Positions 1-64,000 of a stretch of 64,000 bases of DNA are shown here, piece by piece. The stretch spans positions 62,001 to 126,000 of the IMG/VR virus record IMGVR_UViG_3300021598_001198; one strand, 5' to 3'. Source of the stretch: a virus. The position numbers were made by a program, and so were the translations under genes. Under the pieces are notes generated by a model. It saw only the letters and a program-made list of their open reading frames with translations, did not search any database and was not told where the DNA came from. The first letter of the stretch is position 1; every line of letters begins with the position of its first letter.

Positions 1-1
1 G

Positions 2-208
2 CAAGGTGGTAAGGAATTGTATGAGGACATCGATGTCTACACCGACACCGAACTTGCGGAAGAACTACTACCAACCCAAGCAGGTTTCTTTTTCGGGGGA
101 ACTGAATATGATGAGTGGTATCTAAAAGGTTTAGAAGATACCATCAAACAAATCACTCCCTTATTAGAGGAAAAGGAAGGAGATTTCTACTACCAATCAT
201 CCTGGTAA
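2..208 (+). CDS. Conserved phage protein, C-terminal part (truncated by window edge)
   Basis: The frame is open from the first base, so the gene starts before the window. The visible 68 residues are acidic and aromatic, with an FFFGGTEYDEWY core and a YYQSSW ending. I recognise this ending from a widespread phage family of unknown role whose full-length members also have a conserved Trp/His motif near the N-terminus. An intrinsic terminator follows 8 bases after the stop. Confidence 0.75.
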   Translation, partial: QGGKELYEDIDVYTDTELAEELLPTQAGFFFGGTEYDEWYLKGLEDTIKQITPLLEEKEGDFYYQSSW

Positions 209-216
209 AAAAATAA

Positions 217-252
217 AAAGAGGATATCGTTTGGTAAAATGGTATCCTCTTT
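217..252 (+). terminator. Intrinsic terminator
   Basis: Ten-base-pair stem (AAAGAGGATA / TATCCTCTTT) with a 16-base loop, directly after the first gene. The 3' arm ends in TTT but no long U tract follows, so termination may be partial. The loop holds the -33 box of the next promoter. Confidence 0.65.
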
Positions 253-261
253 ATACCTTTG
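230..261 (+). promoter_or_regulatory. Bacteroidota-type promoter
   Basis: TTTG (230-233), a 20-base spacer and TACCTTTG (254-261) match the Bacteroidota consensus TTTG-N19-23-TAnnTTTG. It lies 30 bases before the ATG at 292 and overlaps the upstream terminator hairpin, a compact arrangement. Confidence 0.75.
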
Positions 262-291
262 TATTAATGAACAGCTTAAAATAGATAGATT

Positions 292-906
292 ATGCCGAAC
301 TGGTGTCAAAACTCAATAACAATAACAGGTACTGAAGAGCAGATTGGTTTGCTCACTCGTATCCTTAATGATGTTCCAAAGTCCGAACCTGAAAAGTGTA
401 TCGTGTTTGAGTCCTTAATCGGTCGTGAACCTGAAATTAGTAAAGAAGAATACGAACAAGGTGGATGGTATAATGCAAACACCAGTTGGTATGGTACCAA
501 ATGGGATGTGTCATACGCCGACTGCAACTTCACTTTTGAGAAGGATGTTATCTATATGTCACCTGATACGGCGTGGTCACCACCAATAAACTTTGGTGTT
601 GTATTACACAAGATGTATGGTGTGGATGTGGAGTTGTTCTACTCGGAGGGTGGAAGTGATTTCTGTGGCAAAACAACCATTAATCAAAACGGAGTGGTTG
701 AGGATGATTATGGTTATCTCGAAGGTAACTATCGTTTTGACGAAGAATACTTTTGGGAATCCCTTTTCCAAAATGAGATGGAATATGCAATCGATAACGA
801 AACTAGTGTTGATGACTTCGTTGCACAATTCCCTTATGTGGATACGGAAGACGCAAAAGAAATCCGTAGAATATACGAAGAAGAACTAAAGGAAAAAGTA
901 AAATAA
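292..906 (+). CDS. MPNWC-type (Api92-like/DUF1281-like) phage protein
   Basis: 204 residues starting MPNWCQNSITITG, the signature of the Api92-like family with a ferredoxin-like fold that is common in phages and some plasmids; no function is established. The middle is rich in Trp, Tyr and Gly (W at about 63, 67 and 71; PDTAWSPP around 90) and the C-terminus is a charged helix. It has its own promoter and is first of a run of plus-strand genes with gaps of a few bases. Confidence 0.85.
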   Translation: MPNWCQNSITITGTEEQIGLLTRILNDVPKSEPEKCIVFESLIGREPEISKEEYEQGGWYNANTSWYGTKWDVSYADCNFTFEKDVIYMSPDTAWSPPINFGVVLHKMYGVDVELFYSEGGSDFCGKTTINQNGVVEDDYGYLEGNYRFDEEYFWESLFQNEMEYAIDNETSVDDFVAQFPYVDTEDAKEIRRIYEEELKEKVK

Positions 907-912
907 ATTCAT

Positions 913-1173
913 ATGGAAGATTTGAAAATATTATCGACAGCAGAACCTCAAGAAGAATTAACCTACCAAGAATGGGTAGACGCATTGAGAACTCAAGAGA
1001 ATGTCATTGTTTCATCCAAATACCACGCAAGAACCATCGAGCAACGGATTAAAGTTGATGAAGCAATTCAAATGAAAAGAGAAATGGAAAACTCTGAAGT
1101 AAAATTTTCCGACGGGACAGCCGAACCCCGAATTTTGTTTGGCATGTTAAAATCTGTATTAAACTTCTTTTAA
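913..1173 (+). CDS. Hypothetical protein
   Basis: 86 residues, Glu/Gln-rich, probably helical from residue 20 to 65. No family recognised. It sits 6 bases after the preceding gene and 5 before the next, so it is probably co-transcribed with both. Confidence 0.7.
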   Translation: MEDLKILSTAEPQEELTYQEWVDALRTQENVIVSSKYHARTIEQRIKVDEAIQMKREMENSEVKFSDGTAEPRILFGMLKSVLNFF

Positions 1174-1178
1174 AGATT

Positions 1179-1658
1179 ATGGGACGAGTAAATAAAACAA
1201 TCGAGGGTGTCTTCATTGACATCGTAGGGTCAAAGAGTGAACTGAGTTCATATGACCAATTCATCAACCACGGTGATGGTAAGAAATATTCTAAGGAGCT
1301 TAAAGAGCTCACTGGTTTATATAAGAACTTAATCACTGAGAGTAAATTAACATTCGAAAAACTAGCATCACTCGAGGAGATTATAATCCAAATGAGAATT
1401 CGTGAGGACCTCAGTGATATCAAGTTGACTCAAGTTCGTGAGTACATCTACGCAAGGACTCCTTTCTACCGTAAGGATAAGAAGTCAAAAGATGTCCGTG
1501 TTATTGTCGACAAGATTGAGTTTCACCCTGAGGAGGATTTGGAGATTTTGTCTGGCGACAAGGAGTTCATGACCAAAGCCAAGATGAAGTTAGCTCAGGC
1601 TATGGACCTCGAGATTGAGGAAAACATCCGAGTATTCAAATCAACATTTAAAAAGTAG
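1179..1658 (+). CDS. Hypothetical charged helical protein
   Basis: 159 residues, Lys/Glu-rich, mostly predicted helical, no signal peptide or membrane segment. A short aromatic stretch (YARTPFYRK, about 91-99) interrupts the helices. No family recognised. Close spacing to both neighbours suggests one operon. Confidence 0.7.
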   Translation: MGRVNKTIEGVFIDIVGSKSELSSYDQFINHGDGKKYSKELKELTGLYKNLITESKLTFEKLASLEEIIIQMRIREDLSDIKLTQVREYIYARTPFYRKDKKSKDVRVIVDKIEFHPEEDLEILSGDKEFMTKAKMKLAQAMDLEIEENIRVFKSTFKK

Positions 1659-1662
1659 AGGT

Positions 1663-1962
1663 ATGAAAACAGAAACAATTTCAACAGGTATTGGACTCTC
1701 AATTTACAAAGGTGATTGGGATGGAGCACAGTGGACACTTACTGGTTTCCCTAAAAAAGAAGCAATTGGTCACGACTACGACTCTGCCTATGACTTCGAG
1801 GACTGTGTCAAGAGAAACATCAATTGTAGTGGAATCGATTTTGACAGTGAGTATTGTCAGTTCTACGCATACGCAAAGACCAAAGCTCGTTTGGTGAGTT
1901 TTGCAAACCAAATCAAGAAACACTTTGAGAAAGCAAAGCAACTGAAGGAGGAGATGTACTGA
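1663..1962 (+). CDS. Hypothetical protein
   Basis: 99 residues. The frame is open from 1615, but the ATG at 1663, right after the previous stop and an AGAGGT stretch, is the better start. The N-terminal half is beta/aromatic (YKGDWDGAQWTL) and the C-terminal 35 residues form a Lys-rich helix. No family recognised. Confidence 0.7.
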   Translation: MKTETISTGIGLSIYKGDWDGAQWTLTGFPKKEAIGHDYDSAYDFEDCVKRNINCSGIDFDSEYCQFYAYAKTKARLVSFANQIKKHFEKAKQLKEEMY

Positions 1963-2053
1963 ATTTAGATTGGCAAAAATATTCTAGAAAAATTTGGAAT
2001 ATTCTAGTAAATGTATTAATTTTGAATATAGAACATTAAAAATCAATAGGTGT

Positions 2054-2656
2054 ATGACAAACAAAATCAAATTAGGAACTGAGGTCGTAGTATCCGACCC
2101 TTGTTACACAATCCCAACCTGGTGTCAGGGAATTGTTAGTGGTGTTAAACCCGGTATGTATGACACCTATGTTAAGCGTCACGACTGTGGTGATTGGGGT
2201 ATCCGAAGTTCAATGATACTTGTCATACACGAGGACCATAAAGACGACAAACTGGTTTGGAAAGATTATCCTGCAACCATCGGTGTCGACTCAGGTCAGT
2301 GTGGAATCTTCTCCAAAGAATCTTACCGTGACGACTCTATTACAGAACGAATCGGTTTGGGAGATGGTGACATTTCATTCTTTGGTGTAACACCTTGGAA
2401 AGAAATGACCGAGGCCCGTGAGGAAGAACAAGGTGAAAAATGGTACATCAGTATGTGTTCTCGTACCTTGGGTGATAGTCGATACGGTGTGTATGACGAG
2501 GGAGTAGTTTCTTCATCTGGTTTTGGTGATGGTTCTTACACATTATATGTTGCAAAGAAAAGAGGAAAGATTATTGCAATGTGTGTTGACTTCGCGGTGG
2601 AGGAAGACGAAGTAATTGATTTTGAATTTTTTCGTGATATCCATATTGAGAAGTAA
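2054..2656 (+). CDS. DUF4241-like protein
   Basis: 200 residues from the ATG at 2054; the frame is open from 1994, but that part lies in AT-rich leader. Features resembling the DUF4241 group are VSDPCY near residue 15, a VKPGMY turn, DWGIRSSMI, and VDSGQCGIF near residue 82, followed by a Gly-rich GFGDGSYTLYVA segment. Function unknown. An upstream ATTTAGATTGGC stretch (1963-1974) resembles the repeat found at 3.9-4.55 kb. Confidence 0.7.
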   Translation: MTNKIKLGTEVVVSDPCYTIPTWCQGIVSGVKPGMYDTYVKRHDCGDWGIRSSMILVIHEDHKDDKLVWKDYPATIGVDSGQCGIFSKESYRDDSITERIGLGDGDISFFGVTPWKEMTEAREEEQGEKWYISMCSRTLGDSRYGVYDEGVVSSSGFGDGSYTLYVAKKRGKIIAMCVDFAVEEDEVIDFEFFRDIHIEK

Positions 2657-2680
2657 TAAATTTTATTTAGATTTGGAGTT

Positions 2681-2971
2681 ATGAAAAAAATATTATTTAT
2701 ATCAGCACTTGGATTAGTTGGTTGTGGAACCAATCGAACATATATCCAACACGGGGACAAGGCATTAGTAAGTGGACACAAAGTTTACTTTATCGATTGC
2801 AACATAACCCGAGAAGTAATTAAACCCCAATGGGATAAAGGTTCATATGGTGATACCATGAAGGTATACTTAGTGGATACACTGACATTTATGAATATGT
2901 GTAGAAAAGCATCACCATGTGGATGTTCACCAGCAGGAACAACCGCAAATAAAACTGTAACAAAAACTTAG
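2681..2971 (+). CDS. Small lipoprotein
   Basis: 96 residues with a lipoprotein signal peptide: MKK start, hydrophobic core, lipobox LVGC with Cys15 as predicted lipid site. The mature part is Cys-rich near its end (CRKASPCGCSP). Probably anchored to the inner face of the outer membrane. No family recognised. Downstream gene begins 5 bases later. Confidence 0.8.
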   Translation: MKKILFISALGLVGCGTNRTYIQHGDKALVSGHKVYFIDCNITREVIKPQWDKGSYGDTMKVYLVDTLTFMNMCRKASPCGCSPAGTTANKTVTKT

Positions 2972-2975
2972 TATT

Positions 2976-3437
2976 ATGTTCAATACACAGAAACCTCAAG
3001 AACCGATTCACATATTCACCCCATCTCAGTGGTTGAATATTGGTTGGCTGGCCATGGTACCAGCAACTTACTTCGTACACCCATATGCATGTGCATTGGC
3101 GGTAGTCATCTATATCTACAAATATTTCGAAGTAGATTGTTGGAGGTATGAATTCTATGATGACTGTGTAATTGAACGAAAAGGGGTCTTCAGTGTGACT
3201 CGAGAATCTGTGAACTATTTCAGGATTAAATCTGTAATGGTCGACGAACCATTTTGGATGAGATTACTTGGACTGTCTGTTGTTCGAGTTATTACTTCAG
3301 AGCAATTTAAACAGCAACTAATATTTCAAGCCGTACCACACGGTGAAGGTATTCAAGCGTTTTTACAGCACAACGCAAGAGTGGAGAGACAAAATATGGG
3401 AATTAGGGATTTTGATGTATTCAATACTCACCTGTAG
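2976..3437 (+). CDS. Bacterial PH-domain-like membrane protein
   Basis: 153 residues. Residues about 16-50 form one or two membrane segments, followed by a beta-rich domain with the pattern YEFYDDCVIERKGVFSV ... RIKSVMVDEPFWMRLLG, resembling the bPH2 (DUF304/YdbS-like) domain after its membrane hairpin. Function of that family is not established. The call rests on the membrane-then-beta layout and on the R-x-K-S-V and G-L-S-V-V-R-V positions. Confidence 0.65.
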   Translation: MFNTQKPQEPIHIFTPSQWLNIGWLAMVPATYFVHPYACALAVVIYIYKYFEVDCWRYEFYDDCVIERKGVFSVTRESVNYFRIKSVMVDEPFWMRLLGLSVVRVITSEQFKQQLIFQAVPHGEGIQAFLQHNARVERQNMGIRDFDVFNTHL

Positions 3438-3451
3438 CAATATTTAAAGTC

Positions 3452-3610
3452 ATGATAGTAGTAGAACCACGGATTCAGGAACAGTTCATGAGGATAGCAA
3501 TGGCTAGACTTAATAAGAAATATTGTTTTAAACCTCAAAGGTTAGCAATGGCGGCCAAGATGTTTTCACAATATTTGCAACGTTTGGAAGAAAGGGGGAA
3601 GAGTAAATGA
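3452..3610 (+). CDS. Small basic hypothetical protein
   Basis: 52 residues, strongly basic (many Arg/Lys) and helical, starting MIVVEPRIQEQF. Its stop overlaps the start of the next gene in an ATGA, typical translational coupling, which supports it as real. Function unknown. Confidence 0.65.
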   Translation: MIVVEPRIQEQFMRIAMARLNKKYCFKPQRLAMAAKMFSQYLQRLEERGKSK

Positions 3611-3927
3611 AACTCTTCATCAGGGACAAGGTATACTTCACGGACCCTACCACAGGTGAAATAATAGAAGACACCATTACCGACGTTAATGACAACGTAG
3701 TGATGGGAAAGAAATTCAACTTGACTGATTTATATTGGAAGGGTGAGTTAAACGTATATAGGTTAGAGTGTCACATATGTGGATTCAGTATACCAGCACC
3801 TCTATCGCAATTTCAGGTAGATGGAATAAAAGGTAAGCAGCAATTATTACCATCCACATGTGGTGTATGTTTAGAAGAGTCACGGTACCCTGATAACCCT
3901 GAGGAGGGAATCATACTGTGGATTTAG
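3607..3927 (+). CDS. Zinc-ribbon-like protein
   Basis: 106 residues. Two Cys pairs, CHIC (about 55-58) and CGVC (about 85-88), could bind one zinc ion across an intervening hairpin. The N-terminal half is beta-rich with TDPTTGE. Coupled by ATGA overlap to the upstream basic microprotein. Its stop codon lies inside a copy of the GATTTAGTTTGGC repeat (3921-3933). Confidence 0.65.
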   Translation: MKLFIRDKVYFTDPTTGEIIEDTITDVNDNVVMGKKFNLTDLYWKGELNVYRLECHICGFSIPAPLSQFQVDGIKGKQQLLPSTCGVCLEESRYPDNPEEGIILWI

Positions 3928-3933
3928 TTTGGC
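3921..3933 (+). repeat. Upstream copy of the GATTTAGTTTGGC element
   Basis: GATTTAGTTTGGC, identical over 13 bases to the copies downstream of the H1/AP2-like gene. It overlaps the stop codon of the preceding gene. Confidence 0.75.
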
Positions 3934-3963
3934 ATTAGTTCTTTGAAAGATTTTTTTATAGGA

Positions 3964-3995
3964 TTTGGTTTTTAGGATTTTCTTGTGTATATTTT
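3964..3995 (+). promoter_or_regulatory. Bacteroidota-type promoter
   Basis: TTTG (3964-3967), exactly 20 bases, then TATATTTT (3988-3995), one mismatch from TAnnTTTG. It drives the H1-like gene, whose ATG is 21 bases downstream. Confidence 0.7.
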
Positions 3996-4016
3996 ATATA
4001 TCAAAATCAATATATT

Positions 4017-4286
4017 ATGGCAACAAAGAAGTCCACAACTAAAAAACCCGCCAGCAAACCAGCGGCGAAACCAGCTCCAGCCCCCAAAAAGGGTGGGAAG
4101 AAAGCAGTAGCAGCTCCGGCTATGAAAACAACCGTAAGTACTTACGTACCTGTTTCACACCACATCTACTATGATGGTTTCTCTTACCGTGTACGTGCTA
4201 GCGTTAACGGAACCCGTTACTCTCAGAACTTCTCCTCCAAGAAGAAAGCTTTCGAGTTCCGTAAGAGTATCTTGAGTAATATGTAA
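4017..4286 (+). CDS. Histone-H1-like tail plus AP2-like DNA-binding domain
   Basis: 89 residues in two parts. Residues 1-37 are Lys/Ala/Pro-rich with KKPA and KPAAKPAPAP repeats, like bacterial histone H1 tails. Residues about 46-85 (HIYYDGFSYRVRASVNG, YSQNFSSKKKAFEFRK) have the three-strand-plus-helix layout of AP2-like or integrase arm-binding domains. Probably an abundant DNA-binding protein. It has its own promoter and a strong terminator, so it is a monocistronic unit. Codon choice is more GC-rich than neighbours, as in highly expressed genes. The DNA target is unknown; flanking repeats are candidates. Confidence 0.75.
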   Translation: MATKKSTTKKPASKPAAKPAPAPKKGGKKAVAAPAMKTTVSTYVPVSHHIYYDGFSYRVRASVNGTRYSQNFSSKKKAFEFRKSILSNM

Positions 4287-4309
4287 TAGACGACTCAAGT
4301 CTCTTAACC

Positions 4310-4344
4310 AAATCCTGTGATTAACGTCACGGGATTTTTTTTTT
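4310..4344 (+). terminator. Strong intrinsic terminator
   Basis: Eleven-base-pair stem AAATCCTGTGA / TCACGGGATTT (one G-T pair), six-base loop TTAACG, then an uninterrupted T run. Closes the H1-like gene. Confidence 0.9.
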
Positions 4345-4362
4345 AATGAGAATCCTGACGAC

Positions 4363-4553
4363 GGGACCTGAGATGGTCAATTTAGTTTGGCGGAAAGGTT
4401 GTTTAGACAATTGATGTTGTAACAATAAATCCACCGATTTAGTTTGGCGGAATCAGAATCCTCAGAATCGTCCGACGGTACCGATTTTGTTTGGCACAAA
4501 CTAACTAACACTTGTTAGTTCAGGGACCTGAGGAGGTCGATTTAGTTTGGCGG
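4363..4553 (+). repeat. Array of four TTTAGTTTGGC elements, two with a hairpin
   Basis: Copies at 4379-4393, 4436-4450, 4483-4497 (variant GATTTTGTTTGGCAC) and 4539-4553 share GATTTAGTTTGGCGG. The first and last are longer repeats: GGGACCTGAGRWGGTC directly precedes the core (4363-4393 and 4523-4553), and in the last copy GACCT-GAGG-AGGTC is a perfect hairpin. A further inverted repeat, AACTAA CACTTG TTAGTT, lies at 4499-4520. No gene fits the region. Role unknown: operator array, origin, or RNA element. Confidence 0.8.
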
Positions 4554-4560
4554 GGGAATG

Positions 4561-4576
4561 GTATTTATATGTAAAG
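4561..4576 (+). promoter_or_regulatory. TATTTAT-type promoter-like element (shared 16-mer)
   Basis: GTATTTATATGTAAAG, identical over 16 bases to the sequence upstream of the minus-strand gene at 31597-32790 (32801-32816). The core TATTTAT is 16 bases before the ATG at 4585. No TTTG-N20-TAnnTTTG pair is seen here, suggesting a second promoter class. Confidence 0.55.
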
Positions 4577-4584
4577 TAAATGAG

Positions 4585-5376
4585 ATGATTAAACTAACAG
4601 AAACTTTAGAAGGTGATGATGTCCAAAAGTTTCACGACGCTTTACCACAAATAGGTGACTCACTTAAAGGACTGACCGATGGGACCATTACAATAAAATA
4701 TGTTGTAGCTGAAGACCCAACCCAAGGAACAATAGATGGTGTCCCTTTTATAAGTGAATGTCTATTGAAACTATTTGTTGATGTTAACAGGGTTTATCCT
4801 GAGATGATTAATGACATCTACATTTTGGTTGGCAGAAAAATTCAAGAGATTGGGTTCGGTGAATTTCCGTTCAAGTTAAGTATAAGGTCACTTCACCTTA
4901 TTAACGGACCTTTAATTATTGATTTATTAGAAGAATCGTTTGACAGAAATTATACCAATCACCTCAGGTATGATAATCCAACAATACAGTACATTTTGTC
5001 TGGCCAATATTCCCTTGTATTACCTCAAGATGTATTACCTAAGTTTTTTGACCAAATGGATGAGTGGATAAAAATTTTAATAAAGAGAGCGACGGTGTAT
5101 TACACCGTATATAAAAAAGGAAAGATAGATGACCATGAGTATGAACTCGTAGACAACCCAGTTATTAGAGTTGTGGTACGCGGGAAAAAAGATATAAAAA
5201 ATGAAAAAGATTTAATTCCGTTCATTGATTCAAAATTTAAAACCATAGATGGTATCGAAAAAGGTAGTCCCGATTTCCCCTATAACTTACAAGATAATAT
5301 TATTGATAAGTTAGAAAAAAAGTTCAGGGAGAAACACAACGTAAGAATTTTTATTGACGACACGAGACGTGTATGA
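4585..5376 (+). CDS. Hypothetical protein, possible late or virion gene
   Basis: 263 residues from the ATG at 4585 (MIKLTETLEG). The frame is open from an ATG at 4558, but those nine codons contain the promoter-like 16-mer, so the later ATG is preferred. Soluble, acidic, mixed alpha/beta, ending with a charged helix and a DDTRRV tail. No family recognised. It is isolated by repeats upstream and a terminator downstream, and the element shared with 31597-32790 suggests co-regulation. Confidence 0.75.
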   Translation: MIKLTETLEGDDVQKFHDALPQIGDSLKGLTDGTITIKYVVAEDPTQGTIDGVPFISECLLKLFVDVNRVYPEMINDIYILVGRKIQEIGFGEFPFKLSIRSLHLINGPLIIDLLEESFDRNYTNHLRYDNPTIQYILSGQYSLVLPQDVLPKFFDQMDEWIKILIKRATVYYTVYKKGKIDDHEYELVDNPVIRVVVRGKKDIKNEKDLIPFIDSKFKTIDGIEKGSPDFPYNLQDNIIDKLEKKFREKHNVRIFIDDTRRV

Positions 5377-5396
5377 CATATATACGTATATACATT

Positions 5397-5427
5397 AACC
5401 CCCTTGTATGACACTTGGGGGTTTTTT
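5397..5427 (+). terminator. Intrinsic terminator
   Basis: AACCCCC / GGGGGTT seven-base-pair stem with a 13-base loop, followed by six Ts. Ends the plus-strand block before the strand switch. Confidence 0.85.
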
Positions 5428-5627
5428 ATTTACATCTGTTTTTCTGAAAATATAAAAATATAACTCTTATTTCGAACAAGGGTCAATCCCCTACTATGTC
5501 CCACAATTTCCCACTTTAATCCACTTTTATGGATTGTAATACGACCAGCGGGATTTCTTGTCATACATTCGTATATATCTGAGAAAAATTCCTTACGACA
5601 AAAAATGTCTGGATTACAGGGTTAAAA
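5428..5627. other. Convergent strand-switch intergenic region
   Basis: No gene found in 200 bases. It holds a small inverted repeat AATCCA CTTTTA TGGATT (about 5519-5536). TATACGTATATA-like palindromic tracts lie on its edge (about 5381-5394) and near 5570. Transcription converges here from both sides. Confidence 0.5.
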
Positions 5628-5837
5628 TCAAGGGTTTTTTAACTCTTTCTGTATTACATTAGGGGTATCGTGGGTCAAAATCCTATCACTACTGTACATC
5701 CAAACAGAGGGTAAACCACTATAATGACATACCTGTTTTTCTCTCTCTTCAACCAGTTTCTTCTTAACCGATTCGTCAAAATAAACCCCATCAGATTCCA
5801 TATCCGAGAGTGGTCTGTACAGTATAAATTTTTTCAT
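5628..5837 (-). CDS. Hypothetical protein
   Basis: 69 residues with a short aromatic N-terminus (MKKFILYRPL) and a Lys/Glu helix (about 24-35). No family recognised. Last gene of the long minus-strand block, separated from the previous one by about 120 bases. Confidence 0.6.
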   Translation of the reverse strand: MKKFILYRPLSDMESDGVYFDESVKKKLVEEREKQVCHYSGLPSVWMYSSDRILTHDTPNVIQKELKNP

Positions 5838-5959
5838 ATAGATGTAACAACTATGGTTTCAAATTGTTTAAACCGATGTGGGTCTACCGCAGTAAACCAT
5901 ACTTTCTACCTTCTGTTTTTTTAACCACCAAAGGTGGTTCATTAACTTTTTAATATACT
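5838..5959. other. Intergenic spacer with hairpin
   Basis: AACCACC-AAA-GGTGGTT (5923-5939) forms a seven-base-pair hairpin. Read on the minus strand it is followed by A residues rather than T, so it is not a normal intrinsic terminator. Nothing else recognised. Confidence 0.5.
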
Positions 5960-6211
5960 TCATTTGTTATCCCTTATTATTCTTGTGATGATGTTTATGA
6001 AACCATTTAGGTTAGACATATTATTAATAACCAAATCCAATTCCCATACATGAACATTCCAGTGTTCATCTTTAACCATGTCACTATCATCTGAAGTTAG
6101 ATTAACATTATCTATATCCAAATTATAATAGTACCATGGTTCTGTTTGTCCTTCAAGATTCCCTTCAACCTTTTCAAAACCCAAATCAATTAAATTCTGT
6201 TCTGTAATCAT
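5960..6211 (-). CDS. Hypothetical protein
   Basis: 83 residues beginning MITEQNLIDLGFEKV, a motif seen in many small phage proteins of unknown role; the centre is aromatic and acidic (TEPWYYYNLDIDNV). Start overlaps the stop of the upstream gene (ATGA), so it is translationally coupled. Confidence 0.7.
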   Translation of the reverse strand: MITEQNLIDLGFEKVEGNLEGQTEPWYYYNLDIDNVNLTSDDSDMVKDEHWNVHVWELDLVINNMSNLNGFINIITRIIRDNK

Positions 6212-6576
6212 AACGTAATATGTTTTTTTATTATATCCATTATTTCTCTTGTGAGACTACCAGCGGTTTTTGTTCCATCAATATTCCAACGAATAATCAA
6301 TTCTTCTATAGAACCATATAGAATGTTCTCTGTGTTCTTAATCCTCGCGTGTGGAACATCTTCCCCGTTTACACATTCTTCACCTTCCTTTTCCACAAAT
6401 ACAGGAATGATATCAAAATCAACCATAGTATATTCCTTTAGTATATGACCATGATTCTTTACATCACCAGGGTGTAATGGGATTATTCCAATTTGGGTTG
6501 AATCGGTGGATGAGTTTATTTCATCATACCATCTTACCATCCAATTATTATTTTCTTTATACAGTATTCCTTTCAT
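6208..6576 (-). CDS. Hypothetical protein
   Basis: 122 residues, soluble, beta-rich N-terminal half (WMVRWYDEIN), helical C-terminus. No family recognised. ATGA overlaps with both neighbours mark it as the middle of a coupled trio (6827 to 5960). Confidence 0.7.
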   Translation of the reverse strand: MKGILYKENNNWMVRWYDEINSSTDSTQIGIIPLHPGDVKNHGHILKEYTMVDFDIIPVFVEKEGEECVNGEDVPHARIKNTENILYGSIEELIIRWNIDGTKTAGSLTREIMDIIKKHITL

Positions 6577-6827
6577 TTCTTTACATGTATATCTTTAAAT
6601 GAATCTATACTAACAAATTCTTCATTAAGGTAATTTATTACATCCCTCATTGTTTGTGCTTCATTTTCTGAACCTCTTATACTTAGAGATAGTGCTCCTG
6701 ATAGTATACTGGTAATTTGATTTAAAGTTATTTGAGGTTGGTCTGTAGGAGTTGAGAGATTATATATACATCTTCCATCTTTTATGGTTGTATCTATTAT
6801 TACTCTATATGTAATTTCGTTATTCAT
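6573..6827 (-). CDS. Hypothetical protein
   Basis: 84 residues with a beta N-terminal half and a helical SEAQTMRDVINYL-like second half; no membrane segment. No family recognised. First of the coupled trio. Confidence 0.65.
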   Translation of the reverse strand: MNNEITYRVIIDTTIKDGRCIYNLSTPTDQPQITLNQITSILSGALSLSIRGSENEAQTMRDVINYLNEEFVSIDSFKDIHVKK

Positions 6828-6857
6828 ATTATTAGTTGGAACCCCAGTTATTGTTTT

Positions 6858-7211
6858 TTAGTTATTTTCATTAATTTCCCCCAGCGATTCGTTAATCACT
6901 AAAAGTGTACCCAAAAACAAACGAATATAATCGTACATGTTTTCTATGTTACCTTCCACGTATTCATATGTATCCAATATCCTTTTAGCAAAATTAACAT
7001 AGTCTTCCCTGTTTCCGTTTCTTTTAAAAGTCTCACCTTCCTCAATTACACGGGTTCCGTTATTATGACATATTTCCACGTGGGTATCAAATCGAAAATC
7101 AGGGGACTCTTCAAAGAATCTTAATATAATAGTCATATCACCACGGCGAAGAATTTCACGGTGATTTTTATAGGTTATTCCCCTTAACAATGTAAAGTTA
7201 ATTGTATCCAT
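6858..7211 (-). CDS. Hypothetical protein
   Basis: 117 residues, soluble, with alternating charged beta strands then a helical C-terminus (NMYDYIRLFLGTLLVINE). No family recognised. Start shares a base with the stop of the upstream gene (TAATG). Confidence 0.65.
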   Translation of the reverse strand: MDTINFTLLRGITYKNHREILRRGDMTIILRFFEESPDFRFDTHVEICHNNGTRVIEEGETFKRNGNREDYVNFAKRILDTYEYVEGNIENMYDYIRLFLGTLLVINESLGEINENN

Positions 7212-7693
7212 TAATGATGATGCAATAATTCTTGGTAAACCTTTCCGTTTAATATATCTTTCTTCAACGCTTTATTCTCAGAATCACATATGATGAATCC
7301 CATATCCGTTCTGAATATTCTTAAGTACTTTAGATACCAACCATCGCGATAGGTTTCCAATGAGAAATACCTCCATTCACCCTCACCACCAGATTCTTCG
7401 TAGTATCTTTCCAGTAATGTGGTTAGTTCATCCTTGGTCCAAAAGAAATGTGGGTATTTGTTTATGGTAGAAATATCAGGATGTCCTTCATCATTCCAAT
7501 GATATCCCACATGGAAATCCCTTGTATCCACATTAAACTTATTGTTCTTTGGACAATCCCAATCAATGTCTTTGAAGAATACCCATTTATCTTGTGGTTC
7601 CATATTATTTATTTTTTCCATTAAAATGAACCTCGGGCACCGGAACCGGGAATTTTTTCCACTATAACGACGTTTTTTGAAAATATTTTCCAC
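7211..7693 (-). CDS. Hypothetical Trp-rich protein
   Basis: 160 residues from the TAATG-coupled start; a later Met (residue 31, MEPQDKW) could be used instead because the first 30 residues are basic and low-complexity. The core is rich in Trp, Tyr, Phe and His (FHVGYHWNDEGH, EGEWRYFSLETYRDGWYLKY). Family and function not recognised. Confidence 0.65.
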   Translation of the reverse strand: MENIFKKRRYSGKNSRFRCPRFILMEKINNMEPQDKWVFFKDIDWDCPKNNKFNVDTRDFHVGYHWNDEGHPDISTINKYPHFFWTKDELTTLLERYYEESGGEGEWRYFSLETYRDGWYLKYLRIFRTDMGFIICDSENKALKKDILNGKVYQELLHHH

Positions 7694-7884
7694 TATCGGT
7701 GGTCTTCTATTTGTTTGATGATTGAAAAGTTTATGGGGAAATAGTTCTCATCACCATCCTCGGTCTGTAAAAAATAATGGTTTCTACCTACCTCGAATTT
7801 AACCACATCGTATATTGTGTACTCAGCCCAATACTGTGTGGTTGCCGATTGTAATAAAACTTTTATGTTATAGTGTTTAAGCAT
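7693..7884 (-). CDS. Hypothetical protein
   Basis: 63 residues, beta-rich, probably a small barrel: alternating hydrophobics around YTIYDVVKFEVG and YFLQTEDG. No family recognised. Coupled to the following gene by a one-base overlap. Confidence 0.6.
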   Translation of the reverse strand: MLKHYNIKVLLQSATTQYWAEYTIYDVVKFEVGRNHYFLQTEDGDENYFPINFSIIKQIEDHR

Positions 7885-7885
7885 A

Positions 7886-8101
7886 TTATGATTCGTTTGT
7901 ATTTTTTTCCCTTACTTCTATGTACCTGTGTAAAATGATAAGACCGAGTAAACTGATAACGAAAGAAATGGTTGGAATATTTGAAATGATAAGTAAACCA
8001 AGACATATCCCATAAAGAAAATCATTCCATCTTCTACGCAATAGGGATACTAAGATATAGAATCCGTACATTATTGATATTAAGATGGTGATGATAGCCA
8101 T
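7886..8101 (-). CDS. Small membrane protein
   Basis: 71 residues with two or three hydrophobic segments (about 2-20, 29-45, 44-62), an RRRW loop between them and a charged tail. Inner-membrane location likely. Function unknown; holin-like topology is possible but no hydrolase gene adjoins it. Confidence 0.6.
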   Translation of the reverse strand: MAIITILISIMYGFYILVSLLRRRWNDFLYGICLGLLIISNIPTISFVISLLGLIILHRYIEVREKNTNES

Positions 8102-8154
8102 GTCCTTTTGTTTTTAACAAAAATAACCAATTAATTTGAATATTCCAAAAAATC

Positions 8155-8316
8155 TTAATTATTTTCTCGTAAGGTATTGTTTAATTGTTCTAAAGAGTTG
8201 TTCAATTGAATCAAACTGTAATTGTAATTCTCCATGACTCTGGCTAAACTTTCTATGGTCATTCTTAAACTTACCAACGGGTCGGCATATCCCCTTAATA
8301 ATTTAAAATCCTCCAT
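8155..8316 (-). CDS. Small helical hypothetical protein
   Basis: 53 residues (MEDFKLLRGY start, RENN end). Residues 15-50 look coiled-coil-like with Leu/Asn spacing (SLIQLNNSLEQLNNTL). Overlaps the end of the upstream gene by 14 bases. No family recognised. Confidence 0.6.
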   Translation of the reverse strand: MEDFKLLRGYADPLVSLRMTIESLARVMENYNYSLIQLNNSLEQLNNTLRENN

Positions 8317-8524
8317 CTTCGTTCTCCATATGTTTGAGATAGTCCTCGATAAAATTATCTACAATTCCCGACGACCTTTTGGTTTCAGGTACTGGTTGGT
8401 TGTTCAATCTTGATTCGTAGTAACGAATGATTTCTGATACACTTACACCAGACCTTACACAACCATCCAACAGATTTGTGAATCGGTTTTTGGTGTCATT
8501 TAATGCTTGTTCTTTTTGTGTCAT
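8303..8524 (-). CDS. Hypothetical protein
   Basis: 73 residues, charged, helical, with a SVSEIIRYYESRL helix near residue 28-40 and a flexible middle. No family recognised. Overlaps both neighbours. Confidence 0.55.
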   Translation of the reverse strand: MTQKEQALNDTKNRFTNLLDGCVRSGVSVSEIIRYYESRLNNQPVPETKRSSGIVDNFIEDYLKHMENEDGGF

Positions 8525-8684
8525 GTTCTATTACTTTTGGTTCCTGTATTCCTTTTTCTTTTAAATGTTGGATTGCCATTTCCACCGTTTCGTGTTTTCT
8601 GTAAGGAGGATTTGGTAATAACCCACAACCTTCCTTATATACAAAAACATTTTTCTGACAACCGAATGTAATAATCTTTTCCAT
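8496..8684 (-). CDS. Hypothetical protein
   Basis: 62 residues from the ATG at 8684 (MEKIITFGCQ); an upstream in-frame start at 8714 would overlap the preceding gene and is less likely. One Cys near each end of a YKEGCGLLPNPPYR loop. No family recognised. Confidence 0.55.
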   Translation of the reverse strand: MEKIITFGCQKNVFVYKEGCGLLPNPPYRKHETVEMAIQHLKEKGIQEPKVIEHDTKRTSIK

Positions 8685-8692
8685 ATTGATTT

Positions 8693-8914
8693 TTATCCAT
8701 TGGTTACACCACACTTGTGTTTGTGTTCAACATACCACATTATTCTAAAAGTACCCAAAACAAAAAAGTATGTATCAAATTCATTTATCTCATCGGTTGA
8801 TTTACAAATCCCCGTGTGATATGCCGGTATTTTGGTCTCGATACTTTTAGCCGACTTAGGAAAAGTATTAAACGCAATACTATATCTCTTTGTTAGTTTG
8901 AATGATTTATACAT
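8693..8914 (-). CDS. Hypothetical protein
   Basis: 73 residues, mixed polar/aromatic, with HKHKCG near the end. No family recognised. Part of a continuous series of small minus-strand genes with spacings of 1-10 bases. Confidence 0.55.
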   Translation of the reverse strand: MYKSFKLTKRYSIAFNTFPKSAKSIETKIPAYHTGICKSTDEINEFDTYFFVLGTFRIMWYVEHKHKCGVTNG

Positions 8915-8915
8915 A

Positions 8916-9095
8916 TTATTCTAATTTACTGTTAAACAATTCTATGGCCTTCTCTTTATCTTTTTCTTGAAAGATGTTATCAATAATAAACTTGGCTTCT
9001 TCCATTGTGCACTTATCTTCAATGACATCAATGTATGTTTCTACATCAACACCCAATTCCCCCGCCATAAGTTCATCCATCAAATCATGAAACAT
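8916..9095 (-). CDS. Small acidic helical protein
   Basis: 59 residues, MFHDLMDELMAGELGVDV start, then an acidic helix-turn-helix-like body (TMEEAKFIIDNIFQEKDK). One base separates it from the upstream gene and one from the downstream gene, supporting it as a real operon member. Function unknown. Confidence 0.6.
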   Translation of the reverse strand: MFHDLMDELMAGELGVDVETYIDVIEDKCTMEEAKFIIDNIFQEKDKEKAIELFNSKLE

Positions 9096-9096
9096 A

Positions 9097-9285
9097 TTAC
9101 TCTGATTTAGTTTCTATACCGTTTTTCCAATCTTTCCAATTATCAAAATCTTTCAGTTTTTCATAATGGTCATCTTCCATTTTTCTTGCTTCGTTTAGTA
9201 TATCGTCATAAATTCCACTATACCTCGTATCCAATTGAAGTTTGGTGATTAACCAATTTACCGGTGTTAGTTTTTCGTTACTCAT
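9097..9285 (-). CDS. Hypothetical protein
   Basis: 62 residues beginning MSNEKLTPVNWLITKL, a typical opening for a recurring group of small phage proteins with a helical, acidic body. No function known. Overlaps the end of the ABC membrane-domain gene by eight bases. Confidence 0.6.
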   Translation of the reverse strand: MSNEKLTPVNWLITKLQLDTRYSGIYDDILNEARKMEDDHYEKLKDFDNWKDWKNGIETKSE

Positions 9286-10120
9286 TTGTATTTTTTAATC
9301 TTTTTATTATATCGGTCATTCTTGTAAACATTTCCATACCCACAGGGATGGATAAGAGGGAAACCAAAAATTGATTTATATAAGAATACATTGCAATGGC
9401 TTCACCTTGTGTTAGTTTCACATTTTCGTGAGTGAAAATGATTAATGATAAAACCAAGAAGATGGTCTTTACCATATTGAGTGAAGTCCAATTCTTTCCT
9501 TGTAGGGTGGATGCTGAAATCCAAATCCTTCTTCTCCTTTTAAAGAATGAATCAATCAAACCTCTATCGTTTGTGTTGAGCACATCCATTTTCTTTTCGT
9601 GTTGGTTGTGACTAATTTTTGTGGACTGAGCAATCTTACCGTAGAACTTCCATACAATAAAACAAATGAACGGAGCACATAACAATACAATAAAACCAGT
9701 AACCACGTGGGACATGAATATAAAAAACAATGTTCCAATTATGGAAAGTATTGACATTATATAATAGTGTATGTGGTGTTCCAAGAAATCCACAATACTA
9801 TGTGCTAAATCCGTTCTACCCAACCTCGTTGAGACATCCGAATCCTCTGAACTATCCAAATAGTTAAACACAATATCATTGTAGATAGATGTGTAAATCT
9901 TGGTGTCAAATACCATACGTTTATAAATGAAAAAATTGGAGAGAGATTCTATTAAAAGAAAAACCCCAATCCAATAATACTCCTTATTCAATAAACCATC
10001 TATTGATTTACCCAACACATAGGGTTCAACCAAGAAAATGATTTGTGCAATAAAGATGTAGAAGTATATTAATAATAATGACCTCTTATATTTTTCAATA
10101 ATTTTATAAACGTACCGCAA
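9278..10120 (-). CDS. Stand-alone ABC-transporter six-helix membrane domain
   Basis: 280 residues with about six membrane segments in the order of type-I ABC exporters: helix 1 at about 12-32 followed by PYVLGKSIDGLL, helix 2 at 50-66, paired helices at about 118-155, and two more near 215-260. It resembles the family annotated as ABC transporter six-transmembrane-domain proteins (ABC_membrane_3). No Walker A, signature or Walker B sequence exists in it or in its neighbours, and the next gene follows directly, so it is not an obvious frameshift remnant. TTG start inferred; no ATG is available upstream in frame. Confidence 0.75.
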   Translation of the reverse strand: MRYVYKIIEKYKRSLLLIYFYIFIAQIIFLVEPYVLGKSIDGLLNKEYYWIGVFLLIESLSNFFIYKRMVFDTKIYTSIYNDIVFNYLDSSEDSDVSTRLGRTDLAHSIVDFLEHHIHYYIMSILSIIGTLFFIFMSHVVTGFIVLLCAPFICFIVWKFYGKIAQSTKISHNQHEKKMDVLNTNDRGLIDSFFKRRRRIWISASTLQGKNWTSLNMVKTIFLVLSLIIFTHENVKLTQGEAIAMYSYINQFLVSLLSIPVGMEMFTRMTDIIKRLKNTNE

Positions 10121-10138
10121 AGTGAAATGAGATTTATT

Positions 10139-10246
10139 TTATTCTTTATCAAAATAAGTTGTGAATAGTGATAACAACGCAATACAAACGCATAAACCGA
10201 TTACGATTATTCCAACTACTTGTGCTACTGGATGTAAATTTTCCAT
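10139..10246 (-). CDS. Single-pass membrane microprotein
   Basis: 35 residues: MENLHPVAQ, one hydrophobic segment (about 9-29), short charged tail ending FDKE. Its stop lies 19 bases before the TTG start of the ABC membrane-domain gene, so it may be a partner of that protein. Function unknown. Confidence 0.55.
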   Translation of the reverse strand: MENLHPVAQVVGIIVIGLCVCIALLSLFTTYFDKE

Positions 10247-10250
10247 AATA

Positions 10251-10946
10251 TTAACAATTAACTCTTACTTTGTAGGTTTTTTCGACATCGTTAGTCATAT
10301 TACCCATAATCAAAATATACATTTTTTCATTTGGAATACCAAATAACGATTTAATATCACTATCGGTTGGATAAACTTCCAATTCATCCACACCAATAAA
10401 CTTGACATTATCGATGAGTTCTCTCATCTCATATAATGACAAATGAACACCGTGAACAACAATGAAGTGTTTATTGGGATAAGTGTACTCACCATTTTCT
10501 TCTTCACCACATTCTACCTTACCTTCCCCATCACAGTCATCACATTCGGTTTCGTGTCCACAACAATTACACTCAACAGTCCCGTGTCCATCACATTGAT
10601 AACATTCCTTATATTTTTTGTCAAACTCAGGAATCATCTTGATGTCTTCATAAACTTTTTCAAGGTCAGATACTTTAATTCTCCCGAATGGTTTTGAATC
10701 ACCTTCATAAAATTTACGAAACTCAAACATGACAGGTTGGGCGTTGACACCATTACCTTTGCTGTGGTCATGTATGTTTTCATTATTAATGTAGTCGACA
10801 TCATGAAACCACAACGCTTTGTATGAGTTGGTTGAAACTACCCACCCATTTTCATAACAAACAGGTTTCATGATTGGGTCTCTCCAATCATCTTTTGACG
10901 ACCAAGATTCTACGAACCTTACGTAATTTGGATTTTCTTTTATCAT
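10251..10946 (-). CDS. Protein with DnaJ-type zinc fingers
   Basis: 231 residues. Residues 115-146 hold DnaJ central-domain-like Cys motifs (CYQC-DGHG, CNCC, CDDC-DGEG, then Cys146), enough for two zinc ions. The flanking regions (about 1-100 and 155-231) are mixed alpha/beta and have no J domain. Zinc ribbons of this kind often mediate substrate or partner contact; the role here is unknown. One base separates it from the PrimPol-like gene upstream. Confidence 0.7.
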   Translation of the reverse strand: MIKENPNYVRFVESWSSKDDWRDPIMKPVCYENGWVVSTNSYKALWFHDVDYINNENIHDHSKGNGVNAQPVMFEFRKFYEGDSKPFGRIKVSDLEKVYEDIKMIPEFDKKYKECYQCDGHGTVECNCCGHETECDDCDGEGKVECGEEENGEYTYPNKHFIVVHGVHLSLYEMRELIDNVKFIGVDELEVYPTDSDIKSLFGIPNEKMYILIMGNMTNDVEKTYKVRVNC

Positions 10947-10947
10947 A

Positions 10948-11595
10948 TTAATCTAATGAATTTGGTAAATAAAGTAGTGTGGGGTTTTTCTTTTGAATAT
11001 CTAATTCAGGGTATCTCTCCTTAAACTTCATCACATCAAATTTTTTGGTAATTAAGTGGTGTCCGTTCTTTGTTGGGATTACAGCCTCAACCTTTGGTCC
11101 CACCTTGTAACCAATTGGAACACCGGCTTCATCAAATTCAACTTCAGTAAATGGTTTACATTCATATTCAATAAATGCAACCATCATTGGACTCATCTCT
11201 TTTACATCATCAACATCCACTATCCAACGTTTCTCCTGTGTCTTTAACTGACCAACAACGCTATCAAATAATCCTTTCTGATTATGTTGTCCATTCTGAA
11301 TACGTTGAGCGAGGTCAACCATCATATTCAATGAAACATCAAAGTGATTTTGTTTTTGAACGTGGATGTATGCCCTCGCCTTAAACATCTCACACAGTTG
11401 TTTAATCTCATCGTACCTACGTTCAAGATGTTCGATACTTTCAATACAGTAAGTCTTAATTGTTCTCACCGATTGGTGATTATCTCTCTCCCCTTCGGGT
11501 TGGTCTTTCTTTCGTTTGAAAATGTAGAGCATATAGAAGTCACCCTCGTTTTCGAAGTTGAGTAATGACTTAACTAATTCTATATTATCTATCAT
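10948..11595 (-). CDS. Possible archaeo-eukaryotic primase-like (PrimPol) protein
   Basis: 215 residues of a family I know from many phages. Three sites fit the AEP catalytic pattern: RWIVDVDD (Asp127/Asp129/Asp130) as hhhDxD, IPTKNGHHLIT (His179/His180) as the GxH motif, and Asp187 just after. Residues 45-80 form an AYIHVQKQ strand region upstream. No primase accessory domain is present. If correct it would be a minimal nucleotidyl transferase; the motif order is seen, the function is inferred. Confidence 0.6.
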   Translation of the reverse strand: MIDNIELVKSLLNFENEGDFYMLYIFKRKKDQPEGERDNHQSVRTIKTYCIESIEHLERRYDEIKQLCEMFKARAYIHVQKQNHFDVSLNMMVDLAQRIQNGQHNQKGLFDSVVGQLKTQEKRWIVDVDDVKEMSPMMVAFIEYECKPFTEVEFDEAGVPIGYKVGPKVEAVIPTKNGHHLITKKFDVMKFKERYPELDIQKKNPTLLYLPNSLD

Positions 11596-11864
11596 TACAG
11601 AGACTGTACTTTTTTCATAATCTCTGTAACTTGTTCAGGTTCTAAATAACCAAGGACATCGCTGGTTATTGGTGTTTCGTAGGTGAGGTCACCATTTTTA
11701 TCTAAGACCGCAAGTTCATACAAACCATCCTTACCACCGTAGGAGTATGTGTGAGAAACGACAGATACCCCGTATCCATTATCAAATTGTGTACGTACCT
11801 TTTTACCAACCATAAATGGGGATTCATCGATTTGTTCGAATTCTAAATCGTTAAATGTTTTCAT
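11595..11864 (-). CDS. Conserved phage protein
   Basis: 89 residues with FDNGYGVSVVSHTYSYGG and LYELAVLDKNGDLTYETPI, a pattern I recognise from small proteins in many phages, usually ending in a short helix (VTEIMKKVQ). Likely a small beta-sheet protein; function not established. TAATG coupling to the PrimPol-like gene. Confidence 0.7.
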   Translation of the reverse strand: MKTFNDLEFEQIDESPFMVGKKVRTQFDNGYGVSVVSHTYSYGGKDGLYELAVLDKNGDLTYETPITSDVLGYLEPEQVTEIMKKVQSL

Positions 11865-11879
11865 ATAATTAAATTAGTT

Positions 11880-12140
11880 TTATTCTGCAAGAATTGCTTC
11901 GTCAAACATACTACCATCCTCTCTTTGTTTTGTAACAATTTGAGCGTTTACTCTTACACCTGAAGAGTAAAATTCCGACATCCATTTAGATTTTGGAATT
12001 GATTCCTCATTAACAGGTATTTCTGTATATTCATCGTCGAACATTAAGATGTATCTAAAGAACCATCGGTCTTTAAATTTGTAAATTGTACCAGTGCACA
12101 TAGTTTCTTTCTCTAAGTTGTTTGATTTGTATATTCTCAT
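11880..12140 (-). CDS. Hypothetical protein
   Basis: 86 residues from the ATG at 12140 (MRIYKSNN). A GTG at 12158 overlapping the previous stop would add six residues. Body is beta-rich with aromatic strands (DRWFFRYILMFDDEYTEI). No family recognised. Confidence 0.6.
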   Translation of the reverse strand: MRIYKSNNLEKETMCTGTIYKFKDRWFFRYILMFDDEYTEIPVNEESIPKSKWMSEFYSSGVRVNAQIVTKQREDGSMFDEAILAE

Positions 12141-12154
12141 AGTTTGGTTTTCCT

Positions 12155-12268
12155 TCACCTATTAAGTATTATCAAAGTCACAATAATTACGATAATACCA
12201 ATTAATGACCAAAAAGCCATTTTTTCACTAAATTCAATTTGTTCCTTCCTCTTTCCTTGGTTGTCCAT
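12155..12268 (-). CDS. Membrane microprotein
   Basis: 37 residues: charged N-terminus (MDNQGKRKEQ), then one Ile-rich membrane helix (about 18-35) ending NR. An in-frame upstream extension runs through the neighbouring gene and is not credible. Function unknown. Confidence 0.5.
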   Translation of the reverse strand: MDNQGKRKEQIEFSEKMAFWSLIGIIVIIVTLIILNR

Positions 12269-12434
12269 TGTATGTAGTTTTAGGTGTTTCAATCTCCCAA
12301 TACCCCACGATGAAGTATTGATTACGACCAACAGGAGAAACTTCATACTTTTTTCCACGAGCAATGGATGCATTAGTCACAACACAGTCCATTTGTTTGT
12401 ATAAAACCCGTTGACCTATATAAAATGTGTTCAT
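12234..12434 (-). CDS. Hypothetical protein
   Basis: 66 residues from the ATG at 12434 (MNTFYIGQRVLYKQ). Small beta-rich domain with a Lys/Arg turn. The ATG overlaps the stop of the preceding 28-residue gene (ATGA), which decides this start over one at 12500. No family recognised. Confidence 0.6.
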   Translation of the reverse strand: MNTFYIGQRVLYKQMDCVVTNASIARGKKYEVSPVGRNQYFIVGYWEIETPKTTYNGQPRKEEGTN

Positions 12435-12517
12435 AGATACATAAAGATTAAAAATCCAAATCCTATACCTGCTAAGAAGTACACCAAGTTGTTCAACCAA
12501 AAGGGATATCTTTCCAT
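12431..12517 (-). CDS. Membrane microprotein
   Basis: 28 residues: MERYPFW followed by one hydrophobic helix rich in Leu, Phe, Gly. Evidence is the ATGA overlap with the next gene and the membrane pattern shared with other microproteins in this block. Confidence 0.45.
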   Translation of the reverse strand: MERYPFWLNNLVYFLAGIGFGFLIFMYL

Positions 12518-12571
12518 AATCACATTTTTCTTCAAATATAAAAATTTTTTTGTGAAATCCAAAAAAATCAC

Positions 12572-12609
12572 AAAAAAAAACACCCTAATTTATCCAACTT
12601 TCAGGTGTT
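12572..12609 (-). terminator. Intrinsic terminator of the RNA unit
   Basis: On the minus strand AACACC ... GGTGTT (plus 12604-12609 and 12579-12584) is followed by about nine U residues (12572-12580). It ends the structured-RNA transcript. Confidence 0.7.
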
Positions 12610-12778
12610 ATGGTTGTCCCCGTTGCCGGGTTAGGAATAGACTTACAGGGGCACGTTGTTCTTTATCACCCTTTTGGTATTCCCCGCGGATAGTCAGTCC
12701 GAATAAGACGTTGTCTTATTATCAGTCCTCTACGGTTATCACACCGTTTCTCATCATGTGAGGCACACTATCCGATGA
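12572..12778 (-). ncRNA. Candidate structured non-coding RNA, unclassified
   Basis: About 207 bases visibly richer in G+C than the surroundings, without a good minus-strand ORF. On the minus strand: CGGATAGT (12774-12767) pairs perfectly with ACTATCCG (12694-12687). Inside it, CCTC/GAGG (12763-12760 and 12730-12727) encloses an ACGGT/ACCGT hairpin, and AATAAGAC-AAC-GTCTTATT (12720-12702) is a perfect hairpin. Then GGAATA/TATTCC (12683-12678 and 12639-12634), a CCCG-GCAA-CGGG hairpin with a GNRA loop (12630-12619), and the terminator. A promoter and a 35-codon ORF lie upstream. I matched it to no known class (tRNA, tmRNA, RNase P, 6S, group I intron, hammerhead considered). Confidence 0.65.
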
Positions 12779-12886
12779 TTAATCGGAACGTTTCTTTAGA
12801 TATTCTTTTCTTGTTCTATATTCCCCTACTTTGTAACCAGCGAGAAACCAAAGAGAGAATCCTATGTATACTAAAATAACTGTCAT
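12779..12886 (-). CDS. Membrane microprotein heading the structured-RNA transcript
   Basis: 35 residues: one hydrophobic helix (about 3-17, Ile/Leu/Phe/Trp) then a basic tail (EYRTRKEYLKKRSD). It starts 14 bases after a consensus promoter, and its stop abuts the first stem of the candidate RNA. It could be a leader peptide or an independent product. Confidence 0.5.
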   Translation of the reverse strand: MTVILVYIGFSLWFLAGYKVGEYRTRKEYLKKRSD

Positions 12887-12900
12887 AATTAATTTTGATA

Positions 12901-12931
12901 CAAATATAATGTATATTTTTTAATATGCAAA
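12901..12931 (-). promoter_or_regulatory. Bacteroidota-type promoter
   Basis: Minus strand: TTTG (12931-12928), 19 bases, TATATTTG (12908-12901), a perfect -7 box. Drives the microprotein and structured-RNA unit. Confidence 0.75.
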
Positions 12932-12937
12932 AATATT

Positions 12938-13126
12938 TTAATTTTTTTTGAAGTGTCTTTTACTACCTTCACAAATATTGTCTTTGGAAACGTCCCATAT
13001 GTTTTTTTGAACCATATGACAAGCGTGTGATTTACCCATTCGTTTAGAAAAATGGATGATGGTGTCATTATTATTATTTCTGACAACCCATGGACATTCC
13101 TTACAAGGTGAACTAGTTTTCTTCAA
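12938..13126 (-). CDS. CKECPW-type small Cys protein
   Basis: 62 residues. PCKECPWVVRN near the N-terminus (Cys8, Cys11) and SHACHM (Cys36) resemble small phage proteins that carry a CKxCPF/W motif and probably bind zinc or iron-sulfur. Another frame in 12889-13086 is open but lacks such a motif. Function unknown. Confidence 0.65.
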   Translation of the reverse strand: MKKTSSPCKECPWVVRNNNNDTIIHFSKRMGKSHACHMVQKNIWDVSKDNICEGSKRHFKKN

Positions 13127-13697
13127 ATTTAAAAATGTCTACCTGAGAGGATTTACCCCAGTTGTCCAAAAAATCAGAGGGTTCCATGGATTCACCCTTA
13201 AAAAATATTCTATCGATGTAATCCCAGTCCCCATCAGGAAAGTCGACAGAACCGTGACAGTAGGTAAAATCTTCAATGGTTGGAACCGTTTCAGATTCAA
13301 TTTCATATTCCCAAATACCACCTTTGTTTTCGTCAACACTCACATAGATATTTTCACCCTTTTCCATTGGGAATGCTCGGTGTGAAATATAATCATCCCA
13401 ATCCTCATTCACTGAAGAGATTGTTTGAATATCTTCAATACCAAAAGATAGTACGTTGTTACCATTTTCATCTTCAAGTTCAAAGGTCATTGTTTGGTTA
13501 TCCAATGCTTTGTTTACGTGAAAGATGTCACCATCGTAAATGTCAATATCTAAACTTTCCAAGTCAAATCTAGTTTCCCAAAGTTCATCGTACTCTTTTT
13601 CTTCTTTTAAGAGTTCAATTTGTTCAACCTGTTCGTCAGTGAGTTTTTTACCGATAAACTCGGCGCTCCATCCATAAGTTTTTAGCGTATACTTCAT
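13113..13697 (-). CDS. Hypothetical acidic phage protein
   Basis: 194 residues, strongly acidic, beginning MKYTLKTYGWSAEFIGKKLTDEQVEQI, a start seen in phage proteins with a repeated beta architecture; Asp/Glu clusters throughout (FDLESLDIDIYDGD). No catalytic motif recognised. Overlaps the next gene by 14 bases. Confidence 0.7.
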   Translation of the reverse strand: MKYTLKTYGWSAEFIGKKLTDEQVEQIELLKEEKEYDELWETRFDLESLDIDIYDGDIFHVNKALDNQTMTFELEDENGNNVLSFGIEDIQTISSVNEDWDDYISHRAFPMEKGENIYVSVDENKGGIWEYEIESETVPTIEDFTYCHGSVDFPDGDWDYIDRIFFKGESMEPSDFLDNWGKSSQVDIFKFEEN

Positions 13698-13699
13698 GT

Positions 13700-13996
13700 T
13701 TATCTTATTAATTTTACTGTTGGTATTAAAAAATCATCATAATGTTTATGAGATAAAATATCCCATGAACTTGGATGTCTTTCCTTGAATATTTCTTGTC
13801 TTTCCAAAAGTGACAGTGGTAAGGTACAATCCTCACCGAACATATACCAAAGTTCATAATCATTGATTATCCTTTGTGCAAATTCAGTAAGACTCTTGAT
13901 TTTTACTTCTCTCAGGTATTCCCTATTTATACCTAAGTTATCATACCACTTGATATATTCTTGGTATGCTTCTTTGACTTTTTTGTGTACCACCAT
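13700..13996 (-). CDS. Hypothetical protein
   Basis: 98 residues, helical, Lys/Glu/Tyr-rich; no membrane segment. No family recognised. Two bases from the downstream gene. Confidence 0.65.
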   Translation of the reverse strand: MVVHKKVKEAYQEYIKWYDNLGINREYLREVKIKSLTEFAQRIINDYELWYMFGEDCTLPLSLLERQEIFKERHPSSWDILSHKHYDDFLIPTVKLIR

Positions 13997-14008
13997 ACAA
14001 AGATAATA

Positions 14009-14317
14009 TTAAAATTGTTGTGTTCTACCGATAAATCTTTTCGCCATCTCAACCCTAACTTCACCATTCTCCCTGTCAAATATTGGAGGTTCTACAAATT
14101 CACCCGACCTACTTTTTAAACGGTAGTATAGATTAGTTTCTTCATATTCATAGAACTGATTTTTGTTTAGGTATTTTTTTAAATCTAATATCTCCTTATC
14201 ACTACAACCTTTTGAAATCAACACCATCAACATTCTATCACAGAATGCAATAGATACTAAATTCCACTTGTAGTGTGGTTGTAAATACTCGTATACCTCA
14301 ATGTTGGTGTGAAGCAT
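14009..14317 (-). CDS. Hypothetical protein
   Basis: 102 residues, mainly helical, with a single Cys pair far apart and an Arg-rich C-terminus (VRVEMAKRFIGRTQQF). No family recognised. Confidence 0.65.
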   Translation of the reverse strand: MLHTNIEVYEYLQPHYKWNLVSIAFCDRMLMVLISKGCSDKEILDLKKYLNKNQFYEYEETNLYYRLKSRSGEFVEPPIFDRENGEVRVEMAKRFIGRTQQF

Positions 14318-14323
14318 AGTGAT

Positions 14324-14395
14324 TTATTTTTTTCGGATGTTTTCATTGATTGCATACAAAAGTATGCAAATGATAAATAATAAAAGTACAATCAT
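14324..14395 (-). CDS. Possible membrane microprotein
   Basis: 23 residues: a Leu/Ile helix, then NENIRKK. Upstream TTTG-N19-TAATATTG is close to a host-type promoter. Included because similar microproteins recur in this block; weak on its own. Confidence 0.3.
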   Translation of the reverse strand: MIVLLLFIICILLYAINENIRKK

Positions 14396-14443
14396 GAGTC
14401 AATATTAAGAAGAATATTTTAAATTTCAAAATTTTTTTTGAAA

Positions 14444-15181
14444 TCACCAATAACCAATATCTTTTTTGAAATATTCTTCGTTTTCCCTATTCAAAAAGGA
14501 CTTAATGATTAGTTTAATCATTCCCAAATACCCCATTTTCTTGAATCTACGGTCATCTTGACCAACGTAATGTTCGGATATTTTAAACTTTTTTGAATTG
14601 TATTTCCTACTTAAACCATAGTCTTCACTGTGTTGGTATTCCTCATTAAATTTACCTAATTCTCTAAATTTATCAGTTTTTGTCAAGAAAAAGGTACCAA
14701 CAGCGAATGGACTGAATTTACTAATAATATTATTAACGGAATTAAAACAAACGAATACCAATTTGGACTTCCAATTTTTAGATGTTGATTTTATTTTACA
14801 TGTCATCAAATCCAAATCTTCCAAAATCATTTCCTCAATACAGTCGTGAATTGTAATTGAATTGAAGAATTGGATGTCAGCATCCACAAATAAAACATAT
14901 TCAGTATTAACCAAATCACTCCCTAAATTTCTTGCTTCACCAACTTTACCACCGTCAATCATTTCTATCTTAAGTCTATCAGAGTACATCATAGACATAT
15001 TATTGATAATCGCCCTTGTTCGGTCTGTTGAATGGTTATCAGCAATGATTACTCTTGTACCATCAATTAAAACTTGTTTGTGTATTGAGTCGAGAGTCTT
15101 CTTAATATACTTGTCTTCATTGTAACATGGAATTACAATGGTTAGTTTGTTTTTTATTTTTGTTGGTTTATAAAGTGGCAT
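14444..15181 (-). CDS. Family 2 glycosyltransferase
   Basis: 245 residues with the GT-A fold of family GT2: TIVIPCYNEDKYIKKTLDSI (about 14-33), VIIADNHSTDRT, GEARNLGSDL, then the DxD metal site VDADI near residue 100 and SEDYGLSRKY near 186. Transfers a sugar from a nucleotide or lipid-linked donor; the acceptor is unknown. Its start overlaps the end of the LpxH-like gene by 14 bases, so the two are probably made together and may act on the same lipid or envelope glycan. Confidence 0.85.
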   Translation of the reverse strand: MPLYKPTKIKNKLTIVIPCYNEDKYIKKTLDSIHKQVLIDGTRVIIADNHSTDRTRAIINNMSMMYSDRLKIEMIDGGKVGEARNLGSDLVNTEYVLFVDADIQFFNSITIHDCIEEMILEDLDLMTCKIKSTSKNWKSKLVFVCFNSVNNIISKFSPFAVGTFFLTKTDKFRELGKFNEEYQHSEDYGLSRKYNSKKFKISEHYVGQDDRRFKKMGYLGMIKLIIKSFLNRENEEYFKKDIGYW

Positions 15182-15863
15182 ATCTCTGAAGTTTAAAATC
15201 CCCGTTATGATGTATTATGTAAGTATTGTTTTCTATCCAATCCCCACAATTTAAATACCTCACACCCTCAATAATTTTATCTTCAGGATTGTGTATGTGA
15301 CCACATATCACAGTGTCACACTCTCTTTTTTTTGCCTGTCTAACCAGTTCTACCTCAAAACTCGTAATAAATTTAACAGCCTCTTTAACACTGTCCTTTA
15401 AAAATTTAGAAAGGGACCTCTTATGTCCAAATTTTTTTAGAGTCCTATCTATAGAAATCGCAATATCGTAACCAATGGAACCTAAAATACCTAACCATTT
15501 TAACTTAACCACACCATCATAAAGGTCTCCATGGGTAATAAATACATTACCATATTTGTATTCATTACAAATTTCAATGTTACCAAAAGATAAGTCCGTA
15601 TATTGTCTTAAAAATTCATCATGATTACCAGTAACATAAATTACTTGAGTACCTCTTTTGGAATGTGATAATATTTTTCTTATCACATTGGTGTCGTTTT
15701 GTTTCCATCTGAACTTCCTCTGTAACATCCAACCATCTATGATATCACCAACTAAAAACAAATAAGTTGGTTCATATTTTTTTAGGACTTCAAGCACCAT
15801 TTCAGAATTACTACCCTTAGTACCAAGGTGAACATCTGAAATAAAAAGTGCATCTATTTTCAT
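15168..15863 (-). CDS. LpxH-like metallophosphoesterase
   Basis: 231 residues with all calcineurin-type metal motifs in LpxH order: ISDVHLG (8-14), VGDIIDGW (about 38-45), TGNHDEF (about 78-84), THGDLYDG and CGHIHNPE, plus a C-terminal NCGDWIENNT. LpxH proteins hydrolyse UDP-2,3-diacylglucosamine in lipid A synthesis; similar proteins act on other UDP- or phospho-lipids, so the substrate is inferred. Cytoplasmic, membrane-associated. Confidence 0.8.
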   Translation of the reverse strand: MKIDALFISDVHLGTKGSNSEMVLEVLKKYEPTYLFLVGDIIDGWMLQRKFRWKQNDTNVIRKILSHSKRGTQVIYVTGNHDEFLRQYTDLSFGNIEICNEYKYGNVFITHGDLYDGVVKLKWLGILGSIGYDIAISIDRTLKKFGHKRSLSKFLKDSVKEAVKFITSFEVELVRQAKKRECDTVICGHIHNPEDKIIEGVRYLNCGDWIENNTYIIHHNGDFKLQRYATL

Positions 15864-15888
15864 ATCTATAATTATCTCAATTAAATGA

Positions 15889-16353
15889 TTACAAATTTAT
15901 TTCTATGATTTGTCCTTTATCTCTTTTAAACAAAAATCTATAAATTTTTACAAACAAATGTATAATAGACATTTTAAATGCATATGTGAATCCGCTACTG
16001 ACATTTGTCAACCTATAAACGGTAATTAATAGTGAATCGTCAAAATGTCTTTTTAAAATAAAGTACCTATGATAACCATCAAAAATATAATTTTTGTTTG
16101 TTAGATAGATGTGACCCTTATTATAATCAAACCCTCTTTCTATTATATCTAATTCAATTTGTTTATGTATTGGTTTTAAATGAATTGATTTTACTCTTGT
16201 TTTAATTTCGGACATTGGTATTGTCTCTACTTTGACTTTAAAGCACCACCATTTATTACAAAAGAAATCACCGTCGTGCCTTTTTAACAATTCGGAATTA
16301 TATCTTCTATCAACAACTACTTTTATTTTTTCTAAAAAAGTCATATCCACCAT
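15889..16353 (-). CDS. ParB/Srx-like domain protein
   Basis: 154 residues. The segment LDIIERGFDYNKGHIYLTNKNYIFDGYHRYFILKRH, seen in pieces between about 68 and 105, has the ParB-like core with DGYHR in place of the usual DGHHR. That fold binds nucleotides and can act as a nuclease or kinase. It is followed by a hydrophobic/aromatic stretch (MSIIHLFVKIYRFLF) and a short basic tail. It precedes the LpxH-like gene and may belong to the same envelope-related operon. Confidence 0.65.
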   Translation of the reverse strand: MVDMTFLEKIKVVVDRRYNSELLKRHDGDFFCNKWWCFKVKVETIPMSEIKTRVKSIHLKPIHKQIELDIIERGFDYNKGHIYLTNKNYIFDGYHRYFILKRHFDDSLLITVYRLTNVSSGFTYAFKMSIIHLFVKIYRFLFKRDKGQIIEINL

Positions 16354-16557
16354 TTATTCCCCTAACTCAAGATTATTTTTGCGTTTAGTCATTTCGTTAA
16401 AAACCTCAATTGACAAATTCGCCCTAAAATCATCTCTAGCACACTCATGGGGACTTAATTTTAAAAGTCTGTTCGCAACCTCATCTCTCCACTCGTGAAA
16501 GAATCCTTCATTAAAAGCCATCCATCCATAAAATTCGTGAGTTTCTGCGTTGTTCAT
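16354..16557 (-). CDS. Hypothetical protein
   Basis: 67 residues, helical, with conserved-looking FYGWMAFNEGFFHEWRDEV near the N-terminus. Stop abuts the ATG of the ParB-like gene. No family recognised. Confidence 0.65.
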   Translation of the reverse strand: MNNAETHEFYGWMAFNEGFFHEWRDEVANRLLKLSPHECARDDFRANLSIEVFNEMTKRKNNLELGE

Positions 16558-16568
16558 TTATTGTCGAT

Positions 16569-16748
16569 TTAAAATTTTGAGGCAATCATATACCCCAAAC
16601 AAAATGATGAGGTCACAGCAACCCAATAAAATAATGATTTAATTTTAAATGCTGTTCGATTGTGCTCTCCGTTTATGGTTGTTGCAGTTGCAAACAACCA
16701 GGTTACAATTAGAAACAATATACCAAATGTTAATAAAACTATTTTCAT
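16569..16748 (-). CDS. Two-helix membrane protein
   Basis: 59 residues with hydrophobic segments at about 3-24 and 39-57 separated by a charged loop (NGEHNRTAFKIK). First gene of the minus-strand group and divergent from the Nudix gene. Function unknown. Confidence 0.6.
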   Translation of the reverse strand: MKIVLLTFGILFLIVTWLFATATTINGEHNRTAFKIKSLFYWVAVTSSFCLGYMIASKF

Positions 16749-16786
16749 ACGTAAAGTATAAATATTTATCTTTATAAATCAAAATT

Positions 16787-17203
16787 ATGATACAAATATC
16801 TCAAATCATTCTTCAAAACCCTGAAGGTAAATACTTGGTGTATTTAAGAGACAACAACCCAGATATCCCCTTTCCAAATCATTGGGACCTTATAGGTGGT
16901 CACGTTGAAAAAAGAGAAACACCATTAGAAGCGTTGAAAAGAGAAATGATAGAAGAAATTGAAACTGACTCGAGCAGTTTAGTTAGATTTTCTTTTTGGA
17001 AGAAGTATGTCTGTATTGAGGGTGATGTGTCCCCAAATATTAAATATATATTTCACGGTGTGATTGACAAACCTATTGAAGAAATTCCACTAAATGAGGG
17101 TCAGTATCTTAGATTTGTAACTCAAAGTGAGTTATCTGAATTAAATTTTGCAAACATTATGGGTAAGATAATGCAAGATTTCGTGAGAGAAAGATTTGGT
17201 TAG
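16787..17203 (+). CDS. Nudix hydrolase
   Basis: 138 residues with a Nudix box at 38-60: G-x5-E-x7-R-E-M-x-E-E (G38, E44, R52, E53, E56, E57). The usual Gly near the end is Glu59, so the box is not perfect. The family cleaves nucleoside diphosphates linked to another moiety (NTP cleansing, NDP-sugars, RNA caps). GGH at the box and WDLIGG before it fit NTP- or sugar-type members; substrate unknown. Lone plus-strand gene with TATTTAT 17 bases before its ATG; its stop overlaps the convergent nuclease gene by 4 bases. Confidence 0.85.
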   Translation: MIQISQIILQNPEGKYLVYLRDNNPDIPFPNHWDLIGGHVEKRETPLEALKREMIEEIETDSSSLVRFSFWKKYVCIEGDVSPNIKYIFHGVIDKPIEEIPLNEGQYLRFVTQSELSELNFANIMGKIMQDFVRERFG

Positions 17204-17739
17204 TATTTTAAAACTGTAAAATGAGACTCAAAGTTTTTTCTTGGAATCAAATACATATGTGACCTTTTCTCTTCAGGAATCAATACGTTAGTTCCAGCAT
17301 AAACCTCGTCACCACCTATCTTTACTTTGAAATTATTTTCTGAAATTAATTTTCTTAATTTATTAGTTTTAATCACCCAAATCTCTTTGATGTTCATAAA
17401 AACTATTACCCACAAATCTGATTTGGTTACCATTATTCCACTGTCCTTACCGTGCATCCTAAATTCAATACATAGGTTACCAGTATCTATACCGGGAAAA
17501 TAGGCACCGTTTGGTAATGTTCTACCGGGTTGTACCCATTTGTCTTCTGTCTTGACTTCTGCAACCACATGGGTTTTAGTTGGGAAATTGAATATTAAAT
17601 CGAACTCTTTTAAATTACCATTTTCTTTTTCACTCTTCCCAACACAAATAGCATTGTATTCTCTTTCAAATACATCAATGACTACTTGTTCATTAGTTTG
17701 ACCGATTTTTATATCTTCATGAAAATTCAGATTCCCCAT
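17200..17739 (-). CDS. PD-(D/E)XK-like nuclease
   Basis: 179 residues. After a helical N-terminus comes KEFDLIFNFP (Asp47) and VVAEVKTE (Glu62-Val-Lys64), the D...ExK arrangement of restriction-like nucleases, followed by helices and strands of about the right length. A QxxxY-type position was not seen. Could process DNA or act in repair or defence. Confidence 0.6.
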   Translation of the reverse strand: MGNLNFHEDIKIGQTNEQVVIDVFEREYNAICVGKSEKENGNLKEFDLIFNFPTKTHVVAEVKTEDKWVQPGRTLPNGAYFPGIDTGNLCIEFRMHGKDSGIMVTKSDLWVIVFMNIKEIWVIKTNKLRKLISENNFKVKIGGDEVYAGTNVLIPEEKRSHMYLIPRKNFESHFTVLKY

Positions 17740-17854
17740 CTTCGCTGGTTAAATACATTTTCTCATAGTGTTCCCACCATAAAATCTCTTCTTGTTCAGA
17801 AGTAAGTTTATTTTCCACAGGGACAATGTCCTGCGTGTGTGATTCCTGAACCAT
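17717..17854 (-). CDS. Possible small acidic protein overlapping two genes
   Basis: 45 residues, MVQESHTQDI start, acidic WWEHYEKMY centre. It overlaps the end of the lipoprotein gene and the start of the nuclease gene in other frames; it would couple the two. Uncertain. Confidence 0.4.
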   Translation of the reverse strand: MVQESHTQDIVPVENKLTSEQEEILWWEHYEKMYLTSEDGESEFS

Positions 17855-18035
17855 GACTTCTATCGATTATGAGATAAGTATGTCCCTTATGTTCCCATTC
17901 AAAAACTCTGTATTCGGATTGATTACTAAGTTTAATAGTTTGGGGGTTATTCCTATCGTTTACAACTTGTTTTGTGTTTGGTTCAGAACATGATGTGACG
18001 AGTAAAACAAATAAAATAATACTACTTAATCTCAT
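17808..18035 (-). CDS. Small lipoprotein
   Basis: 75 residues with lipobox VTSC (Cys16 lipidated). Mature part about 59 residues ending HAGHCPCGK with two Cys. No family recognised. Overlaps the end of the oxygenase gene by 14 bases. Confidence 0.75.
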   Translation of the reverse strand: MRLSSIILFVLLVTSCSEPNTKQVVNDRNNPQTIKLSNQSEYRVFEWEHKGHTYLIIDRSHGSGITHAGHCPCGK

Positions 18036-18894
18036 CTAATTGAATTTCAATTTCTTGTTGTCCTTCTTTTACAACTTGACTACCGTCAGCCATTCTATAA
18101 TACTTAAACAAAACGTATTTATCGCCTTCGGTTGTTTTAAAATGTGTATGTTTGGTGTAAGGGTTTAGTTGAAAATCATGGTATAAATTTTTCCAAATTA
18201 CTCCATCTCCTTTTACAGGTTTTACACTTCTTTCAATTGAATTAAAAGTTAGATGTCCACCCTCAGTAATGTTATTCAATGATATTTGGACACTCCACAA
18301 TCTATTACCCATGTTTGTAAACAATTTGTCCTCCGATATTTGATTAGGTAGTAGAAAATCGTATTTTTCCTCATAATTGAATTCGGGTGTTATTTTTTGA
18401 ATAAAAACATCTTCACCAAATGAATCTCGAATACCAATAACAGAATTGATTCTCTCATTTACTGTTTTATAAATCTCAGACTTTTTATCTAACTTATGAA
18501 TCATGGGTGATTGCAAGTCCTTAGATTTTTTCTGTGAGTTTAATTTTTTGTCTGTAATCGATATCAAATCATCACATTCAATTAATGTTAATAATTCAGG
18601 GTAATGATAAATTTCAACTAAATTATTTTCAACTCTATAAGCTCTTGGGTTATCACATAGAGATTTATTGAACGGATAAAGTTCAACTTCGTAAGGTTGA
18701 TTAAGGTTTTCCTGTGAATATTGTCTTTGCCAAATTAACGCGTTAGTTGGTTCAATTTCAAGTTCTCTTTTAATTAAATTGTAATCAAATCCATTATTAA
18801 GTAAAACATTAAAAATGGACTCTCTATCATATCCATTCACAATATTAGACCAAATCCATAGTTTCCATTCAGGAGTAAAAATTCTATTAATCAT
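18022..18894 (-). CDS. 2OG-Fe(II) oxygenase, prolyl 4-hydroxylase-like
   Basis: 290 residues. C-terminal catalytic fold (about 90-268) matches the P4H family: FIQKITPEFNYEEKYDFLLP (164-183), SVQISLNNITEGGHLTF (201-217), KPVKGDGVIWKN, and KHTHFKTTEGDKYVLFKYYR with His249 and Lys259. The first metal motif HxD appears as Lys177-Tyr-Asp179, so the first His is missing. Residues about 20-50 form a separate helical domain. Family members hydroxylate prolines or other residues using Fe and 2-oxoglutarate; the altered motif leaves activity open. Confidence 0.75.
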   Translation of the reverse strand: MINRIFTPEWKLWIWSNIVNGYDRESIFNVLLNNGFDYNLIKRELEIEPTNALIWQRQYSQENLNQPYEVELYPFNKSLCDNPRAYRVENNLVEIYHYPELLTLIECDDLISITDKKLNSQKKSKDLQSPMIHKLDKKSEIYKTVNERINSVIGIRDSFGEDVFIQKITPEFNYEEKYDFLLPNQISEDKLFTNMGNRLWSVQISLNNITEGGHLTFNSIERSVKPVKGDGVIWKNLYHDFQLNPYTKHTHFKTTEGDKYVLFKYYRMADGSQVVKEGQQEIEIQLDEIK

Positions 18895-18897
18895 ATT

Positions 18898-19152
18898 TTA
18901 TTTTTTTATTTTTCTTTCGATTACATACACAGTATCACCTTTTTCATATGACCTGTACGATGTTATTTTCATTTCGGGGTTTTTTAGATACAATTTCCAA
19001 TATGGAGTTGTTTGTAAAGTATTGTCACAACCAATTCCATGATATTCAACAGAATCAACAATACATGGGATTTTAGTGTCAGTATATTGTGTCTTGTACT
19101 TGCAAGACATTAATATTAGACCCAAAAAAATTACAAATGTTAGATTTTTCAT
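18898..19152 (-). CDS. Small lipoprotein
   Basis: 84 residues, lipobox LMSC (Cys17). Mature part beta-rich with Cys30 and Cys42 and a basic end (ERKIKK). No family recognised. Promoter directly upstream; followed after 3 bases by the oxygenase gene. Confidence 0.75.
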   Translation of the reverse strand: MKNLTFVIFLGLILMSCKYKTQYTDTKIPCIVDSVEYHGIGCDNTLQTTPYWKLYLKNPEMKITSYRSYEKGDTVYVIERKIKK

Positions 19153-19156
19153 ATTC

Positions 19157-19187
19157 TAAATATAAATGATTTTTTTGATAAAACAAA
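19157..19187 (-). promoter_or_regulatory. Bacteroidota-type promoter
   Basis: Minus strand TTTG (19187-19184), 19 bases, TATATTTA (19164-19157), one mismatch in the last base. Drives the lipoprotein/oxygenase/lipoprotein/nuclease group. Confidence 0.65.
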
Positions 19188-19188
19188 A

Positions 19189-19443
19189 TTAATCTTCACA
19201 GAAACAATTGTTTCTTGAAAGAGCGATTAACTTGATGTGTTTTAAACATTCATTGTCGGCCCTAACTACCGCACCACACAAATCGTTATTCACAACAGAT
19301 TGAACGAAACTACCCCCAATGGGTCCAACCCCATCTCTTGTTCTCATTACCGATACAATGATGTTGATGATGTGTTCACTAACATCATCTTGTCCATACC
19401 TCTTTACGAAGTCTTTTGCTGCACTATATAATTTTTCTTCCAT
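19189..19443 (-). CDS. Conserved phage protein
   Basis: 84 residues with FVKRYGQDDV, RTRDGVGPIGGSFVQSVVNNDL and AVVRADNECL. This pattern recurs in a phage family of unknown role, typically helical with a Gly-Gly loop. Confidence 0.65.
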   Translation of the reverse strand: MEEKLYSAAKDFVKRYGQDDVSEHIINIIVSVMRTRDGVGPIGGSFVQSVVNNDLCGAVVRADNECLKHIKLIALSRNNCFCED

Positions 19444-19446
19444 ATT

Positions 19447-19671
19447 TTAAACATTCCATGATGCCAACATTTGTCCTATATCATCATTCCTGTCCCTACC
19501 GTCGGCTTTAAAATTATCATCATCCAGTGTAATATTTTTTGTGATTGTAATAATTCCTTTTTTTATCGCATCACATGGTTTTCTGTTACATGGACAAATT
19601 CTATATTCGAATGAGGTGTTAATACCACATCTCACACATTCATAATAATCTTTTGTGGTTGTTGTTATCAT
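19447..19671 (-). CDS. Small zinc-ribbon-like protein
   Basis: 74 residues. CVRC (12-15) and CPC...C (26-33) give four Cys for one zinc. The C-terminal half is acidic. No family recognised. Confidence 0.6.
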   Translation of the reverse strand: MITTTTKDYYECVRCGINTSFEYRICPCNRKPCDAIKKGIITITKNITLDDDNFKADGRDRNDDIGQMLASWNV

Positions 19672-19679
19672 TATTAGAA

Positions 19680-20165
19680 TTAGTTGTCAAACCAAAAGAC
19701 AACTCTAAAACCATTCTCTTTAATCGTATACCTCTTTTGGTCATCATTTGTTATCCAAAATTCTTCTTTAAACCTATTGTCCATAGAGTCAACAAAATAT
19801 TTTAAGTTCTCAACGATTTCTTCATTATCTGAATTATTGTACAGATAATCTTTGAGTTCTTTTAAGGTGTAGTAAGAAGCTGTATGGACCATATCACCTC
19901 TTTCATATTCCTTTCTTGTTGTCTCAGTCACATCCTCAGGTAAACCCCTTGGGTCCGCAATCGGGTCCATTGAACCTCTGACCTCCGCAAGAATTGAGAA
20001 TAAATCATAATTTCTTCCCCAATAAAAAGCAACGTGGTCGTACTCCCTTTCGGAATCGTTCATTCCAAAATGTGGATTTATTTGCCAATGGTCAACATTG
20101 ACCCATTTATTTTCACCATTTACTGAAGTGTATTTTTCCAAATACACATGAATATCACATCCCAT
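19680..20165 (-). CDS. MGCDIH-family conserved protein
   Basis: 161 residues starting MGCDIHVYLEK, the hallmark of a family seen in phages and many bacteria. Other typical features are WVNVDHW, YWGRNYDLFSILAEVRG and DPRGLPEDVT. Function not established. The ATG lies only 4 bases after a promoter -7 box, so the mRNA may be leaderless. Confidence 0.8.
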   Translation of the reverse strand: MGCDIHVYLEKYTSVNGENKWVNVDHWQINPHFGMNDSEREYDHVAFYWGRNYDLFSILAEVRGSMDPIADPRGLPEDVTETTRKEYERGDMVHTASYYTLKELKDYLYNNSDNEEIVENLKYFVDSMDNRFKEEFWITNDDQKRYTIKENGFRVVFWFDN

Positions 20166-20169
20166 GATT

Positions 20170-20201
20170 CAAATATAATTAATAATTTTTAAAATGTCAA
20201 T
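20170..20201 (-). promoter_or_regulatory. Bacteroidota-type promoter, possibly leaderless
   Basis: Minus strand ATTG (20201-20198), 20 bases, TATATTTG (20177-20170). A start site 5-7 bases downstream would fall at the ATG (20165). Confidence 0.6.
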
Positions 20202-22115
20202 TTAGTACTGAGATATCTTACCCAATTTAGTAACCTTGTTTCCCCTAAATTCTGAGTGTTCCTTTATTATGCCGTAAAAAGACACCTTTGAATTAATTGA
20301 AACGCTCTTATGTAAATTAGTTGTTAGGTATTCAGTATTAATTTCACCAAATTTAGAAAATATGTTACCATTTTTGTCAACCAAATCATAGACAGTTGTT
20401 GGCCCATAAAGACCATTCACGGTTCTAATATCGGTAACAGTTAGTTCAAAATAAATTTTCATACCAGGACTACCGACAAATTTACTCACCTTTAATTTGG
20501 ATTCGTCAATGTCCCTTGATTTGTGGTTAACAAATGCATCAAAGTCGGTTACAAATCCTAAAGTGGTTTTGGCTCTTGTGTAAGCAACGTATTCTAAATT
20601 TTTTTCTTGTTCAATTTGCCATGGTAAGGTTGCAAATTTCGATGGAAATAATTCTGGGTGGATAATAAAAACCCTTTCTGATTCAAGACCTTTAGATTTA
20701 TGTACGTTACTCAAGCATATTCCACTTTTTTTATCATCTGAAAAGATATCATCGATTTTCTTTACAACAATTGCGGGGTCATCTATCCCGTGGGATAACG
20801 CTTCTATTACTTGTATCTTTTCACCAAATAGAATTACTTGGTTATCCTCTAACGCTTCACTTCTTTTCATTGTGTGATTTGTCATTGTTTTTTCAATCAA
20901 CTTTTCTTTGTCCTTAAGAAGACAACATATTACGTTTGTCATGTTATATTCTTCATTCTTCTTGTTGCAAGAAAGTATCATGGTTTTCAAAGACTTACCA
21001 ATATCAGAACCAATTATATAAGATTTTTTACCTTCACTTAATAATTTGATACACAATGAGACAACCGGAAATGTATTTCTACACAAAACCATGTCCCCAT
21101 CCATAATATCTTTATAGGAGAAGTTTTCAATTACTCTACCTGACCTATTTTTAGAATGAGCAATGATTGCTGGATTTATGTGTCGAACCAAATTTAAAAT
21201 CTCAGGCGAGACTCTATATGTAAAAGACAATGGTAATTCAACCGTGTTTGGTAGTTCTTTCAATTTTTGATATGACTCATGGTCAGCACCTGCAAAACCA
21301 TATATCGCTTGTTTAGGGTCACCTACAGCAATGAATCTACCACCATCAGGTTTCATTGCTTTTTGCATCAATAAACGGTGACAAGAATTCAAATCTTGAC
21401 ATTCGTCTATAAAAACAAAATCGTAATTATCTCCCGAATGGTTCAAAATGATTGGTAAAGAAATCATGTCGGTATAATCGAGAACCTTTAGATAAGACAT
21501 ACCCAATTTAGACAGATACCATGCGGCAGTGGATTCACCATCTTGATTGTTCACAGAATGAAACTCTGCAATTTTATTTATCTCACCAACACCAATTGGT
21601 TTGATATCAAAATTTACTAAATGTTGTCTCGATAAATTACACAGAGTTACAACATCGGTAACAAATTTATACCTGTCAATATTCTCACCTTGAACAGAAT
21701 CATGGATGCCTTGAATGTACTTGTTTTGTTCTTCGTTGAATCCGTATTTGTCTAAACTATCGGGTTTTTCACCACTGTAAAAATTAATGATGTCCCAAAA
21801 AAGATTTCGATACTTTAAACTTTTTTCGTCAACACCACAATCATAGTTATTCCTCATGATTGTGTAACCGAAACCATGGACCGTTTTGACATCAATGTTC
21901 TTATTTTCGGGAATCCTTCTTTTTAATTCATCTCGTATACTAACATTGAATGCCAAAAACAATACTGATTTATCATCAGGTATTAAGTCCAAAGCTTTTA
22001 ATAGTGTCGTCGTTTTACCACTACCAGCAACAGCAGAAACTACTGCGTTTCGAGTATCTTTTAAAATAAAATTGAAAATATCTTTTTGATATTTGCTGGG
22101 TGTAAATTTAGACAT
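20202..22115 (-). CDS. UvrD/PcrA-like superfamily 1 DNA helicase
   Basis: 637 residues. SF1A motifs in order: Q-like FTPSKYQ (4-10), Walker A AVAGSGKTT (28-36), motif Ia FLAFN, Ib VKTVHGFGY, Walker B FIDECQD, motif III GDPKQAIYGFAGAD, motif IV SFTYRVS, motif V NVHKSKGLE, motif VI YVAYTRAK. The last about 90 residues form a beta-rich extra domain (LTVTDIRTVNGLYG ... KVSFYGIIKE) that may bind DNA or a partner. Shorter than UvrD (about 720). Probably acts in replication, recombination or repair of phage DNA. Confidence 0.9.
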   Translation of the reverse strand: MSKFTPSKYQKDIFNFILKDTRNAVVSAVAGSGKTTTLLKALDLIPDDKSVLFLAFNVSIRDELKRRIPENKNIDVKTVHGFGYTIMRNNYDCGVDEKSLKYRNLFWDIINFYSGEKPDSLDKYGFNEEQNKYIQGIHDSVQGENIDRYKFVTDVVTLCNLSRQHLVNFDIKPIGVGEINKIAEFHSVNNQDGESTAAWYLSKLGMSYLKVLDYTDMISLPIILNHSGDNYDFVFIDECQDLNSCHRLLMQKAMKPDGGRFIAVGDPKQAIYGFAGADHESYQKLKELPNTVELPLSFTYRVSPEILNLVRHINPAIIAHSKNRSGRVIENFSYKDIMDGDMVLCRNTFPVVSLCIKLLSEGKKSYIIGSDIGKSLKTMILSCNKKNEEYNMTNVICCLLKDKEKLIEKTMTNHTMKRSEALEDNQVILFGEKIQVIEALSHGIDDPAIVVKKIDDIFSDDKKSGICLSNVHKSKGLESERVFIIHPELFPSKFATLPWQIEQEKNLEYVAYTRAKTTLGFVTDFDAFVNHKSRDIDESKLKVSKFVGSPGMKIYFELTVTDIRTVNGLYGPTTVYDLVDKNGNIFSKFGEINTEYLTTNLHKSVSINSKVSFYGIIKEHSEFRGNKVTKLGKISQY

Positions 22116-22116
22116 A

Positions 22117-22335
22117 TTACTTTTCGATAAACATGTTTGTATTTGAAATTGGTACTCTTAAAACAGGAATATTTTTTTCATCTCCATCCAATTTCTTCAT
22201 GACTTCATAGTAACCACTGTCACTTATTCTAACAGTTGGTGCATCTGTAATCATTTCTAATAATTTTGAAGATTCTTTTGGACCTTCGTAAAGCTTAACT
22301 TCTTTTGTTGTTGTGTTAAAAATTAATGTTTGCAT
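22117..22335 (-). CDS. Conserved phage protein
   Basis: 72 residues: MQTLIFNTTTKEVKLYEG, DAPTVRISDSGYYEVM and PVLRVPISNTNMFIEK. The GYYEV and PxxNTNM blocks are shared by small proteins of many phages; function unknown. One base from the helicase gene, so co-expressed. Confidence 0.7.
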   Translation of the reverse strand: MQTLIFNTTTKEVKLYEGPKESSKLLEMITDAPTVRISDSGYYEVMKKLDGDEKNIPVLRVPISNTNMFIEK

Positions 22336-22341
22336 TTTTAT

Positions 22342-23451
22342 TTATTTTATGTTTAGTAAATATTTTTTAAATAATTCGTGCTCAACTGACACGCAGATTC
22401 TAGAATATGATGACCATAAGTCCTTATCGTGATAAACAAACTTATCAAGACCAACAGCACCGATTCTATGTTGAAATAAGTAATCTTCCGATTTATTTAT
22501 AACCGCGAAGATACCTAATGGTTGACCACCTTGGTAAATTTCTTCAACCAGTAGGTTTTTCTCTTTTAGGTAATTTACATTCTTAAAGATATTATTAGTT
22601 GTTATATTTTTAAATTGTTCTAATGAACTTCTTCCTTCGGGTGTGGTTAAAACTTTCTCAATAATCATTTGAGATGGGGAACATACGGCATTGAATTCAT
22701 AAAGTAAACGAATGTTTAATTCTGAATTAAAATCCTTGTCCTTACAAAAAATGAAACCCATTCTTAAACCCGATAAACCTACCCATTTTGAAAAAGATTC
22801 GGTGATAATAACATTATCAAGATGGGCAACTTTATCAAAGAAATCATCTTCATAAAATAACTTACGGTATGGTGAATCAAATATTATAATCGCACCTGTC
22901 ATCGATATCTCATAAATCTTTCTGAAAAGAATGTTGTCATCTATTTTTACACCTGTAGGATTATTTGGGTCACAAATAAAAATACAAGATGATTCACTAA
23001 AATTGGATGCTTCTAAAGATTCTAATGATTCATAAAATGAAAAAGACTTTTGTCTAATTGTTGCCATTTTAGAATAAGAACCCCAATAAAATTTTGGGAA
23101 ATAAATATTTTCTACATTTAATAATTGGATAACCAAATCTAACGCAGGCATACCACCTGGTGTGATTGCAATATTATTGATGAAATTAGGTGAATTTGCA
23201 AATGAAGGAAAATATTCTGAAACGATAGAATGTCTAAATGTTTCAATACCCAAGTTAGGTGCATATACTTGAAACTCTTTTGAGTTAAAATCAATTTGTT
23301 TCATAACTCCCGTCAAATCGATTTCCGTAACAGCGTTTACACCTCTATTTAATTCGAGATATGAATTACCTGATTCTTTTGCCGCCCTTTTAACTTTCTG
23401 ACCAATCCCTACTATCGAAGAGAAGGTTGCATTCGATATATTTACTTTCAT
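22342..23451 (-). CDS. PLP-dependent class I/II aminotransferase
   Basis: 369 residues of the fold-type I family. Seen: APNLGIETFR substrate loop, TPGGMPALDLV, CDPNNPTG, IIFDSPYRKLF (Asp and Tyr contacting PLP), SFSKWVGLSGLRMGF with the Schiff-base Lys, and SRICVS with the carboxylate-binding Arg. Slightly shorter than the usual 390-400. Substrate not evident; no adjacent biosynthetic partner. Has a consensus promoter, and the helicase pair follows 6 bases after it. Confidence 0.85.
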   Translation of the reverse strand: MKVNISNATFSSIVGIGQKVKRAAKESGNSYLELNRGVNAVTEIDLTGVMKQIDFNSKEFQVYAPNLGIETFRHSIVSEYFPSFANSPNFINNIAITPGGMPALDLVIQLLNVENIYFPKFYWGSYSKMATIRQKSFSFYESLESLEASNFSESSCIFICDPNNPTGVKIDDNILFRKIYEISMTGAIIIFDSPYRKLFYEDDFFDKVAHLDNVIITESFSKWVGLSGLRMGFIFCKDKDFNSELNIRLLYEFNAVCSPSQMIIEKVLTTPEGRSSLEQFKNITTNNIFKNVNYLKEKNLLVEEIYQGGQPLGIFAVINKSEDYLFQHRIGAVGLDKFVYHDKDLWSSYSRICVSVEHELFKKYLLNIK

Positions 23452-23484
23452 TATATTCTAAGTTAGTCTGTACTTACCACTAAC

Positions 23485-23516
23485 AAAATATAATAAAAAG
23501 AAATCGTATTTCCAAA
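23485..23516 (-). promoter_or_regulatory. Bacteroidota-type promoter
   Basis: Minus strand TTTG (23516-23513), 20 bases, TATATTTT (23492-23485). Precedes the aminotransferase by 33 bases. Confidence 0.7.
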
Positions 23517-23523
23517 AATTAAT

Positions 23524-23548
23524 AAAAAAAAATCCCCTTTCGGGGATT
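23524..23548 (-). terminator. Intrinsic terminator
   Basis: Minus strand AATCCCC-GAAA-GGGGATT then a U run; perfect seven-base-pair stem with GAAA loop, 4 bases after the membrane protein gene. Confidence 0.9.
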
Positions 23549-23551
23549 AAA

Positions 23552-23908
23552 TTAATATGGATTTTCAAATGTCAACGAGTCTAAGGACTCATCTATTTTG
23601 GAATTATACCACCCATTTATCCAACATTTTGTGGTATCACCAATTTTGGCGGGTTTATTGGTTAGTATTGTGACACCATTTTCAAATGTTATATGATATT
23701 GATTTTGGAATATTTCTTCACAGGATACTACCGGTACAGGATACCACTCTTTTTCGCTCCTTGGTATAACTTCCTCACTTATTTCTTCCTCAACTATATT
23801 TTCATCTGTAATATAGTTATGTATCTTTTCTTTATTAAAATGAAGAATACCAGTGAAAATTATGACCGTTATAAACGCCAAAAGAATCCTGACTTGTTTT
23901 ATATCCAT
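23552..23908 (-). CDS. Single-pass membrane protein
   Basis: 118 residues with an N-terminal membrane helix (about 7-23) then an acidic linker (ENIVEEEISEEV) and a beta-rich domain with two Cys (about 63 and 95) that could pair in the periplasm. No family recognised. Two bases after the glucosaminidase gene, so possibly part of a lysis or cell-wall unit. Confidence 0.65.
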   Translation of the reverse strand: MDIKQVRILLAFITVIIFTGILHFNKEKIHNYITDENIVEEEISEEVIPRSEKEWYPVPVVSCEEIFQNQYHITFENGVTILTNKPAKIGDTTKCWINGWYNSKIDESLDSLTFENPY

Positions 23909-23910
23909 GA

Positions 23911-24477
23911 TTAAAATTTTTCTTTTAATTTTTCAGTTTGAATTATGTCTTTCAATAATTTAACATACCCTTCACCCGCTTCGGCGTAGGTATTTGATAA
24001 ATACAAATAGTATTCATTTTCAGTATTAATCTGACCAAGGTATCGGCATTGGTAAAACGCATAATCATAAACAGATTGGTACCAGTTATCATAAAACGCG
24101 TGACCGTTTTGAGTTCCTTTGGCGGTGTTGATTCTAACTGTCGCCTGTTTCATACCAAACAGATTATTATTTTCCTTGAAAACTTGACTTTTGTAATGTC
24201 CCGTCTCAGCAATGGCTTGAGCCATAACAATATGTGGAAATTTAACGTTTAATCTTTTTAGTTCTGATACAAACTTATCCTCTGAAAATTTATTTTTTTC
24301 TTTTTCTAATGAAATTACGATTAATTCTTTTTCGTAACTGTCCAAACTTTTAAACCGTATAAAACGACCTAAAATAAATGAAGAGATTACCAAAACAATT
24401 ACAACCGACAACGCGATTTTTACTTTTTTCCAATCCTTTTTCCAAAGGAGTAGAGAGTTATCATATTTGTAAAACAT
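23911..24477 (-). CDS. Membrane-anchored glucosaminidase-domain cell-wall hydrolase
   Basis: 188 residues. A membrane helix (about 19-39) acts as signal-anchor; residues about 75-180 carry the Bax/FlgJ-type N-acetylglucosaminidase domain: FPHIVMAQAIAETGHYKSQ with catalytic Glu, ENNNLFGMK, and YDNWYQSVYDYAFYQ. It should cleave peptidoglycan glycan chains, most likely as the endolysin or as a cell-wall remodeling enzyme. The signal-anchor resembles SAR-type endolysins. Confidence 0.8.
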   Translation of the reverse strand: MFYKYDNSLLLWKKDWKKVKIALSVVIVLVISSFILGRFIRFKSLDSYEKELIVISLEKEKNKFSEDKFVSELKRLNVKFPHIVMAQAIAETGHYKSQVFKENNNLFGMKQATVRINTAKGTQNGHAFYDNWYQSVYDYAFYQCRYLGQINTENEYYLYLSNTYAEAGEGYVKLLKDIIQTEKLKEKF

Positions 24478-24518
24478 AATTTTAGTGTTTGAGTGTTAGA
24501 CAATTATTGTTCCAAAAT

Positions 24519-24893
24519 TTAACTTTTCGTAAAATGGTCCACGACCATTCTTGCACTTGAGTAGTTTGTAGCTAATGCCACTTCGTGCACATCACAAACC
24601 CTCATTAACATTTGTACATCAGGTTCGTGCGGGTGTTTATCCAATGGGTCCCTAAAAAATATAACCGCATCGATTTCTTTTCTCGAGACCATTGCAGCAA
24701 TTTCCGCGTCTCCACCCATTGGTCCTGAATTGACTTGTTCAACCTTTGTAACACCAGCAAACATTATTCTTTTACCTGTCGTACCCGTTGCAACAATATC
24801 AACATCGGTTCGATTAAAAAAATCTAATCGTTTCATTACAAAGGCAACCATGTCCGCCTTCTTACCGTCGTGTGCTATGAGTGCTATTTTCAT
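24519..24893 (-). CDS. mgsA: Methylglyoxal synthase
   Basis: 124 residues from the ATG at 24893. All family signatures are present: IALIAHD with His8, ATGTTG (35-40), SGPMGGD with Asp62, VIFFRDPL with Asp82, HPHEPDV with His89 and Asp92, and ATN near 111. The enzyme converts dihydroxyacetone phosphate to methylglyoxal and phosphate, bypassing lower glycolysis. It is shorter than the E. coli enzyme (152) and lacks its C-terminal extension. Overlap with the upstream outer-membrane gene is avoided by using this ATG. A typical host-derived metabolic gene; unusual in phages. Confidence 0.9.
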   Translation of the reverse strand: MKIALIAHDGKKADMVAFVMKRLDFFNRTDVDIVATGTTGKRIMFAGVTKVEQVNSGPMGGDAEIAAMVSRKEIDAVIFFRDPLDKHPHEPDVQMLMRVCDVHEVALATNYSSARMVVDHFTKS

Positions 24894-24895
24894 AA

Positions 24896-25363
24896 TCAAA
24901 AAATAAACAACCTACCCCCAATCATAAACTGAGGTTTATCGGTTTGATAAAAACTTAAAGTTAAGTACAAGGGATATGATAATTTCAAATTTGCAGCGGT
25001 CTTCAATATAATTTGATTACCACCATCAACAGATAAACCCGCCCCACCTGTTAAAATTAACCATTTATAATCTTTATTTGTGTAAACGTAATTTAAAACA
25101 ACATAAATTTCTTCAGGTCTACCATTGATTGTTAAAGTATTGGGGTTAAATAAATTTAATTCGGCCATCAATTTACCATAACCAATTCCAATAAAGGCAT
25201 TTGTTTTTTCTTTGGAGAATTCGTAACCCGCGGAATAATATGATGAATTACCTCTAGGACCATAAGATAATCCATAATTGAATATTCTTTGGGGTACTCT
25301 TAACCCTTGTGCCCATGTGTTGTTCATCAACAGCATACAAAATATCATTAAGAATTTTTTCAT
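24896..25363 (-). CDS. Small outer-membrane beta-barrel-like protein
   Basis: 155 residues with a Sec signal peptide (MKKFLMIFCMLLMNNTWA, cleavage after Ala18), then alternating strands rich in Gly/Tyr and a C-terminal Phe (GGRLFIF), the usual outer-membrane barrel ending. About eight strands could fit. No family recognised. Own consensus promoter; mgsA follows directly. Confidence 0.65.
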   Translation of the reverse strand: MKKFLMIFCMLLMNNTWAQGLRVPQRIFNYGLSYGPRGNSSYYSAGYEFSKEKTNAFIGIGYGKLMAELNLFNPNTLTINGRPEEIYVVLNYVYTNKDYKWLILTGGAGLSVDGGNQIILKTAANLKLSYPLYLTLSFYQTDKPQFMIGGRLFIF

Positions 25364-25380
25364 TTTTTATGATTTACATA

Positions 25381-25412
25381 CAAATATATTACTAGTATTT
25401 GAGATATCCAAA
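25381..25412 (-). promoter_or_regulatory. Bacteroidota-type promoter (perfect match)
   Basis: Minus strand TTTG (25412-25409), exactly 20 bases, TATATTTG (25388-25381). Drives the barrel protein and mgsA. Confidence 0.85.
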
Positions 25413-25421
25413 TTTTTTTTC

Positions 25422-25447
25422 AAAAAAAAGAGGGACCGAAATCCCTC
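25422..25447 (-). terminator. Intrinsic terminator
   Basis: Minus strand GAGGGA-TTTCGG-TCCCTC then eight U. Ends transcription from the 346-residue gene just before the next promoter. Confidence 0.9.
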
Positions 25448-25472
25448 CTTACAAATTTAGATTTGATTGTAA

Positions 25473-26513
25473 TTAAATTCTCCTCAAGGTGGCATTTTCA
25501 TTGTCATAGGTTCCTCGTAAGATTTCTCTCGGTCCTTCCGACATCATTCCACTTGTCTCGTACGCCCTTTCTTCCACAACCGCTTCAACATCACGTTCAA
25601 CTACCCATTCTCTCTCTTCTCTTATATCCACATTTCTCATATCCATATCAGCTTCACCCATTGGGGATTCCATATCCGTTGGTTCTGGTAGTACCTCCAT
25701 TTTGGTAAACTCTTTCAGTAACACATCCTCTTTGATTCTATCTTCTTCAGTCAACAAAGAGTTGTTGGTTACTGGGTTTTCACTAACTTCATTTTTAATG
25801 ACACCCAATATAAAATCAGGTAAACCACTTTCTAATGAATCGATACGAGAATCAATTTGATTCCAAAAAGAAAATTCAGGGTCTGAGTCGAGTGATTTAA
25901 AGCAACCAACTTTTAATCCTGTTAATTTATTAATCACATAAATAAGGATACCTCTTTTGGAGTATCTTAGGAAATAATCCGGGTTATTCTCAGACGACGT
26001 ACACCATTTTGTTGATGACCCATATTTCTTTGAGGCGTAAAACGTTAAAGGTCTTAAAACAATCCACTCATCTGAAGTGAACAATGTGTGAATTTGTTTT
26101 TCCAAATCTTTCTCGAAAGCTTTAATCTCAGCGAGACTAGTCGCCGTCATTACATCGTCAAAAGATTTAAATTTAGATAAGTCATTATCTTGAATCAATC
26201 CTCTTTCATTGTAATCACAAAATTTTTGGAATGTTTTTAAATCTGAAAAATTAAAACTCTGTTCCAAAAATCTGTAAGAGCTAAAAATTTGAAATGGGGT
26301 CATTCCTTTAAAGTGGTCATCTGTAATTCCAAATTCTCTTTTTAGATTCTCACGAACTTCATTGACGTACATGTCTAAATGTTTCGTGTTTTTTGAAAGT
26401 CGAATTAAAAATTCGATGTACTTAGATTTACCCTCAGGGCAAAAGATTTGAAAGACATCAACCATATTTATGTTGTTGTCAGGATTTTGTTTTAGTTCTT
26501 TGATTCGTGACAT
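25473..26513 (-). CDS. WCTSS-motif (PcfJ-like) phage protein
   Basis: 346 residues. Residues about 150-230 contain LTFYASKKYGSSTKWCTSSENNPDYFLRYSKRGILIYVINK in pieces, a motif group known from phage proteins related to PcfJ-type domains (a W/H-C pair followed by a strand-rich core). The last about 80 residues are low-complexity and acidic with REEREWVVERDVEAVVEE. Function unknown. Compare the two larger proteins at 37-40.6 kb, which share the C-motif idea but not close sequence. Confidence 0.6.
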   Translation of the reverse strand: MSRIKELKQNPDNNINMVDVFQIFCPEGKSKYIEFLIRLSKNTKHLDMYVNEVRENLKREFGITDDHFKGMTPFQIFSSYRFLEQSFNFSDLKTFQKFCDYNERGLIQDNDLSKFKSFDDVMTATSLAEIKAFEKDLEKQIHTLFTSDEWIVLRPLTFYASKKYGSSTKWCTSSENNPDYFLRYSKRGILIYVINKLTGLKVGCFKSLDSDPEFSFWNQIDSRIDSLESGLPDFILGVIKNEVSENPVTNNSLLTEEDRIKEDVLLKEFTKMEVLPEPTDMESPMGEADMDMRNVDIREEREWVVERDVEAVVEERAYETSGMMSEGPREILRGTYDNENATLRRI

Positions 26514-26532
26514 ATTGTTTTAATTTAGTTTA

Positions 26533-27201
26533 TTAATAAAATTTACGTAACATTTGAACCACGTCCCAAGCGTCCTCAAGAGCGGTGTGAGCGACTTCTC
26601 CGTCAATTCCAGCACGTTCTTTACATTTTTTAAGACTTGGAATTGCGTTATCCTCATCCCATATACAATACAAAACGGAAGGGTCAATAATTCTTTGTCT
26701 GATTTTTATGAGTTTTTTCCACCACGGTAATTCTTCCAAGAACAATTTATCAAAGGTTCCAAAATTTTTACCGGCAACATTAATTGTAAGTGATGGTGTG
26801 TGATTGTTAAAAGCCGGTATCATTGTTCCATTGACATTTCTAACATGATTATTTAGAAATGATGAATTTGGGTAGATACCATTTAAGAATAAAAAGTCAT
26901 AGAATTTTTGTGCCAGTTCATTTTCTTCCAAAAATACATAATCACTATGATGTTCCAAGTTTGCCCTATCCTCTTCGTTACCTTCTTTATATTCACCAAT
27001 TAATGATATGATTTCTTTGTTCATGGAAATCGCTCTCGGTGAACCGGTAATTTGGTTTTGAAGTACGATGGCGTTAAACTTTGGTAATTTCTCGTATGGT
27101 AATTTATTAGTGGTGTCTTCTATGATAGCACCAAAAGACAACACACTATTGTTTAACGGTTCGAGACCTGAAGTCTCAATGTCTATTGATACATATATCA
27201 T
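26533..27201 (-). CDS. DEDDh 3'-5' exonuclease
   Basis: 222 residues of the DnaQ/RNase T fold: SIDIETSG (Asp7, Glu9) as motif I, FGTFDKLFLE as motif II, and HTALEDAWDVVQM (His and Asp) as motif III. Stand-alone proofreading-type or RNA-trimming exonuclease; no polymerase in the window. Coupled by ATGA to the upstream Fragile-X-F-like membrane gene. Confidence 0.85.
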   Translation of the reverse strand: MIYVSIDIETSGLEPLNNSVLSFGAIIEDTTNKLPYEKLPKFNAIVLQNQITGSPRAISMNKEIISLIGEYKEGNEEDRANLEHHSDYVFLEENELAQKFYDFLFLNGIYPNSSFLNNHVRNVNGTMIPAFNNHTPSLTINVAGKNFGTFDKLFLEELPWWKKLIKIRQRIIDPSVLYCIWDEDNAIPSLKKCKERAGIDGEVAHTALEDAWDVVQMLRKFY

Positions 27202-27389
27202 CGGTCAAGTGCTTTTACAACTACAACAATCATGATGACAATAAAGATGAGGGCAAACCCACCCCATAGTGGTGCGGTCACCCACCACCACGACCAATCA
27301 ATAACACCAGTAAGTTTAAGTGTCATAAAAATTAAAAACATCAGACCGAAGAATCCCACTCCTCCTGATGACGAACTATTTTCTGCCAT
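27198..27389 (-). CDS. Fragile-X-F-like phage membrane protein
   Basis: 63 residues with two membrane helices around GVGFFGLMFLIFMTLKLTGVIDW and SWWWVTAPLWGG. This sequence type is common in phages, where it is often annotated as transmembrane Fragile-X-F protein, a name without known function. Shares one base with the preceding HAD gene. Confidence 0.8.
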   Translation of the reverse strand: MAENSSSSGGVGFFGLMFLIFMTLKLTGVIDWSWWWVTAPLWGGFALIFIVIMIVVVVKALDR

Positions 27390-27868
27390 TAGTGTAAATT
27401 ATATTTTTCTTTTAATATTTTGATTGTTTCTTCCGCGGAAGTATGAAGAATACCTTCACCACCGTTTTCATTCCAACCGTCTATAGTATCTTTCCTATCG
27501 TCGATTAATATTGTGTATGGAGCCGCGAAATCTTTTTTATGTTTAGCACTTCTTAATATTAAAGCAACACCGGGTAACTCCCTGTTTACCCATTCCATTT
27601 TCCCAATACGGGATTCAACTTGTCTTGATGGTGCAGATAAAAGGGTTGGATTATACTTGGAAATGTGTTCCCACAAAATGTGACCGTCAGGTTCAATCCA
27701 TTTCAAATTGACCCAAAAATCATATCCCGCCTTTTCTATTGGTGCCCAAAATTGTGAGTCGTTACGATGTTCGTCTTTGTTCAAATCAATACCAGTAAGG
27801 TCTTTATAACCTTGGTTGAAATCTATTAAGACCCCATCTAAATCACAAAAAATAGTATACTTTGTCAT
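27389..27868 (-). CDS. HAD-superfamily phosphatase, 5'-nucleotidase-like
   Basis: 159 residues. FCDLDGVLID (8-17) gives the two catalytic Asp; LSAPSRQ and a Lys (KHKKDFA) serve as motifs II and III; TILIDDRKDTIDGW supplies the metal-binding Asp pair. Length and DFNQGYKDLTG cap sequence resemble phage and bacterial 5'(3')-deoxyribonucleotidases, which would balance dNTP pools. Confidence 0.75.
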   Translation of the reverse strand: MTKYTIFCDLDGVLIDFNQGYKDLTGIDLNKDEHRNDSQFWAPIEKAGYDFWVNLKWIEPDGHILWEHISKYNPTLLSAPSRQVESRIGKMEWVNRELPGVALILRSAKHKKDFAAPYTILIDDRKDTIDGWNENGGEGILHTSAEETIKILKEKYNLH

Positions 27869-27932
27869 TTGAAATACTTCTATGACAAGTATAAGAATAA
27901 ATTTTTAAAATAAAAAATTTTAAAGAGTAATT

Positions 27933-28271
27933 TTAATAATCATCATTGTCAGAATCCTCAACAAAATCATTGTAGTAGGTGTCTTCCTCTTCTTCTGTGA
28001 GTTCTTCCCCCTCGAATTCATCTATCTCCAATTCAGCGTACAAGGCCTCGTAGACCATATCTTCTGTTAACCAAGTTGGTAATTCATCAACTTCGTTGTT
28101 TGGTTCATATGATTTAATATCAACCTCATTGTTATCCATAAATAAATTATCATCTTCATCTGAATCATCTTTATTTATGTATTCATAGGTTACGAATAAT
28201 TCAAATTCCTCGTCAGTGTCTGGATGAAAAACAGTAATTACTCGAGTATTTAATCCTTTTTTGTTTGCCAT
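27933..28271 (-). CDS. Highly acidic hypothetical protein
   Basis: 112 residues; Asp and Glu make up about a third, especially the C-terminus (EGEELTEEEEDTYY). A basic MANKKGLNTR start precedes it. Such proteins can mimic DNA or bind basic partners, but nothing specific is seen. Confidence 0.65.
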   Translation of the reverse strand: MANKKGLNTRVITVFHPDTDEEFELFVTYEYINKDDSDEDDNLFMDNNEVDIKSYEPNNEVDELPTWLTEDMVYEALYAELEIDEFEGEELTEEEEDTYYNDFVEDSDNDDY

Positions 28272-28297
28272 TTTAATTATGAAATATTTATTATTAT

Positions 28298-28798
28298 ATG
28301 TTTAAGTATATATCTGAAATATTATCAAAATTCACACAGAGACAAAGAATTGTTGCTCTGTCAATTTTGTTATTTTCAATTATAATTATCTCGGTTGGAC
28401 CCAAAATCACTGAGTCTTTAACATATAATGACGAAGAACTGAAATTAAGGATAGAATCCCAAAACAATCAGATTGTACAACTAAACAATAGAATTGATGA
28501 GTTAAACAACCAAGTAATAGAAAATCAAAGAGAGTGTACCAATGAAATGGTTAAAAGGGAAAATGAGATATTAACTATTATAAGTGATATTGAAAACTAT
28601 ACCAATAAAATGAAAAACGAGACAAGAGTAGTAAACTCAATGTCTCGTAAAACCTATAATATTAATGATGATAGTTCCGTAAGAGTGATGGCGATGCTTC
28701 CTGAATCATCTAACACCACCACTATTATTAATAATAAAAGGGATGAGAAATTAATTGGGATGATAAGGAACTTGAAGAAAAAAGTTAAGGACCAATAA
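28298..28798 (+). CDS. Membrane-anchored coiled-coil protein, i-spanin-like topology
   Basis: 166 residues: short basic N-terminus, membrane helix (about 18-35), long coiled coil (about 44-110, heptads IESQNNQIVQLNNRIDELNNQV), then a flexible part and basic end (RNLKKKVKDQ). This N-in/C-out plan is that of inner-membrane spanins, but no embedded lipoprotein partner is seen. TATTTAT lies 6 bases before the ATG. Isolated plus-strand gene between two minus-strand genes. Confidence 0.65.
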   Translation: MFKYISEILSKFTQRQRIVALSILLFSIIIISVGPKITESLTYNDEELKLRIESQNNQIVQLNNRIDELNNQVIENQRECTNEMVKRENEILTIISDIENYTNKMKNETRVVNSMSRKTYNINDDSSVRVMAMLPESSNTTTIINNKRDEKLIGMIRNLKKKVKDQ

Positions 28799-28799
28799 T

Positions 28800-29033
28800 T
28801 TACTTGGTTGCAATTATTTCACCGGTTTCAACATCAGTTACGTATATTTTTCCATCGTCACCTTTACCAATAGCCACAGTTCTTTTTAATTCTTGTTCAT
28901 CTTCGTACTCCTGAGCACCTGGTAATTCCTCGGGCTGTGCTTGAGTATCGAAATCATCAAACTCAGCTTCGTTGATTGTTCTTTTTACAATATTTTCTAA
29001 ATCTTTGATTGATAATTTAACTACTTTTTTCAT
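28800..29033 (-). CDS. Small acidic protein with LxxIVKxxINE N-terminal motif
   Basis: 77 residues. KLSIKDLENIVKRTINEAEF at the start matches the LxxII(R/K)E-type leader seen on many phage virion proteins; the C-terminus is a beta hairpin (DDGKIYVTDVETGEI). TATTTAT is 14 bases before the start, as in the other leader-bearing genes. Likely virion-associated; inferred. Confidence 0.6.
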   Translation of the reverse strand: MKKVVKLSIKDLENIVKRTINEAEFDDFDTQAQPEELPGAQEYEDEQELKRTVAIGKGDDGKIYVTDVETGEIIATK

Positions 29034-29065
29034 TTTTTCTTTTATCTATAAATATCGTATGTAAA

Positions 29066-29090
29066 CAAAAAACCCCTCTTTCGAGGGGTT
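29066..29090 (-). terminator. Intrinsic terminator
   Basis: Minus strand AACCCCTC-GAAA-GAGGGGTT followed by Us (29066-29072). Perfect eight-base-pair stem. Ends the SPFH unit. Confidence 0.9.
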
Positions 29091-29094
29091 CTTT

Positions 29095-29946
29095 TTATTT
29101 AATACCTATCATCGTATTATTTTTGTCACCTAACATGGTTTCGGGTAACTTCCCATTCCATTTATTAATCCATTCAAGTTGTAGGAGTAAAGGTGTAATT
29201 GTTTGTTGTTTCATCCGATTGGCTTCGGATTCCGCTTTAGCCGCGGTCAACATTGCTTGAGCATTACCATTGGCGGTTGCAATTTTAATCTTGGCTTGAG
29301 CTTCCGCAGTTTTTACCTCATTTTCCGCCCTTAACGCTGCTTGGACCGCATTGTTCTTGGCTTCAATGGACTTCTTAAATGTCTCAGGGTAAATCAAATT
29401 TGAGGTGAATTGGTTTATCACAAACCCTTCTTTTAAAAGTTGACTTTCCAATAGTTTACGAACCTCAACTTCAAACACCGCCCTATTCGAGATTAGTTCA
29501 TCAGCAGTGTACTTATTTGTTGCTAAACGAAACGCGTCATATACTGCGGTCTTTAAAAATCCCTCCTCAATTTCAGGTAATGACCTACGATACTTTGAAA
29601 ATATTGTGGGTACTTTTTCTCTTTGAACCGAATAGTTCATAATTGGGGATACTTGAAACTCAGAACCGTCTTTTGAGTTTACAACAAATGAATTATCAGA
29701 TTCCTCAGTTTTCTTATACTCTTTGTGTTGAATATAGGTTGGGAATTCATAAATCTTTGTTGTGAAGGGGTTGTAGAATACCATACCTGTACATTCGGTG
29801 ACATCATCAACACCCTTTCCATCACCATATAGATTTACTTTTACACCGACGTGACCGGCGTCAATTCTCTCACAAGAGAAAAACAATAAGGTTAGGATAA
29901 TGAATCCTAAAATTCCGAAAATTAATCGTTTCAAAAATGGTTCCAT
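29095..29946 (-). CDS. SPFH/Band 7 (prohibitin-like) membrane protein
   Basis: 283 residues. Membrane helix at about 7-25, then RIDAGHVGVKVNLYG, GMVFYNPF, and the SPFH core to about 180; the C-terminal 70 residues form the Ala/Glu-rich helix typical of the family (AAKAESEANRM). SPFH proteins assemble ring or cage structures on membranes and modulate proteases; phage members are known but their role is not settled. LFFSC at 22-26 resembles a lipobox, so lipid anchoring is possible. Confidence 0.85.
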   Translation of the reverse strand: MEPFLKRLIFGILGFIILTLLFFSCERIDAGHVGVKVNLYGDGKGVDDVTECTGMVFYNPFTTKIYEFPTYIQHKEYKKTEESDNSFVVNSKDGSEFQVSPIMNYSVQREKVPTIFSKYRRSLPEIEEGFLKTAVYDAFRLATNKYTADELISNRAVFEVEVRKLLESQLLKEGFVINQFTSNLIYPETFKKSIEAKNNAVQAALRAENEVKTAEAQAKIKIATANGNAQAMLTAAKAESEANRMKQQTITPLLLQLEWINKWNGKLPETMLGDKNNTMIGIK

Positions 29947-29949
29947 AAT

Positions 29950-30294
29950 TTATTTAGTTTGTTTTTTAATTTTAATTGTTGTTTTAGATTTTCTTTCTTT
30001 TTTGGTAACTTTCTTTGGATTATAATCCAATTCCGTCTCAGGTGTTTTATTTGGGTCCGGTGTGAAGAGTTCAAAAGGTTCATCATTAAAGTACATAAAC
30101 CTAATATAAAAAACCGCAAACATTGCCGTACCCACCGAAAAAATCGCTGAGATTATGTTGATTATCGTATTTGCAACGGTTAATCCAGGAAAGATTAAAA
30201 ATTGATAAGAAATTCCAATGAAGAAAAATACCAAAAAGGTAATCGTTGTTTTGGATTTTATAATATTGGTGAAGATTTTGTTTAACATGTTCAT
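29950..30294 (-). CDS. Membrane protein with basic tail
   Basis: 114 residues with two membrane helices (about 17-36, 39-66), then a C-terminal tail rich in Lys (about 90-114). Sits three bases before the SPFH gene; a functional link is likely but unproven. No family recognised. Confidence 0.65.
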   Translation of the reverse strand: MNMLNKIFTNIIKSKTTITFLVFFFIGISYQFLIFPGLTVANTIINIISAIFSVGTAMFAVFYIRFMYFNDEPFELFTPDPNKTPETELDYNPKKVTKKERKSKTTIKIKKQTK

Positions 30295-30332
30295 TAATTA
30301 AATTATATGAAATATTTTTTAAAGTAAAAAAT

Positions 30333-30989
30333 TTAACCTACAACATTTTTCATGTCGTCATTGTGATGGTCTATATCCCCCAATTCAGAACCAATCGGAA
30401 CCTTCAACATTGGATTTAAAACCTCATGTACAAAGTCATATGGTCTGAACTCAGGGTGTCCATCCATACCAACATCCATTCTTCTCCCACCACTAACTTT
30501 TAAGTGGTTAGGTAAATGACAGTGTCCGTGTAAATGGATTCTACCCTTTCTCAGATTGTTCCACGAACTGATAGGATAATGTAACATCTCGAATGAATGC
30601 CCTTGGTATTCAAGTCTATTGTAATGACTTACACTGGTAAATAAACTCTGACAATTCTCACGGTTTCTTTCAATGTGATGGTCATGGTTACCCAATAGGA
30701 TGTGAATCTCTTGACAAACGATTCTATGTCTGAATTCCGCTATATTATCAAACCCACCGAATGACCAATCACCCAAGTGAATCAAAACATCATCCTGTCC
30801 AACAACCTCATTGATGTTGTTTACAATCGCGGCGTTCATCTTATCAAGAGTTGCGAAGTCTCTCGTTTGATTAACGGGAATACTACCGTCAGGCATTCTC
30901 CAATTAGTAATTCCTCTACATATATTAGTATGTGAGTAATGCGTGTCAGACGTTATCCAAACTTTTCTATTGTTATCTATTCTTAACAT
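30333..30989 (-). CDS. Calcineurin-like metallophosphoesterase
   Basis: 218 residues from the ATG at 30989. Motifs: TSDTHYSHTNI, HLGDWSFGG, LLGNHDHHIE and HLHGHCHLP, giving the complete two-metal site. This compact version with SHTNI is common in phages and is probably a phosphodiesterase or 2',3'-cyclic phosphatase-type enzyme; substrate unknown. Confidence 0.85.
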   Translation of the reverse strand: MLRIDNNRKVWITSDTHYSHTNICRGITNWRMPDGSIPVNQTRDFATLDKMNAAIVNNINEVVGQDDVLIHLGDWSFGGFDNIAEFRHRIVCQEIHILLGNHDHHIERNRENCQSLFTSVSHYNRLEYQGHSFEMLHYPISSWNNLRKGRIHLHGHCHLPNHLKVSGGRRMDVGMDGHPEFRPYDFVHEVLNPMLKVPIGSELGDIDHHNDDMKNVVG

Positions 30990-30990
30990 A

Positions 30991-31497
30991 TTAACTAAAA
31001 TCAACTGATGTACTCACACGAAGTCCATCGATTATTAAATCATCATATTTTTCGTTGTCCATCCAAAACATTCCGTGGCCTTTCGACCTTTGGTCTCTCC
31101 TGTATTCTTCATTTACAACCCAACCATCTGGTTGACCCCACTCAAGAGCCATGGTGATAAACTCTTCAACATTCCATTCTTCACCATATTCATCCACAAT
31201 TCTTCCTGAACGAATAAATGAAAGTAGTTCTTCTTTATTTGAATAATGTTTATTATTATGAAAATTCCAACAAAACTTCCACCCACCACTTCTTTTACCT
31301 AAATGAATTGATGTACCATCTCTGAATATGTCCCAAGGGCTAACTATCTCCCAAGATTCTTTAAATGGGTCAATAAAGGGAAATCCACGTTCAATATCAC
31401 TAGGTGACATTGTCATCTTTTCTATATCTCTTTGGAGACGTGATTTACGTGACTCCATTTCCTCTGCGGTCGGTATACGATAATAATTTGTACCCAT
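30991..31497 (-). CDS. MGTNYY-family phage protein
   Basis: 168 residues from the ATG at 31497, chosen because the family starts MGTNYY; the frame extends seven codons further up. TSIHLGKRSGGWKFCWNFHNN is the second family block. Function unknown; His/Cys residues may bind zinc. Promoter just upstream; metallophosphoesterase follows. Confidence 0.8.
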   Translation of the reverse strand: MGTNYYRIPTAEEMESRKSRLQRDIEKMTMSPSDIERGFPFIDPFKESWEIVSPWDIFRDGTSIHLGKRSGGWKFCWNFHNNKHYSNKEELLSFIRSGRIVDEYGEEWNVEEFITMALEWGQPDGWVVNEEYRRDQRSKGHGMFWMDNEKYDDLIIDGLRVSTSVDFS

Positions 31498-31515
31498 TTT
31501 AAAATTAATATGGGC

Positions 31516-31547
31516 CAAATATATGAAATAATTTTGGATATACCAAA
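31516..31547 (-). promoter_or_regulatory. Bacteroidota-type promoter (perfect match)
   Basis: Minus strand TTTG (31547-31544), 20 bases, TATATTTG (31523-31516). Drives the MGTNYY and metallophosphoesterase genes. Confidence 0.85.
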
Positions 31548-31553
31548 ATATTG

Positions 31554-31582
31554 CAAAAAAAAATCCCGATTTCTCGGGATTT
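31554..31582 (-). terminator. Intrinsic terminator
   Basis: Minus strand AAATCCCGA-GAAA-TCGGGATTT then a U run. Ends the 397-residue gene. Confidence 0.9.
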
Positions 31583-31596
31583 AATTTGGTTTTAAT

Positions 31597-32790
31597 TTAT
31601 TTGACCACTTTTTGAACTATTCGACTCACCAATTTATTTTTTATTGATTCGTTAAGTTCATTTTGGTTTGGACCCCCAACTTGGTATCTTTTTACTGTTG
31701 CGCTTTTAAGATTGTCTTTTGGATTTAATGATAAAATCTGTGTTTTTAAATCATTAATAACTTCCATTAACGCATCCACAACTTGTTTATCGTTCATTAC
31801 CGTATAATTATCATTGAATGTTGTTCCAGGTCTAAGTTGTGCGGTTGCAGATGATTGAATTAATTTATCATCGAGAAACCCACCTTTTAATCCACTTTCG
31901 CTTTCAAGTTTTTTACCTAACTTGGTTTGAGCTCTAGCGGTCCACGCAAAACTATTTTCACCAATTAATTCTCCTTTAAGTTCAAAATCCATTCTAACTG
32001 TAACGTCTATGTTTTTTTCCTCAAGACCATATGCGTCTAACATATATTTTGGTGTTTTACCAGCATATTGTTTCAACATTTTTTTGTCTGCTCTCCAGTT
32101 ATTGTAATTTTTATTGTACTGACGAGCCATATAAAATGTTTTCATTTCATCAGTATCTTTACCCTGAACTCGAGCCACTGCCGATAATAAAAAATCCCTT
32201 ACTGTTGGGTAAGCATTATAGTTATGTGTTGAGTATTCAATTAATTGATTTGTAAATTTACCATATTGGTCGACATTCTTTCTATCTCTAGCAACCACAG
32301 CAGGAATACTTCTTTTGTTAAGTTCTTGAACAAACGATTCGTCTTCAAAAGTATTTGCAATGATTGTGAATAGTCTTCTCTTAATTGTTTCTTGTTCTTT
32401 ATATGTGTCACCTGTGGGTTTATATCCACCCTCAACATATTTTTCAATAGGTCTATGGTACTTTCCTCTCTTACAAGCGGCTAATTGTGGTTCTAAATTG
32501 TGGAGTTCTTTGATTTTTTCTAAGAATTCTTTGTTTGCATTTTTAAACGCTTCAAGTTCCTGACAATCTAATGGTACCACTAATATCTCACCACCCTCTT
32601 GTAAGGTGGGGTTTGCAATCCAATAATCAGGGATATCTGTGTCATTATCTTCTTTGAAGAAAGGTTTATATTTTACTAGTTTACCTTTGTCATCCCTGAC
32701 ACCCTTTTGTTTGTATGCCATTTCCTCCACATCAGAGATATAAGATTCAGAAATGATACGTCTTAAATATTTTTCGGTTAATTTATCCAT
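31597..32790 (-). CDS. Large hypothetical protein, probable virion component
   Basis: 397 residues. Begins MDKLTEKYLRRIISESY, the LxxII-type leader; the body is mixed alpha/beta with many Lys/Asp and a C-terminal LVSRIVQKVVK. No enzymatic motif seen. Its upstream element is identical over 16 bases to that before the gene at 4585. Late, virion-associated role inferred from leader, promoter and neighbour (peptidoglycan hydrolase). Confidence 0.7.
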   Translation of the reverse strand: MDKLTEKYLRRIISESYISDVEEMAYKQKGVRDDKGKLVKYKPFFKEDNDTDIPDYWIANPTLQEGGEILVVPLDCQELEAFKNANKEFLEKIKELHNLEPQLAACKRGKYHRPIEKYVEGGYKPTGDTYKEQETIKRRLFTIIANTFEDESFVQELNKRSIPAVVARDRKNVDQYGKFTNQLIEYSTHNYNAYPTVRDFLLSAVARVQGKDTDEMKTFYMARQYNKNYNNWRADKKMLKQYAGKTPKYMLDAYGLEEKNIDVTVRMDFELKGELIGENSFAWTARAQTKLGKKLESESGLKGGFLDDKLIQSSATAQLRPGTTFNDNYTVMNDKQVVDALMEVINDLKTQILSLNPKDNLKSATVKRYQVGGPNQNELNESIKNKLVSRIVQKVVK

Positions 32791-32800
32791 AGAAATAATT

Positions 32801-32816
32801 CTTTACATATAAATAC
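32801..32816 (-). promoter_or_regulatory. TATTTAT-type promoter-like element
   Basis: Minus strand GTATTTATATGTAAAG, same as 4561-4576 on the plus strand. TATTTAT (32815-32809) is 18 bases before the ATG at 32790. Confidence 0.55.
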
Positions 32817-32833
32817 AACCAAAAACAGAATTG

Positions 32834-33058
32834 TTAATACTTATCGGACAATCTTCTGACTTTTTCACCCAATTCCATATCGTTTGGTGTATCCCTAATT
32901 AAATCAATTGGAACACATAAGTTTTTAGTCTCATCGGAACGATTACATTTCTCACACAATTGACCTAATCCCTCAACGTAACCGTATCTCAAATCAATAT
33001 GAGTTTCAAATTCATATGGTGTCTCAACACCACAAATTACACAGGTATCTTTTGCCAT
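32834..33058 (-). CDS. Small zinc-ribbon protein
   Basis: 74 residues with CVIC (6-9) and CEKC (35-38), a four-Cys zinc ribbon of HNH-like spacing but without the HNH His. Acidic C-terminus. Function unknown. Confidence 0.65.
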   Translation of the reverse strand: MAKDTCVICGVETPYEFETHIDLRYGYVEGLGQLCEKCNRSDETKNLCVPIDLIRDTPNDMELGEKVRRLSDKY

Positions 33059-33113
33059 AACTTTTTGTTTTATGAAAAGATATGAAAGAAAAAGAAAAAG
33101 TAAAATTAATTTT

Positions 33114-34442
33114 TTACGCTAAAGATTTGATTTTTGGACTGGCACCTCTTTCGTAACCATCTACAACTTTGGCAACCAAAGTACCAGTACCCCAAGTCTT
33201 AAGTGATTCACACTTAGCAATTTCCGCAGCACCAATATCATTTACCAAACCATCAACAATACAAGTATAAAGACCATTTCTCAATGTTTTGATGGTTGCT
33301 TTCATACCGTCTTCTAAAGATTTGTAATTTTTAACACCAACACTATTTGCGTTAGTGGAACCCGGTAAATCCCATGTGGTATTAAATGGATTATATTTTC
33401 CACCCGAACCTTCTGACTGTCTCCAAGCGTATAAGAATTTTAAGTTTTCCTCACTTTCGGGTGCACCTAAATTTTCAAGTAGTTTTTTATAAAAATTGAT
33501 GTCCGTTAAACCGTCAACATTGATTTGTGAATTTTTAGCCGCTTGGTCAAGGTATTGTTTTAACTCTTCGGATTTAACACCTTTAGCTTTTAATAATTCC
33601 AATAACTTATTTAACATTTCAGGTGTGGCATTTTCAGAAGTACCACTACTAGAAGATGATTTACCACCATATTGTAAATGAAAATGACCACCAGTTGCGG
33701 CTTTGGTTGGATTGGTGTATTCATCTATGTATGAAAAATTACCATCACTACTTTTTGTTGAGTTGAGTAATTTTATAAAATCGGAAGCGTTTTTTGAATT
33801 ATATGGATTTAAAACCAAATCAATTGCATTTCCTTTGGTGTGTTGACTTACGTAATTTAAATTATGGTGGAATTTATCGTTACCTGCGGTTATGGTAACC
33901 TCAACATCAGGATTACTTTGACTGTACTTGTCAAGAATTTGACTAACAATATCTGTGAGTTTGTCATTAATAGAACCACCACTGGTTAACTCATTACCTT
34001 TTTCGGTGTAACCTAAATCATCTAATTTATCTCTTAATGAATCGGCACTTTCTTTGATTACAGAATTATCTGATTTGAATTTTCTAACAGCACTTGCGGT
34101 TTCAGGACCAAATAAACCATCAACACCAAATTTAGGTAACTCATAACCCAAGAGTATTAAACCAATTTGCATAGTTTCGACACCTTTTTGATATTCCATA
34201 GAACCTCTTGGTTGTTCTGATAACCCACCCTGAGCTGCGGTATCTTCTAATGTCTTATAAAATTCTGCAACGTCAGGTGAAACTAAGTCCGCCTTTTTGG
34301 GGTCGTCTATTTTTTTTTCGTCTTTTTTACCTAACCCAATTTTACCCAATAAATCATCGATAAAATTTTCATTTACCATTGATTTACCGTAGGTAATTTC
34401 ATGGATTCGTTGTAATTCTTCTTGTAGTGTGGGTTTTTTCAT
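33114..34442 (-). CDS. Three-domain peptidoglycan hydrolase
   Basis: 442 residues. N-terminal MKKPTLQEELQRIHEITYGK leader; PG_binding_1-like domain at about 85-125 (MQIGLILLGYELPKFGVDGLFG); M15-type peptidase at about 160-260 with SQHTKGNAIDLV (His201, Asp208) and GHFHLQ (His253, His255) as zinc ligands; Ser-rich linker; C-terminal lysozyme-like region (about 335-442) with WRQSEGSGGKYNPFNTT and SVGVKNYKSLEDG. Likely a virion-associated enzyme cutting both peptide and glycan parts during DNA entry, or a late lysin. TATTTAT lies 20 bases upstream. Confidence 0.75.
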   Translation of the reverse strand: MKKPTLQEELQRIHEITYGKSMVNENFIDDLLGKIGLGKKDEKKIDDPKKADLVSPDVAEFYKTLEDTAAQGGLSEQPRGSMEYQKGVETMQIGLILLGYELPKFGVDGLFGPETASAVRKFKSDNSVIKESADSLRDKLDDLGYTEKGNELTSGGSINDKLTDIVSQILDKYSQSNPDVEVTITAGNDKFHHNLNYVSQHTKGNAIDLVLNPYNSKNASDFIKLLNSTKSSDGNFSYIDEYTNPTKAATGGHFHLQYGGKSSSSSGTSENATPEMLNKLLELLKAKGVKSEELKQYLDQAAKNSQINVDGLTDINFYKKLLENLGAPESEENLKFLYAWRQSEGSGGKYNPFNTTWDLPGSTNANSVGVKNYKSLEDGMKATIKTLRNGLYTCIVDGLVNDIGAAEIAKCESLKTWGTGTLVAKVVDGYERGASPKIKSLA

Positions 34443-34493
34443 TAAAACAATTCTATACTTAAATAAATATCCCTACGTTTAGAAACGGTGTAA

Positions 34494-35066
34494 TTAAGTA
34501 AGGTAATCGATAATCTTTTGTTTTATACCAGATTGTTTGATACCTAAAGTAGATGATGGAGTTAATACAAAATTATCTAAACCCCAATCTTTCCAGTCCT
34601 CTCCATTTTTACCCATATCCAAATCATCAACAGAAACCCAATGAGTAACTTCAGGGTGGTCGTGTAAAAATTGTTTAATCTCGATAACGCGAGTCATCTC
34701 CAAATCCCATCTCGGTGACCAAACCCATACTTTATCATTATACCAATTACACTGACCTAAATTAGGTGTGAGAGCGATTGGTTTTTTAGAGATACCTTTT
34801 GATTCGTAGTATTCACCCATTTCTTCGAGATTTGCCCACCTCTTCCAATCAGATGACGTTACAATTTCCGCACCTGTTTTTTCGATGATTTGGTTTAATA
34901 CCTTAACCGCTTTTTGATTGAAATTATCAAATCGGTATTCTAGTGGCATTTCTGATGTTGTCATAGATAATTTACGACCACCCCATTTTTCTTGTTTCTT
35001 GAATCGACCACCCCATTCTGACGACAAACAAATTACACCGTCGTGGTCTAAAAATATAACTTTCAT
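34494..35066 (-). CDS. HAD-like hydrolase
   Basis: 190 residues. FLDHDGVICL (5-14) contains the nucleophile Asp but has His where most HADs have Phe or Ile; TSSDWKRW is motif II and VSVDDLDMG the acidic metal motif. Resembles the HAD domain family found in phages and bacteria with SSSWR-like motif II. Substrate unknown. Starts within the last codon of the zincin-like gene (ATGA). Confidence 0.75.
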   Translation of the reverse strand: MKVIFLDHDGVICLSSEWGGRFKKQEKWGGRKLSMTTSEMPLEYRFDNFNQKAVKVLNQIIEKTGAEIVTSSDWKRWANLEEMGEYYESKGISKKPIALTPNLGQCNWYNDKVWVWSPRWDLEMTRVIEIKQFLHDHPEVTHWVSVDDLDMGKNGEDWKDWGLDNFVLTPSSTLGIKQSGIKQKIIDYLT

Positions 35067-35749
35067 TTATTGAATCTTTTAAATATTTTAATAAAGTCTG
35101 ACGAATATTTTTCATAGACAGAATCTTTCCATTCATGATGTTTACCTGTTGACATGTATGCTTGAATCTCGTCATCAATAATCGTTTTGTCGTCAGAATA
35201 TCCACCTTTAATTAAAACTTTTTTCAAATGTTCATAATCTCTATGATTAATATCTCCAATTAAATAATCGACCTCAACTTTGTATTGTGGGTTTGTATAA
35301 TAAAATCCGTGAGCTATTTCATGATTCATTACACCACTTTTTACTTTATCAGCGCCGATAAGATACCAAGAATGTTGTTCACCACGATTCTTTATTCTAC
35401 ACTCTCTTTCACAGTATTCAATAATTTCATACATAGTATAATCATATTGGGTTCGAGGTAAACCAAACGTATTTTTTGCCTCTAAAAGAACTTTCGAGGG
35501 TATATTATAACCAGTCCAATCGCTTGGATACGTAAAATGAGGTTTTTTATTTGTATCAATGTACAACTTCATGTATTGTTCTAAAGTGAAAAACTTACCT
35601 CTAATCTGTGGGTATGGAGATTCGTAAAATTCTTGGTATCTACAAAACAAGCTAGACCTATCATATTGGTTTTTAACGATAACAGCAAATATGAAAGGTT
35701 TTATTTCTCTCACTTCACCTTCAATTAATGAATTTGAAATACGCATCAT
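35063..35749 (-). CDS. HExxH (zincin-like) phage protein
   Basis: 228 residues with NHEIAHGFYYT (His143-Glu-x-x-His147) and a possible third ligand Glu194 in DDEIQAYMSTG. This pattern is a minimal zinc metalloprotease site. Homologues that I recall in phages are often misannotated as ABC transporter ATPases. No signal peptide, so a cytoplasmic role is likely. Coupled by ATGA to the HAD gene. Confidence 0.65.
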   Translation of the reverse strand: MMRISNSLIEGEVREIKPFIFAVIVKNQYDRSSLFCRYQEFYESPYPQIRGKFFTLEQYMKLYIDTNKKPHFTYPSDWTGYNIPSKVLLEAKNTFGLPRTQYDYTMYEIIEYCERECRIKNRGEQHSWYLIGADKVKSGVMNHEIAHGFYYTNPQYKVEVDYLIGDINHRDYEHLKKVLIKGGYSDDKTIIDDEIQAYMSTGKHHEWKDSVYEKYSSDFIKIFKRFNK

Positions 35750-35795
35750 TTTAAGATTTTTTAGTAAATATAACTATTTTTTTTCAAATTATCAC

Positions 35796-35803
35796 TATAT
35801 TTG
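35796..35803 (+). promoter_or_regulatory. -7 promoter box just before a GTG start
   Basis: TATATTTG with no good TTTG at -33. It is only four bases from the GTG at 35808, implying a leaderless mRNA. Confidence 0.45.
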
Positions 35804-35807
35804 ACTT

Positions 35808-36275
35808 GTGAATATATTCTTTCTTGATAAAGATGTAAAAAAATGTGCCGAATATCATTGCGACAAACACGTTGTGAAAATGATATTGGAAACTGCACAA
35901 CTTTTGTGTGGGGCTCATCACATGACCGAACAAGTAACCGGTCAAGTACCGTACAAGTTGTCACATAAAAATCACCCGTGTTCAATATGGGTAAGAGAAT
36001 CCTTGACAAACTATCTAATACTCTGTGAATTGGGTTTAGAACTTTGTAAAGAGTACACTTACCGTTATGGTAAACGTCATAAATCTCAAGAAGTTATTGA
36101 GTGGTGTGTCACAAATAAATTAAAAATTTGTGACAAAGGTTTGACTACACCACCAAAAGCAATGCCAATAGAGTATAAAACAGATTGTGTGATTGAATCT
36201 TACAGAAACTACTACAGGGGTGCAAAATCAAAATTCACAACATGGAAAAATAGAGATGTACCTCCTTGGTTTTAG
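35808..36275 (+). CDS. Conserved phage protein of the CDKHVVKM family
   Basis: 155 residues. GTG start, MNIFFLDKDVKKCAEYHCDKHVVKMILETAQLL in pieces, HPCSIWVRES, CKEYTYRYGK and a PPWF end. This is a widespread phage and viral family of unknown function, helical with invariant Cys/His/Asp (CDKH). Nuclease-like or glycosylase-like roles have been suggested for such proteins, but nothing in the sequence proves one. Lone plus-strand gene; its stop overlaps the next minus-strand gene by 4 bases. Confidence 0.75.
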   Translation: MNIFFLDKDVKKCAEYHCDKHVVKMILETAQLLCGAHHMTEQVTGQVPYKLSHKNHPCSIWVRESLTNYLILCELGLELCKEYTYRYGKRHKSQEVIEWCVTNKLKICDKGLTTPPKAMPIEYKTDCVIESYRNYYRGAKSKFTTWKNRDVPPWF

Positions 36276-36418
36276 TAGAAATTTTGTTCGGTATGTTGTT
36301 TATTATCGTCCCAAGTATAATCATTATCTGATTCATAATTCTCCTGAATTATTTCATCATTTACAATTGGGTTATCTTCTTTAATGACCTGATTATTAAT
36401 TTCTTTTGGACTTTTCAT
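36272..36418 (-). CDS. Small acidic hypothetical protein
   Basis: 48 residues from the ATG at 36418 (MKSPKEINNQ); the frame is open further up but through another gene's leader. Asn/Asp/Glu-rich, likely disordered. TATTTAT is four bases before the ATG. Confidence 0.5.
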   Translation of the reverse strand: MKSPKEINNQVIKEDNPIVNDEIIQENYESDNDYTWDDNKQHTEQNFY

Positions 36419-36429
36419 GAAAATAAATA

Positions 36430-36804
36430 TTAAGGTCCGACAAAATATTTTGACCTCCAAAATTGATACCATTTTCTCTTTTGGATTGGTTTACATTTTG
36501 AGAACGGATTGTCCCCAAAATTTACTCTTCCTTGATATCTTGAAGATAAAACATTTAAAAATATTTCATGGTATTCAGGTGGTATAGTATTAAAGTCTGC
36601 CTTTATTTCAACTCGTAAAGAAACTGGTCCCTCATCGTGTTGAACTACCAAATAATCATTTAGGGTGATTATTGTTGATTTTCTAATATTAATCCATTCA
36701 CCACTAATACCAATATCCTGATTGTTTTCATTTGATGGGTCAACAACTATCATCTCTTCTTCTTTTTGTGGTTCGACTTTTTGTTTTGTCTTATTCTGTC
36801 TCAT
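36430..36804 (-). CDS. Hypothetical protein
   Basis: 124 residues from the ATG at 36804, which overlaps the end of the coiled-coil gene by 14 bases. Lys/Gln/Glu-rich start, a beta domain (about 55-110), and a basic aromatic end (RKWYQFWRSKYF). No family recognised. Confidence 0.6.
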   Translation of the reverse strand: MRQNKTKQKVEPQKEEEMIVVDPSNENNQDIGISGEWINIRKSTIITLNDYLVVQHDEGPVSLRVEIKADFNTIPPEYHEIFLNVLSSRYQGRVNFGDNPFSKCKPIQKRKWYQFWRSKYFVGP

Positions 36805-37063
36805 TTGATAATATGTGGTCAAATTCTTCGGCAGCTTTTGGGTTTCTTTCATAGAACATATCATACGCCATCGCGAACCTATTATATTCAGTTTCAAATA
36901 AAAATAGATAGGTTTGTAAACTATCCATTTCCTGTTTGGTTCTTGATAGTTCCGTTTTTAATTTATTTTCTCTATGTATGGATTTTTGGAGAAGAATACC
37001 CATAGAGATGGCAAACAACATGGTGAGTACCAAATAAAATTTGATATCTTGAATGAATTTCAT
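36791..37063 (-). CDS. Membrane-anchored coiled-coil protein, spanin-like
   Basis: 90 residues: membrane helix (about 8-24), coiled coil (about 28-62, ENKLKTELSRTKQEMDSLQTYL), short acidic end. Topology fits an i-spanin; the overlapping 124-residue gene is not a lipoprotein, so a classical Rz/Rz1 pair is not shown. Confidence 0.55.
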   Translation of the reverse strand: MKFIQDIKFYLVLTMLFAISMGILLQKSIHRENKLKTELSRTKQEMDSLQTYLFLFETEYNRFAMAYDMFYERNPKAAEEFDHILSNETE

Positions 37064-37075
37064 GGTTAATACAAT

Positions 37076-37240
37076 TTAAAAGATTTCTTCCGCGATACCG
37101 AGTATCTCCGCCACAAAAAATAAAATTGCCGCAGTTTCTAAATTGGTAAAAAATAAGAAATAACAAGCCACGATTCTCAAACCTGACTTGGCCAAACTTA
37201 TATTGAAGTGAGAATTAGATTTTGATTCTTTTGGTTCCAT
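37076..37240 (-). CDS. Small conserved phage membrane protein
   Basis: 54 residues with SLAKSGLRIVACYFLFF and FVAEILGIAEEIF. This short protein with a SGLRI...AExLGIxEE pattern is familiar from many phages; function unknown. Directly behind a perfect promoter and ahead of the spanin-like gene. Confidence 0.65.
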   Translation of the reverse strand: MEPKESKSNSHFNISLAKSGLRIVACYFLFFTNLETAAILFFVAEILGIAEEIF

Positions 37241-37260
37241 GATTAAGGGGTTTTACCAAC

Positions 37261-37292
37261 CAAATATAGAAAAGAAAAATTTGATTTCCAAA
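37261..37292 (-). promoter_or_regulatory. Bacteroidota-type promoter (perfect match)
   Basis: Minus strand TTTG (37292-37289), 20 bases, TATATTTG (37268-37261), 20 bases before the ATG at 37240. Confidence 0.85.
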
Positions 37293-37304
37293 AAAATCCT
37301 AAAA

Positions 37305-38693
37305 TTATTTTGAAATATATTCATATTTTTCTTTAGTCCATGTCATATTGGAATATTTCATCATTTTTTTTGATATTTCATTTATTGCGGGATTGAAATA
37401 AGACTCAACAGGACTATTGGCCTTACCAAAAGACATTATCAAACTACCTTTTTTATATTCTAAATTAATCTTTGTTCGATTACATTTCATGGAAAGATAG
37501 ATATAGACCACACCTTTGCTGAATTGTTTAGACATACAATTTTTCATCATAAATCCTTCAGTGAAAAAATCCTCTTCGGTTTTGAGTATTTTGGTTTGAA
37601 AAACTTTATTGTCAATTATAATGTCAGATTCTATTTCATTTATGAACTCCTCATTAAATGAATATCTTGTTTTGTAACCCCTTTTAAAATGATTTTTTAT
37701 GTTTTCAAATTTATTTAAAAGTAATTCTACAGAGTCGGAATCGCTCGCATTAAATTTACAGGGGATATTTTTGGATTCTATGAATTCTCGAAGATTCATT
37801 AATTTGTTCACCAACTCAACAAAATTATCTTTATATAGGTTTGTGGTTTCCCAATCATTAATAACCTTGACCATCATGGATTTTTCTTTATCATTTTTCA
37901 AAGTGTGGAATTTTCTGAAATTAGAATTACGTTTTACAATGTCGTGCCACTTAGTTTGTCTTAAATAATCAACGTAACCATCACCAAAAAGTTTACATAG
38001 AAAGCTTAGACTTTTAATATTCACATCAAAGTTTTGTGGTTTATTTAATTCAGCAATCAAGTACTTTGATTTAATTCCATACGAATCTAAAATAGAAGGT
38101 AAAAATTTATTATCATTTAATTTTAACCATTTTTTCTGTGGATACTCTTGTTGAATTGTGGTGTAAACAGTATCATGGTATTTTATATTTTTCTTTGATA
38201 AATGAAAATCAACTAACAAATCATATAGTGGATTAATATAGCATTTCTCTTGATAATTCTTTTCAATATTAAAATTTGACTCAGATTGTATTTTGGATAT
38301 TAAAATATTAATAATGTCCTGAATTGATTTATTATACCTTTTACCCCAATAATCTTTTCTCTTTTCACCCTTGTACATGCCGTTTTCTATTAGTGCAAGT
38401 ATTGAATCAAAATTATTCTTCTTTCTATTATTTTTACTTCTACCTTTATCACCTTCACTCACTGAATAGTTTGATAATTGGTAGTAAGTATTTATGTCCC
38501 CGTTTTTTAAATTAACCGTGAACCCGTGATGGATGGTAAGGATGTTTTTTATTCCGTATCGTAAATAATCGAAAGAAAAATCCGCGATATAGTGTATCAA
38601 ACTATCATATTGATACAACTGTAATTCACAAATCGAAACCGAATTGTTCGTTTTGGATTTTTTGTTTTGATAATGTCTAAGTAACAAATCCAT
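37305..38693 (-). CDS. PcfJ-like protein, shorter paralogue
   Basis: 462 residues from the ATG at 38693; an ATG at 38708 is also in frame. C-terminal block TEEDFFTEGFMMKNCMSKQFSKG followed by strand-rich VVYIYLSMKCNRTKINLEYKKG matches the PcfJ-like domain, with Asn-Cys where the second protein has His-Cys. Central SILDSYGIKSKYLI is shared with the 611-residue neighbour (SILDSYGINSKF), marking them as paralogues. PcfJ proteins occur on conjugative plasmids and phages; no molecular function is established. Confidence 0.7.
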   Translation of the reverse strand: MDLLLRHYQNKKSKTNNSVSICELQLYQYDSLIHYIADFSFDYLRYGIKNILTIHHGFTVNLKNGDINTYYQLSNYSVSEGDKGRSKNNRKKNNFDSILALIENGMYKGEKRKDYWGKRYNKSIQDIINILISKIQSESNFNIEKNYQEKCYINPLYDLLVDFHLSKKNIKYHDTVYTTIQQEYPQKKWLKLNDNKFLPSILDSYGIKSKYLIAELNKPQNFDVNIKSLSFLCKLFGDGYVDYLRQTKWHDIVKRNSNFRKFHTLKNDKEKSMMVKVINDWETTNLYKDNFVELVNKLMNLREFIESKNIPCKFNASDSDSVELLLNKFENIKNHFKRGYKTRYSFNEEFINEIESDIIIDNKVFQTKILKTEEDFFTEGFMMKNCMSKQFSKGVVYIYLSMKCNRTKINLEYKKGSLIMSFGKANSPVESYFNPAINEISKKMMKYSNMTWTKEKYEYISK

Positions 38694-38710
38694 GTATAAA
38701 ATATACATGG
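38690..38710 (-). promoter_or_regulatory. Perfect hairpin covering both candidate start codons
   Basis: CCATGTATA-TTT-TATACATGG: nine base pairs, three-base loop. Both in-frame ATGs (38706-38708 and 38691-38693) sit inside the stem. Could block translation or serve as a DNA operator. Confidence 0.65.
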
Positions 38711-38731
38711 ACTAAATTTAATTATGTAGTA

Positions 38732-40567
38732 TTAAAACTCTATGTCACCATTCATCAGTTGTTCAAATAAATCAGGTTCTCTTTGGTTGACTTCCTTCCC
38801 ATTTATTTTAACTTTCACCTTTTTAATATCAATGTGGTTCAATAATCTTTGTGACGCAAATTTTCTAACTCTTTGTTTTAATATTTCTAATGATTCACCA
38901 AAATACTCAGGTGGTAACTTATTACAAAAATGTCTCTCCTGAATACAGTCACCTGTTTTTTTGTTAAACTCACATGTTACTCTATCTGAACCACCGTTGG
39001 TCCTCAATGAAATTATCATTGATGATTCTTTGTTTGCGTAACTGGCAACACAGTGGTGCATAAATGTACCCTCTTCCGAATATTCTTCTTCTCTCTTTAA
39101 TATCACAGGAGAAAAAATATGATTGTCGTTCTCAAATCGAGTCTTTATTTGTTCCTCCACTAATCTCACCATTCTGTTGTCATATTGATATTCGATTGAC
39201 CAACCCTTTTTGATTAATGAACATGTCTTGGATAGTTCAATGTGCTCTGTATGAAAGTCCGTGTAATTTGTTGCCCTCATTTTTATGTTAGGGTCAAATT
39301 CACGAATCTTTTCAATCATATCGAAGTGGTCTTTTATCAAAGTGTATATACCTCGAGTAACCGACGATACTGAATGGTCTCCTGCCGGTTTGGGAATCAG
39401 GGAATTTAAAATTTTAATGATATTTTCCCTATCAACATTATCAATAAACAGGTGTCGGTGGTGATTTTTAGCACCTCTCAATTCAAGCGGTACCATAGAA
39501 TGTGCATTACCATTATCTACCATAAAAAGATTAAAACATTCACTTTTCAAAGAACCGAGGTATTTTGGATAATCCTTTCCAAGTAAATCACACATACATG
39601 AAAACTCTTGTAAATTTAATTTTGGATTTTCATGGAAAAGTTTCAAGGTAAATTTTGAATTTATTCCGTAACTATCCAAAATAGATTGCATTAATTTTCT
39701 CTGATTCTTTTTAAGGTATTTTTCAGTTGGGTAATGTATTTTAATAAGTGGTACAAAGTCGTTTGGTGTTTTTATTTTTTTCTTTTCCGCAAAGAATTCA
39801 ATAAAACTAGTTATAAAAAAATGTTTATCAAATAAGTTTCCAACGTTAGTAGGTAAGTTTGGAATGTGATTTTTAATAACATTTACAAATTCGTGTTCAT
39901 TAAATGTGTCATCAAATTCCTTAGCGATTTTAAGATTGTTACTAAACTCTTTTTTTAAATTGAAAAGACTGTTTGAACCCAACAAGATTTCTAACGTAGT
40001 AAATGAATTTTTTCTAAATCTTTTGGATTTTATCTTTCCAAAATTCATATCCCCAATCGTAAAATCTCCCTTCTGTAAATCAATTGTTAACGTCATTACC
40101 TTGGAAGATTTACGGAAATATTTCCAATTAAAATCACGATATCTGGTATTCTTGTAACACCTTATGTAAAGTTTACCTTCTCTAAGTTCTATTGTTCTTT
40201 CAAATGTTACAATTTGTATTGATGAGAAAGGATTCCCATAATGTCTTTTTAAATGTTTTTCACTTGTTGTGTAACAAGGTTCTTTTGTCAATTTTATGAA
40301 AGAAACGTATTCTTTTTCTTTTTCACCATAAAAATATTTTGTCCTCGCACCCTTTGATGGTCTTGGTTCCAATTTTATGGTTTCAAATTTGGTATCCCTA
40401 TTTACAACGGGCTCAAGTGTCTTAACCTGTTCAGTAAATAAAAAATCATCATCCAGTTCTTTACCATCAGATACAACAATTGGTATTGGTCTATCTTCAG
40501 ACAACATACAATTATCCCTAACTAAATCTATTCTGAAATAAGAAAATCTTTGTTTGATGAGTTGCAT
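38732..40567 (-). CDS. PcfJ-like protein, longer paralogue
   Basis: 611 residues. PcfJ-type block near 495-540: REEEYSEEGTFMHHCVASYANKE, SSMIISLR, VTCEFNKKTGDCIQE. Middle region QSILDSYGINSKFTLKLF matches the neighbour. The N-terminal about 230 residues have no counterpart there: beta-rich, with KTLEPVVNRDTKFE and YIRCYKNTRYRDF. Function unknown. A TATATTTG box lies upstream at 40583-40590. Confidence 0.75.
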   Translation of the reverse strand: MQLIKQRFSYFRIDLVRDNCMLSEDRPIPIVVSDGKELDDDFLFTEQVKTLEPVVNRDTKFETIKLEPRPSKGARTKYFYGEKEKEYVSFIKLTKEPCYTTSEKHLKRHYGNPFSSIQIVTFERTIELREGKLYIRCYKNTRYRDFNWKYFRKSSKVMTLTIDLQKGDFTIGDMNFGKIKSKRFRKNSFTTLEILLGSNSLFNLKKEFSNNLKIAKEFDDTFNEHEFVNVIKNHIPNLPTNVGNLFDKHFFITSFIEFFAEKKKIKTPNDFVPLIKIHYPTEKYLKKNQRKLMQSILDSYGINSKFTLKLFHENPKLNLQEFSCMCDLLGKDYPKYLGSLKSECFNLFMVDNGNAHSMVPLELRGAKNHHRHLFIDNVDRENIIKILNSLIPKPAGDHSVSSVTRGIYTLIKDHFDMIEKIREFDPNIKMRATNYTDFHTEHIELSKTCSLIKKGWSIEYQYDNRMVRLVEEQIKTRFENDNHIFSPVILKREEEYSEEGTFMHHCVASYANKESSMIISLRTNGGSDRVTCEFNKKTGDCIQERHFCNKLPPEYFGESLEILKQRVRKFASQRLLNHIDIKKVKVKINGKEVNQREPDLFEQLMNGDIEF

Positions 40568-40636
40568 TTTTGATATTTTTTACAAATATACCACTTTTTT
40601 AATGATATCCATATTTATTTTTATAAAATTATTAAC

Positions 40637-40789
40637 ATGGCAGCAGGAAAAAGTTCAAAAGGTAAATCATCAAACGCATCTATAAAGGTGAATTTTGGTA
40701 AAAGAAGATTAGGTAAAGCTAAAAAATCTTTTAATAAACACGATAAAAGTGAGAAAAACTACCGTGGACAGGGTAGGAGAACTAATTAA
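40637..40789 (+). CDS. Small basic conserved phage protein
   Basis: 50 residues, Lys/Arg/Gly/Ser-rich: MAAGKSSKGKSSNAS, GKRRLGKAKKSFNKHDKSEKN, YRGQGRRTN. The KHDKSEKNYRGQG ending is one I know from tiny proteins of other phages. Probably binds nucleic acid or is packaged. TATTTAT is 18 bases before the ATG. Confidence 0.65.
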   Translation: MAAGKSSKGKSSNASIKVNFGKRRLGKAKKSFNKHDKSEKNYRGQGRRTN

Positions 40790-41097
40790 AAAATACTCCC
40801 CAATAACCCAATTAAAGTATAAGATAACTTATACCCTGTGAACGCACCCAATGCCGAAGGGATTGGGAAAACTATCAACTTACCTAAATCTGTAACGTAC
40901 TTTGGTCGATTAACTATCCGACCCATGTAATAATAGTAGACAATATAACCGATAAGAACAGCAAAGTCGGTTCTTGTTGCAATAAAAACAACAAGTGTCG
41001 CTCCGATGAAACCGAAAGTAAAATTGTCTCTAATTCCTTCCCATATCTCATAAGTTGTAGCATTTTTATATTCTTTTACGATTTTACGGAGCTTCAC
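40786..41097 (-). CDS. Membrane protein
   Basis: 103 residues with two or three hydrophobic helices (about 27-44, 45-60, 78-102) and a basic N-terminus (MKLRKIVKEYKN). Holin-like size and topology, but unproven. Its end overlaps the convergent small basic gene. Confidence 0.6.
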   Translation of the reverse strand: MKLRKIVKEYKNATTYEIWEGIRDNFTFGFIGATLVVFIATRTDFAVLIGYIVYYYYMGRIVNRPKYVTDLGKLIVFPIPSALGAFTGYKLSYTLIGLLGSIF

Positions 41098-41116
41098 TTG
41101 TTGTTATTTTATGTTA

Positions 41117-42493
41117 TTACTTATCAGAATTCAAGTTACCTTGAATTGACCATGTGAAATCTAATTTAACATCATTCTTAAATAACGATGTGTCCATCAT
41201 ATCAATGTATTGATTTGTGGTGTATCCATTCTTACCCGTCATAGTCGACAATGCGTGACATGACATACAGTTTGTTTGCATTCCATACACAAAATCAGGT
41301 CTGAATTTGTTTTGTAAACTGAAAACTTTTGGACCAAATCCACCCTCTAAATAAGGATTGAAAGCAAGTATCGGTCTAGCGTTGTTGTCAGAACCGCCAC
41401 TCACAGGTTGATTCGGCCAAACCATTGCGTATGCTGTACTAACTGCGTAGTGTGAAGCGGCGCCTTTAAGTTCTTTAGGTCTAAGACCTGCTTCAAATTT
41501 AGAACTTGGTGAAGGAGGGTTAGACGGGTCAGGGCACCAAAAATAAGTTTGCCATGTCCAATTTTTAAATTCTTTTGTTGTTACGTGCATGGCTACCAAC
41601 AACACATAGTCACCTTCGATAAATTGTCTACTTGGTGTAGTTCCAACGTCTTGGTGACTATTGAGATAGTCCGCACCTACTCTATCAATTTTATAATTAA
41701 TAAAATCATTTACGTTACAGGTCGCATCTTTAATTTGTTCCTCTGTGGGATTTGATGTTGTTACAGGTACTAACTTTTTATTCGGTTCCTGTTTATTATT
41801 AACATCGGCGTAAACCCATTGTTGCCATTCATTATATCTATACGCTTTGGCCGGATTTGGTGATACCCAAACAGGTACTCTAATCAAACCGTTTTTACTT
41901 GGTACACCAGCATAATATGTTGGTTTGGTGGTGATTGAAGTATTAGGAAATTCAGGTACCGCACCAATTCCATCTTTTACCAAATATTTGTTCAATGACG
42001 ATTGATTAAATAATTTGTTTGATGTTGCAAAATGTGCCGCAGATGGGTCATAAGAAACTGTTTCCAACACAGTGAAGTTTGTGTCAATCTTTTGTCCCGC
42101 GAAAAGTTTACCATGTACAAATTGTTTCGGGATGTTAAGTTCAGTTCTGTTTGATTTTTCCATTGAACTTGAAACTTGACCCTGTGCAGACATTGCAGAT
42201 AGTTCTTGAACACCCATCCAAGTTTCAAAAACCAACAATGTTTGACCATTGTATTTTTGTTTTGTTGGTTGAGTAAGTCCAGCCCAAATACCCCACGCGT
42301 GATTTACAATACTGGTTGTATCTTGATTCTCTAACCATCCGTAAATTTTCGTAGAGTCTTCAGGAAAATTGAATCCCGAAATACCTAAGTCCGTTGGGAA
42401 CTCTTGTGGTTTAATTGTTTTACTCGTGTCAGAACATGAGTATACGATTGTAAACAATCCTAAAATTAATAATAGTGTTTTTGTAATTTTCAT
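41117..42493 (-). CDS. Lipoprotein with a c-type-heme CxxCH motif
   Basis: 458 residues, lipobox VYSC (Cys20). The mature protein is rich in Trp, Tyr, Pro and Asn, with WQTYFWCPDP and GIWAGLTQPT. Near the end FVYGMQTNCMSCHALST gives CMSCH (409-413), the covalent heme site of c-type cytochromes, but no second site and no clear distal Met ligand stand out. It resembles bacterial exported lipoproteins rather than phage proteins, so recent host origin is likely. Role unknown; periplasmic or outer-membrane facing. Confidence 0.7.
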   Translation of the reverse strand: MKITKTLLLILGLFTIVYSCSDTSKTIKPQEFPTDLGISGFNFPEDSTKIYGWLENQDTTSIVNHAWGIWAGLTQPTKQKYNGQTLLVFETWMGVQELSAMSAQGQVSSSMEKSNRTELNIPKQFVHGKLFAGQKIDTNFTVLETVSYDPSAAHFATSNKLFNQSSLNKYLVKDGIGAVPEFPNTSITTKPTYYAGVPSKNGLIRVPVWVSPNPAKAYRYNEWQQWVYADVNNKQEPNKKLVPVTTSNPTEEQIKDATCNVNDFINYKIDRVGADYLNSHQDVGTTPSRQFIEGDYVLLVAMHVTTKEFKNWTWQTYFWCPDPSNPPSPSSKFEAGLRPKELKGAASHYAVSTAYAMVWPNQPVSGGSDNNARPILAFNPYLEGGFGPKVFSLQNKFRPDFVYGMQTNCMSCHALSTMTGKNGYTTNQYIDMMDTSLFKNDVKLDFTWSIQGNLNSDK

Positions 42494-42497
42494 TTTT

Positions 42498-42746
42498 TTA
42501 TTTGTTTTTATTTTTATTTTCTATAACTATGAACTTATTTATTTCGTGAAGAACTTCGGCAGTATCATATCTTACACTATAAACCACGTCCCATATTGTT
42601 CTATCATTATAAGAAGGGTGTAATCTTGATTGGGCCCATTTTTTGGCTTTATTAAAATCCTCTACTGACCATTTTACTGGTTCAACTATTGTTGGGGAAT
42701 TTAAACGCCTAAGTTTCATCAATAGCAGTTTTAAAAATTTAATCAT
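42498..42746 (-). CDS. Hypothetical protein
   Basis: 82 residues: basic amphipathic start (MIKFLKLLLMKLRRL), then a helical soluble domain with WAQSRLHPSYNDRTIWDVVYSV. No family recognised. Four bases before the heme-motif lipoprotein gene. Confidence 0.6.
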   Translation of the reverse strand: MIKFLKLLLMKLRRLNSPTIVEPVKWSVEDFNKAKKWAQSRLHPSYNDRTIWDVVYSVRYDTAEVLHEINKFIVIENKNKNK

Positions 42747-42759
42747 CTATATTTTTCAA

Positions 42760-42915
42760 TTATCTGTTATGTTTTGGTGTATAACCAATAACCAATTGAT
42801 AACTAAACCAACCAATTATTAATTCATAATCACCATTTAACCAACTGTTATATGTTATTTTAACATATGGTAAAATATAAGATTGATATACAACTTTGTC
42901 AATACTTATTTTCAT
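42760..42915 (-). CDS. Hypothetical protein
   Basis: 51 residues, aromatic and hydrophobic (ELIIGWFSYQLVIGY). Three bases separate it from thyA. No family recognised. Confidence 0.5.
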   Translation of the reverse strand: MKISIDKVVYQSYILPYVKITYNSWLNGDYELIIGWFSYQLVIGYTPKHNR

Positions 42916-42918
42916 AGT

Positions 42919-44244
42919 TTAATTACTTAAGGGTGCTTTAATCGATGGGTGTGATTGATAATTTTCGATTTGAAAATCCTTATTTTCCAAATGAGTTATT
43001 AAAGATGAGTCTTCAGATAATGATTTATAAAATTCATCGGTCTTCATATGTTTTAGTTTGGGTAATTTATAAGGTTCTCTTGTGTATCGTGGTATTTTAT
43101 ATATCTCATAATATTCAGACATACCTCCACCAAATGGTGCTAAGTCTTTCAACGCACTTTTATAACCATTAGGACCCATCGCCTCTTTTAACATACCTTC
43201 TCTCTCTTCATGTGTATACTTTCTACCGATTTGTTCTCTTGCTTGTTCAACATGGTTACTATACAAATGAGTATCACCTAAATTACCAATCAACTCATCA
43301 GGTACCATATTTACTTCTTTAGCAATAATCTCAAGTAACAAACCGTAAGAAGCAATATTGAATGGTAGACCTAAGAATGTGTCTACTGAGCGTTGATTCC
43401 ACATTAAAGAGATTGCTCGTTTAGGAACTCTTAAACTATCCATGTGAACATCGTGATAATCACTACTTTGATTTAAAGGGTCTTTTGTTGAGTTATAATA
43501 ATTAATCCTTTCATCTAAACTCAACTCTCTCGTATAAACTTGAAATCCATAATGACAAGGTGGAAGAACCATTTGGTCCAGCTCTCCAACATTCCAAGCA
43601 TTGACCATTAATCGTCTTGAGTCTGGATTTGTTTTAAGGTCGTTGATTAGGTTTGTGATTTGGTCTATTGAATTGTTTTGGTATTCTATTTTGACACCAT
43701 ACTTGGTAACATCTTCACCGATTTCAATTGCTTTTAGTACTCTGTGTTGGTCAGAACCTTTTACATCCTTTAAGTCGTAATTAGTCACATTCTTTCTACC
43801 CCATCTTCTCCATTGCTTACCATACACAGGTCCGAGGTCACCCCACTTCTTAGCAAACTCATCATCGGTTTTTATTTTGTTGATGAATTCTTCTTTTGTT
43901 AATCGAAATCCTAACTCTAACATTTTTTCTTTTGACATATTAGGTAAGATTTTGGCATCTTCAATTAGATAGTTCTTATACGCATCACCATCCCAAATAT
44001 GACAATTGTTATCAACAAGGAACTTGATGTTTGTATCACCACGAAGGAACCATAACAATTCGGTTACCATCGTCTTCCACGCCATTTTCTTGGTTGTAAG
44101 TAATGGAAACCCATCGGACATTTTATGACGGATTGTATAACCAAAAATAGATTTGGTTCCTGTACCTGTACGGTCTTTCTTTTCTACCCCATAATCTATA
44201 ATAGTTTGGAGTAAGTCTGTGTATTGTTTATCTAATTTGTTCAT
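42919..44244 (-). CDS. thyA: Thymidylate synthase, long form
   Basis: 441 residues against about 264 in E. coli. Core blocks: DRTGTGTKSIFGYTIRH (24-40), WGDLGPVYGKQWRRWG (134-149), DSRRLMVNAWNV, the catalytic LPPCHYGFQVY (Cys230), NIASYGLLL and GDTHLYSNH. Extra segments lie at about 91-130, 150-190 and after the core (about 335-441). It makes dTMP from dUMP with methylene-THF. Long versions with insertions occur in phages. Coupled to the HAD-type gene upstream (one-base overlap). Confidence 0.95.
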   Translation of the reverse strand: MNKLDKQYTDLLQTIIDYGVEKKDRTGTGTKSIFGYTIRHKMSDGFPLLTTKKMAWKTMVTELLWFLRGDTNIKFLVDNNCHIWDGDAYKNYLIEDAKILPNMSKEKMLELGFRLTKEEFINKIKTDDEFAKKWGDLGPVYGKQWRRWGRKNVTNYDLKDVKGSDQHRVLKAIEIGEDVTKYGVKIEYQNNSIDQITNLINDLKTNPDSRRLMVNAWNVGELDQMVLPPCHYGFQVYTRELSLDERINYYNSTKDPLNQSSDYHDVHMDSLRVPKRAISLMWNQRSVDTFLGLPFNIASYGLLLEIIAKEVNMVPDELIGNLGDTHLYSNHVEQAREQIGRKYTHEEREGMLKEAMGPNGYKSALKDLAPFGGGMSEYYEIYKIPRYTREPYKLPKLKHMKTDEFYKSLSEDSSLITHLENKDFQIENYQSHPSIKAPLSN

Positions 44245-44858
44245 TACTCAAATGTTTGAATTTTTGCGTCTACTTCTTTTAATTCAGACCACGTTCCAAG
44301 ATACGTAATCGCTCTGACTTTTCTATTATCAATCCACACATATTCTTGGTCATCTTTGATTCTTGGTTTGTCCATAACCAATCCGTGATATTTAAAACCT
44401 TTTTCTTTTAACCATGTTTCGGTTACTTCACGGTCTTTACTTTCACGAGCGGTAAAAAATGTAATTACATTTCCCTCATCGTACCATTTGTTGATGATAC
44501 CCAACGCGTTTGGGTAATGGTTAGCTGTCGGATAAAGATGTGAATCTTCATTTTTAATGTCGTCACAAATTGTCCCATCAATATCAATCAGAAAAACCCG
44601 ACTAACCATTTTTTGCGTTATTATGATGTCAGCAATTGTACTATGAAAAATATCATCGTACATTACTTGACAATTTGTTTTTAAAACATACTCGACTTCA
44701 TCACCGTCTTTTACATCATATTTTCCGCTTTTTATTTTTTCTAAAGTTTCTTTTGATGCTTCAAAATTCTTTGATGAATCTTCAGAAACAATAAACCATC
44801 CTTCGACACTGTTAATAAGTTCGTCAGATTTTTTTTGATATATTAATTTACCTTTCAT
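44244..44858 (-). CDS. HAD-like phosphatase with extra N-terminal domain
   Basis: 204 residues. Residues 1-80 form a small beta domain (DGDEVEYVLKTNCQV). Residues 85-200 are a HAD fold: VFLIDIDGTICDD, FFTARESKDREVTETWL, MDKPRIKDDQEYVWIDNRK. It resembles the phosphatase part of polynucleotide kinase-type and other nucleotide-acting HADs in phages. Next to thyA, a nucleotide role is plausible. Confidence 0.7.
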   Translation of the reverse strand: MKGKLIYQKKSDELINSVEGWFIVSEDSSKNFEASKETLEKIKSGKYDVKDGDEVEYVLKTNCQVMYDDIFHSTIADIIITQKMVSRVFLIDIDGTICDDIKNEDSHLYPTANHYPNALGIINKWYDEGNVITFFTARESKDREVTETWLKEKGFKYHGLVMDKPRIKDDQEYVWIDNRKVRAITYLGTWSELKEVDAKIQTFE

Positions 44859-45252
44859 TTCTAACCCATTTTCTATCTGAATTTAATGTAAAAGCACCAA
44901 TAAAATCGTCACCCCGATTCCAATCTTTTGGTGATAATAATGATAATGTATTTACACCATTAAAATTATATAAGTAATATGTTTCACCAACAATTGGGTC
45001 AAAAGAAATTTTTGATTCCCAAACCATTATTGAATCCACATACTCTCTTTGAAGTTTTTCTATTGATTGAATGATTTCTTCTCTTTGACGATTAAAGACA
45101 TCAATCATTTTTTTTGAGGACTCTTTTTTTACGAGACCCACATTAGGTAATTCAAATTTTGGCGAACCGATACTGGTAGGATAATGCTTTCTATTAGCGT
45201 CGTACCCATTTGTTTCATCCCAAACAACAATATCAGGTTTCTTTTTATTCAT
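44848..45252 (-). CDS. DUF2452 protein
   Basis: 134 residues: KPDIVVWDETNGYDANRKHYPTSIGSP, then a coiled helix, SFDPIVGETYYLYNFNG, LSLLSPKDWN and FIGAFTLNSDRKW, the full DUF2452 pattern known from bacteria and eukaryotes. Function unknown. More typical of a Bacteroidota chromosome than of a phage, suggesting host origin. Confidence 0.75.
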   Translation of the reverse strand: MNKKKPDIVVWDETNGYDANRKHYPTSIGSPKFELPNVGLVKKESSKKMIDVFNRQREEIIQSIEKLQREYVDSIMVWESKISFDPIVGETYYLYNFNGVNTLSLLSPKDWNRGDDFIGAFTLNSDRKWVRNER

Positions 45253-45418
45253 CCTCCAAACCGTCCATTAAAGTTACGTCCCAATCTGAAAAATCGTCAC
45301 CTAATTCCATACCCAATTTCAAATTTTCCAAAAAATTTTTTTCCCATTCCTCATAAGAAAGATTTGAGTTGGGATTTTGTTTAATGTAAATTTTATATTG
45401 TCTTTTAAGGGTTGACAT
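45245..45418 (-). CDS. Small acidic protein
   Basis: 57 residues: basic start (MSTLKRQYKIYIKQ), then SYEEWEKNFLENL and an acidic end (DDFSDWDVTLMDGLEDE). The SYEEW pattern recurs in small phage proteins. Overlaps neighbours on both sides (8 and 14 bases). Confidence 0.6.
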   Translation of the reverse strand: MSTLKRQYKIYIKQNPNSNLSYEEWEKNFLENLKLGMELGDDFSDWDVTLMDGLEDE

Positions 45419-45833
45419 CGTTTTGTTCAGAATCTCTTATGTCAATTAATTTTTGAATTCTACTCCTACCTTTTTCACCAATTGGTACCGGATTACCTTC
45501 TTCATCAATCCTAACAAACCTTATGTTTGTTTTCAAGATGACAATTTGGTTACCTGTGTAAACATTATGTGCTCTTGCTTCCATATACAAGGTAACTGAA
45601 GTATTCCCTAATTTACTTGGTGACCCGTAAATTTTAATCAACTGACCCTCTTTGGCTGGTTTTTCAAAAAAACATTTATCAATTGATACGGTAACTAATC
45701 TTGGTGAATCACACAATTGCATGGAGTATCCCGCAGCCGCCGCGTCAATCCACGCTAAAAGTTTTCCACCGAATAAATTTCCGTGGAATCCTAAATCCGA
45801 CTTTTTTATGGGGTGTGAATTCAAAAATTCCAT
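45405..45833 (-). CDS. Acyl-CoA thioesterase, hotdog fold
   Basis: 142 residues. GFHGNLFGGKLLAWIDAAAA (about 15-34) is the hotdog signature of YciA/BACH-type thioesterases, with the catalytic Asp in WIDAAA; VSIDKCFFEKPAKEGQLI follows. Should hydrolyse acyl-CoA to free fatty acid and CoA. No fatty-acid genes adjoin it, though envelope-lipid genes are elsewhere in the window. Coupled to the 56-residue gene upstream. Confidence 0.85.
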   Translation of the reverse strand: MEFLNSHPIKKSDLGFHGNLFGGKLLAWIDAAAAGYSMQLCDSPRLVTVSIDKCFFEKPAKEGQLIKIYGSPSKLGNTSVTLYMEARAHNVYTGNQIVILKTNIRFVRIDEEGNPVPIGEKGRSRIQKLIDIRDSEQNDVNP

Positions 45834-46003
45834 TACTCAAAAGTTATTTGTTCTCTAATAATGTATTCTTTTAATGCGTTTTCCGCTTCTATTTTAGTTG
45901 CAAAAACCCCAATAGTTTGGTCAAATTCTGTTGGGTCGGACACACCAAATTGTCCGTTTAATGTTTCATAAATGAACGTATCTAAAATTTGTTGACTTAC
46001 CAT
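45833..46003 (-). CDS. Hypothetical protein
   Basis: 56 residues with ETLNGQFGVSDPTEFDQTIGVF and a charged helix (EAENALKEYII). Stop and the thioesterase ATG share a base. No family recognised. Confidence 0.55.
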   Translation of the reverse strand: MVSQQILDTFIYETLNGQFGVSDPTEFDQTIGVFATKIEAENALKEYIIREQITFE

Positions 46004-46010
46004 AATTAAT

Positions 46011-46175
46011 TTATATTTCTTGATTTTTATTTGATTCCGATTCTTGATTTATTGATTCAGAATTTTTAGTCTCTTGCATTTTCTTAAATAAATTCATCAA
46101 TGTGGACTCTTCTCTCTTTAATCTTTGATTACGAGCTTGAACTTTTTTTCTATGTTCTTTGTCTTTTTTTCCCAT
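46011..46175 (-). CDS. Small basic helical phage protein
   Basis: 54 residues: MGKKDKEHRKKVQARNQRLKREE, then Asn/Gln/Ser-rich tail. The MGKKxKEHRKKVxARN start is shared by small proteins of other phages; likely nucleic-acid or ribosome contact, not shown. Confidence 0.6.
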   Translation of the reverse strand: MGKKDKEHRKKVQARNQRLKREESTLMNLFKKMQETKNSESINQESESNKNQEI

Positions 46176-46181
46176 GGTATT

Positions 46182-47306
46182 TTATTCTTCTTCATCTTTT
46201 CGATAACTTTCCAAGAGTTCCTCCCCTGAAAGTGTACCGTATTTATTTACAATTTTTTCGGTGTCTATTTCAACATTCATCATGTGATGAACATTATTTA
46301 ATTCTTCGGCTAATGATAAACTATCACTAATCACTTTAACGATTTTATATGGGTCCGCGTGTGATGCTGGTCTCCTGTCTTCAAGATAACCCTTCCATGT
46401 CTCACCAACGGATTTTGGTACACGGATAGATGCACCTCTGTCTGAGACACCCCAACTAAATTTATCAATAGATTGTGTCTCAAAATGACCTGTTAATCTC
46501 AAATGGTTATCAGAACCATAAGAGTCAATATGTTCTTGTGTTCTTGATTCAAAAGACCTAAAAATTGCATTGAAGTATTGTTCACCACCCTCTTCTCTCA
46601 TTTTTTGATTTGAGAAATTTGTATGTAAACCTGAACCGTTCCATTCTCCGTGGGTCATCGGTTTGGGATGTAACTCAATAGAACGACCATATTTCTCAGC
46701 AATTTTATGTAAAAAATATCTACTCATCCATAAATCATCAGAAGCGGCAATTTTACCTGTTGCAAAAATTTGGTATTCCCATTGACCTAATGCAACCTCT
46801 GAATTGGTTCCCTCCACATTGATGTCATATTTTAAACACATGTTCAAATGTTCATCAGAAATATTTCGACCAACAATATGTCCACCTACACCACAATAAT
46901 AAATTCCTTGACCGTCAATGATACCATTTCTTTCAAATCCAAGAATTGGATTATTATGTGAAGAACGAATAAAATATTCCTGTTCAAATCCAACCCAAAA
47001 ATTTACATCTTCCTCACCTACTTTTGCTCTATGATTTGATGGATGAATTTCATTATTACCATCTAAAACCTCACATAATACATATACTGTATCAAGTGAA
47101 CTATTTGTATGATATAATTTTACTGGCTTAAGATAACAATCTGAAAAGTTACCTTCCGCTTGTTTAGTTGAGCTTCCGTCAAACCCCCAATTGGGGATGT
47201 GTTTCAATTCAAATGGTGCCGGTAGGTCCACAATTTTTATTTTACTTCTGAGATTTGGCTCAGGGGAATACCCATCAAGCCATACGTATTCTACTTTTGT
47301 TTTCAT
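46182..47306 (-). CDS. Glutamine synthetase, type II (eukaryotic-like)
   Basis: 374 residues, the usual length for GSII. Hallmarks: EYVWLDG, WGFDGSSTKQA (40-50), FWVGFEQEYF (metal Glu, 103-112), VGGHIVGRNISDEHL, EVALGQWEYQI, HPKPMTHGEWNGSGLHTN and SDRGASIRVP. It joins ammonia and glutamate using ATP. No adenylylation Tyr is expected in this type. All core residues look intact, so it should be active. A nitrogen-assimilation gene in phage context, probably host-derived. Next gene upstream is coupled by ATGA. Confidence 0.95.
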   Translation of the reverse strand: MKTKVEYVWLDGYSPEPNLRSKIKIVDLPAPFELKHIPNWGFDGSSTKQAEGNFSDCYLKPVKLYHTNSSLDTVYVLCEVLDGNNEIHPSNHRAKVGEEDVNFWVGFEQEYFIRSSHNNPILGFERNGIIDGQGIYYCGVGGHIVGRNISDEHLNMCLKYDINVEGTNSEVALGQWEYQIFATGKIAASDDLWMSRYFLHKIAEKYGRSIELHPKPMTHGEWNGSGLHTNFSNQKMREEGGEQYFNAIFRSFESRTQEHIDSYGSDNHLRLTGHFETQSIDKFSWGVSDRGASIRVPKSVGETWKGYLEDRRPASHADPYKIVKVISDSLSLAEELNNVHHMMNVEIDTEKIVNKYGTLSGEELLESYRKDEEE

Positions 47307-47512
47307 TTTTTATAATATATGTTTTTCTGTATCTGAATACCGACCATAAAAATTAAGAATCTCAAAGCCAAACCCCAGCTTGGTGAGGTTGCACCGGTTT
47401 CAAAAAACGTGTCTTTACGGTAGTAAAATATGGGAGTTGGTAAAAGAAACCAATGGTATTTCTTTCTTATTACAAAAAAATCCGTGATGTATTTCTTTTC
47501 TTTATTTGACAT
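47303..47512 (-). CDS. Small hypothetical membrane-associated protein
   Basis: 69 residues, aromatic, with one hydrophobic stretch (ALRFLIFMVGIQI, about 49-61) and Lys-rich ends. ATGA overlap with the glutamine synthetase gene. No family recognised. Confidence 0.5.
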   Translation of the reverse strand: MSNKEKKYITDFFVIRKKYHWFLLPTPIFYYRKDTFFETGATSPSWGLALRFLIFMVGIQIQKNIYYKK

Positions 47513-47612
47513 TTTTTTTCTTTTTTAAATAATCTAAAACTATATTGAATGAACCAAGAGAAATTATACCAAATCCAAAATATTTTTCAATCTCGGGATT
47601 ACTGGTGTTCAT
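47502..47612 (-). CDS. Membrane microprotein
   Basis: 36 residues: polar start (MNTSNPEIEKY), short hydrophobic helix, KKKKNVK tail. Overlaps the next gene by 11 bases. Confidence 0.4.
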   Translation of the reverse strand: MNTSNPEIEKYFGFGIISLGSFNIVLDYLKKKKNVK

Positions 47613-47622
47613 TCCGTATTTT

Positions 47623-47868
47623 TCAATTATGATTCCCGTCAGAATCATCAGTACGTAAATTATTGTCCTTATATTCATATGTTTTTAAGTATTGAATTGT
47701 TTTATATAACGTGTGTGTTTCCCTCATGTTAAAAACACCGGAATAATGACCATGTTGTAAACCCATTTCAATAATTTGAATTGCCATCTGTGGGTTTAAA
47801 TTATCTAAAACCATTTCCAATTCATCATTATTGTCAAAATTTAATTGGTCGTTGAATAGTCCTTTCAT
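47623..47868 (-). CDS. Conserved small phage protein
   Basis: 81 residues, acidic helical, with NPQMAIQIIEMGLQHGHYSGVFNMRET, a block seen in small phage proteins of unknown role. Strong promoter directly upstream. Confidence 0.65.
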   Translation of the reverse strand: MKGLFNDQLNFDNNDELEMVLDNLNPQMAIQIIEMGLQHGHYSGVFNMRETHTLYKTIQYLKTYEYKDNNLRTDDSDGNHN

Positions 47869-47874
47869 GATATT

Positions 47875-47906
47875 AAAATATAGTAAACAAATATGATAAA
47901 GTCAAA
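47875..47906 (-). promoter_or_regulatory. Bacteroidota-type promoter
   Basis: Minus strand TTTG (47906-47903), 20 bases, TATATTTT (47882-47875). Faces the 81-residue gene and probably the glutamine synthetase operon. Confidence 0.75.
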
Positions 47907-47919
47907 TATTTATAAAAAT

Positions 47920-48288
47920 ATGTCAGTGATTATTAATAATACAAAGTTCCCTGCGGAATACCTATCCGAACCTGAAGAAATTAGTCAAGGTATGATGGGT
48001 AGAGATAATTTAAATGGTTGTATGGTTTTTAATATGGGTGGTGTTGGTCACCATTCTTTTTGGATGAAAAACTGTTTAATACCTTTGGATATTGTTTTTG
48101 TATTGAAAAATAGAATCAGTAAAATACATAGAAATTGTGAACCCGCTGGTCAAAATGAATTGAACCCAAAAAGATACACCGGCATAGGTGACCATGTTAT
48201 TGAGTTTCCCGCCGGTGTTACTGATAAATTTAAAGAAGGTGACCGAGTTAATATGTATTTGGGAACACCTATGAATCCTGTCCGTTAA
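47920..48288 (+). CDS. DUF192 protein
   Basis: 122 residues from the ATG at 47920; an upstream ATG at 47893 overlaps the promoter zone. QGMMGRDNLNGCMVF, HSFWMKNCLIPLDIVF and a GDRVNMYLG end define DUF192. Usually exported in bacteria; here no signal peptide, so cytoplasmic. Function unknown. TATTTAT lies six bases before the start. Confidence 0.8.
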   Translation: MSVIINNTKFPAEYLSEPEEISQGMMGRDNLNGCMVFNMGGVGHHSFWMKNCLIPLDIVFVLKNRISKIHRNCEPAGQNELNPKRYTGIGDHVIEFPAGVTDKFKEGDRVNMYLGTPMNPVR

Positions 48289-48290
48289 TT

Positions 48291-49145
48291 TTATTCTTCA
48301 AACATTACCAGTTGTTTCTTTTGGTTATCATAATCAATCAATCTCTGTTGAGATATCTTTGTGTAAGATTCTGATAACTCAAAACCAATATAATTTCTAT
48401 TCAGCTTCTTAGCTGACAAAGCGGTGGTTCCACTTCCTGAAAAACAATCAACAATCAGGTCATTTTGATAGGAAAGTATTTTTATTGCTTTCATTGGGAT
48501 GTCCATGGAGAATGTGGCTTTAGTTAAAGATTTTGTGTCGTTGAAGTATTTCCATTGACCAAAGACTAATTCCATGAATTCGTTTTTGTCTTTATCTGAA
48601 TAAACCCTTTTGTTTTTAAAATTACCTTCCTCGTTTTCGACCTCAATCTGATTATAAGACCATTGAGATATACCTTTTTCTTTCTTTTTGTAATCTTTCT
48701 TATATGCAAGAATTACACATTCTTTTGGATTGTATATGTATGGTGATGATGGTGACATCCAAGAACCCCAAGCGGTTGTTTTAGAACGGTGTGGAGAATC
48801 CTCCTCTAAGTCCACAACACCAAAGAATCCAAAACCAATCTCTTTCATCATCTGCCAATATTCAGATACTAAGAAAATTCTCCCACCTCTTTCTCTAACG
48901 TTTATTTCATATGGTATATTCAAGGCAATTCTACCATCATCTTTTAATGTACGGTAAACTTCGGATAACCATTTCTTACACCACTCAAAATACTCATCCA
49001 TCGGAGCATCGTCTTTGTGCACATCATAACTAATACCGACATTGTACGGTGGACTCGTAACAAAGAGGTCTACAGTACCGTCATTTAACTCCTTAAACAG
49101 TTCTAAGCAGTCACCCTGATAAATTTTATTCATTTCCATTGACAA
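48291..49145 (-). CDS. DNA methyltransferase, amino-group type
   Basis: 284 residues. Catalytic motif TSPPYN (30-35) comes first and the AdoMet-binding DCFSGSGTTAL near 237 last, the beta-class order. SPPY is found in N4-cytosine and some N6-adenine enzymes, so the modified base is uncertain. The target recognition region is about 90-190. No restriction nuclease adjoins, so it is an orphan enzyme, probably protecting phage DNA. Confidence 0.85.
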   Translation of the reverse strand: MSMEMNKIYQGDCLELFKELNDGTVDLFVTSPPYNVGISYDVHKDDAPMDEYFEWCKKWLSEVYRTLKDDGRIALNIPYEINVRERGGRIFLVSEYWQMMKEIGFGFFGVVDLEEDSPHRSKTTAWGSWMSPSSPYIYNPKECVILAYKKDYKKKEKGISQWSYNQIEVENEEGNFKNKRVYSDKDKNEFMELVFGQWKYFNDTKSLTKATFSMDIPMKAIKILSYQNDLIVDCFSGSGTTALSAKKLNRNYIGFELSESYTKISQQRLIDYDNQKKQLVMFEE

Positions 49146-49226
49146 ATTGTTTTCTATTTATTATTATTACAAAAGATAACGAATAAAAAACAATAAACCA
49201 AAATATTTATAAAAAAACTTAAAATC

Positions 49227-49412
49227 ATGGGATGCGGATGTAAAAAAAGAAACCAACCTGTTAGTAATCAAACGGTAAACATTCAACTAACCGAAGGTGG
49301 TTCAACACCTCCACAGGAGATTACAATTATGGAACAACAACTTGACCAAATCATAAAAAAGGTTGAGGAGATTAACAATCAAACTAACGAAGAAAACACA
49401 GAAGGACAATAA
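49227..49412 (+). CDS. MGCGC small phage protein
   Basis: 61 residues beginning MGCGCKKRN (Cys3, Cys5), then polar and coiled-coil-like with EEINNQTNEE. MGCGCxK-type small proteins are frequent in phages; function unknown. TATTTAT is 16 bases upstream; a terminator follows. Confidence 0.65.
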   Translation: MGCGCKKRNQPVSNQTVNIQLTEGGSTPPQEITIMEQQLDQIIKKVEEINNQTNEENTEGQ

Positions 49413-49416
49413 ATTG

Positions 49417-49451
49417 TATCGGACAGTCTAATAAATTGTCCGATATTTTTT
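49417..49451 (+). terminator. Intrinsic terminator
   Basis: TATCGGACA / TGTCCGATA nine-base-pair stem, 11-base loop, six Ts. Ends the MGCGC unit before the glycan cassette. Confidence 0.9.
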
Positions 49452-49488
49452 GTCTTTTATAATATATATAAATTTATATACTTATATT

Positions 49489-49689
49489 ATGCCTAAACAA
49501 CAAACAAAACTAACCAGCGTTAACATCATAGATGATGTTTATAAAAGATTTAAGATAAAAAGTGTAGATGGTTCAATCAATCTACAAAAATTAGTAAACC
49601 GAGCTCTTGACCTATATAACACTAGAGAAGATTTTAGAAAACAAATTGATAATCACAACGGTCTTGCACCAAACGGTTCCAAATTTTAA
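49489..49689 (+). CDS. Ribbon-helix-helix-like protein
   Basis: 66 residues from the ATG at 49489; the frame is open from 49450 through the promoter region. KLTSVNIIDDVYKRFKIKSVDGSINLQKLVNRALDLY, in pieces, has a strand then two helices as in ribbon-helix-helix repressors, and similar proteins occur in phages. May regulate the glycan cassette that begins 49 bases later. Confidence 0.6.
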   Translation: MPKQQTKLTSVNIIDDVYKRFKIKSVDGSINLQKLVNRALDLYNTREDFRKQIDNHNGLAPNGSKF

Positions 49690-49738
49690 GTTGTGAATTT
49701 TATTTCTTATATTATCATCAATATTTTAAAACAAAAAA

Positions 49739-51196
49739 ATGATTACAATAGGTTACAGTACAAGAGAGTCCAACCCAAAATTTCAAGAATATTTAAAAAA
49801 AACTTGTGGACACCCCAAAGTTCAAGTTATTGAAAAAGTAAACAATGGTGAAAAAAGTCTTTCACAAACTTACAATGAAATTATTCAAGAGTCGATTCAT
49901 GATATTGTCGTACTTTGTCATGATGACATTTACTTTAATACGACTTCGTGGGGTAGAAAATTAGTCAAACATTTTGAAGAATCTGACTACGGGATTCTCG
50001 GTGTTGCCGGTACAACCAATATTCATGAGAGTGGTAGGTGGTGGACAGATAATACCAAAATGGTTGGTATTGTTAATCATGAAAATGAGGGTAAAAAATG
50101 GGAATCGAGATATGCAAATGGAATCCCAAATTCAATTCACGAAGTTTGTTTAGTGGATGGTTTATTCATTGGAATCCACAAAAACAGAATAAAACACACT
50201 TTTGATGAGTCAGTACCGGGTTTTCATTTTTATGATATGGTATTCTGTACTAGCAATCACTTAAGTGAGGTAAACATCGGTGTTATATACAACATAAGAA
50301 TCACTCACAAATCAATCGGAATGACCAATGATTCTTGGGAAAAGAATAGGGAATTTTACATTGAAAAATTTAAAGAGAACCTACCAATTAATATAACACC
50401 AAAAATTGATTATGACATAACCAAACCAAAACAGTTTAAAGATAAATTTAATTTAATAGTTCAAACATCAAACGATAATGAAAATTTAATTCAGTTTTTT
50501 GAAAACATAAAAAAATTACCAGTGTTTGATAGTTTACAGATTTCACTCATCTCGACGGATACCAATATAGACAATATTAGAGAATTTGAATCTGAAAATA
50601 TTAAAATTTACGAGGGTTTTTTTGATACATTAAATAAAAACTTATCAGTACTGAAATGGGATGAATCGTTTATGGAATCAAAAACAGATTTGTTATTTTT
50701 CAGTAATGATACTGTTACCGTATTGAACGACGTTTTCTCAAGTATGTATTCAATATTTAAGAGTGAAAAAAATACTTTTGGGTGCGTCTTTCCTACAGTA
50801 TTAGAAAACGACCGAACAATTTTTTCAAATGGATTGGATATAGTTCAAAACAACGAACAGTTCAATTTAATTTTTAAAAACAAATCATCTTTTTTCAATA
50901 TTTTACACGGACACTTTCCAAACAATTTTGGTAGTATTAGTGACTTTTTTGCCACTACATCTACAAATTTAAAAATGATTGATTGGTTTGATATTAATTT
51001 AGAAACATCAATTTATAACTTAGATTTTGCGTTGAAAACTTTACTTAAAAAACGTAAAACATTCATTGACACAAACAGTGTGGTAATGATTGATATGGCA
51101 TCAAAATTTGAAAAGGTTGATGTTGAATTAAAACAAGTCTTAGGTCAGTACATAAACTCACCTGAAATTAGAAAAAATATCAAACAATTAAGATGA
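49739..51196 (+). CDS. Two-domain GT-A glycosyltransferase
   Basis: 485 residues. N-terminal domain (about 1-210) resembles Glyco_tranf_2_5: SLSQTYNEII, VVLCHDDIYFN (metal-binding DD), GVAGTTNIHESGRWW and VDGLFIGIHK. The C-terminal half (about 230-485) is another alpha/beta domain with FSNDTVTVLN, perhaps a second transferase-like domain. First gene of the cassette; overlaps the next by ATGA. Confidence 0.75.
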   Translation: MITIGYSTRESNPKFQEYLKKTCGHPKVQVIEKVNNGEKSLSQTYNEIIQESIHDIVVLCHDDIYFNTTSWGRKLVKHFEESDYGILGVAGTTNIHESGRWWTDNTKMVGIVNHENEGKKWESRYANGIPNSIHEVCLVDGLFIGIHKNRIKHTFDESVPGFHFYDMVFCTSNHLSEVNIGVIYNIRITHKSIGMTNDSWEKNREFYIEKFKENLPINITPKIDYDITKPKQFKDKFNLIVQTSNDNENLIQFFENIKKLPVFDSLQISLISTDTNIDNIREFESENIKIYEGFFDTLNKNLSVLKWDESFMESKTDLLFFSNDTVTVLNDVFSSMYSIFKSEKNTFGCVFPTVLENDRTIFSNGLDIVQNNEQFNLIFKNKSSFFNILHGHFPNNFGSISDFFATTSTNLKMIDWFDINLETSIYNLDFALKTLLKKRKTFIDTNSVVMIDMASKFEKVDVELKQVLGQYINSPEIRKNIKQLR

Positions 51197-51972
51197 TAAA
51201 AATTGTATCGGGATTTACAGAAAAAGGTGGTTCTACCACTTTTTTTATAAACTTAACAAATTTCTTAAATGAAAATGGTATTGATTGCACATTTTACGGT
51301 AATCAGAATTACCATTTAGACAAATGTAAATCAGGGAACATTGAAAAAGATTTAAAGTATGAATCTGATGATATTGTAATTACCCATTTTTTACAACTAC
51401 AGGAAAGACCACCTGTTAAAAAAGTTATTTTGTCTTGTCATGAAAAATGGTGGTTCCCTGTTGGTAAAATTAAACAGTATTGGGACCTGTGCGTGTTTTT
51501 ACATGAAGAGCATCGAAAATATCACTCGGATTACAGGGGTGATTATGTAATAATACCAAACATCAAAGAAAATTTAATTATTTCAAATAAAGAGCTGGTA
51601 AGAAATATTGCAGGAATTATTGGTACAATTGAAGACAGAAAACAGACCCATGTGTCAATACAAAGAGCATTAAAAGACAGGTGTGAAAAAATCTATTTGT
51701 TCGGTCACATCGGTGACCAAAACTATTTTGACAAATTGGTAAAACCTTTAATGAATCCAAGAGTAATTCATTACGGTCACACCACCAATAAACAAGAAAT
51801 GTACGATATGATTGGTAAGGTATATCACTCATCAAAGGGTGAGGTTGCTTGTTTGGTTAAAGATGAATGTTATTTAACCGGTACAGAGTTTTATGGTAAT
51901 GAAGAGACTATGAATGAAGTTTCTAAATTAAGTAACGAAGAGATATTAACACTTTGGAAAAACATATTTTAA
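51193..51972 (+). CDS. GT-B-like glycosyltransferase
   Basis: 259 residues. KGGSTTFFINLTNFL at the start is the Gly-rich loop of GT-B enzymes; IGTIEDRKQTHVSIQRAL and YLFGHIGDQNYF fit a C-terminal Rossmann half, HYGHTTNKQEMYDMI resembles the donor-binding helix. Short for a complete GT-B (about 350), so assignment is tentative. Confidence 0.6.
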   Translation: MIKIVSGFTEKGGSTTFFINLTNFLNENGIDCTFYGNQNYHLDKCKSGNIEKDLKYESDDIVITHFLQLQERPPVKKVILSCHEKWWFPVGKIKQYWDLCVFLHEEHRKYHSDYRGDYVIIPNIKENLIISNKELVRNIAGIIGTIEDRKQTHVSIQRALKDRCEKIYLFGHIGDQNYFDKLVKPLMNPRVIHYGHTTNKQEMYDMIGKVYHSSKGEVACLVKDECYLTGTEFYGNEETMNEVSKLSNEEILTLWKNIF

Positions 51973-51973
51973 A

Positions 51974-52696
51974 ATGAAGATACACGCACATATACTGTCA
52001 TGGAATGAAGAAAAAATATTACCATTCACATTGGATTACTATAGTACAATCTGTGAAAAAATATTCATATACGATAATATGTCAACGGACTCCTCTGATG
52101 AGATTTATAAGAGGTACCCAAAAGTTGAGGTTATTAAATGGGATAGTGGTAATGAAATAAATGAAATTAATTACGTAAACATTAAATCCGAAGAGTATAA
52201 AAAAAGAAGTAGAGGTCAGGGTGTTGATTGGGTTATAGTTTGTGACTGTGATGAGTTTATATACCATGAAAATCTTATGGATAAACTTCAAGAGTACAAA
52301 GAAATGGGTATAACCGTCCCAAGAATAGACGGTCACGACATGGTTAGTACTGAATTTCCAATATACGACGGTGAATTCATTACAACAAAAATTAAAACAG
52401 GTTCACAAACGTATGAACCAATGTGTAAAAATATAATTTTTCATCCTGATTTAGATATAAAATACGGCATTGGTGGTCACAGTTTTAATTCTGTTGATGG
52501 TAAATTTTCGGATGAGCGGGAAATAAAACTTCTTCACTATAAATTCTTGGGTAAAGACTACGTGAAGAACATTTACATTTCAAGAGCAAAGAGATTGTCA
52601 TCGTTCAATAAACAACATAAATTCGGTGAACATTATTTTAATTTACCATTCAATTACATGGACAGCATGTTAAAAGAAAATTATCAAGTTATATGA
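51974..52696 (+). CDS. Family 2-like glycosyltransferase (Glyco_tranf_2_4 type)
   Basis: 240 residues. HAHILSWNEEKILPFTLDYY (4-23), IYDNMSTDSSDE and VIVCDCDEFIYH (DxD) give the pattern of Glyco_tranf_2_4. HKFGEHYFN-type end. Single base from the previous gene and ATGA with the next. Confidence 0.8.
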   Translation: MKIHAHILSWNEEKILPFTLDYYSTICEKIFIYDNMSTDSSDEIYKRYPKVEVIKWDSGNEINEINYVNIKSEEYKKRSRGQGVDWVIVCDCDEFIYHENLMDKLQEYKEMGITVPRIDGHDMVSTEFPIYDGEFITTKIKTGSQTYEPMCKNIIFHPDLDIKYGIGGHSFNSVDGKFSDEREIKLLHYKFLGKDYVKNIYISRAKRLSSFNKQHKFGEHYFNLPFNYMDSMLKENYQVI

Positions 52697-53514
52697 GGAA
52701 AATACTTATATCGGATTTTACCATTAAAGAAGTACCTCACGGTGGTTCTGAATGGGTGAATCAAGTTTTAATTGATAGATTTAATCTTGAGTTTGAATAT
52801 TCAAACCAAGTCAAGTCATTTGATTACAACGCCCTGTATATTATATCAAATATTTCTTTGATGAACCCAAACTTGGTTAATCAAATACAAAATTTGAACT
52901 ACGTCATTATTGAAAACGATTATAAAATATGTGCAAGTAGACACCCATGGAGATATACCGACAACATAATTCCGATTGAGGAAAGAACCAACTATTCTCT
53001 TTACCGGAATGCAAAAGCGGTATTTGTTCAAACAACCGACCACATGAACGTTTATCTTAAAAACGATGTTGTTGCTAATTTTATAAATCTGAATAGTTCG
53101 ATATGGTCAAATGAGGACTTAGAATTATTGAGGAATTTAAATAAATCCAACAATGTTAAAAACGACAAATATTCTGTTTACTATACAAATAATTGGATAA
53201 AGAACACCCAAGGTAGTCTGAAGTATTGTTCTGAAAATAAATTACCGGTCCATATTCTTAAAGAATCTAAAGACAGAGTTGAATTTTTAAGTAATATGGC
53301 CAAATGTAAAGGTATTGTGTTTTTCCCGATAGCAAGAGAAACTTTTTGTAGACTGGTTGTTGAGGCAAAATGTTTAGGTTTGGAAGTAATAACGACACAA
53401 AATTATGGTGCAAGTTTAGAAGAATGGTTTAATAGGTTATCAGGTGATGAATTAATTGATTTCTTAGAAACTAACACTTTAAAAAATTTAGAAATCATTT
53501 CAACTTATATATGA
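52693..53514 (+). CDS. GT-B glycosyltransferase, family 4-like
   Basis: 273 residues. VPHGGSEWVNQVL N-terminal loop; C-terminal half with NNWIKNTQGSLKYC, FFPIARETFCRLVVEAKCLG and NYGASLEEWF, corresponding to the GT4 E-x7-E donor site region (RETFCRLVVEA). Length is below normal GT4. Donor and acceptor unknown. Confidence 0.7.
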   Translation: MRKILISDFTIKEVPHGGSEWVNQVLIDRFNLEFEYSNQVKSFDYNALYIISNISLMNPNLVNQIQNLNYVIIENDYKICASRHPWRYTDNIIPIEERTNYSLYRNAKAVFVQTTDHMNVYLKNDVVANFINLNSSIWSNEDLELLRNLNKSNNVKNDKYSVYYTNNWIKNTQGSLKYCSENKLPVHILKESKDRVEFLSNMAKCKGIVFFPIARETFCRLVVEAKCLGLEVITTQNYGASLEEWFNRLSGDELIDFLETNTLKNLEIISTYI

Positions 53515-54503
53515 TATTATTTTGTTACGGCACAAGACCTGAGTATATTAAAATAAAAAAATTAATAGAAATGTGTGGGGAAAGTATTCCCCATAAAATT
53601 TTATATGTTACCCAACACAAAGATATTGTATTGGGTGATTTTGATTATAAATTATCCATTGATGATACGTGTGAAAATAGATTGGATAGTATTATGTCAT
53701 CCGTATTTTTAAATTTTAAAAAAGAATTTTTGGAAGGGGTTACACATATACTTATCCAAGGGGACACCGCAACCGCTCTTTCATTATCCCTAATAGGATT
53801 ACACCATAAAAAAGAAGTGATTCATTTAGAAGCGGGATTACGGACATATGACTACAATCACCCTTACCCCGAAGAAATGTATCGGCAGTTAATTAGTAGA
53901 ATTTCAAACTATAATCTTTGCCCAACAGAAAGTAACAAGATGAACTTAGAAAATGAAAAAGTTCAGGGTAAAAATTTTGTAGTTGGCAATACCGTATTAG
54001 ATAATCTTAATAAAGAAAATATTACATACGAAAATAAAGTCTTAATCACTTTACATAGAAGAGAGAATCATGAGATGATGTCGGAGTGGTTTGATGTTAT
54101 CAATCGATTAGCAAAGAATAATCCTGAATTAAAATTCATTCTTCCAATACACCCAAACCCAAACGTCATAAAACACAAACATATATTGACACATGTTGAT
54201 GTTATTGAACCATTAACCCATGATAAATTTATTGAGGAATTCAAATCCTGTAAATTACTAATTTCAGATAGTGGGGGTGTTCAAGAAGAGGCGTCGTTCC
54301 TAAATAAGAAAGTTATTGTATGTAGAGAAAAAACTGAGAGACCTGAGTCCTTGGGTAAAACGTCTTTTATATGTAAAAAACCCATTGACTTAGAAGGTAT
54401 TTTTTACGATATTATTAACGATTTCCAAACAGAATATGATTGTCCTTTTGGTGATGGTAATTCTTGTGAAAGAATCATTGAAATATTTAGAAAAATTGTA
54501 TGA
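53511..54503 (+). CDS. UDP-N-acetylglucosamine 2-epimerase
   Basis: 330 residues. CYGTRPEYIKIKKL (5-18), LIQGDTATALS, HLEAGLRTYD, PEEMYRQLIS, LITLHRREN and SDSGGVQEEASFLNKKVIV are characteristic of the WecB family, which interconverts UDP-GlcNAc and UDP-ManNAc. Supplies ManNAc-type sugars for the cassette. Slightly shorter than WecB (about 375). Confidence 0.9.
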   Translation: MILFCYGTRPEYIKIKKLIEMCGESIPHKILYVTQHKDIVLGDFDYKLSIDDTCENRLDSIMSSVFLNFKKEFLEGVTHILIQGDTATALSLSLIGLHHKKEVIHLEAGLRTYDYNHPYPEEMYRQLISRISNYNLCPTESNKMNLENEKVQGKNFVVGNTVLDNLNKENITYENKVLITLHRRENHEMMSEWFDVINRLAKNNPELKFILPIHPNPNVIKHKHILTHVDVIEPLTHDKFIEEFKSCKLLISDSGGVQEEASFLNKKVIVCREKTERPESLGKTSFICKKPIDLEGIFYDIINDFQTEYDCPFGDGNSCERIIEIFRKIV

Positions 54504-55228
54504 GTATAACGGTAATATTAAATGGGTATAAAAGACCACATGTTCTCCAAAAACAATTGGAATCAATTAGAAATCAAAGTGTCCAACCCGAATCAATTTT
54601 ATTTTGGCAAAATTCTGGTTCTCAATTTGATGAGGGACTAACCAAAGATTTAATTCACGCATCTTGTAATAGTAATTTAGGTGTGTGGGCAAGATTTGCA
54701 TTTGCTTTAAATGCCAACACAGAATATATTTGTGTTTTTGATGATGACACAATACCGGGTAAACTATGGTTAGAAAACTGTCTAAACACCATGAAAATTC
54801 AAGAAGGTTTATTAGGAACTATCGGTGTAAAATTTCACACAAAAAACTCTTATTGGCCAGCAACAAGAGTCGGTTGGGACCAACCTAACGAAGAAATTGA
54901 AAAGGTCGACATTGTTGGTCACTCGTGGTTCTTTAAAAGAGAATGGTTATCGATATTTTGGAGAGAATTACCTGAAATCAATCAGAGTAAATTAGTTGGT
55001 GAGGATATGCACTTTTCATATACATTACAGAAATACGCAAATATCGGAACTTACGTTCCTCCCCATCCTAAAGAAAATAGAGAAATGTGGGGTAGTATAC
55101 CAGAATATGCATGGGAACATGGAACTGATTCCAACGCAATTTCCGTAAATCATTCAAATATGAATTTAATGGGTGAAGTTTACCGTGGGTATGTAAATAA
55201 AGGATTTAAGACAATATTAAATGATTGA
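54500..55228 (+). CDS. Family 2 glycosyltransferase
   Basis: 242 residues. VILNGYKRPHVLQKQLESI (5-23), WQNSG, NLGVWARFAFALN, CVFDDDTIPG (metal site) and VGEDMHFSYTLQ. GT-A fold, inverting type expected. Overlaps the next gene by 8 bases. Confidence 0.85.
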   Translation: MSITVILNGYKRPHVLQKQLESIRNQSVQPESILFWQNSGSQFDEGLTKDLIHASCNSNLGVWARFAFALNANTEYICVFDDDTIPGKLWLENCLNTMKIQEGLLGTIGVKFHTKNSYWPATRVGWDQPNEEIEKVDIVGHSWFFKREWLSIFWRELPEINQSKLVGEDMHFSYTLQKYANIGTYVPPHPKENREMWGSIPEYAWEHGTDSNAISVNHSNMNLMGEVYRGYVNKGFKTILND

Positions 55229-55940
55229 AAAGTATATTGAAGATTTTAATTCGTTTTGGGAAAAGATAGATAGTCGAACTAACTTTTCTTTTGTTAGATA
55301 TGCCGATGGTGAAGTGATGTTAATGAATAATTCACCGATAGAAAAGAATACACAAGCGTATCAAAACGATAAATGGTTTTCGAGTGGGGGACAAACCAAA
55401 TTAGGTGTGGATTTAAATGAATGTATAGGGTTGAACGACCCAAATTTTTATTTTGCAATATCCTCCAAAACTGATAGTATTAGAGACTATAATTTTTTAT
55501 ATGATAGAATACAAAATAAATCAAACATTACATTTGCTAACCTATGGATTAACGCAAATTACAAAGAAAATATATCAAGAATAAGAAATATAAATCGAGA
55601 TGTTGTTTTAATTTGTAATGAAAATTGTGATTTAAAAAACATACCATTTAGTGTATCAGAATTTGTACCGTTCCCTAATGATTGTGTAAACTATTGGGAA
55701 GAACATAGAGATTCGTTTTTAGAAAAAATATACAATGTTTCTTCAAAATATAAAGATACTTTATTTATCGTATGTTGTGGACCAACATCTGCTGTTATCA
55801 TAAAACATATGTTTACAAATAATAGTAATAACACTTATATTGATTTTGGTTCCGCATTAGATGTATTCATACATAATAAAATAACTAGACCATACATGTA
55901 TGAAGGGTCACAATATCATAATCACATATCAAAATTTTAA
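55221..55940 (+). CDS. GT-D-type (DUF1792-like) glycosyltransferase
   Basis: 239 residues. FSFVRYADGEVMLM (about 23-36) replaces the usual RxGDGE motif, and FIVCCGPTSAVIIKHM ... YIDFGSALDVFIH fits the C-terminal GT-D block that binds the nucleotide sugar. In bacteria these enzymes add glucose to serine-linked or other glycans; here the target is unknown. Confidence 0.65.
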   Translation: MIEKYIEDFNSFWEKIDSRTNFSFVRYADGEVMLMNNSPIEKNTQAYQNDKWFSSGGQTKLGVDLNECIGLNDPNFYFAISSKTDSIRDYNFLYDRIQNKSNITFANLWINANYKENISRIRNINRDVVLICNENCDLKNIPFSVSEFVPFPNDCVNYWEEHRDSFLEKIYNVSSKYKDTLFIVCCGPTSAVIIKHMFTNNSNNTYIDFGSALDVFIHNKITRPYMYEGSQYHNHISKF

Positions 55941-55946
55941 TTCAGT

Positions 55947-56537
55947 ATGAATAATGATTTTTGTGTCATAGTACAAGGACCTTCAGACTACGTTAAAGAA
56001 TTAAAAAACGCTTGGACTGGTTATGATTTGATTTGGTCAACATGGCAAGGTGAAGAATCAAAATACGATACTAATGATGTTGTCTTATTCAACAGTATTC
56101 CACACGATAGGGGTGTACAAAATATAGCACTACAAAAAATATCAACTTTGAATGGAATAATGAAAGCCAAAGAAATAGGTTACAACAGAGTCCTTAAATG
56201 GAGAAGTGATTTACTACCATCTAATGCAAATAGATTAGTTTCCACATTTAAAAAAGAGTGTGTAAATTTTTTGACTTGGCATAATGAAGGAAAATATTTT
56301 GTTGATTATTTTGTGGAGGGTGAAATAGATACGGTGTTTGATATTTGGAATGTATCTACCATACACGATGAGTATTCGGAAAAAATAATCACGGAAAATA
56401 TAATATCACTTAACTATAAAAATATAAACTTTATGGGTGGCGAATTAAGTAATGATAATGAAATTTTTTGGTTAAAACGAAATATTAATTTGTCCACATA
56501 TAAAGACGCACCATGTTATAGTATGGTGGTGATTTAA
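55947..56537 (+). CDS. WavE-like lipopolysaccharide synthesis protein
   Basis: 196 residues. VIVQGPSDYVKE, LIWSTWQGEES, NIALQKISTLNGIMKAKEIGYNRVLKWRSDL, in pieces, match the WavE family, a GT-A-like group in LPS core synthesis. Supports a role in lipopolysaccharide- or O-antigen-like structures. Confidence 0.75.
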   Translation: MNNDFCVIVQGPSDYVKELKNAWTGYDLIWSTWQGEESKYDTNDVVLFNSIPHDRGVQNIALQKISTLNGIMKAKEIGYNRVLKWRSDLLPSNANRLVSTFKKECVNFLTWHNEGKYFVDYFVEGEIDTVFDIWNVSTIHDEYSEKIITENIISLNYKNINFMGGELSNDNEIFWLKRNINLSTYKDAPCYSMVVI

Positions 56538-56548
56538 AAATTATAAAA

Positions 56549-57283
56549 ATGATAGATAATTCAAAATTTATTGACGACGCATTTACTCAAGATGAATTAA
56601 ATAGGGGTGCCTTTACCGATTTGAATGGTAGATGTCCATTATGGACAACAAAAATGATTAATGTTATAAAAGATAAAATTGACTTTAATGATGTCAACAC
56701 AATATTAGATATTGGGTCAAGAGATGGTTGCCAAAGTTTAGAGTTAAATAGATGGTTTCCACATGCTAAAATATATGCGTTTGAACCAGTAAAAGAAAAC
56801 TACGAATTTACAGTTAAGAACGTTGAGAAAATTAATAACATAAAAGTTTACCAATACGCAATAAACAATTACAACGGTAAAACTAAATTTTACGAAGTTT
56901 ATAATGGAAATGTGGGTGCCAGTTCTTTATTACAGACAACAAACCACTGGCGTTCATCTCAGTGGGCCCAAAAGGAAACTGAGGTTGACTGTATTGTTCT
57001 TAGTGATTGGTTAAAAGAAAATGATATTAAAAGTGTTGATTTGATTTGGATGGATGTTCAAGGTGCAGAAAATATCGTATTAGACTCTCTAAAAGAATAT
57101 TTAAATGATGTAAAAATAATAACCACCGAAGTAGGGTTACAGGAATTATATCGTGGTTCTACAAGTAAATCTGAACTAGATGAAAAACTAAATAGGTTTA
57201 TACCAATAGACGAGTCGCCAGAATCTTCAAACACAGAAATGGATGTGGTTTATATCAACAAAAATTTAACACCTTATGGATAA
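56549..57283 (+). CDS. FkbM-family methyltransferase
   Basis: 244 residues. TILDIGSRDGCQSLEL (AdoMet site, about 51-66), YAFEPVKENYEF, VGASSLLQTT, VDLIWMDVQGAENIVL and a TEVGLQELY segment define FkbM. These methylate sugar hydroxyls. Overlaps the following gene by 8 bases. Confidence 0.85.
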   Translation: MIDNSKFIDDAFTQDELNRGAFTDLNGRCPLWTTKMINVIKDKIDFNDVNTILDIGSRDGCQSLELNRWFPHAKIYAFEPVKENYEFTVKNVEKINNIKVYQYAINNYNGKTKFYEVYNGNVGASSLLQTTNHWRSSQWAQKETEVDCIVLSDWLKENDIKSVDLIWMDVQGAENIVLDSLKEYLNDVKIITTEVGLQELYRGSTSKSELDEKLNRFIPIDESPESSNTEMDVVYINKNLTPYG

Positions 57284-57977
57284 TAAAATTTGTTACGTTA
57301 CTTATACAAATTCAAAATGTTCAGATATTTTGGATATGTTCTTGTTAGAACAAAAAAAGTACACAAACTTACCGATGTATTTTATTACAGATGTAATGAT
57401 ACCCGAGCAAATTTGTTTTTTATATGAAAATCAAGAACCTTATTATGAATCATGGTTAAAGTGTTTATCTTCAATACCATATGACTATTTTATATACTTA
57501 CAAGAAGACTTTATTCTTTATAACAATGTCAGTCATGATAAAATTTTTAATTACCTCGATTTTTTACATGATAACCAAGAATATTCGTTCATTAGATTGT
57601 TAAAATCGGGGTCTGTTAAAGATAAAAAAATTTATGAGACCTTATATGAAATAGAATCCGACAATAAAGATATATTTTCTATGCAACCAACTATTTGGAA
57701 AAAAGATGATTACATTAAAATCATGAAAGGTACCAAAAATAATATGTGGTTAGAGAATGAAACATATAGAAATTTTATGATAGAAAACAACATCAAAGGT
57801 TTATATCATTACGATGGTGAAAACAAAAGGGGGTTGAATCATTTTGATAGTTCTGTTTATCCATATATAGCAACGGCTTTAGTTAGAGGTAAATGGAATT
57901 TATCTGAATACCCTAATGAACTCTCTCCATTAATAAATGAATATGAAATAAACGTAAATGTTCGGGGGATACATTAA
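57276..57977 (+). CDS. Glycosyltransferase-like GT-A protein
   Basis: 233 residues. SSIPYDYFIYLQEDFIL (about 66-82) has the acidic end of strand 4 expected for a GT-A metal site (QED), followed by IRLLKSGSV and QPTIWKKDDYIKIM. Not a close match to a family I know; context supports a transferase. Confidence 0.6.
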   Translation: MDNKICYVTYTNSKCSDILDMFLLEQKKYTNLPMYFITDVMIPEQICFLYENQEPYYESWLKCLSSIPYDYFIYLQEDFILYNNVSHDKIFNYLDFLHDNQEYSFIRLLKSGSVKDKKIYETLYEIESDNKDIFSMQPTIWKKDDYIKIMKGTKNNMWLENETYRNFMIENNIKGLYHYDGENKRGLNHFDSSVYPYIATALVRGKWNLSEYPNELSPLINEYEINVNVRGIH

Positions 57978-57979
57978 TA

Positions 57980-58654
57980 ATGAAAATTGTTCTATCTTTT
58001 TACACCAACAATAAATTTAGTAACACCGTTCAAAAATTAATCGGATATTATAATTCACGTGGTTTCAATGATATCCGAGGATTTAAATCTGAAGATGTTA
58101 AGAAAGGTATTTTTTATGAAAACCATAAAGAAATATTAGATTGTGAAACGGGTGATGGATTTTGGTTGTGGAAACCAAAAATTATTTTAGATATTTTGAA
58201 TGAATTAGAAGATGGGGATGCATTAATTTATACCGATGCCGGTGATTTAGTTGATGTTGATTATAATACGATTGCAAATTATTTGAAAGATAATGATTAT
58301 TATTTTACAAATTGGAATGGAAATCGTTGGCCTCAAAAAATATGTACAAAAAGAGACTGTTTTATCTTGATGGATTGTGATGAAGAAAAGTTTCATGAAA
58401 CACCACAGATGGAAGCAGGATTTATCATCATTAAAAAAACCAAACAAATGATGGAATTTGTTCACGATTATTTTAAGTATTGTAGTATTAAACAGATAGT
58501 TGACAATGAACCAAATCAAATTGGTGAGAATTTTCCAAATTGGCAATTCCATAGAAATGACCAAAGTATATTAACTAACTTGGTTGTGAAACATAATTTA
58601 AAATTTGATTATTGTCTCGATTATAGAATAAAATACAACGTATATATACCATGA
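57980..58654 (+). CDS. GT-A glycosyltransferase with YTDAGD motif
   Basis: 224 residues. DGFWLWKPKIILDILNELEDGDALIYTDAGD (about 55-85, in pieces) resembles capsular and LPS sugar transferases with a DxG-D site; HETPQMEAGFIIIKKT and FHRNDQSILTNLV follow. Substrate unknown. Confidence 0.7.
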   Translation: MKIVLSFYTNNKFSNTVQKLIGYYNSRGFNDIRGFKSEDVKKGIFYENHKEILDCETGDGFWLWKPKIILDILNELEDGDALIYTDAGDLVDVDYNTIANYLKDNDYYFTNWNGNRWPQKICTKRDCFILMDCDEEKFHETPQMEAGFIIIKKTKQMMEFVHDYFKYCSIKQIVDNEPNQIGENFPNWQFHRNDQSILTNLVVKHNLKFDYCLDYRIKYNVYIP

Positions 58655-59412
58655 AATTTATTGCATTAAATTATAATTATGACTTAAATAAAATGTCCCA
58701 AATCGGTCGGAAATGGGCGTTTGATGTCTACAAAAATAAAGAGTTTATATCTGATTATTCATCAGCATCTTATGCTTCATTTATTGATAAGAATAGAAAA
58801 AGTATTTTACATCTTTATACTGATGATGTTGAGGGTATGAAAGAAAAAATGAACAAGTATAACATTGACCAAGACAGAATTATTTATATTGATTACACGG
58901 AACAACTTACCAAATACAATGAAAGTCTTAATTATAGTTTTACAGTTTTAAATGATTTTATTAATTATGCAAAATCAGAAACTGAGTACACTGTAAAAAT
59001 CGATAATGATTTATTTTTTCATTCGGAATTACCACAAATTGATGATAATTCTATTATGGTTTGGAAGTATGAAAGAATCGTTAGGAATGGTGACCCGAGA
59101 TGGGGTGAAATAAAAATATGTAAACAGGTTACAAATGATTTAGATTTTAAAATTTATAATTTAGGTATTTTTGGGTTGCCCGCGGATTACAATATTCACC
59201 AAGCAAAAAAAATTATGGAAGATATGATATCGGTAGACATTTCAGATGTGACTGATACAGACTCGAAGATTTATCATTGTTGTGAGCAAACGGCAAATAA
59301 TTGGATTTTTCACAAAGAAAATTATAACGTGATTGAAACGTATAATTATGTTGACCACCTGTTTGATAGAAAAGGTGATTGTATAGAATTATCAAAATAT
59401 CTTTTAAAATGA
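58651..59412 (+). CDS. Probable glycosyltransferase
   Basis: 253 residues. TVKIDNDLFFHSEL near 114-127 places DxD at the end of a strand, and GIFGLPADYN follows as in GT-A sugar transferases. No precise family recognised. ATGA overlaps at both ends. Confidence 0.6.
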   Translation: MKFIALNYNYDLNKMSQIGRKWAFDVYKNKEFISDYSSASYASFIDKNRKSILHLYTDDVEGMKEKMNKYNIDQDRIIYIDYTEQLTKYNESLNYSFTVLNDFINYAKSETEYTVKIDNDLFFHSELPQIDDNSIMVWKYERIVRNGDPRWGEIKICKQVTNDLDFKIYNLGIFGLPADYNIHQAKKIMEDMISVDISDVTDTDSKIYHCCEQTANNWIFHKENYNVIETYNYVDHLFDRKGDCIELSKYLLK

Positions 59413-60176
59413 AAACATCAGTAGTATTGACAATTCACAACAAGGAATTCTTAATGAACCAAGTGGTGAGTAACTTGGTAAATAATTTATCAGAACTGAA
59501 TGACCAGATTGTAATAGTTTTTGATGGTTGTACAGATAATAGTGAAGGTATTGTTCGTGACAATTTAAAGAGAGTTAGTAATAAAAAAATTGATTACCTG
59601 TATGCCGACAATGTTTTTGAAACCAAAGCAAATAATATTGGTCTAAAGTCTGTTATAAATGATTATGTGGTCTTAATCCAAGATGATATGGTTGTCACAG
59701 AAAAAGATTTTGATAAGAGGATGTTGGAACCGTTCATAAAATATAGTGATGTGTTCGCTGTAACATCTTTTGTTGCTCACAATAACATCTATAATGAACA
59801 AACAAAACAAATAAATTACATCGATATTGCACATAAAGATAACTCATCAAGAGATATTTTTTATGCTAGAGAATATGGTAACAGAGGTCCACTAATGTAC
59901 AACTATAATGACGTGGTCAAATTAAATTTTTTAGACGAATATTTTTCACCCCAAAATTATGATGATATGGATATGTCCATGAGAGCATTCAAAGAACTCG
60001 GAAAAGTGTCAGGTTTATATACGATAGATTATATTTCCGAACCTGGATGGGGGACCACTAGACAAAAAAATCAATCATTACATAATAATTTAGTTTACGT
60101 AAACGCAGCAAAAATACTTGAAAAACACAGGGATTTATTGTATAATAAAGACAAATATAAAGAGGATAGAGAATGA
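59409..60176 (+). CDS. Family 2 glycosyltransferase
   Basis: 255 residues from the ATG at 59409 (MKTSVVLTIHNKEFLMNQV), which overlaps the previous stop; the frame opens ten codons earlier. FDGCTDNSEGI, NVFETKANNIGLK, VVLIQDDMVVTE (DD site) and EPGWGTTRQ. GT2 with GT-A fold. Confidence 0.85.
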   Translation: MKTSVVLTIHNKEFLMNQVVSNLVNNLSELNDQIVIVFDGCTDNSEGIVRDNLKRVSNKKIDYLYADNVFETKANNIGLKSVINDYVVLIQDDMVVTEKDFDKRMLEPFIKYSDVFAVTSFVAHNNIYNEQTKQINYIDIAHKDNSSRDIFYAREYGNRGPLMYNYNDVVKLNFLDEYFSPQNYDDMDMSMRAFKELGKVSGLYTIDYISEPGWGTTRQKNQSLHNNLVYVNAAKILEKHRDLLYNKDKYKEDRE

Positions 60177-60790
60177 ATAATATAGAGCTAAAGACATTTA
60201 TGATTAATCATAATGTTAATATCCATGGTGTGATTCACGTTGGTGCACATTTTGGTCAAGAAGATGAAGTTTATAAGGAATTGGGTATTTCAAACAGAAT
60301 ATACTTTGAACCTCTATCGTCTAATTTTGAGACCTTAAAAGAAAAAATAGATGATGACGCAATTTTAGTTAAACTGGCGTTAGGTAATGAAAAGAGAAAA
60401 GTTTCTATGTTTGTAGAATCCTTTAATAAAGGTATGTCATCCTCAATATTAGAACCGAAATTACATTCTGTTCAATTTCCTCATATCGTTTTTGATTCTG
60501 TAGAAGAAGTTGAAATGGATAGATTGGATGATTTAAATTACGATTTTTCAAAATACAACATGATGAATATCGATGTTCAAGGTTTTGAATTAGAGGTTCT
60601 CAAAGGTTCCGTGAATACATTAATCAACATTGACTACGTTATTGTAGAAATAAACAGAGCCGAATTATATAAAGGTTGTCCACACTTTGATGAAATAAAC
60701 AATTGGATGACACATCATGGGTTTACCTGTGTTGAACAATTTTGGTGGGGTAATAATTTTGGTGAGGGATTTTTTAAAAAAATAAAATGA
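60173..60790 (+). CDS. FkbM-family methyltransferase
   Basis: 205 residues. GVIHVGAHFGQEDEVYKELG (19-38) is the AdoMet site, then IYFEPLSSNFE, GMSSSILEP, MMNIDVQGFELEVLKG and YVIVEINRAELYKGCPHFDE. Common in glycan loci of Bacteroidota; sugar O-methyl transfer is expected. Second FkbM in the cassette, with about a third fewer residues before the fold. Confidence 0.85.
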   Translation: MNNIELKTFMINHNVNIHGVIHVGAHFGQEDEVYKELGISNRIYFEPLSSNFETLKEKIDDDAILVKLALGNEKRKVSMFVESFNKGMSSSILEPKLHSVQFPHIVFDSVEEVEMDRLDDLNYDFSKYNMMNIDVQGFELEVLKGSVNTLINIDYVIVEINRAELYKGCPHFDEINNWMTHHGFTCVEQFWWGNNFGEGFFKKIK

Positions 60791-61848
60791 AACGAGTATT
60801 AGTATTGGGTGGTGGCGGATTTATTGGTGGTCACCTAGCAAAAAGATTAAAAAATGAAGGAAACTACGTAAGAGTAGTTGATATAAAAAGACACGAATAT
60901 TTTGATGAGAAAGACTTTTGTGACGAATTCTTAATATATGACCTTACGGACCCAAAAAACGTATCATCAGTAATGAGATTAGAAGAATTAAATGGTACGA
61001 TATTACCGTTTAATTATTACAAACAACCATATTCAACTGAGGTCCCATTTGATGAGGTTTATCAATTAGCTGCCGATATGGGTGGTGCTGGTTACATCTT
61101 CACTGGTGAAAATGACGCGAATGTTATGCACAATTCTGCAATGATAAATTTAAATGTTGTAAATGAATCAGTGAAGACAAAAGTTAAGAAGATTTTTTAT
61201 TCATCATCGGCATGTATGTATCCTGAACACAATCAATTAGACCCTAACAACCCAAATTGTGAAGAATCATCAGCATATCCCGCGAATCCTGATTCAGAAT
61301 ATGGTTGGGAAAAACTTTTTTCGGAAAGGTTGTACTTGGCTTTTCACAGAAATCACGGTTTGGATGTTCGAATTGCTAGATTTCATAACATATTTGGTCC
61401 ATATGGTACGTGGAAAGGTGGTAAAGAAAAAGCACCAGCAGCTATGTGTAGAAAAGTTGCCGAAATGTTAGACGGTGGAGAAATTGAAGTTTGGGGTGAT
61501 GGTCAACAGACTCGTTCATTCTTATATGTGGATGAATGTGTTGAAGCGGTTTTAAGACTAATGAGACAAGACTCTTTTTTGGGTCCTGTAAACATTGGTT
61601 CTGAAGAGAAAGTAACAATTAATGATTTGGCTCAAATGGCTATAGATATTTCAGGTAAAGAAATTTATATCAGAAATATTGGTGGGGAAGAATTTAAACA
61701 GAAGTATGGATATAAATGTCCTGTTGGTGTGAGGGGAAGAAATTCAGACAATAAATTATACCACGAAAAAATAGGTTGGGTTGTTAGTGAACCTCTGTTC
61801 TATGGAATGGAAAAAACCTATAAATGGATTAATAGTTTAGTTAAATAA
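60787..61848 (+). CDS. GDP-mannose 3,5-epimerase-like SDR enzyme
   Basis: 353 residues, extended short-chain dehydrogenase. NAD site LVLGGGGFIGGHL (5-17); AADMGGAGYIF, FYSSSACMYPEH, SEYGWEKLFSERL (catalytic Tyr/Lys), RFHNIFGPYGTWKGGKEKAPAAMCRKV match GDP-mannose 3,5-epimerases, which make GDP-L-galactose and GDP-L-gulose. The AADMGG and KGGKEKAPAA blocks separate it from ordinary UDP-sugar epimerases. Last gene of the cassette. Confidence 0.85.
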   Translation: MKRVLVLGGGGFIGGHLAKRLKNEGNYVRVVDIKRHEYFDEKDFCDEFLIYDLTDPKNVSSVMRLEELNGTILPFNYYKQPYSTEVPFDEVYQLAADMGGAGYIFTGENDANVMHNSAMINLNVVNESVKTKVKKIFYSSSACMYPEHNQLDPNNPNCEESSAYPANPDSEYGWEKLFSERLYLAFHRNHGLDVRIARFHNIFGPYGTWKGGKEKAPAAMCRKVAEMLDGGEIEVWGDGQQTRSFLYVDECVEAVLRLMRQDSFLGPVNIGSEEKVTINDLAQMAIDISGKEIYIRNIGGEEFKQKYGYKCPVGVRGRNSDNKLYHEKIGWVVSEPLFYGMEKTYKWINSLVK

Positions 61849-61850
61849 AA

Positions 61851-61880
61851 AAGGGGGTTATTGACCCCCTTCTTTTTTTT
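61851..61880. terminator. Bidirectional intrinsic terminator
   Basis: AAGGGGGT-TATTG-ACCCCCTT eight-base-pair stem, Ts on the plus side (61873-61880) and As before it, so it serves both the glycan cassette and the converging glutaredoxin operon. It overlaps the last codons of the glutaredoxin gene. Confidence 0.9.
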
Positions 61881-62151
61881 CAATGTATTTTAATATAATT
61901 GCTAACGCCTCGTCGTCCCCATTAAAATCTTTTTCGGGACAAAAAAAGGGTCCTTTACCAGTGTCGTCTTTTTTAATGTAAAAGGCGGGTAAATATTCAT
62001 TACCCGTTTGTTCAATTACTTTATTCCAAATCTCTTTATTCTTACCAACTTCAACTTCTCGGTAAGGTAATGATTCTTTTTGGAGTCTCTCTTTTAATCT
62101 TTTACAACCTCCACAACCCTCAAGTGTAAATAGAAGTAATTCATTCGCCAT
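61858..62151 (-). CDS. Glutaredoxin-like protein
   Basis: 97 residues with thioredoxin fold; active site EGCGGCKRLK (Cys13, Cys16), cis-Pro in YLPAFYI and a GxDE-type C-terminal helix (NGDDEALAIIL). Dithiol-disulfide exchange, perhaps for ribonucleotide reductase. One base after the thioredoxin gene. Confidence 0.8.
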   Translation of the reverse strand: MANELLLFTLEGCGGCKRLKERLQKESLPYREVEVGKNKEIWNKVIEQTGNEYLPAFYIKKDDTGKGPFFCPEKDFNGDDEALAIILKYIEKKEGGQ

Positions 62152-62152
62152 A

Positions 62153-62458
62153 TTATAAAGTGTTTAATATTTCTTTGTAAAAAGAATCGGGTCTAACACC
62201 TGATGTTCTTGATACTTCGTTATTACCATTAAATATCATTACCGTTGGTACTGAACGTACCCCATATTCTTGAGAACCTGACATTTCAGAATCAACATTA
62301 ACCTTGACGAATTTAACATCAGGGTATTCGTGTTGTAGTAAATCTAATTTTGGTAATAACATTTTACATGGTCCACACCATTCAGCGTAAAAGTCGGCAA
62401 GAACTTTCTCACCGTTTTGTTTCATTTCATTTAGTTTTTCAACTGTTACTAATTCCAT
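62153..62458 (-). CDS. Thioredoxin
   Basis: 101 residues. FYAEWCGPCKML (Cys28, Cys31), VDSEMSGSQEYGVRSVPTVMIF with the cis-Pro. Complete thioredoxin fold, close to the usual 105-108. Reductant for phage enzymes; paired with a glutaredoxin-like gene. Confidence 0.95.
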   Translation of the reverse strand: MELVTVEKLNEMKQNGEKVLADFYAEWCGPCKMLLPKLDLLQHEYPDVKFVKVNVDSEMSGSQEYGVRSVPTVMIFNGNNEVSRTSGVRPDSFYKEILNTL

Positions 62459-62470
62459 TTTTCTTTAATT

Positions 62471-63538
62471 TTAAAATCCTATTTGTTTTTTATTTTCAAC
62501 TCGAACCACGTCTTCATCGATATTATAAATATCCGCAAGTGTAGTTGGTTTATCAACTGTTTTTTTCTTACCTAAGTGTTTTAATAATTTGTTAGATTCT
62601 TCAACACTTAGAGGTTCAAATTTATGTTCACAAATTAATCTACCCTTTCTCAGTAGGGCTTGGTCAATTTTTTCTTTTTTCATATTGAAGGTAGCAACGA
62701 TTTGAATATTCAAACAATCCCCAAGAATACCATCTGTTATGTTTAATATATTAGAAACACCAACAGAAGAACCGTTTAATTCTCTATCTGAAATTACTTT
62801 CTCGGCATCTTCAATAATCAGAATAGAGTTTTTATGTTCCATCAAGAATGGAATAATTGAGGGTTCTGAAAGAGATTCGGCCATAGATGGTGGAATAAAT
62901 AGTATCTCTTTATCGACAATCAATCTTGTAAGGTACTTTATATACGAAGTTTTGCCCGTGCCGGGGTCTCCATGAAATAACACAATACCTTTATCATTTT
63001 TCTTGTTCAGTCGAGTGACAATAGTATCGTGTAGTTTTACAAACTTATCACCGTAATTTAATTTTATGTCAACATCAGGTACATTTAATTCATATTCCTC
63101 GGTGTCCATATGACCATGTTCAGATTTTACTAAACTAATACCACTCTTTTTTAATTCAAACTCAAATCCTGATATTTTTTTCAAATCAAAATTTGTATCA
63201 AATATACCATGAGATAATGTGTAATAAAATTCTAACTCAAATAATAATTCTTCTTTTTCATATTTTGATTTTAATAATATTGCAGTTTTATTATTATCAT
63301 TAAGAAGAAAAATTTCTGTATTTGGTTTATGTACTCTTCTTTTAGAGGTTGAATTTAATTCACATATAGGTCTATATCCATCTGATATGAAATAATCCAT
63401 TACATCTGATGTATACACCTTCTCCGTCTTATAAACAGATGGTATTTCATCAAAGGTGTGAAGATACAATTGATTCGTTGGTACGTCGGTACCATACGAT
63501 GTTTCATAAATAAAATATTGGTCTGGTGTTTTTCTCAT
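62471..63538 (-). CDS. AAA+ ATPase
   Basis: 355 residues. N-terminal region (about 1-185) is beta-rich and unique. Then LFHGDPGTGKTSYIKYL (Walker A), SILIIEDAEKVISDR (Walker B), VATFN sensor 1 and IDQALLRKGRLI (sensor region). Belongs to a phage AAA+ group with the pattern IEDAE and ALLRKGRL; function unknown, possibly remodelling proteins. Upstream 96-residue partner is adjacent (one base). Confidence 0.85.
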   Translation of the reverse strand: MRKTPDQYFIYETSYGTDVPTNQLYLHTFDEIPSVYKTEKVYTSDVMDYFISDGYRPICELNSTSKRRVHKPNTEIFLLNDNNKTAILLKSKYEKEELLFELEFYYTLSHGIFDTNFDLKKISGFEFELKKSGISLVKSEHGHMDTEEYELNVPDVDIKLNYGDKFVKLHDTIVTRLNKKNDKGIVLFHGDPGTGKTSYIKYLTRLIVDKEILFIPPSMAESLSEPSIIPFLMEHKNSILIIEDAEKVISDRELNGSSVGVSNILNITDGILGDCLNIQIVATFNMKKEKIDQALLRKGRLICEHKFEPLSVEESNKLLKHLGKKKTVDKPTTLADIYNIDEDVVRVENKKQIGF

Positions 63539-63539
63539 T

Positions 63540-63830
63540 CTATTTGTAATAAAATTTTAAATCCGTTGATTCATAAAAGTAAATTCCATTAAATTCACTA
63601 TCTTCTACTTTTTTAAAAATCATCAAAGATACTCTTAGAAATTCAAGTTGTTCCTGTGTTAATTGAGGTTCACCTGTTTTTCTAAAATTATTTTCAGCGA
63701 CTTTTAAAATACTATTATAAAACTCATCTTCGTTCAAGTTTGATAAAAAATATTTTCTCGCTTCCTCATTACTTTCAAAGTAATTTTTAATTGTTTGCAA
63801 ATATATCAAACTTTCAGGAGAAAAATCCAT
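63540..63830 (-). CDS. Conserved phage protein next to AAA+ gene
   Basis: 96 residues, helical: MDFSPESLIYLQTIKNYFES, EFYNSILKVAENNFRKTGEP and LTQEQLEFLRVSL. This pair (small helical protein plus AAA+) recurs in phages as I recall. Function unknown. Confidence 0.7.
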   Translation of the reverse strand: MDFSPESLIYLQTIKNYFESNEEARKYFLSNLNEDEFYNSILKVAENNFRKTGEPQLTQEQLEFLRVSLMIFKKVEDSEFNGIYFYESTDLKFYYK

Positions 63831-63832
63831 TT

Positions 63833-64000
63833 TTAATAATTCATAATCAGTAATTCAATACCTTCGTTTTGTGTTCCGTCTTTTTTAGCGGCAGCCGCCT
63901 TTTTGAAAGTTTCTTTAGCCCATTTGTAACCAGTTGGTTGAAACATCAAAAGTTGTCCATTTTTACCAATACCAACACCATTTTCGGGGAACCAATCATG
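63833..64000 (-). CDS. Unidentified protein, C-terminal part
   Basis: The last 55 residues of a gene that starts beyond the window. Visible end: HDWFPENGVGIGKNGQL, Ala/Lys-rich helix (ETFKKAAAAKKDG) and GIELLIMNY stop. No family recognised. Confidence 0.6.
   Translation of the reverse strand, partial: HDWFPENGVGIGKNGQLLMFQPTGYKWAKETFKKAAAAKKDGTQNEGIELLIMNY

Follow-up and report, generated by a model that had tools for sequence, protein, structure and literature searches.

A phage RNA with two pseudoknots, encoded in a small transcription unit and in tRNA islands: a candidate trans-acting family

The window analysed here is the whole stretch of 64,000 nucleotides, which comes from a 156.7-kb virus record. 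On its minus strand, 12931-12572, a promoter, a 35-codon single-helix open reading frame (ORF), a structured RNA and a terminator follow each other in that order:

12901..12931, minus strand: promoter of the Bacteroidetes -33/-7 type, with TTTG (12931-12928), a 19-nt gap and TATATTTG (12908-12901)
12779..12886, minus strand: 35-codon ORF MTVILVYIGFSLWFLAGYKVGEYRTRKEYLKKRSD, ATG at 12886, with a hydrophobic N-terminal and a charged C-terminal half
12580..12791, minus strand: structured RNA of 212 nt, matching our covariance model at 178.3 bits (the window is one of the 34 training rows)
12572..12608, minus strand: P7 hairpin ACACC/GGTGT (12608-12604 with 12584-12580) with a conserved 19-nt loop, and a T run (12580-12572); likely terminator

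The Bacteroidetes promoter consensus is given as TTTG/TANNTTTG in PMC6847099. The pattern TTTGN{17,21}TANNTTTG occurs 11 times in the window, compared with 4.67 expected, and this number was attained by 1 of 100 shuffles. The same element precedes the RNA in a related locus, L015, at a distance of 112 nt (109 nt in the window). Assuming the 4-5 nt spacing given in the same paper, transcription would start near 12896 and produce a transcript of about 320 nt up to the T run. Judging from its sequence, P7 with the nine T behind it likely serves as terminator in the window, and, since six or more T start within 3 nt of P7 in 10 distinct contexts (window included), P7 can act in this way. A simple terminator scan, which takes loops of 3-8 nt, did not list this minus-strand terminator; the P7 loop has 19. 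The unit looks self-contained, as another Bacteroidetes-type promoter follows it closely (12563-12533). It also behaves as a cassette, because the related locus L014 aligns on both sides but lacks exactly 12578-12914 (blastn coordinates), with three bases standing there instead. G+C content is 0.45 in the RNA and 0.32 in the window. An earlier sequence-only reading had described this unit, and its promoter, its 35-residue single-helix ORF, its G+C-rich stretch and its intrinsic terminator were all confirmed; its view that an unclassified structured phage RNA lies here in its own transcription unit is supported by strong covariation and by a search of Rfam 15 that gave no match at gathering score.

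Two further observations concern the surroundings. Behind the next promoter there is a second tiny single-helix ORF, MERYPFWLNNLVYFLAGIGFGFLIFMYL (12514-12431, minus strand), which is kept in L014. A DNA helicase is encoded at 20202-22115 (minus strand); among 127 phage records matched, the best matches come from Bacteroides phages, at 36% identity, and from a Chryseobacterium phage, at 33%. A Bacteroidota host would fit, which such similarity does not prove.

The mean hydropathy of the microprotein is +1.98 over residues 1-17 and -2.08 over residues 18-35. Its homologue in L015, where the RNA is strongly changed, is identical at 25 of 35 residues without gaps. Over codons 7-35, the two differ at 3, 4 and 9 bases in the first, second and third codon positions, respectively, with synonymous changes in five codons and nonsynonymous changes in six; the ORF is probably translated, two sequences being weak evidence in this respect. 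Searches of PHROG and of proteins with the 35-residue sequence gave no match, and the ORF is not among the upstream ORFs listed for the other 24 contexts in which the RNA has no tRNA neighbour. The 5′ end of the RNA overlaps the last 13 nt of the ORF, whose stop codon lies in the P1 loop, and the final codons are thus constrained by the RNA. Seen in the window's phage and one relative only, the microprotein is probably the product of a genuine gene that merely happens to lie upstream of the RNA.

Homologues were collected in several steps. A protein from the neighbourhood gave access to 15 loci, twelve of which have it unchanged, while L014, L015 and L016 have diverged. A pattern derived from what the window and L015 have kept in common matched 49 IMG/VR stretches with 30 distinct sequences, and further members were obtained with relaxed and 3′-domain patterns, one search giving 104 stretches, with 80 loci among the matches listed. 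Seven loci (L066, L067, L070, L071, L072, L084 and L159) were dropped beforehand as chance matches. With the covariance model built here (R1) and a threshold of at least 50 bits, the RNA was found in 84 of 94 sources and then in 36 of 44 further sources; all other R1 matches scored below 20 bits. The RNA is thus carried by 119 virus records (the 120 sources less one, as L015 and L036 share a record, and with the further records of the window's phage left out); many of these records are close relatives, and together they hold 83 distinct RNA sequences. One pattern scan of bacterial species genomes gave six matches that were read as chance, and with R1 four of these scored at most 19.4 bits and two (L068 and L069) produced no row. 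At the sensitivity used, the RNA was thus found in virus records only. INPHARED searches by blastn with the window and three homologues, one of them at E values up to 10, gave no match, and there was no significant match to models R1 or R2 in Tenacibaculum phage pT24, Bacteroides phage DAC22, Chryseobacterium phage MA9V-3, cyanophage S-TIM5 or Burkholderia phage FLC9. A mixed query including part of the L018 RNA retrieved 135 records, the best 20 of which match the tRNA part only, and a motif search in L145 found nothing.

The RNA folds into seven helices (P1-P7) and two pseudoknots (PK1 and PK2), an assignment backed by covariation among the homologous sequences. In addition to P7 (99.7% paired, double changes in 5 of 5 pairs), the elements in the window are:

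12771..12787, minus strand: P1 hairpin, TCCG (12787-12784) with CGGA (12774-12771); 99.2% paired, double changes in 4 of 4 pairs
12756..12768, minus strand: P2 hairpin GTGT/ACAT (12768-12765 with 12759-12756); 98.4% paired, double changes in 3 of 4 pairs
12727..12763, minus strand: PK1, P2 loop CCTC (12763-12760) with GAGG (12730-12727) 3′ of P3; 90.2% paired, double changes in 4 of 4 pairs
12732..12747, minus strand: P3 hairpin ACGGT/ACCGT (12747-12743 with 12736-12732), loop GTGATA; 97.5% paired, double changes in 5 of 5 pairs
12702..12720, minus strand: P4 hairpin AATAAGAC/GTCTTATT, stem kept and sequence free
12687..12701, minus strand: P5 hairpin CGGA/TCCG (12701-12698 with 12690-12687)
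12640..12695, minus strand: PK2, P5 loop GACT (12695-12692) with AGTC (12643-12640)
12619..12630, minus strand: P6 hairpin CCCG-GCAA-CGGG, flanked by near-invariant TATTCCTAAC and GGACARCC; 97.7% paired, double changes in 3 of 4 pairs

Across 34 members, 93.9% of cells were paired over 29 pairs including PK1, compared with 82.2% in shuffles, and a structure-free search of all column pairs in this alignment ranked pairs of P2, P1, P6 and P3 at the top. With 65 members (64 distinct), the 26 pairs of P1, P2, PK1, P3, P6 and P7 were paired in 97.2% of cells versus 81.0% in shuffles, which leave the relatedness among members in place; double-sided changes were found in 24 of the 26 pairs, none of 500 shuffles attained any of five measures, and pairing fell to 24-47% when the partners were slid by 1-3 columns. 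Against this, 17 of the 64 rows lack the outer pair of PK1. Since members had been picked by sequence patterns, the pattern positions are biased, and the helices were retested in rows that had not been selected by them (19 rows obtained via the 5′ core and 46 via the 3′ domain). The 3′-domain rows support the 5′ helices and vice versa, so pattern choice is not the cause of the signal, and PK1 holds in both subsets. Alignments A2-A4 were fitted to a model with P1-P3 and P5-P7 and without PK1, PK2 and P4.

The remaining elements were assessed separately. P4 forms a Watson-Crick stem of at least five pairs in 45 of 54 distinct homologous segments, compared with 11% of shuffles; of the other nine, seven have four pairs and two have three, some being interrupted by G-U pairs that were not counted. 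The three P5 pairs tested are paired in 82.4% of cells on alignment A1 despite a one-base shift between types. PK2 is offset by one column between types and was therefore assessed by swapping partners between members, which was never as good in 1000 trials. Its variants include GACT/AGTC, AGTCA/TGACT, GTTCA/TGAAC, GACCAT/ATGGTC and AATCAT/ATGATT, the 3′ strand preceding TATTCC; the Watson-Crick run is just 3 in 18 of 52 members, most of which reach 4 to 6 when G-U is included. Unpaired segments are near-invariant, among them TATTCCTAAC and GGACARCC, and conserved unpaired nucleotides are also found in GATGAGAA and the P7 loop. Single-sequence folding energy gave no signal (z of -0.97 for the window and a mean of -0.46 over 36 members including it). 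One branch (L020, L028, L029, L039 and L065) keeps the 5′ domain alone (P1-P2-PK1-P3), and its different 3′ half has a long pairing around CCTCT/AGAGG; since these five members share the 5′ domain only, the 3′ domain is dispensable in places.

The sequence-only reading had proposed five stems, of which the ACGGT hairpin (P3), the AATAAGAC hairpin (P4) and the CCCG-GCAA-CGGG hairpin (P6) stand, whereas the other two do not. Its 8-bp closing stem, CGGATAGT/ACTATCCG, is paired in 66.7% of cells versus 66.1% with re-dealt partners (96 of 500 as high), and three of its eight pairs are impossible in 36 to 49 of 64 rows; slid versions pair less (14-45%), and the covariation score lies slightly above that of shuffles (40 of 500 as high). 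As for the GGAATA/TATTCC stem, GGAATA stands ahead of TATTCCTAAC in 3 of 65 members only, and TATTCC is found in 56 of 65. P1, P2, P5, PK1 and PK2 had been overlooked, as had the position of the RNA 5′ end inside the last codons of the ORF. The homologue comparison that it had suggested as a check found the fold kept with covariation, and the Rfam search revealed no known class at gathering score in the window or the homologue loci.

The covariation also bears on an antisense role against 16S rRNA, as the segments GGACAGCC...CACCTGT are similar to the E. coli 16S rRNA complement that starts at position 1044. A coarse duplex test was applied to eight members with 10 shuffles each, which makes it a weak test, as the program permits unlimited loops: two of the eight beat all 10 shuffles for 16S rRNA and two for 23S rRNA, six were no better than shuffles, and none beat them for 5S rRNA. 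CACC is a strand of P7 that covaries with GGTG, and the complementarity is lost in diverged members. We regard this reading as extremely improbable and have dropped it because P7 covaries.

The genomic setting of the RNA is dominated by tRNA arrays. The 122 model matches represent 87 distinct contexts, in about 61 of which the RNA lies directly 3′ of a tRNA or tRNA-like end. This count was made partly by eye: a script separated 59 tRNA-adjacent contexts from 28 others, and on the printed flanks L145, L149 and L176 were moved out and L031, L041, L148, L173 and L183 were moved in. When 54 matches were examined by ARAGORN with introns allowed, 23 had a tRNA ending 1-3 nt ahead of the RNA, and in 14 the next tRNA followed after 3-14 nt. 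In these, the conserved region thus extends from one tRNA processing site to the next, an arrangement that points to an RNA excised as a discrete molecule. Most other contexts have a T-arm sequence just upstream of the RNA. The window's own copy lies outside any tRNA array, and the window's record has no tRNA match; in G001, a 288-kb record of the same phage, 24 Rfam tRNA matches (23 by ARAGORN) are found at 574-5575 and the RNA at 202,770, approximately 197 kb away.

In the window and L015, an ORF overlaps the RNA, which is joined to the microprotein ORF under one promoter, and in five more of the 26 contexts without tRNA (L101, L153, L158, L161 and L185) the RNA follows a stop codon at a distance of 4 nt. 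Such arrangements could be taken to indicate a cis-acting leader, a riboswitch or a 3′-UTR control element for a neighbouring gene. Other tRNA-less contexts have ORFs ending nearby, so that outside the arrays the RNA is often placed behind ORFs, which are unrelated to each other, and 10 of the 26 have no ORF of at least 25 codons ending within 160 nt upstream. However, the flanking genes differ among members and most contexts adjoin tRNAs, and the terminator behind the window copy prevents it from serving as leader of a downstream gene. We thus consider cis control very unlikely for the family, and the riboswitch-like role proposed earlier is not supported for an RNA that lies between tRNAs or 3′ of ORFs. 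For the window copy alone, a role bound to its mRNA is possible, because the RNA overlaps the coding region there.

A search of 55 records gave a single match in 50, two matches in three (including a weak one of 16.2 bits) and no match in the other two. Two copies per array are present in L096 (6374-6588 and 6994-7201) and L114 (1503-1677 and 3245-3422), and the two in L114, each behind a tRNA-Gly-like element with the same end, suggest cassette duplication. Cassettes are also exchanged, since the sequence that directly follows the RNA comes in seven different forms among 16 records in which the RNA itself is 99-100% identical to the L092 copy.

Comparison with known RNA families gave few leads. 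In Rfam 15, 16 RNA-holding loci matched only tRNA and one separate GOLLD, and six further loci (four with the RNA) matched tRNA, tRNA-Sec and freshwater-1, none on the RNA itself; ARAGORN reported neither tRNA nor tmRNA in the window. There was no match to the Rfam self-cleaving ribozymes, RNase P, tmRNA or group I intron. A ribozyme, for example one cleaving the transcript in which it lies or assisting in the processing of the tRNA array, would agree with the near-invariant unpaired segments, the two pseudoknots, the mostly single copies and the tRNA-array home. Nevertheless, when the Rfam search was relaxed to E values up to 10, three members gave no match to a ribozyme or RNase P, their matches being far below the cut-off or absent; moreover, tRNA processing accounts for the boundaries, and copies exist outside arrays. 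Catalysis therefore seems unlikely.

The closest parallels are found in structured RNAs of phage tRNA arrays. GOLLD (RF02032) is a structured phage RNA of tRNA islands whose function is unknown; many of its members exceed 800 nt, and a 14-mer cage is described in PMC12286853, which also presents ROOL as a phage RNA of unknown function that is located near tRNA islands and has pseudoknots. The RNA shares with ROOL the phage tRNA-island setting and the pseudoknots, but scans of the whole of Rfam gave no ROOL match at gathering score in the window or in 20 RNA-holding loci. Freshwater-1 (RF02979) is another orphan structured RNA and occurs in the G001 tRNA array (L206:2562-2623), although its model has 62 positions, its locus is a different one and it does not match the RNA. 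According to annotation, T4 species 1 and 2 (rnaC and rnaD) are small stable phage RNAs within a tRNA cluster, of 139 and 119 nt. Homology to them was considered and rejected, the best score in the T4 region being 6.7 bits with filters off and the whole T4 record giving no match. Homology to GOLLD was rejected as well: the RF02032 model does not match the RNA, and the L063 copy aligned with the GOLLD of L063 by blastn at a best E value of 0.07.

A scaffold or oligomer RNA of the GOLLD/ROOL sort is suggested by analogy, as the genomic setting is shared and GOLLD is present in 8 of the 52 RNA-holding records searched, at nine places that are distinct from the RNA (including L063:30-459; one record has two GOLLD copies). 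The RNA has only about a quarter of the length of GOLLD, and neither a model match nor a meaningful sequence match connects the two, so we hold such a scaffold to be quite improbable. In a looser sense, GOLLD, ROOL and freshwater-1 form a kind defined by structured RNA in phage tRNA arrays. By its covariation and its approximately 61 of 87 contexts, the RNA is a further member of this kind and, by the tests run, not homologous to GOLLD or ROOL. A literature search by title and abstract opening, with most subscription papers outside its range, revealed no description of such a family; a survey of 2017 reportedly contains 224 candidate RNAs. On Rfam 15 and this incomplete search, the family is apparently undescribed.

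The arrays of the homologues also hold tRNA-like elements with common ends (AGTCAGG...CCTGACT) and similar acceptor, D and T arms, for instance in L058:6806-7615 (four elements), L018:2504-2897, L117, L128, L129 and others. Of the 68 distinct elements, 58 are unrelated to each other in their middles, which are 22-101 nt long. Since the search pattern specified the common ends and the range of lengths, the constancy of these is partly built in, while the missing anticodon arm is not. A 5-bp arm with a 7-nt loop at the place of the anticodon arm is present in 4 of the 58 unrelated middles (4.3 expected from shuffled middles) but in 114 of 128 ordinary tRNAs from seven of the same loci, and ARAGORN without introns accepts 9 of the 68. 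These hypervariable anticodon-less scaffolds are perhaps a stranger finding than the RNA. The RNA might be their constant partner in a phage RNA system built on tRNA parts, the scaffolds and the RNA acting together, for example as a changing set of decoys or guides against host functions, which we judge improbable; the RNA is not always accompanied by them, because the G001 array has none.

Other array contents were also observed. In L206 (G001:C1:1-6500), additional non-coding stretches lie among the tRNA genes of the array. Freshwater-1 is found in one of them, and the fold z values of these gaps are -1.6 (2072-2146), -0.2 (2299-2446), -3.4 (2520-2724), -1.4 (3537-3747), -3.2 (3901-3994), -4.3 (4364-4425, a plain A+T-rich hairpin) and 0.2 (5181-5320). 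In the array of the cultured Tenacibaculum phage pT24 (L203:3288-4245), tRNA-Sup and two tRNA-Undet genes are annotated, and long non-coding gaps separate them.

The tRNA neighbourhood, the rapid exchange of neighbours and the presence of the RNA in virus records but not in the genome scan would also suit a decoy or inhibitor RNA that targets a defence of the host, for example a nuclease that cuts tRNAs or a CRISPR effector. The sequence offers no tie to a known defence and the window has no tRNA fold, and a decoy is in our estimate rather unlikely. Considering that no single neighbour is needed, that the RNA is usually single-copy, that its ends coincide with tRNA boundaries and that, at the sensitivity used, it was found in virus records only, we favour a trans-acting RNA co-expressed with phage tRNAs, and it is moderately probable that the RNA at 12791-12580 belongs to an undescribed family of trans-acting phage non-coding RNAs. 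Such an RNA would be cut from tRNA or mRNA transcripts by ordinary tRNA or mRNA processing and would be stable once excised; the window copy would form the 3′ portion of a small mRNA that has a promoter and a terminator to itself. During infection, GATGAGAA, TATTCCTAAC, GGACARCC and the P7 loop might then be offered to a protein or to the translation machinery, and the RNA would work alongside the phage tRNAs.

With a covariance model and defined ends, which open its expression, structure and function to direct tests, the family adds a double-pseudoknot member backed by covariation to the few structured RNAs from phage tRNA islands. As a smaller and widespread companion of GOLLD and ROOL, it may provide a more tractable case for understanding why phages keep such RNAs beside their tRNAs.
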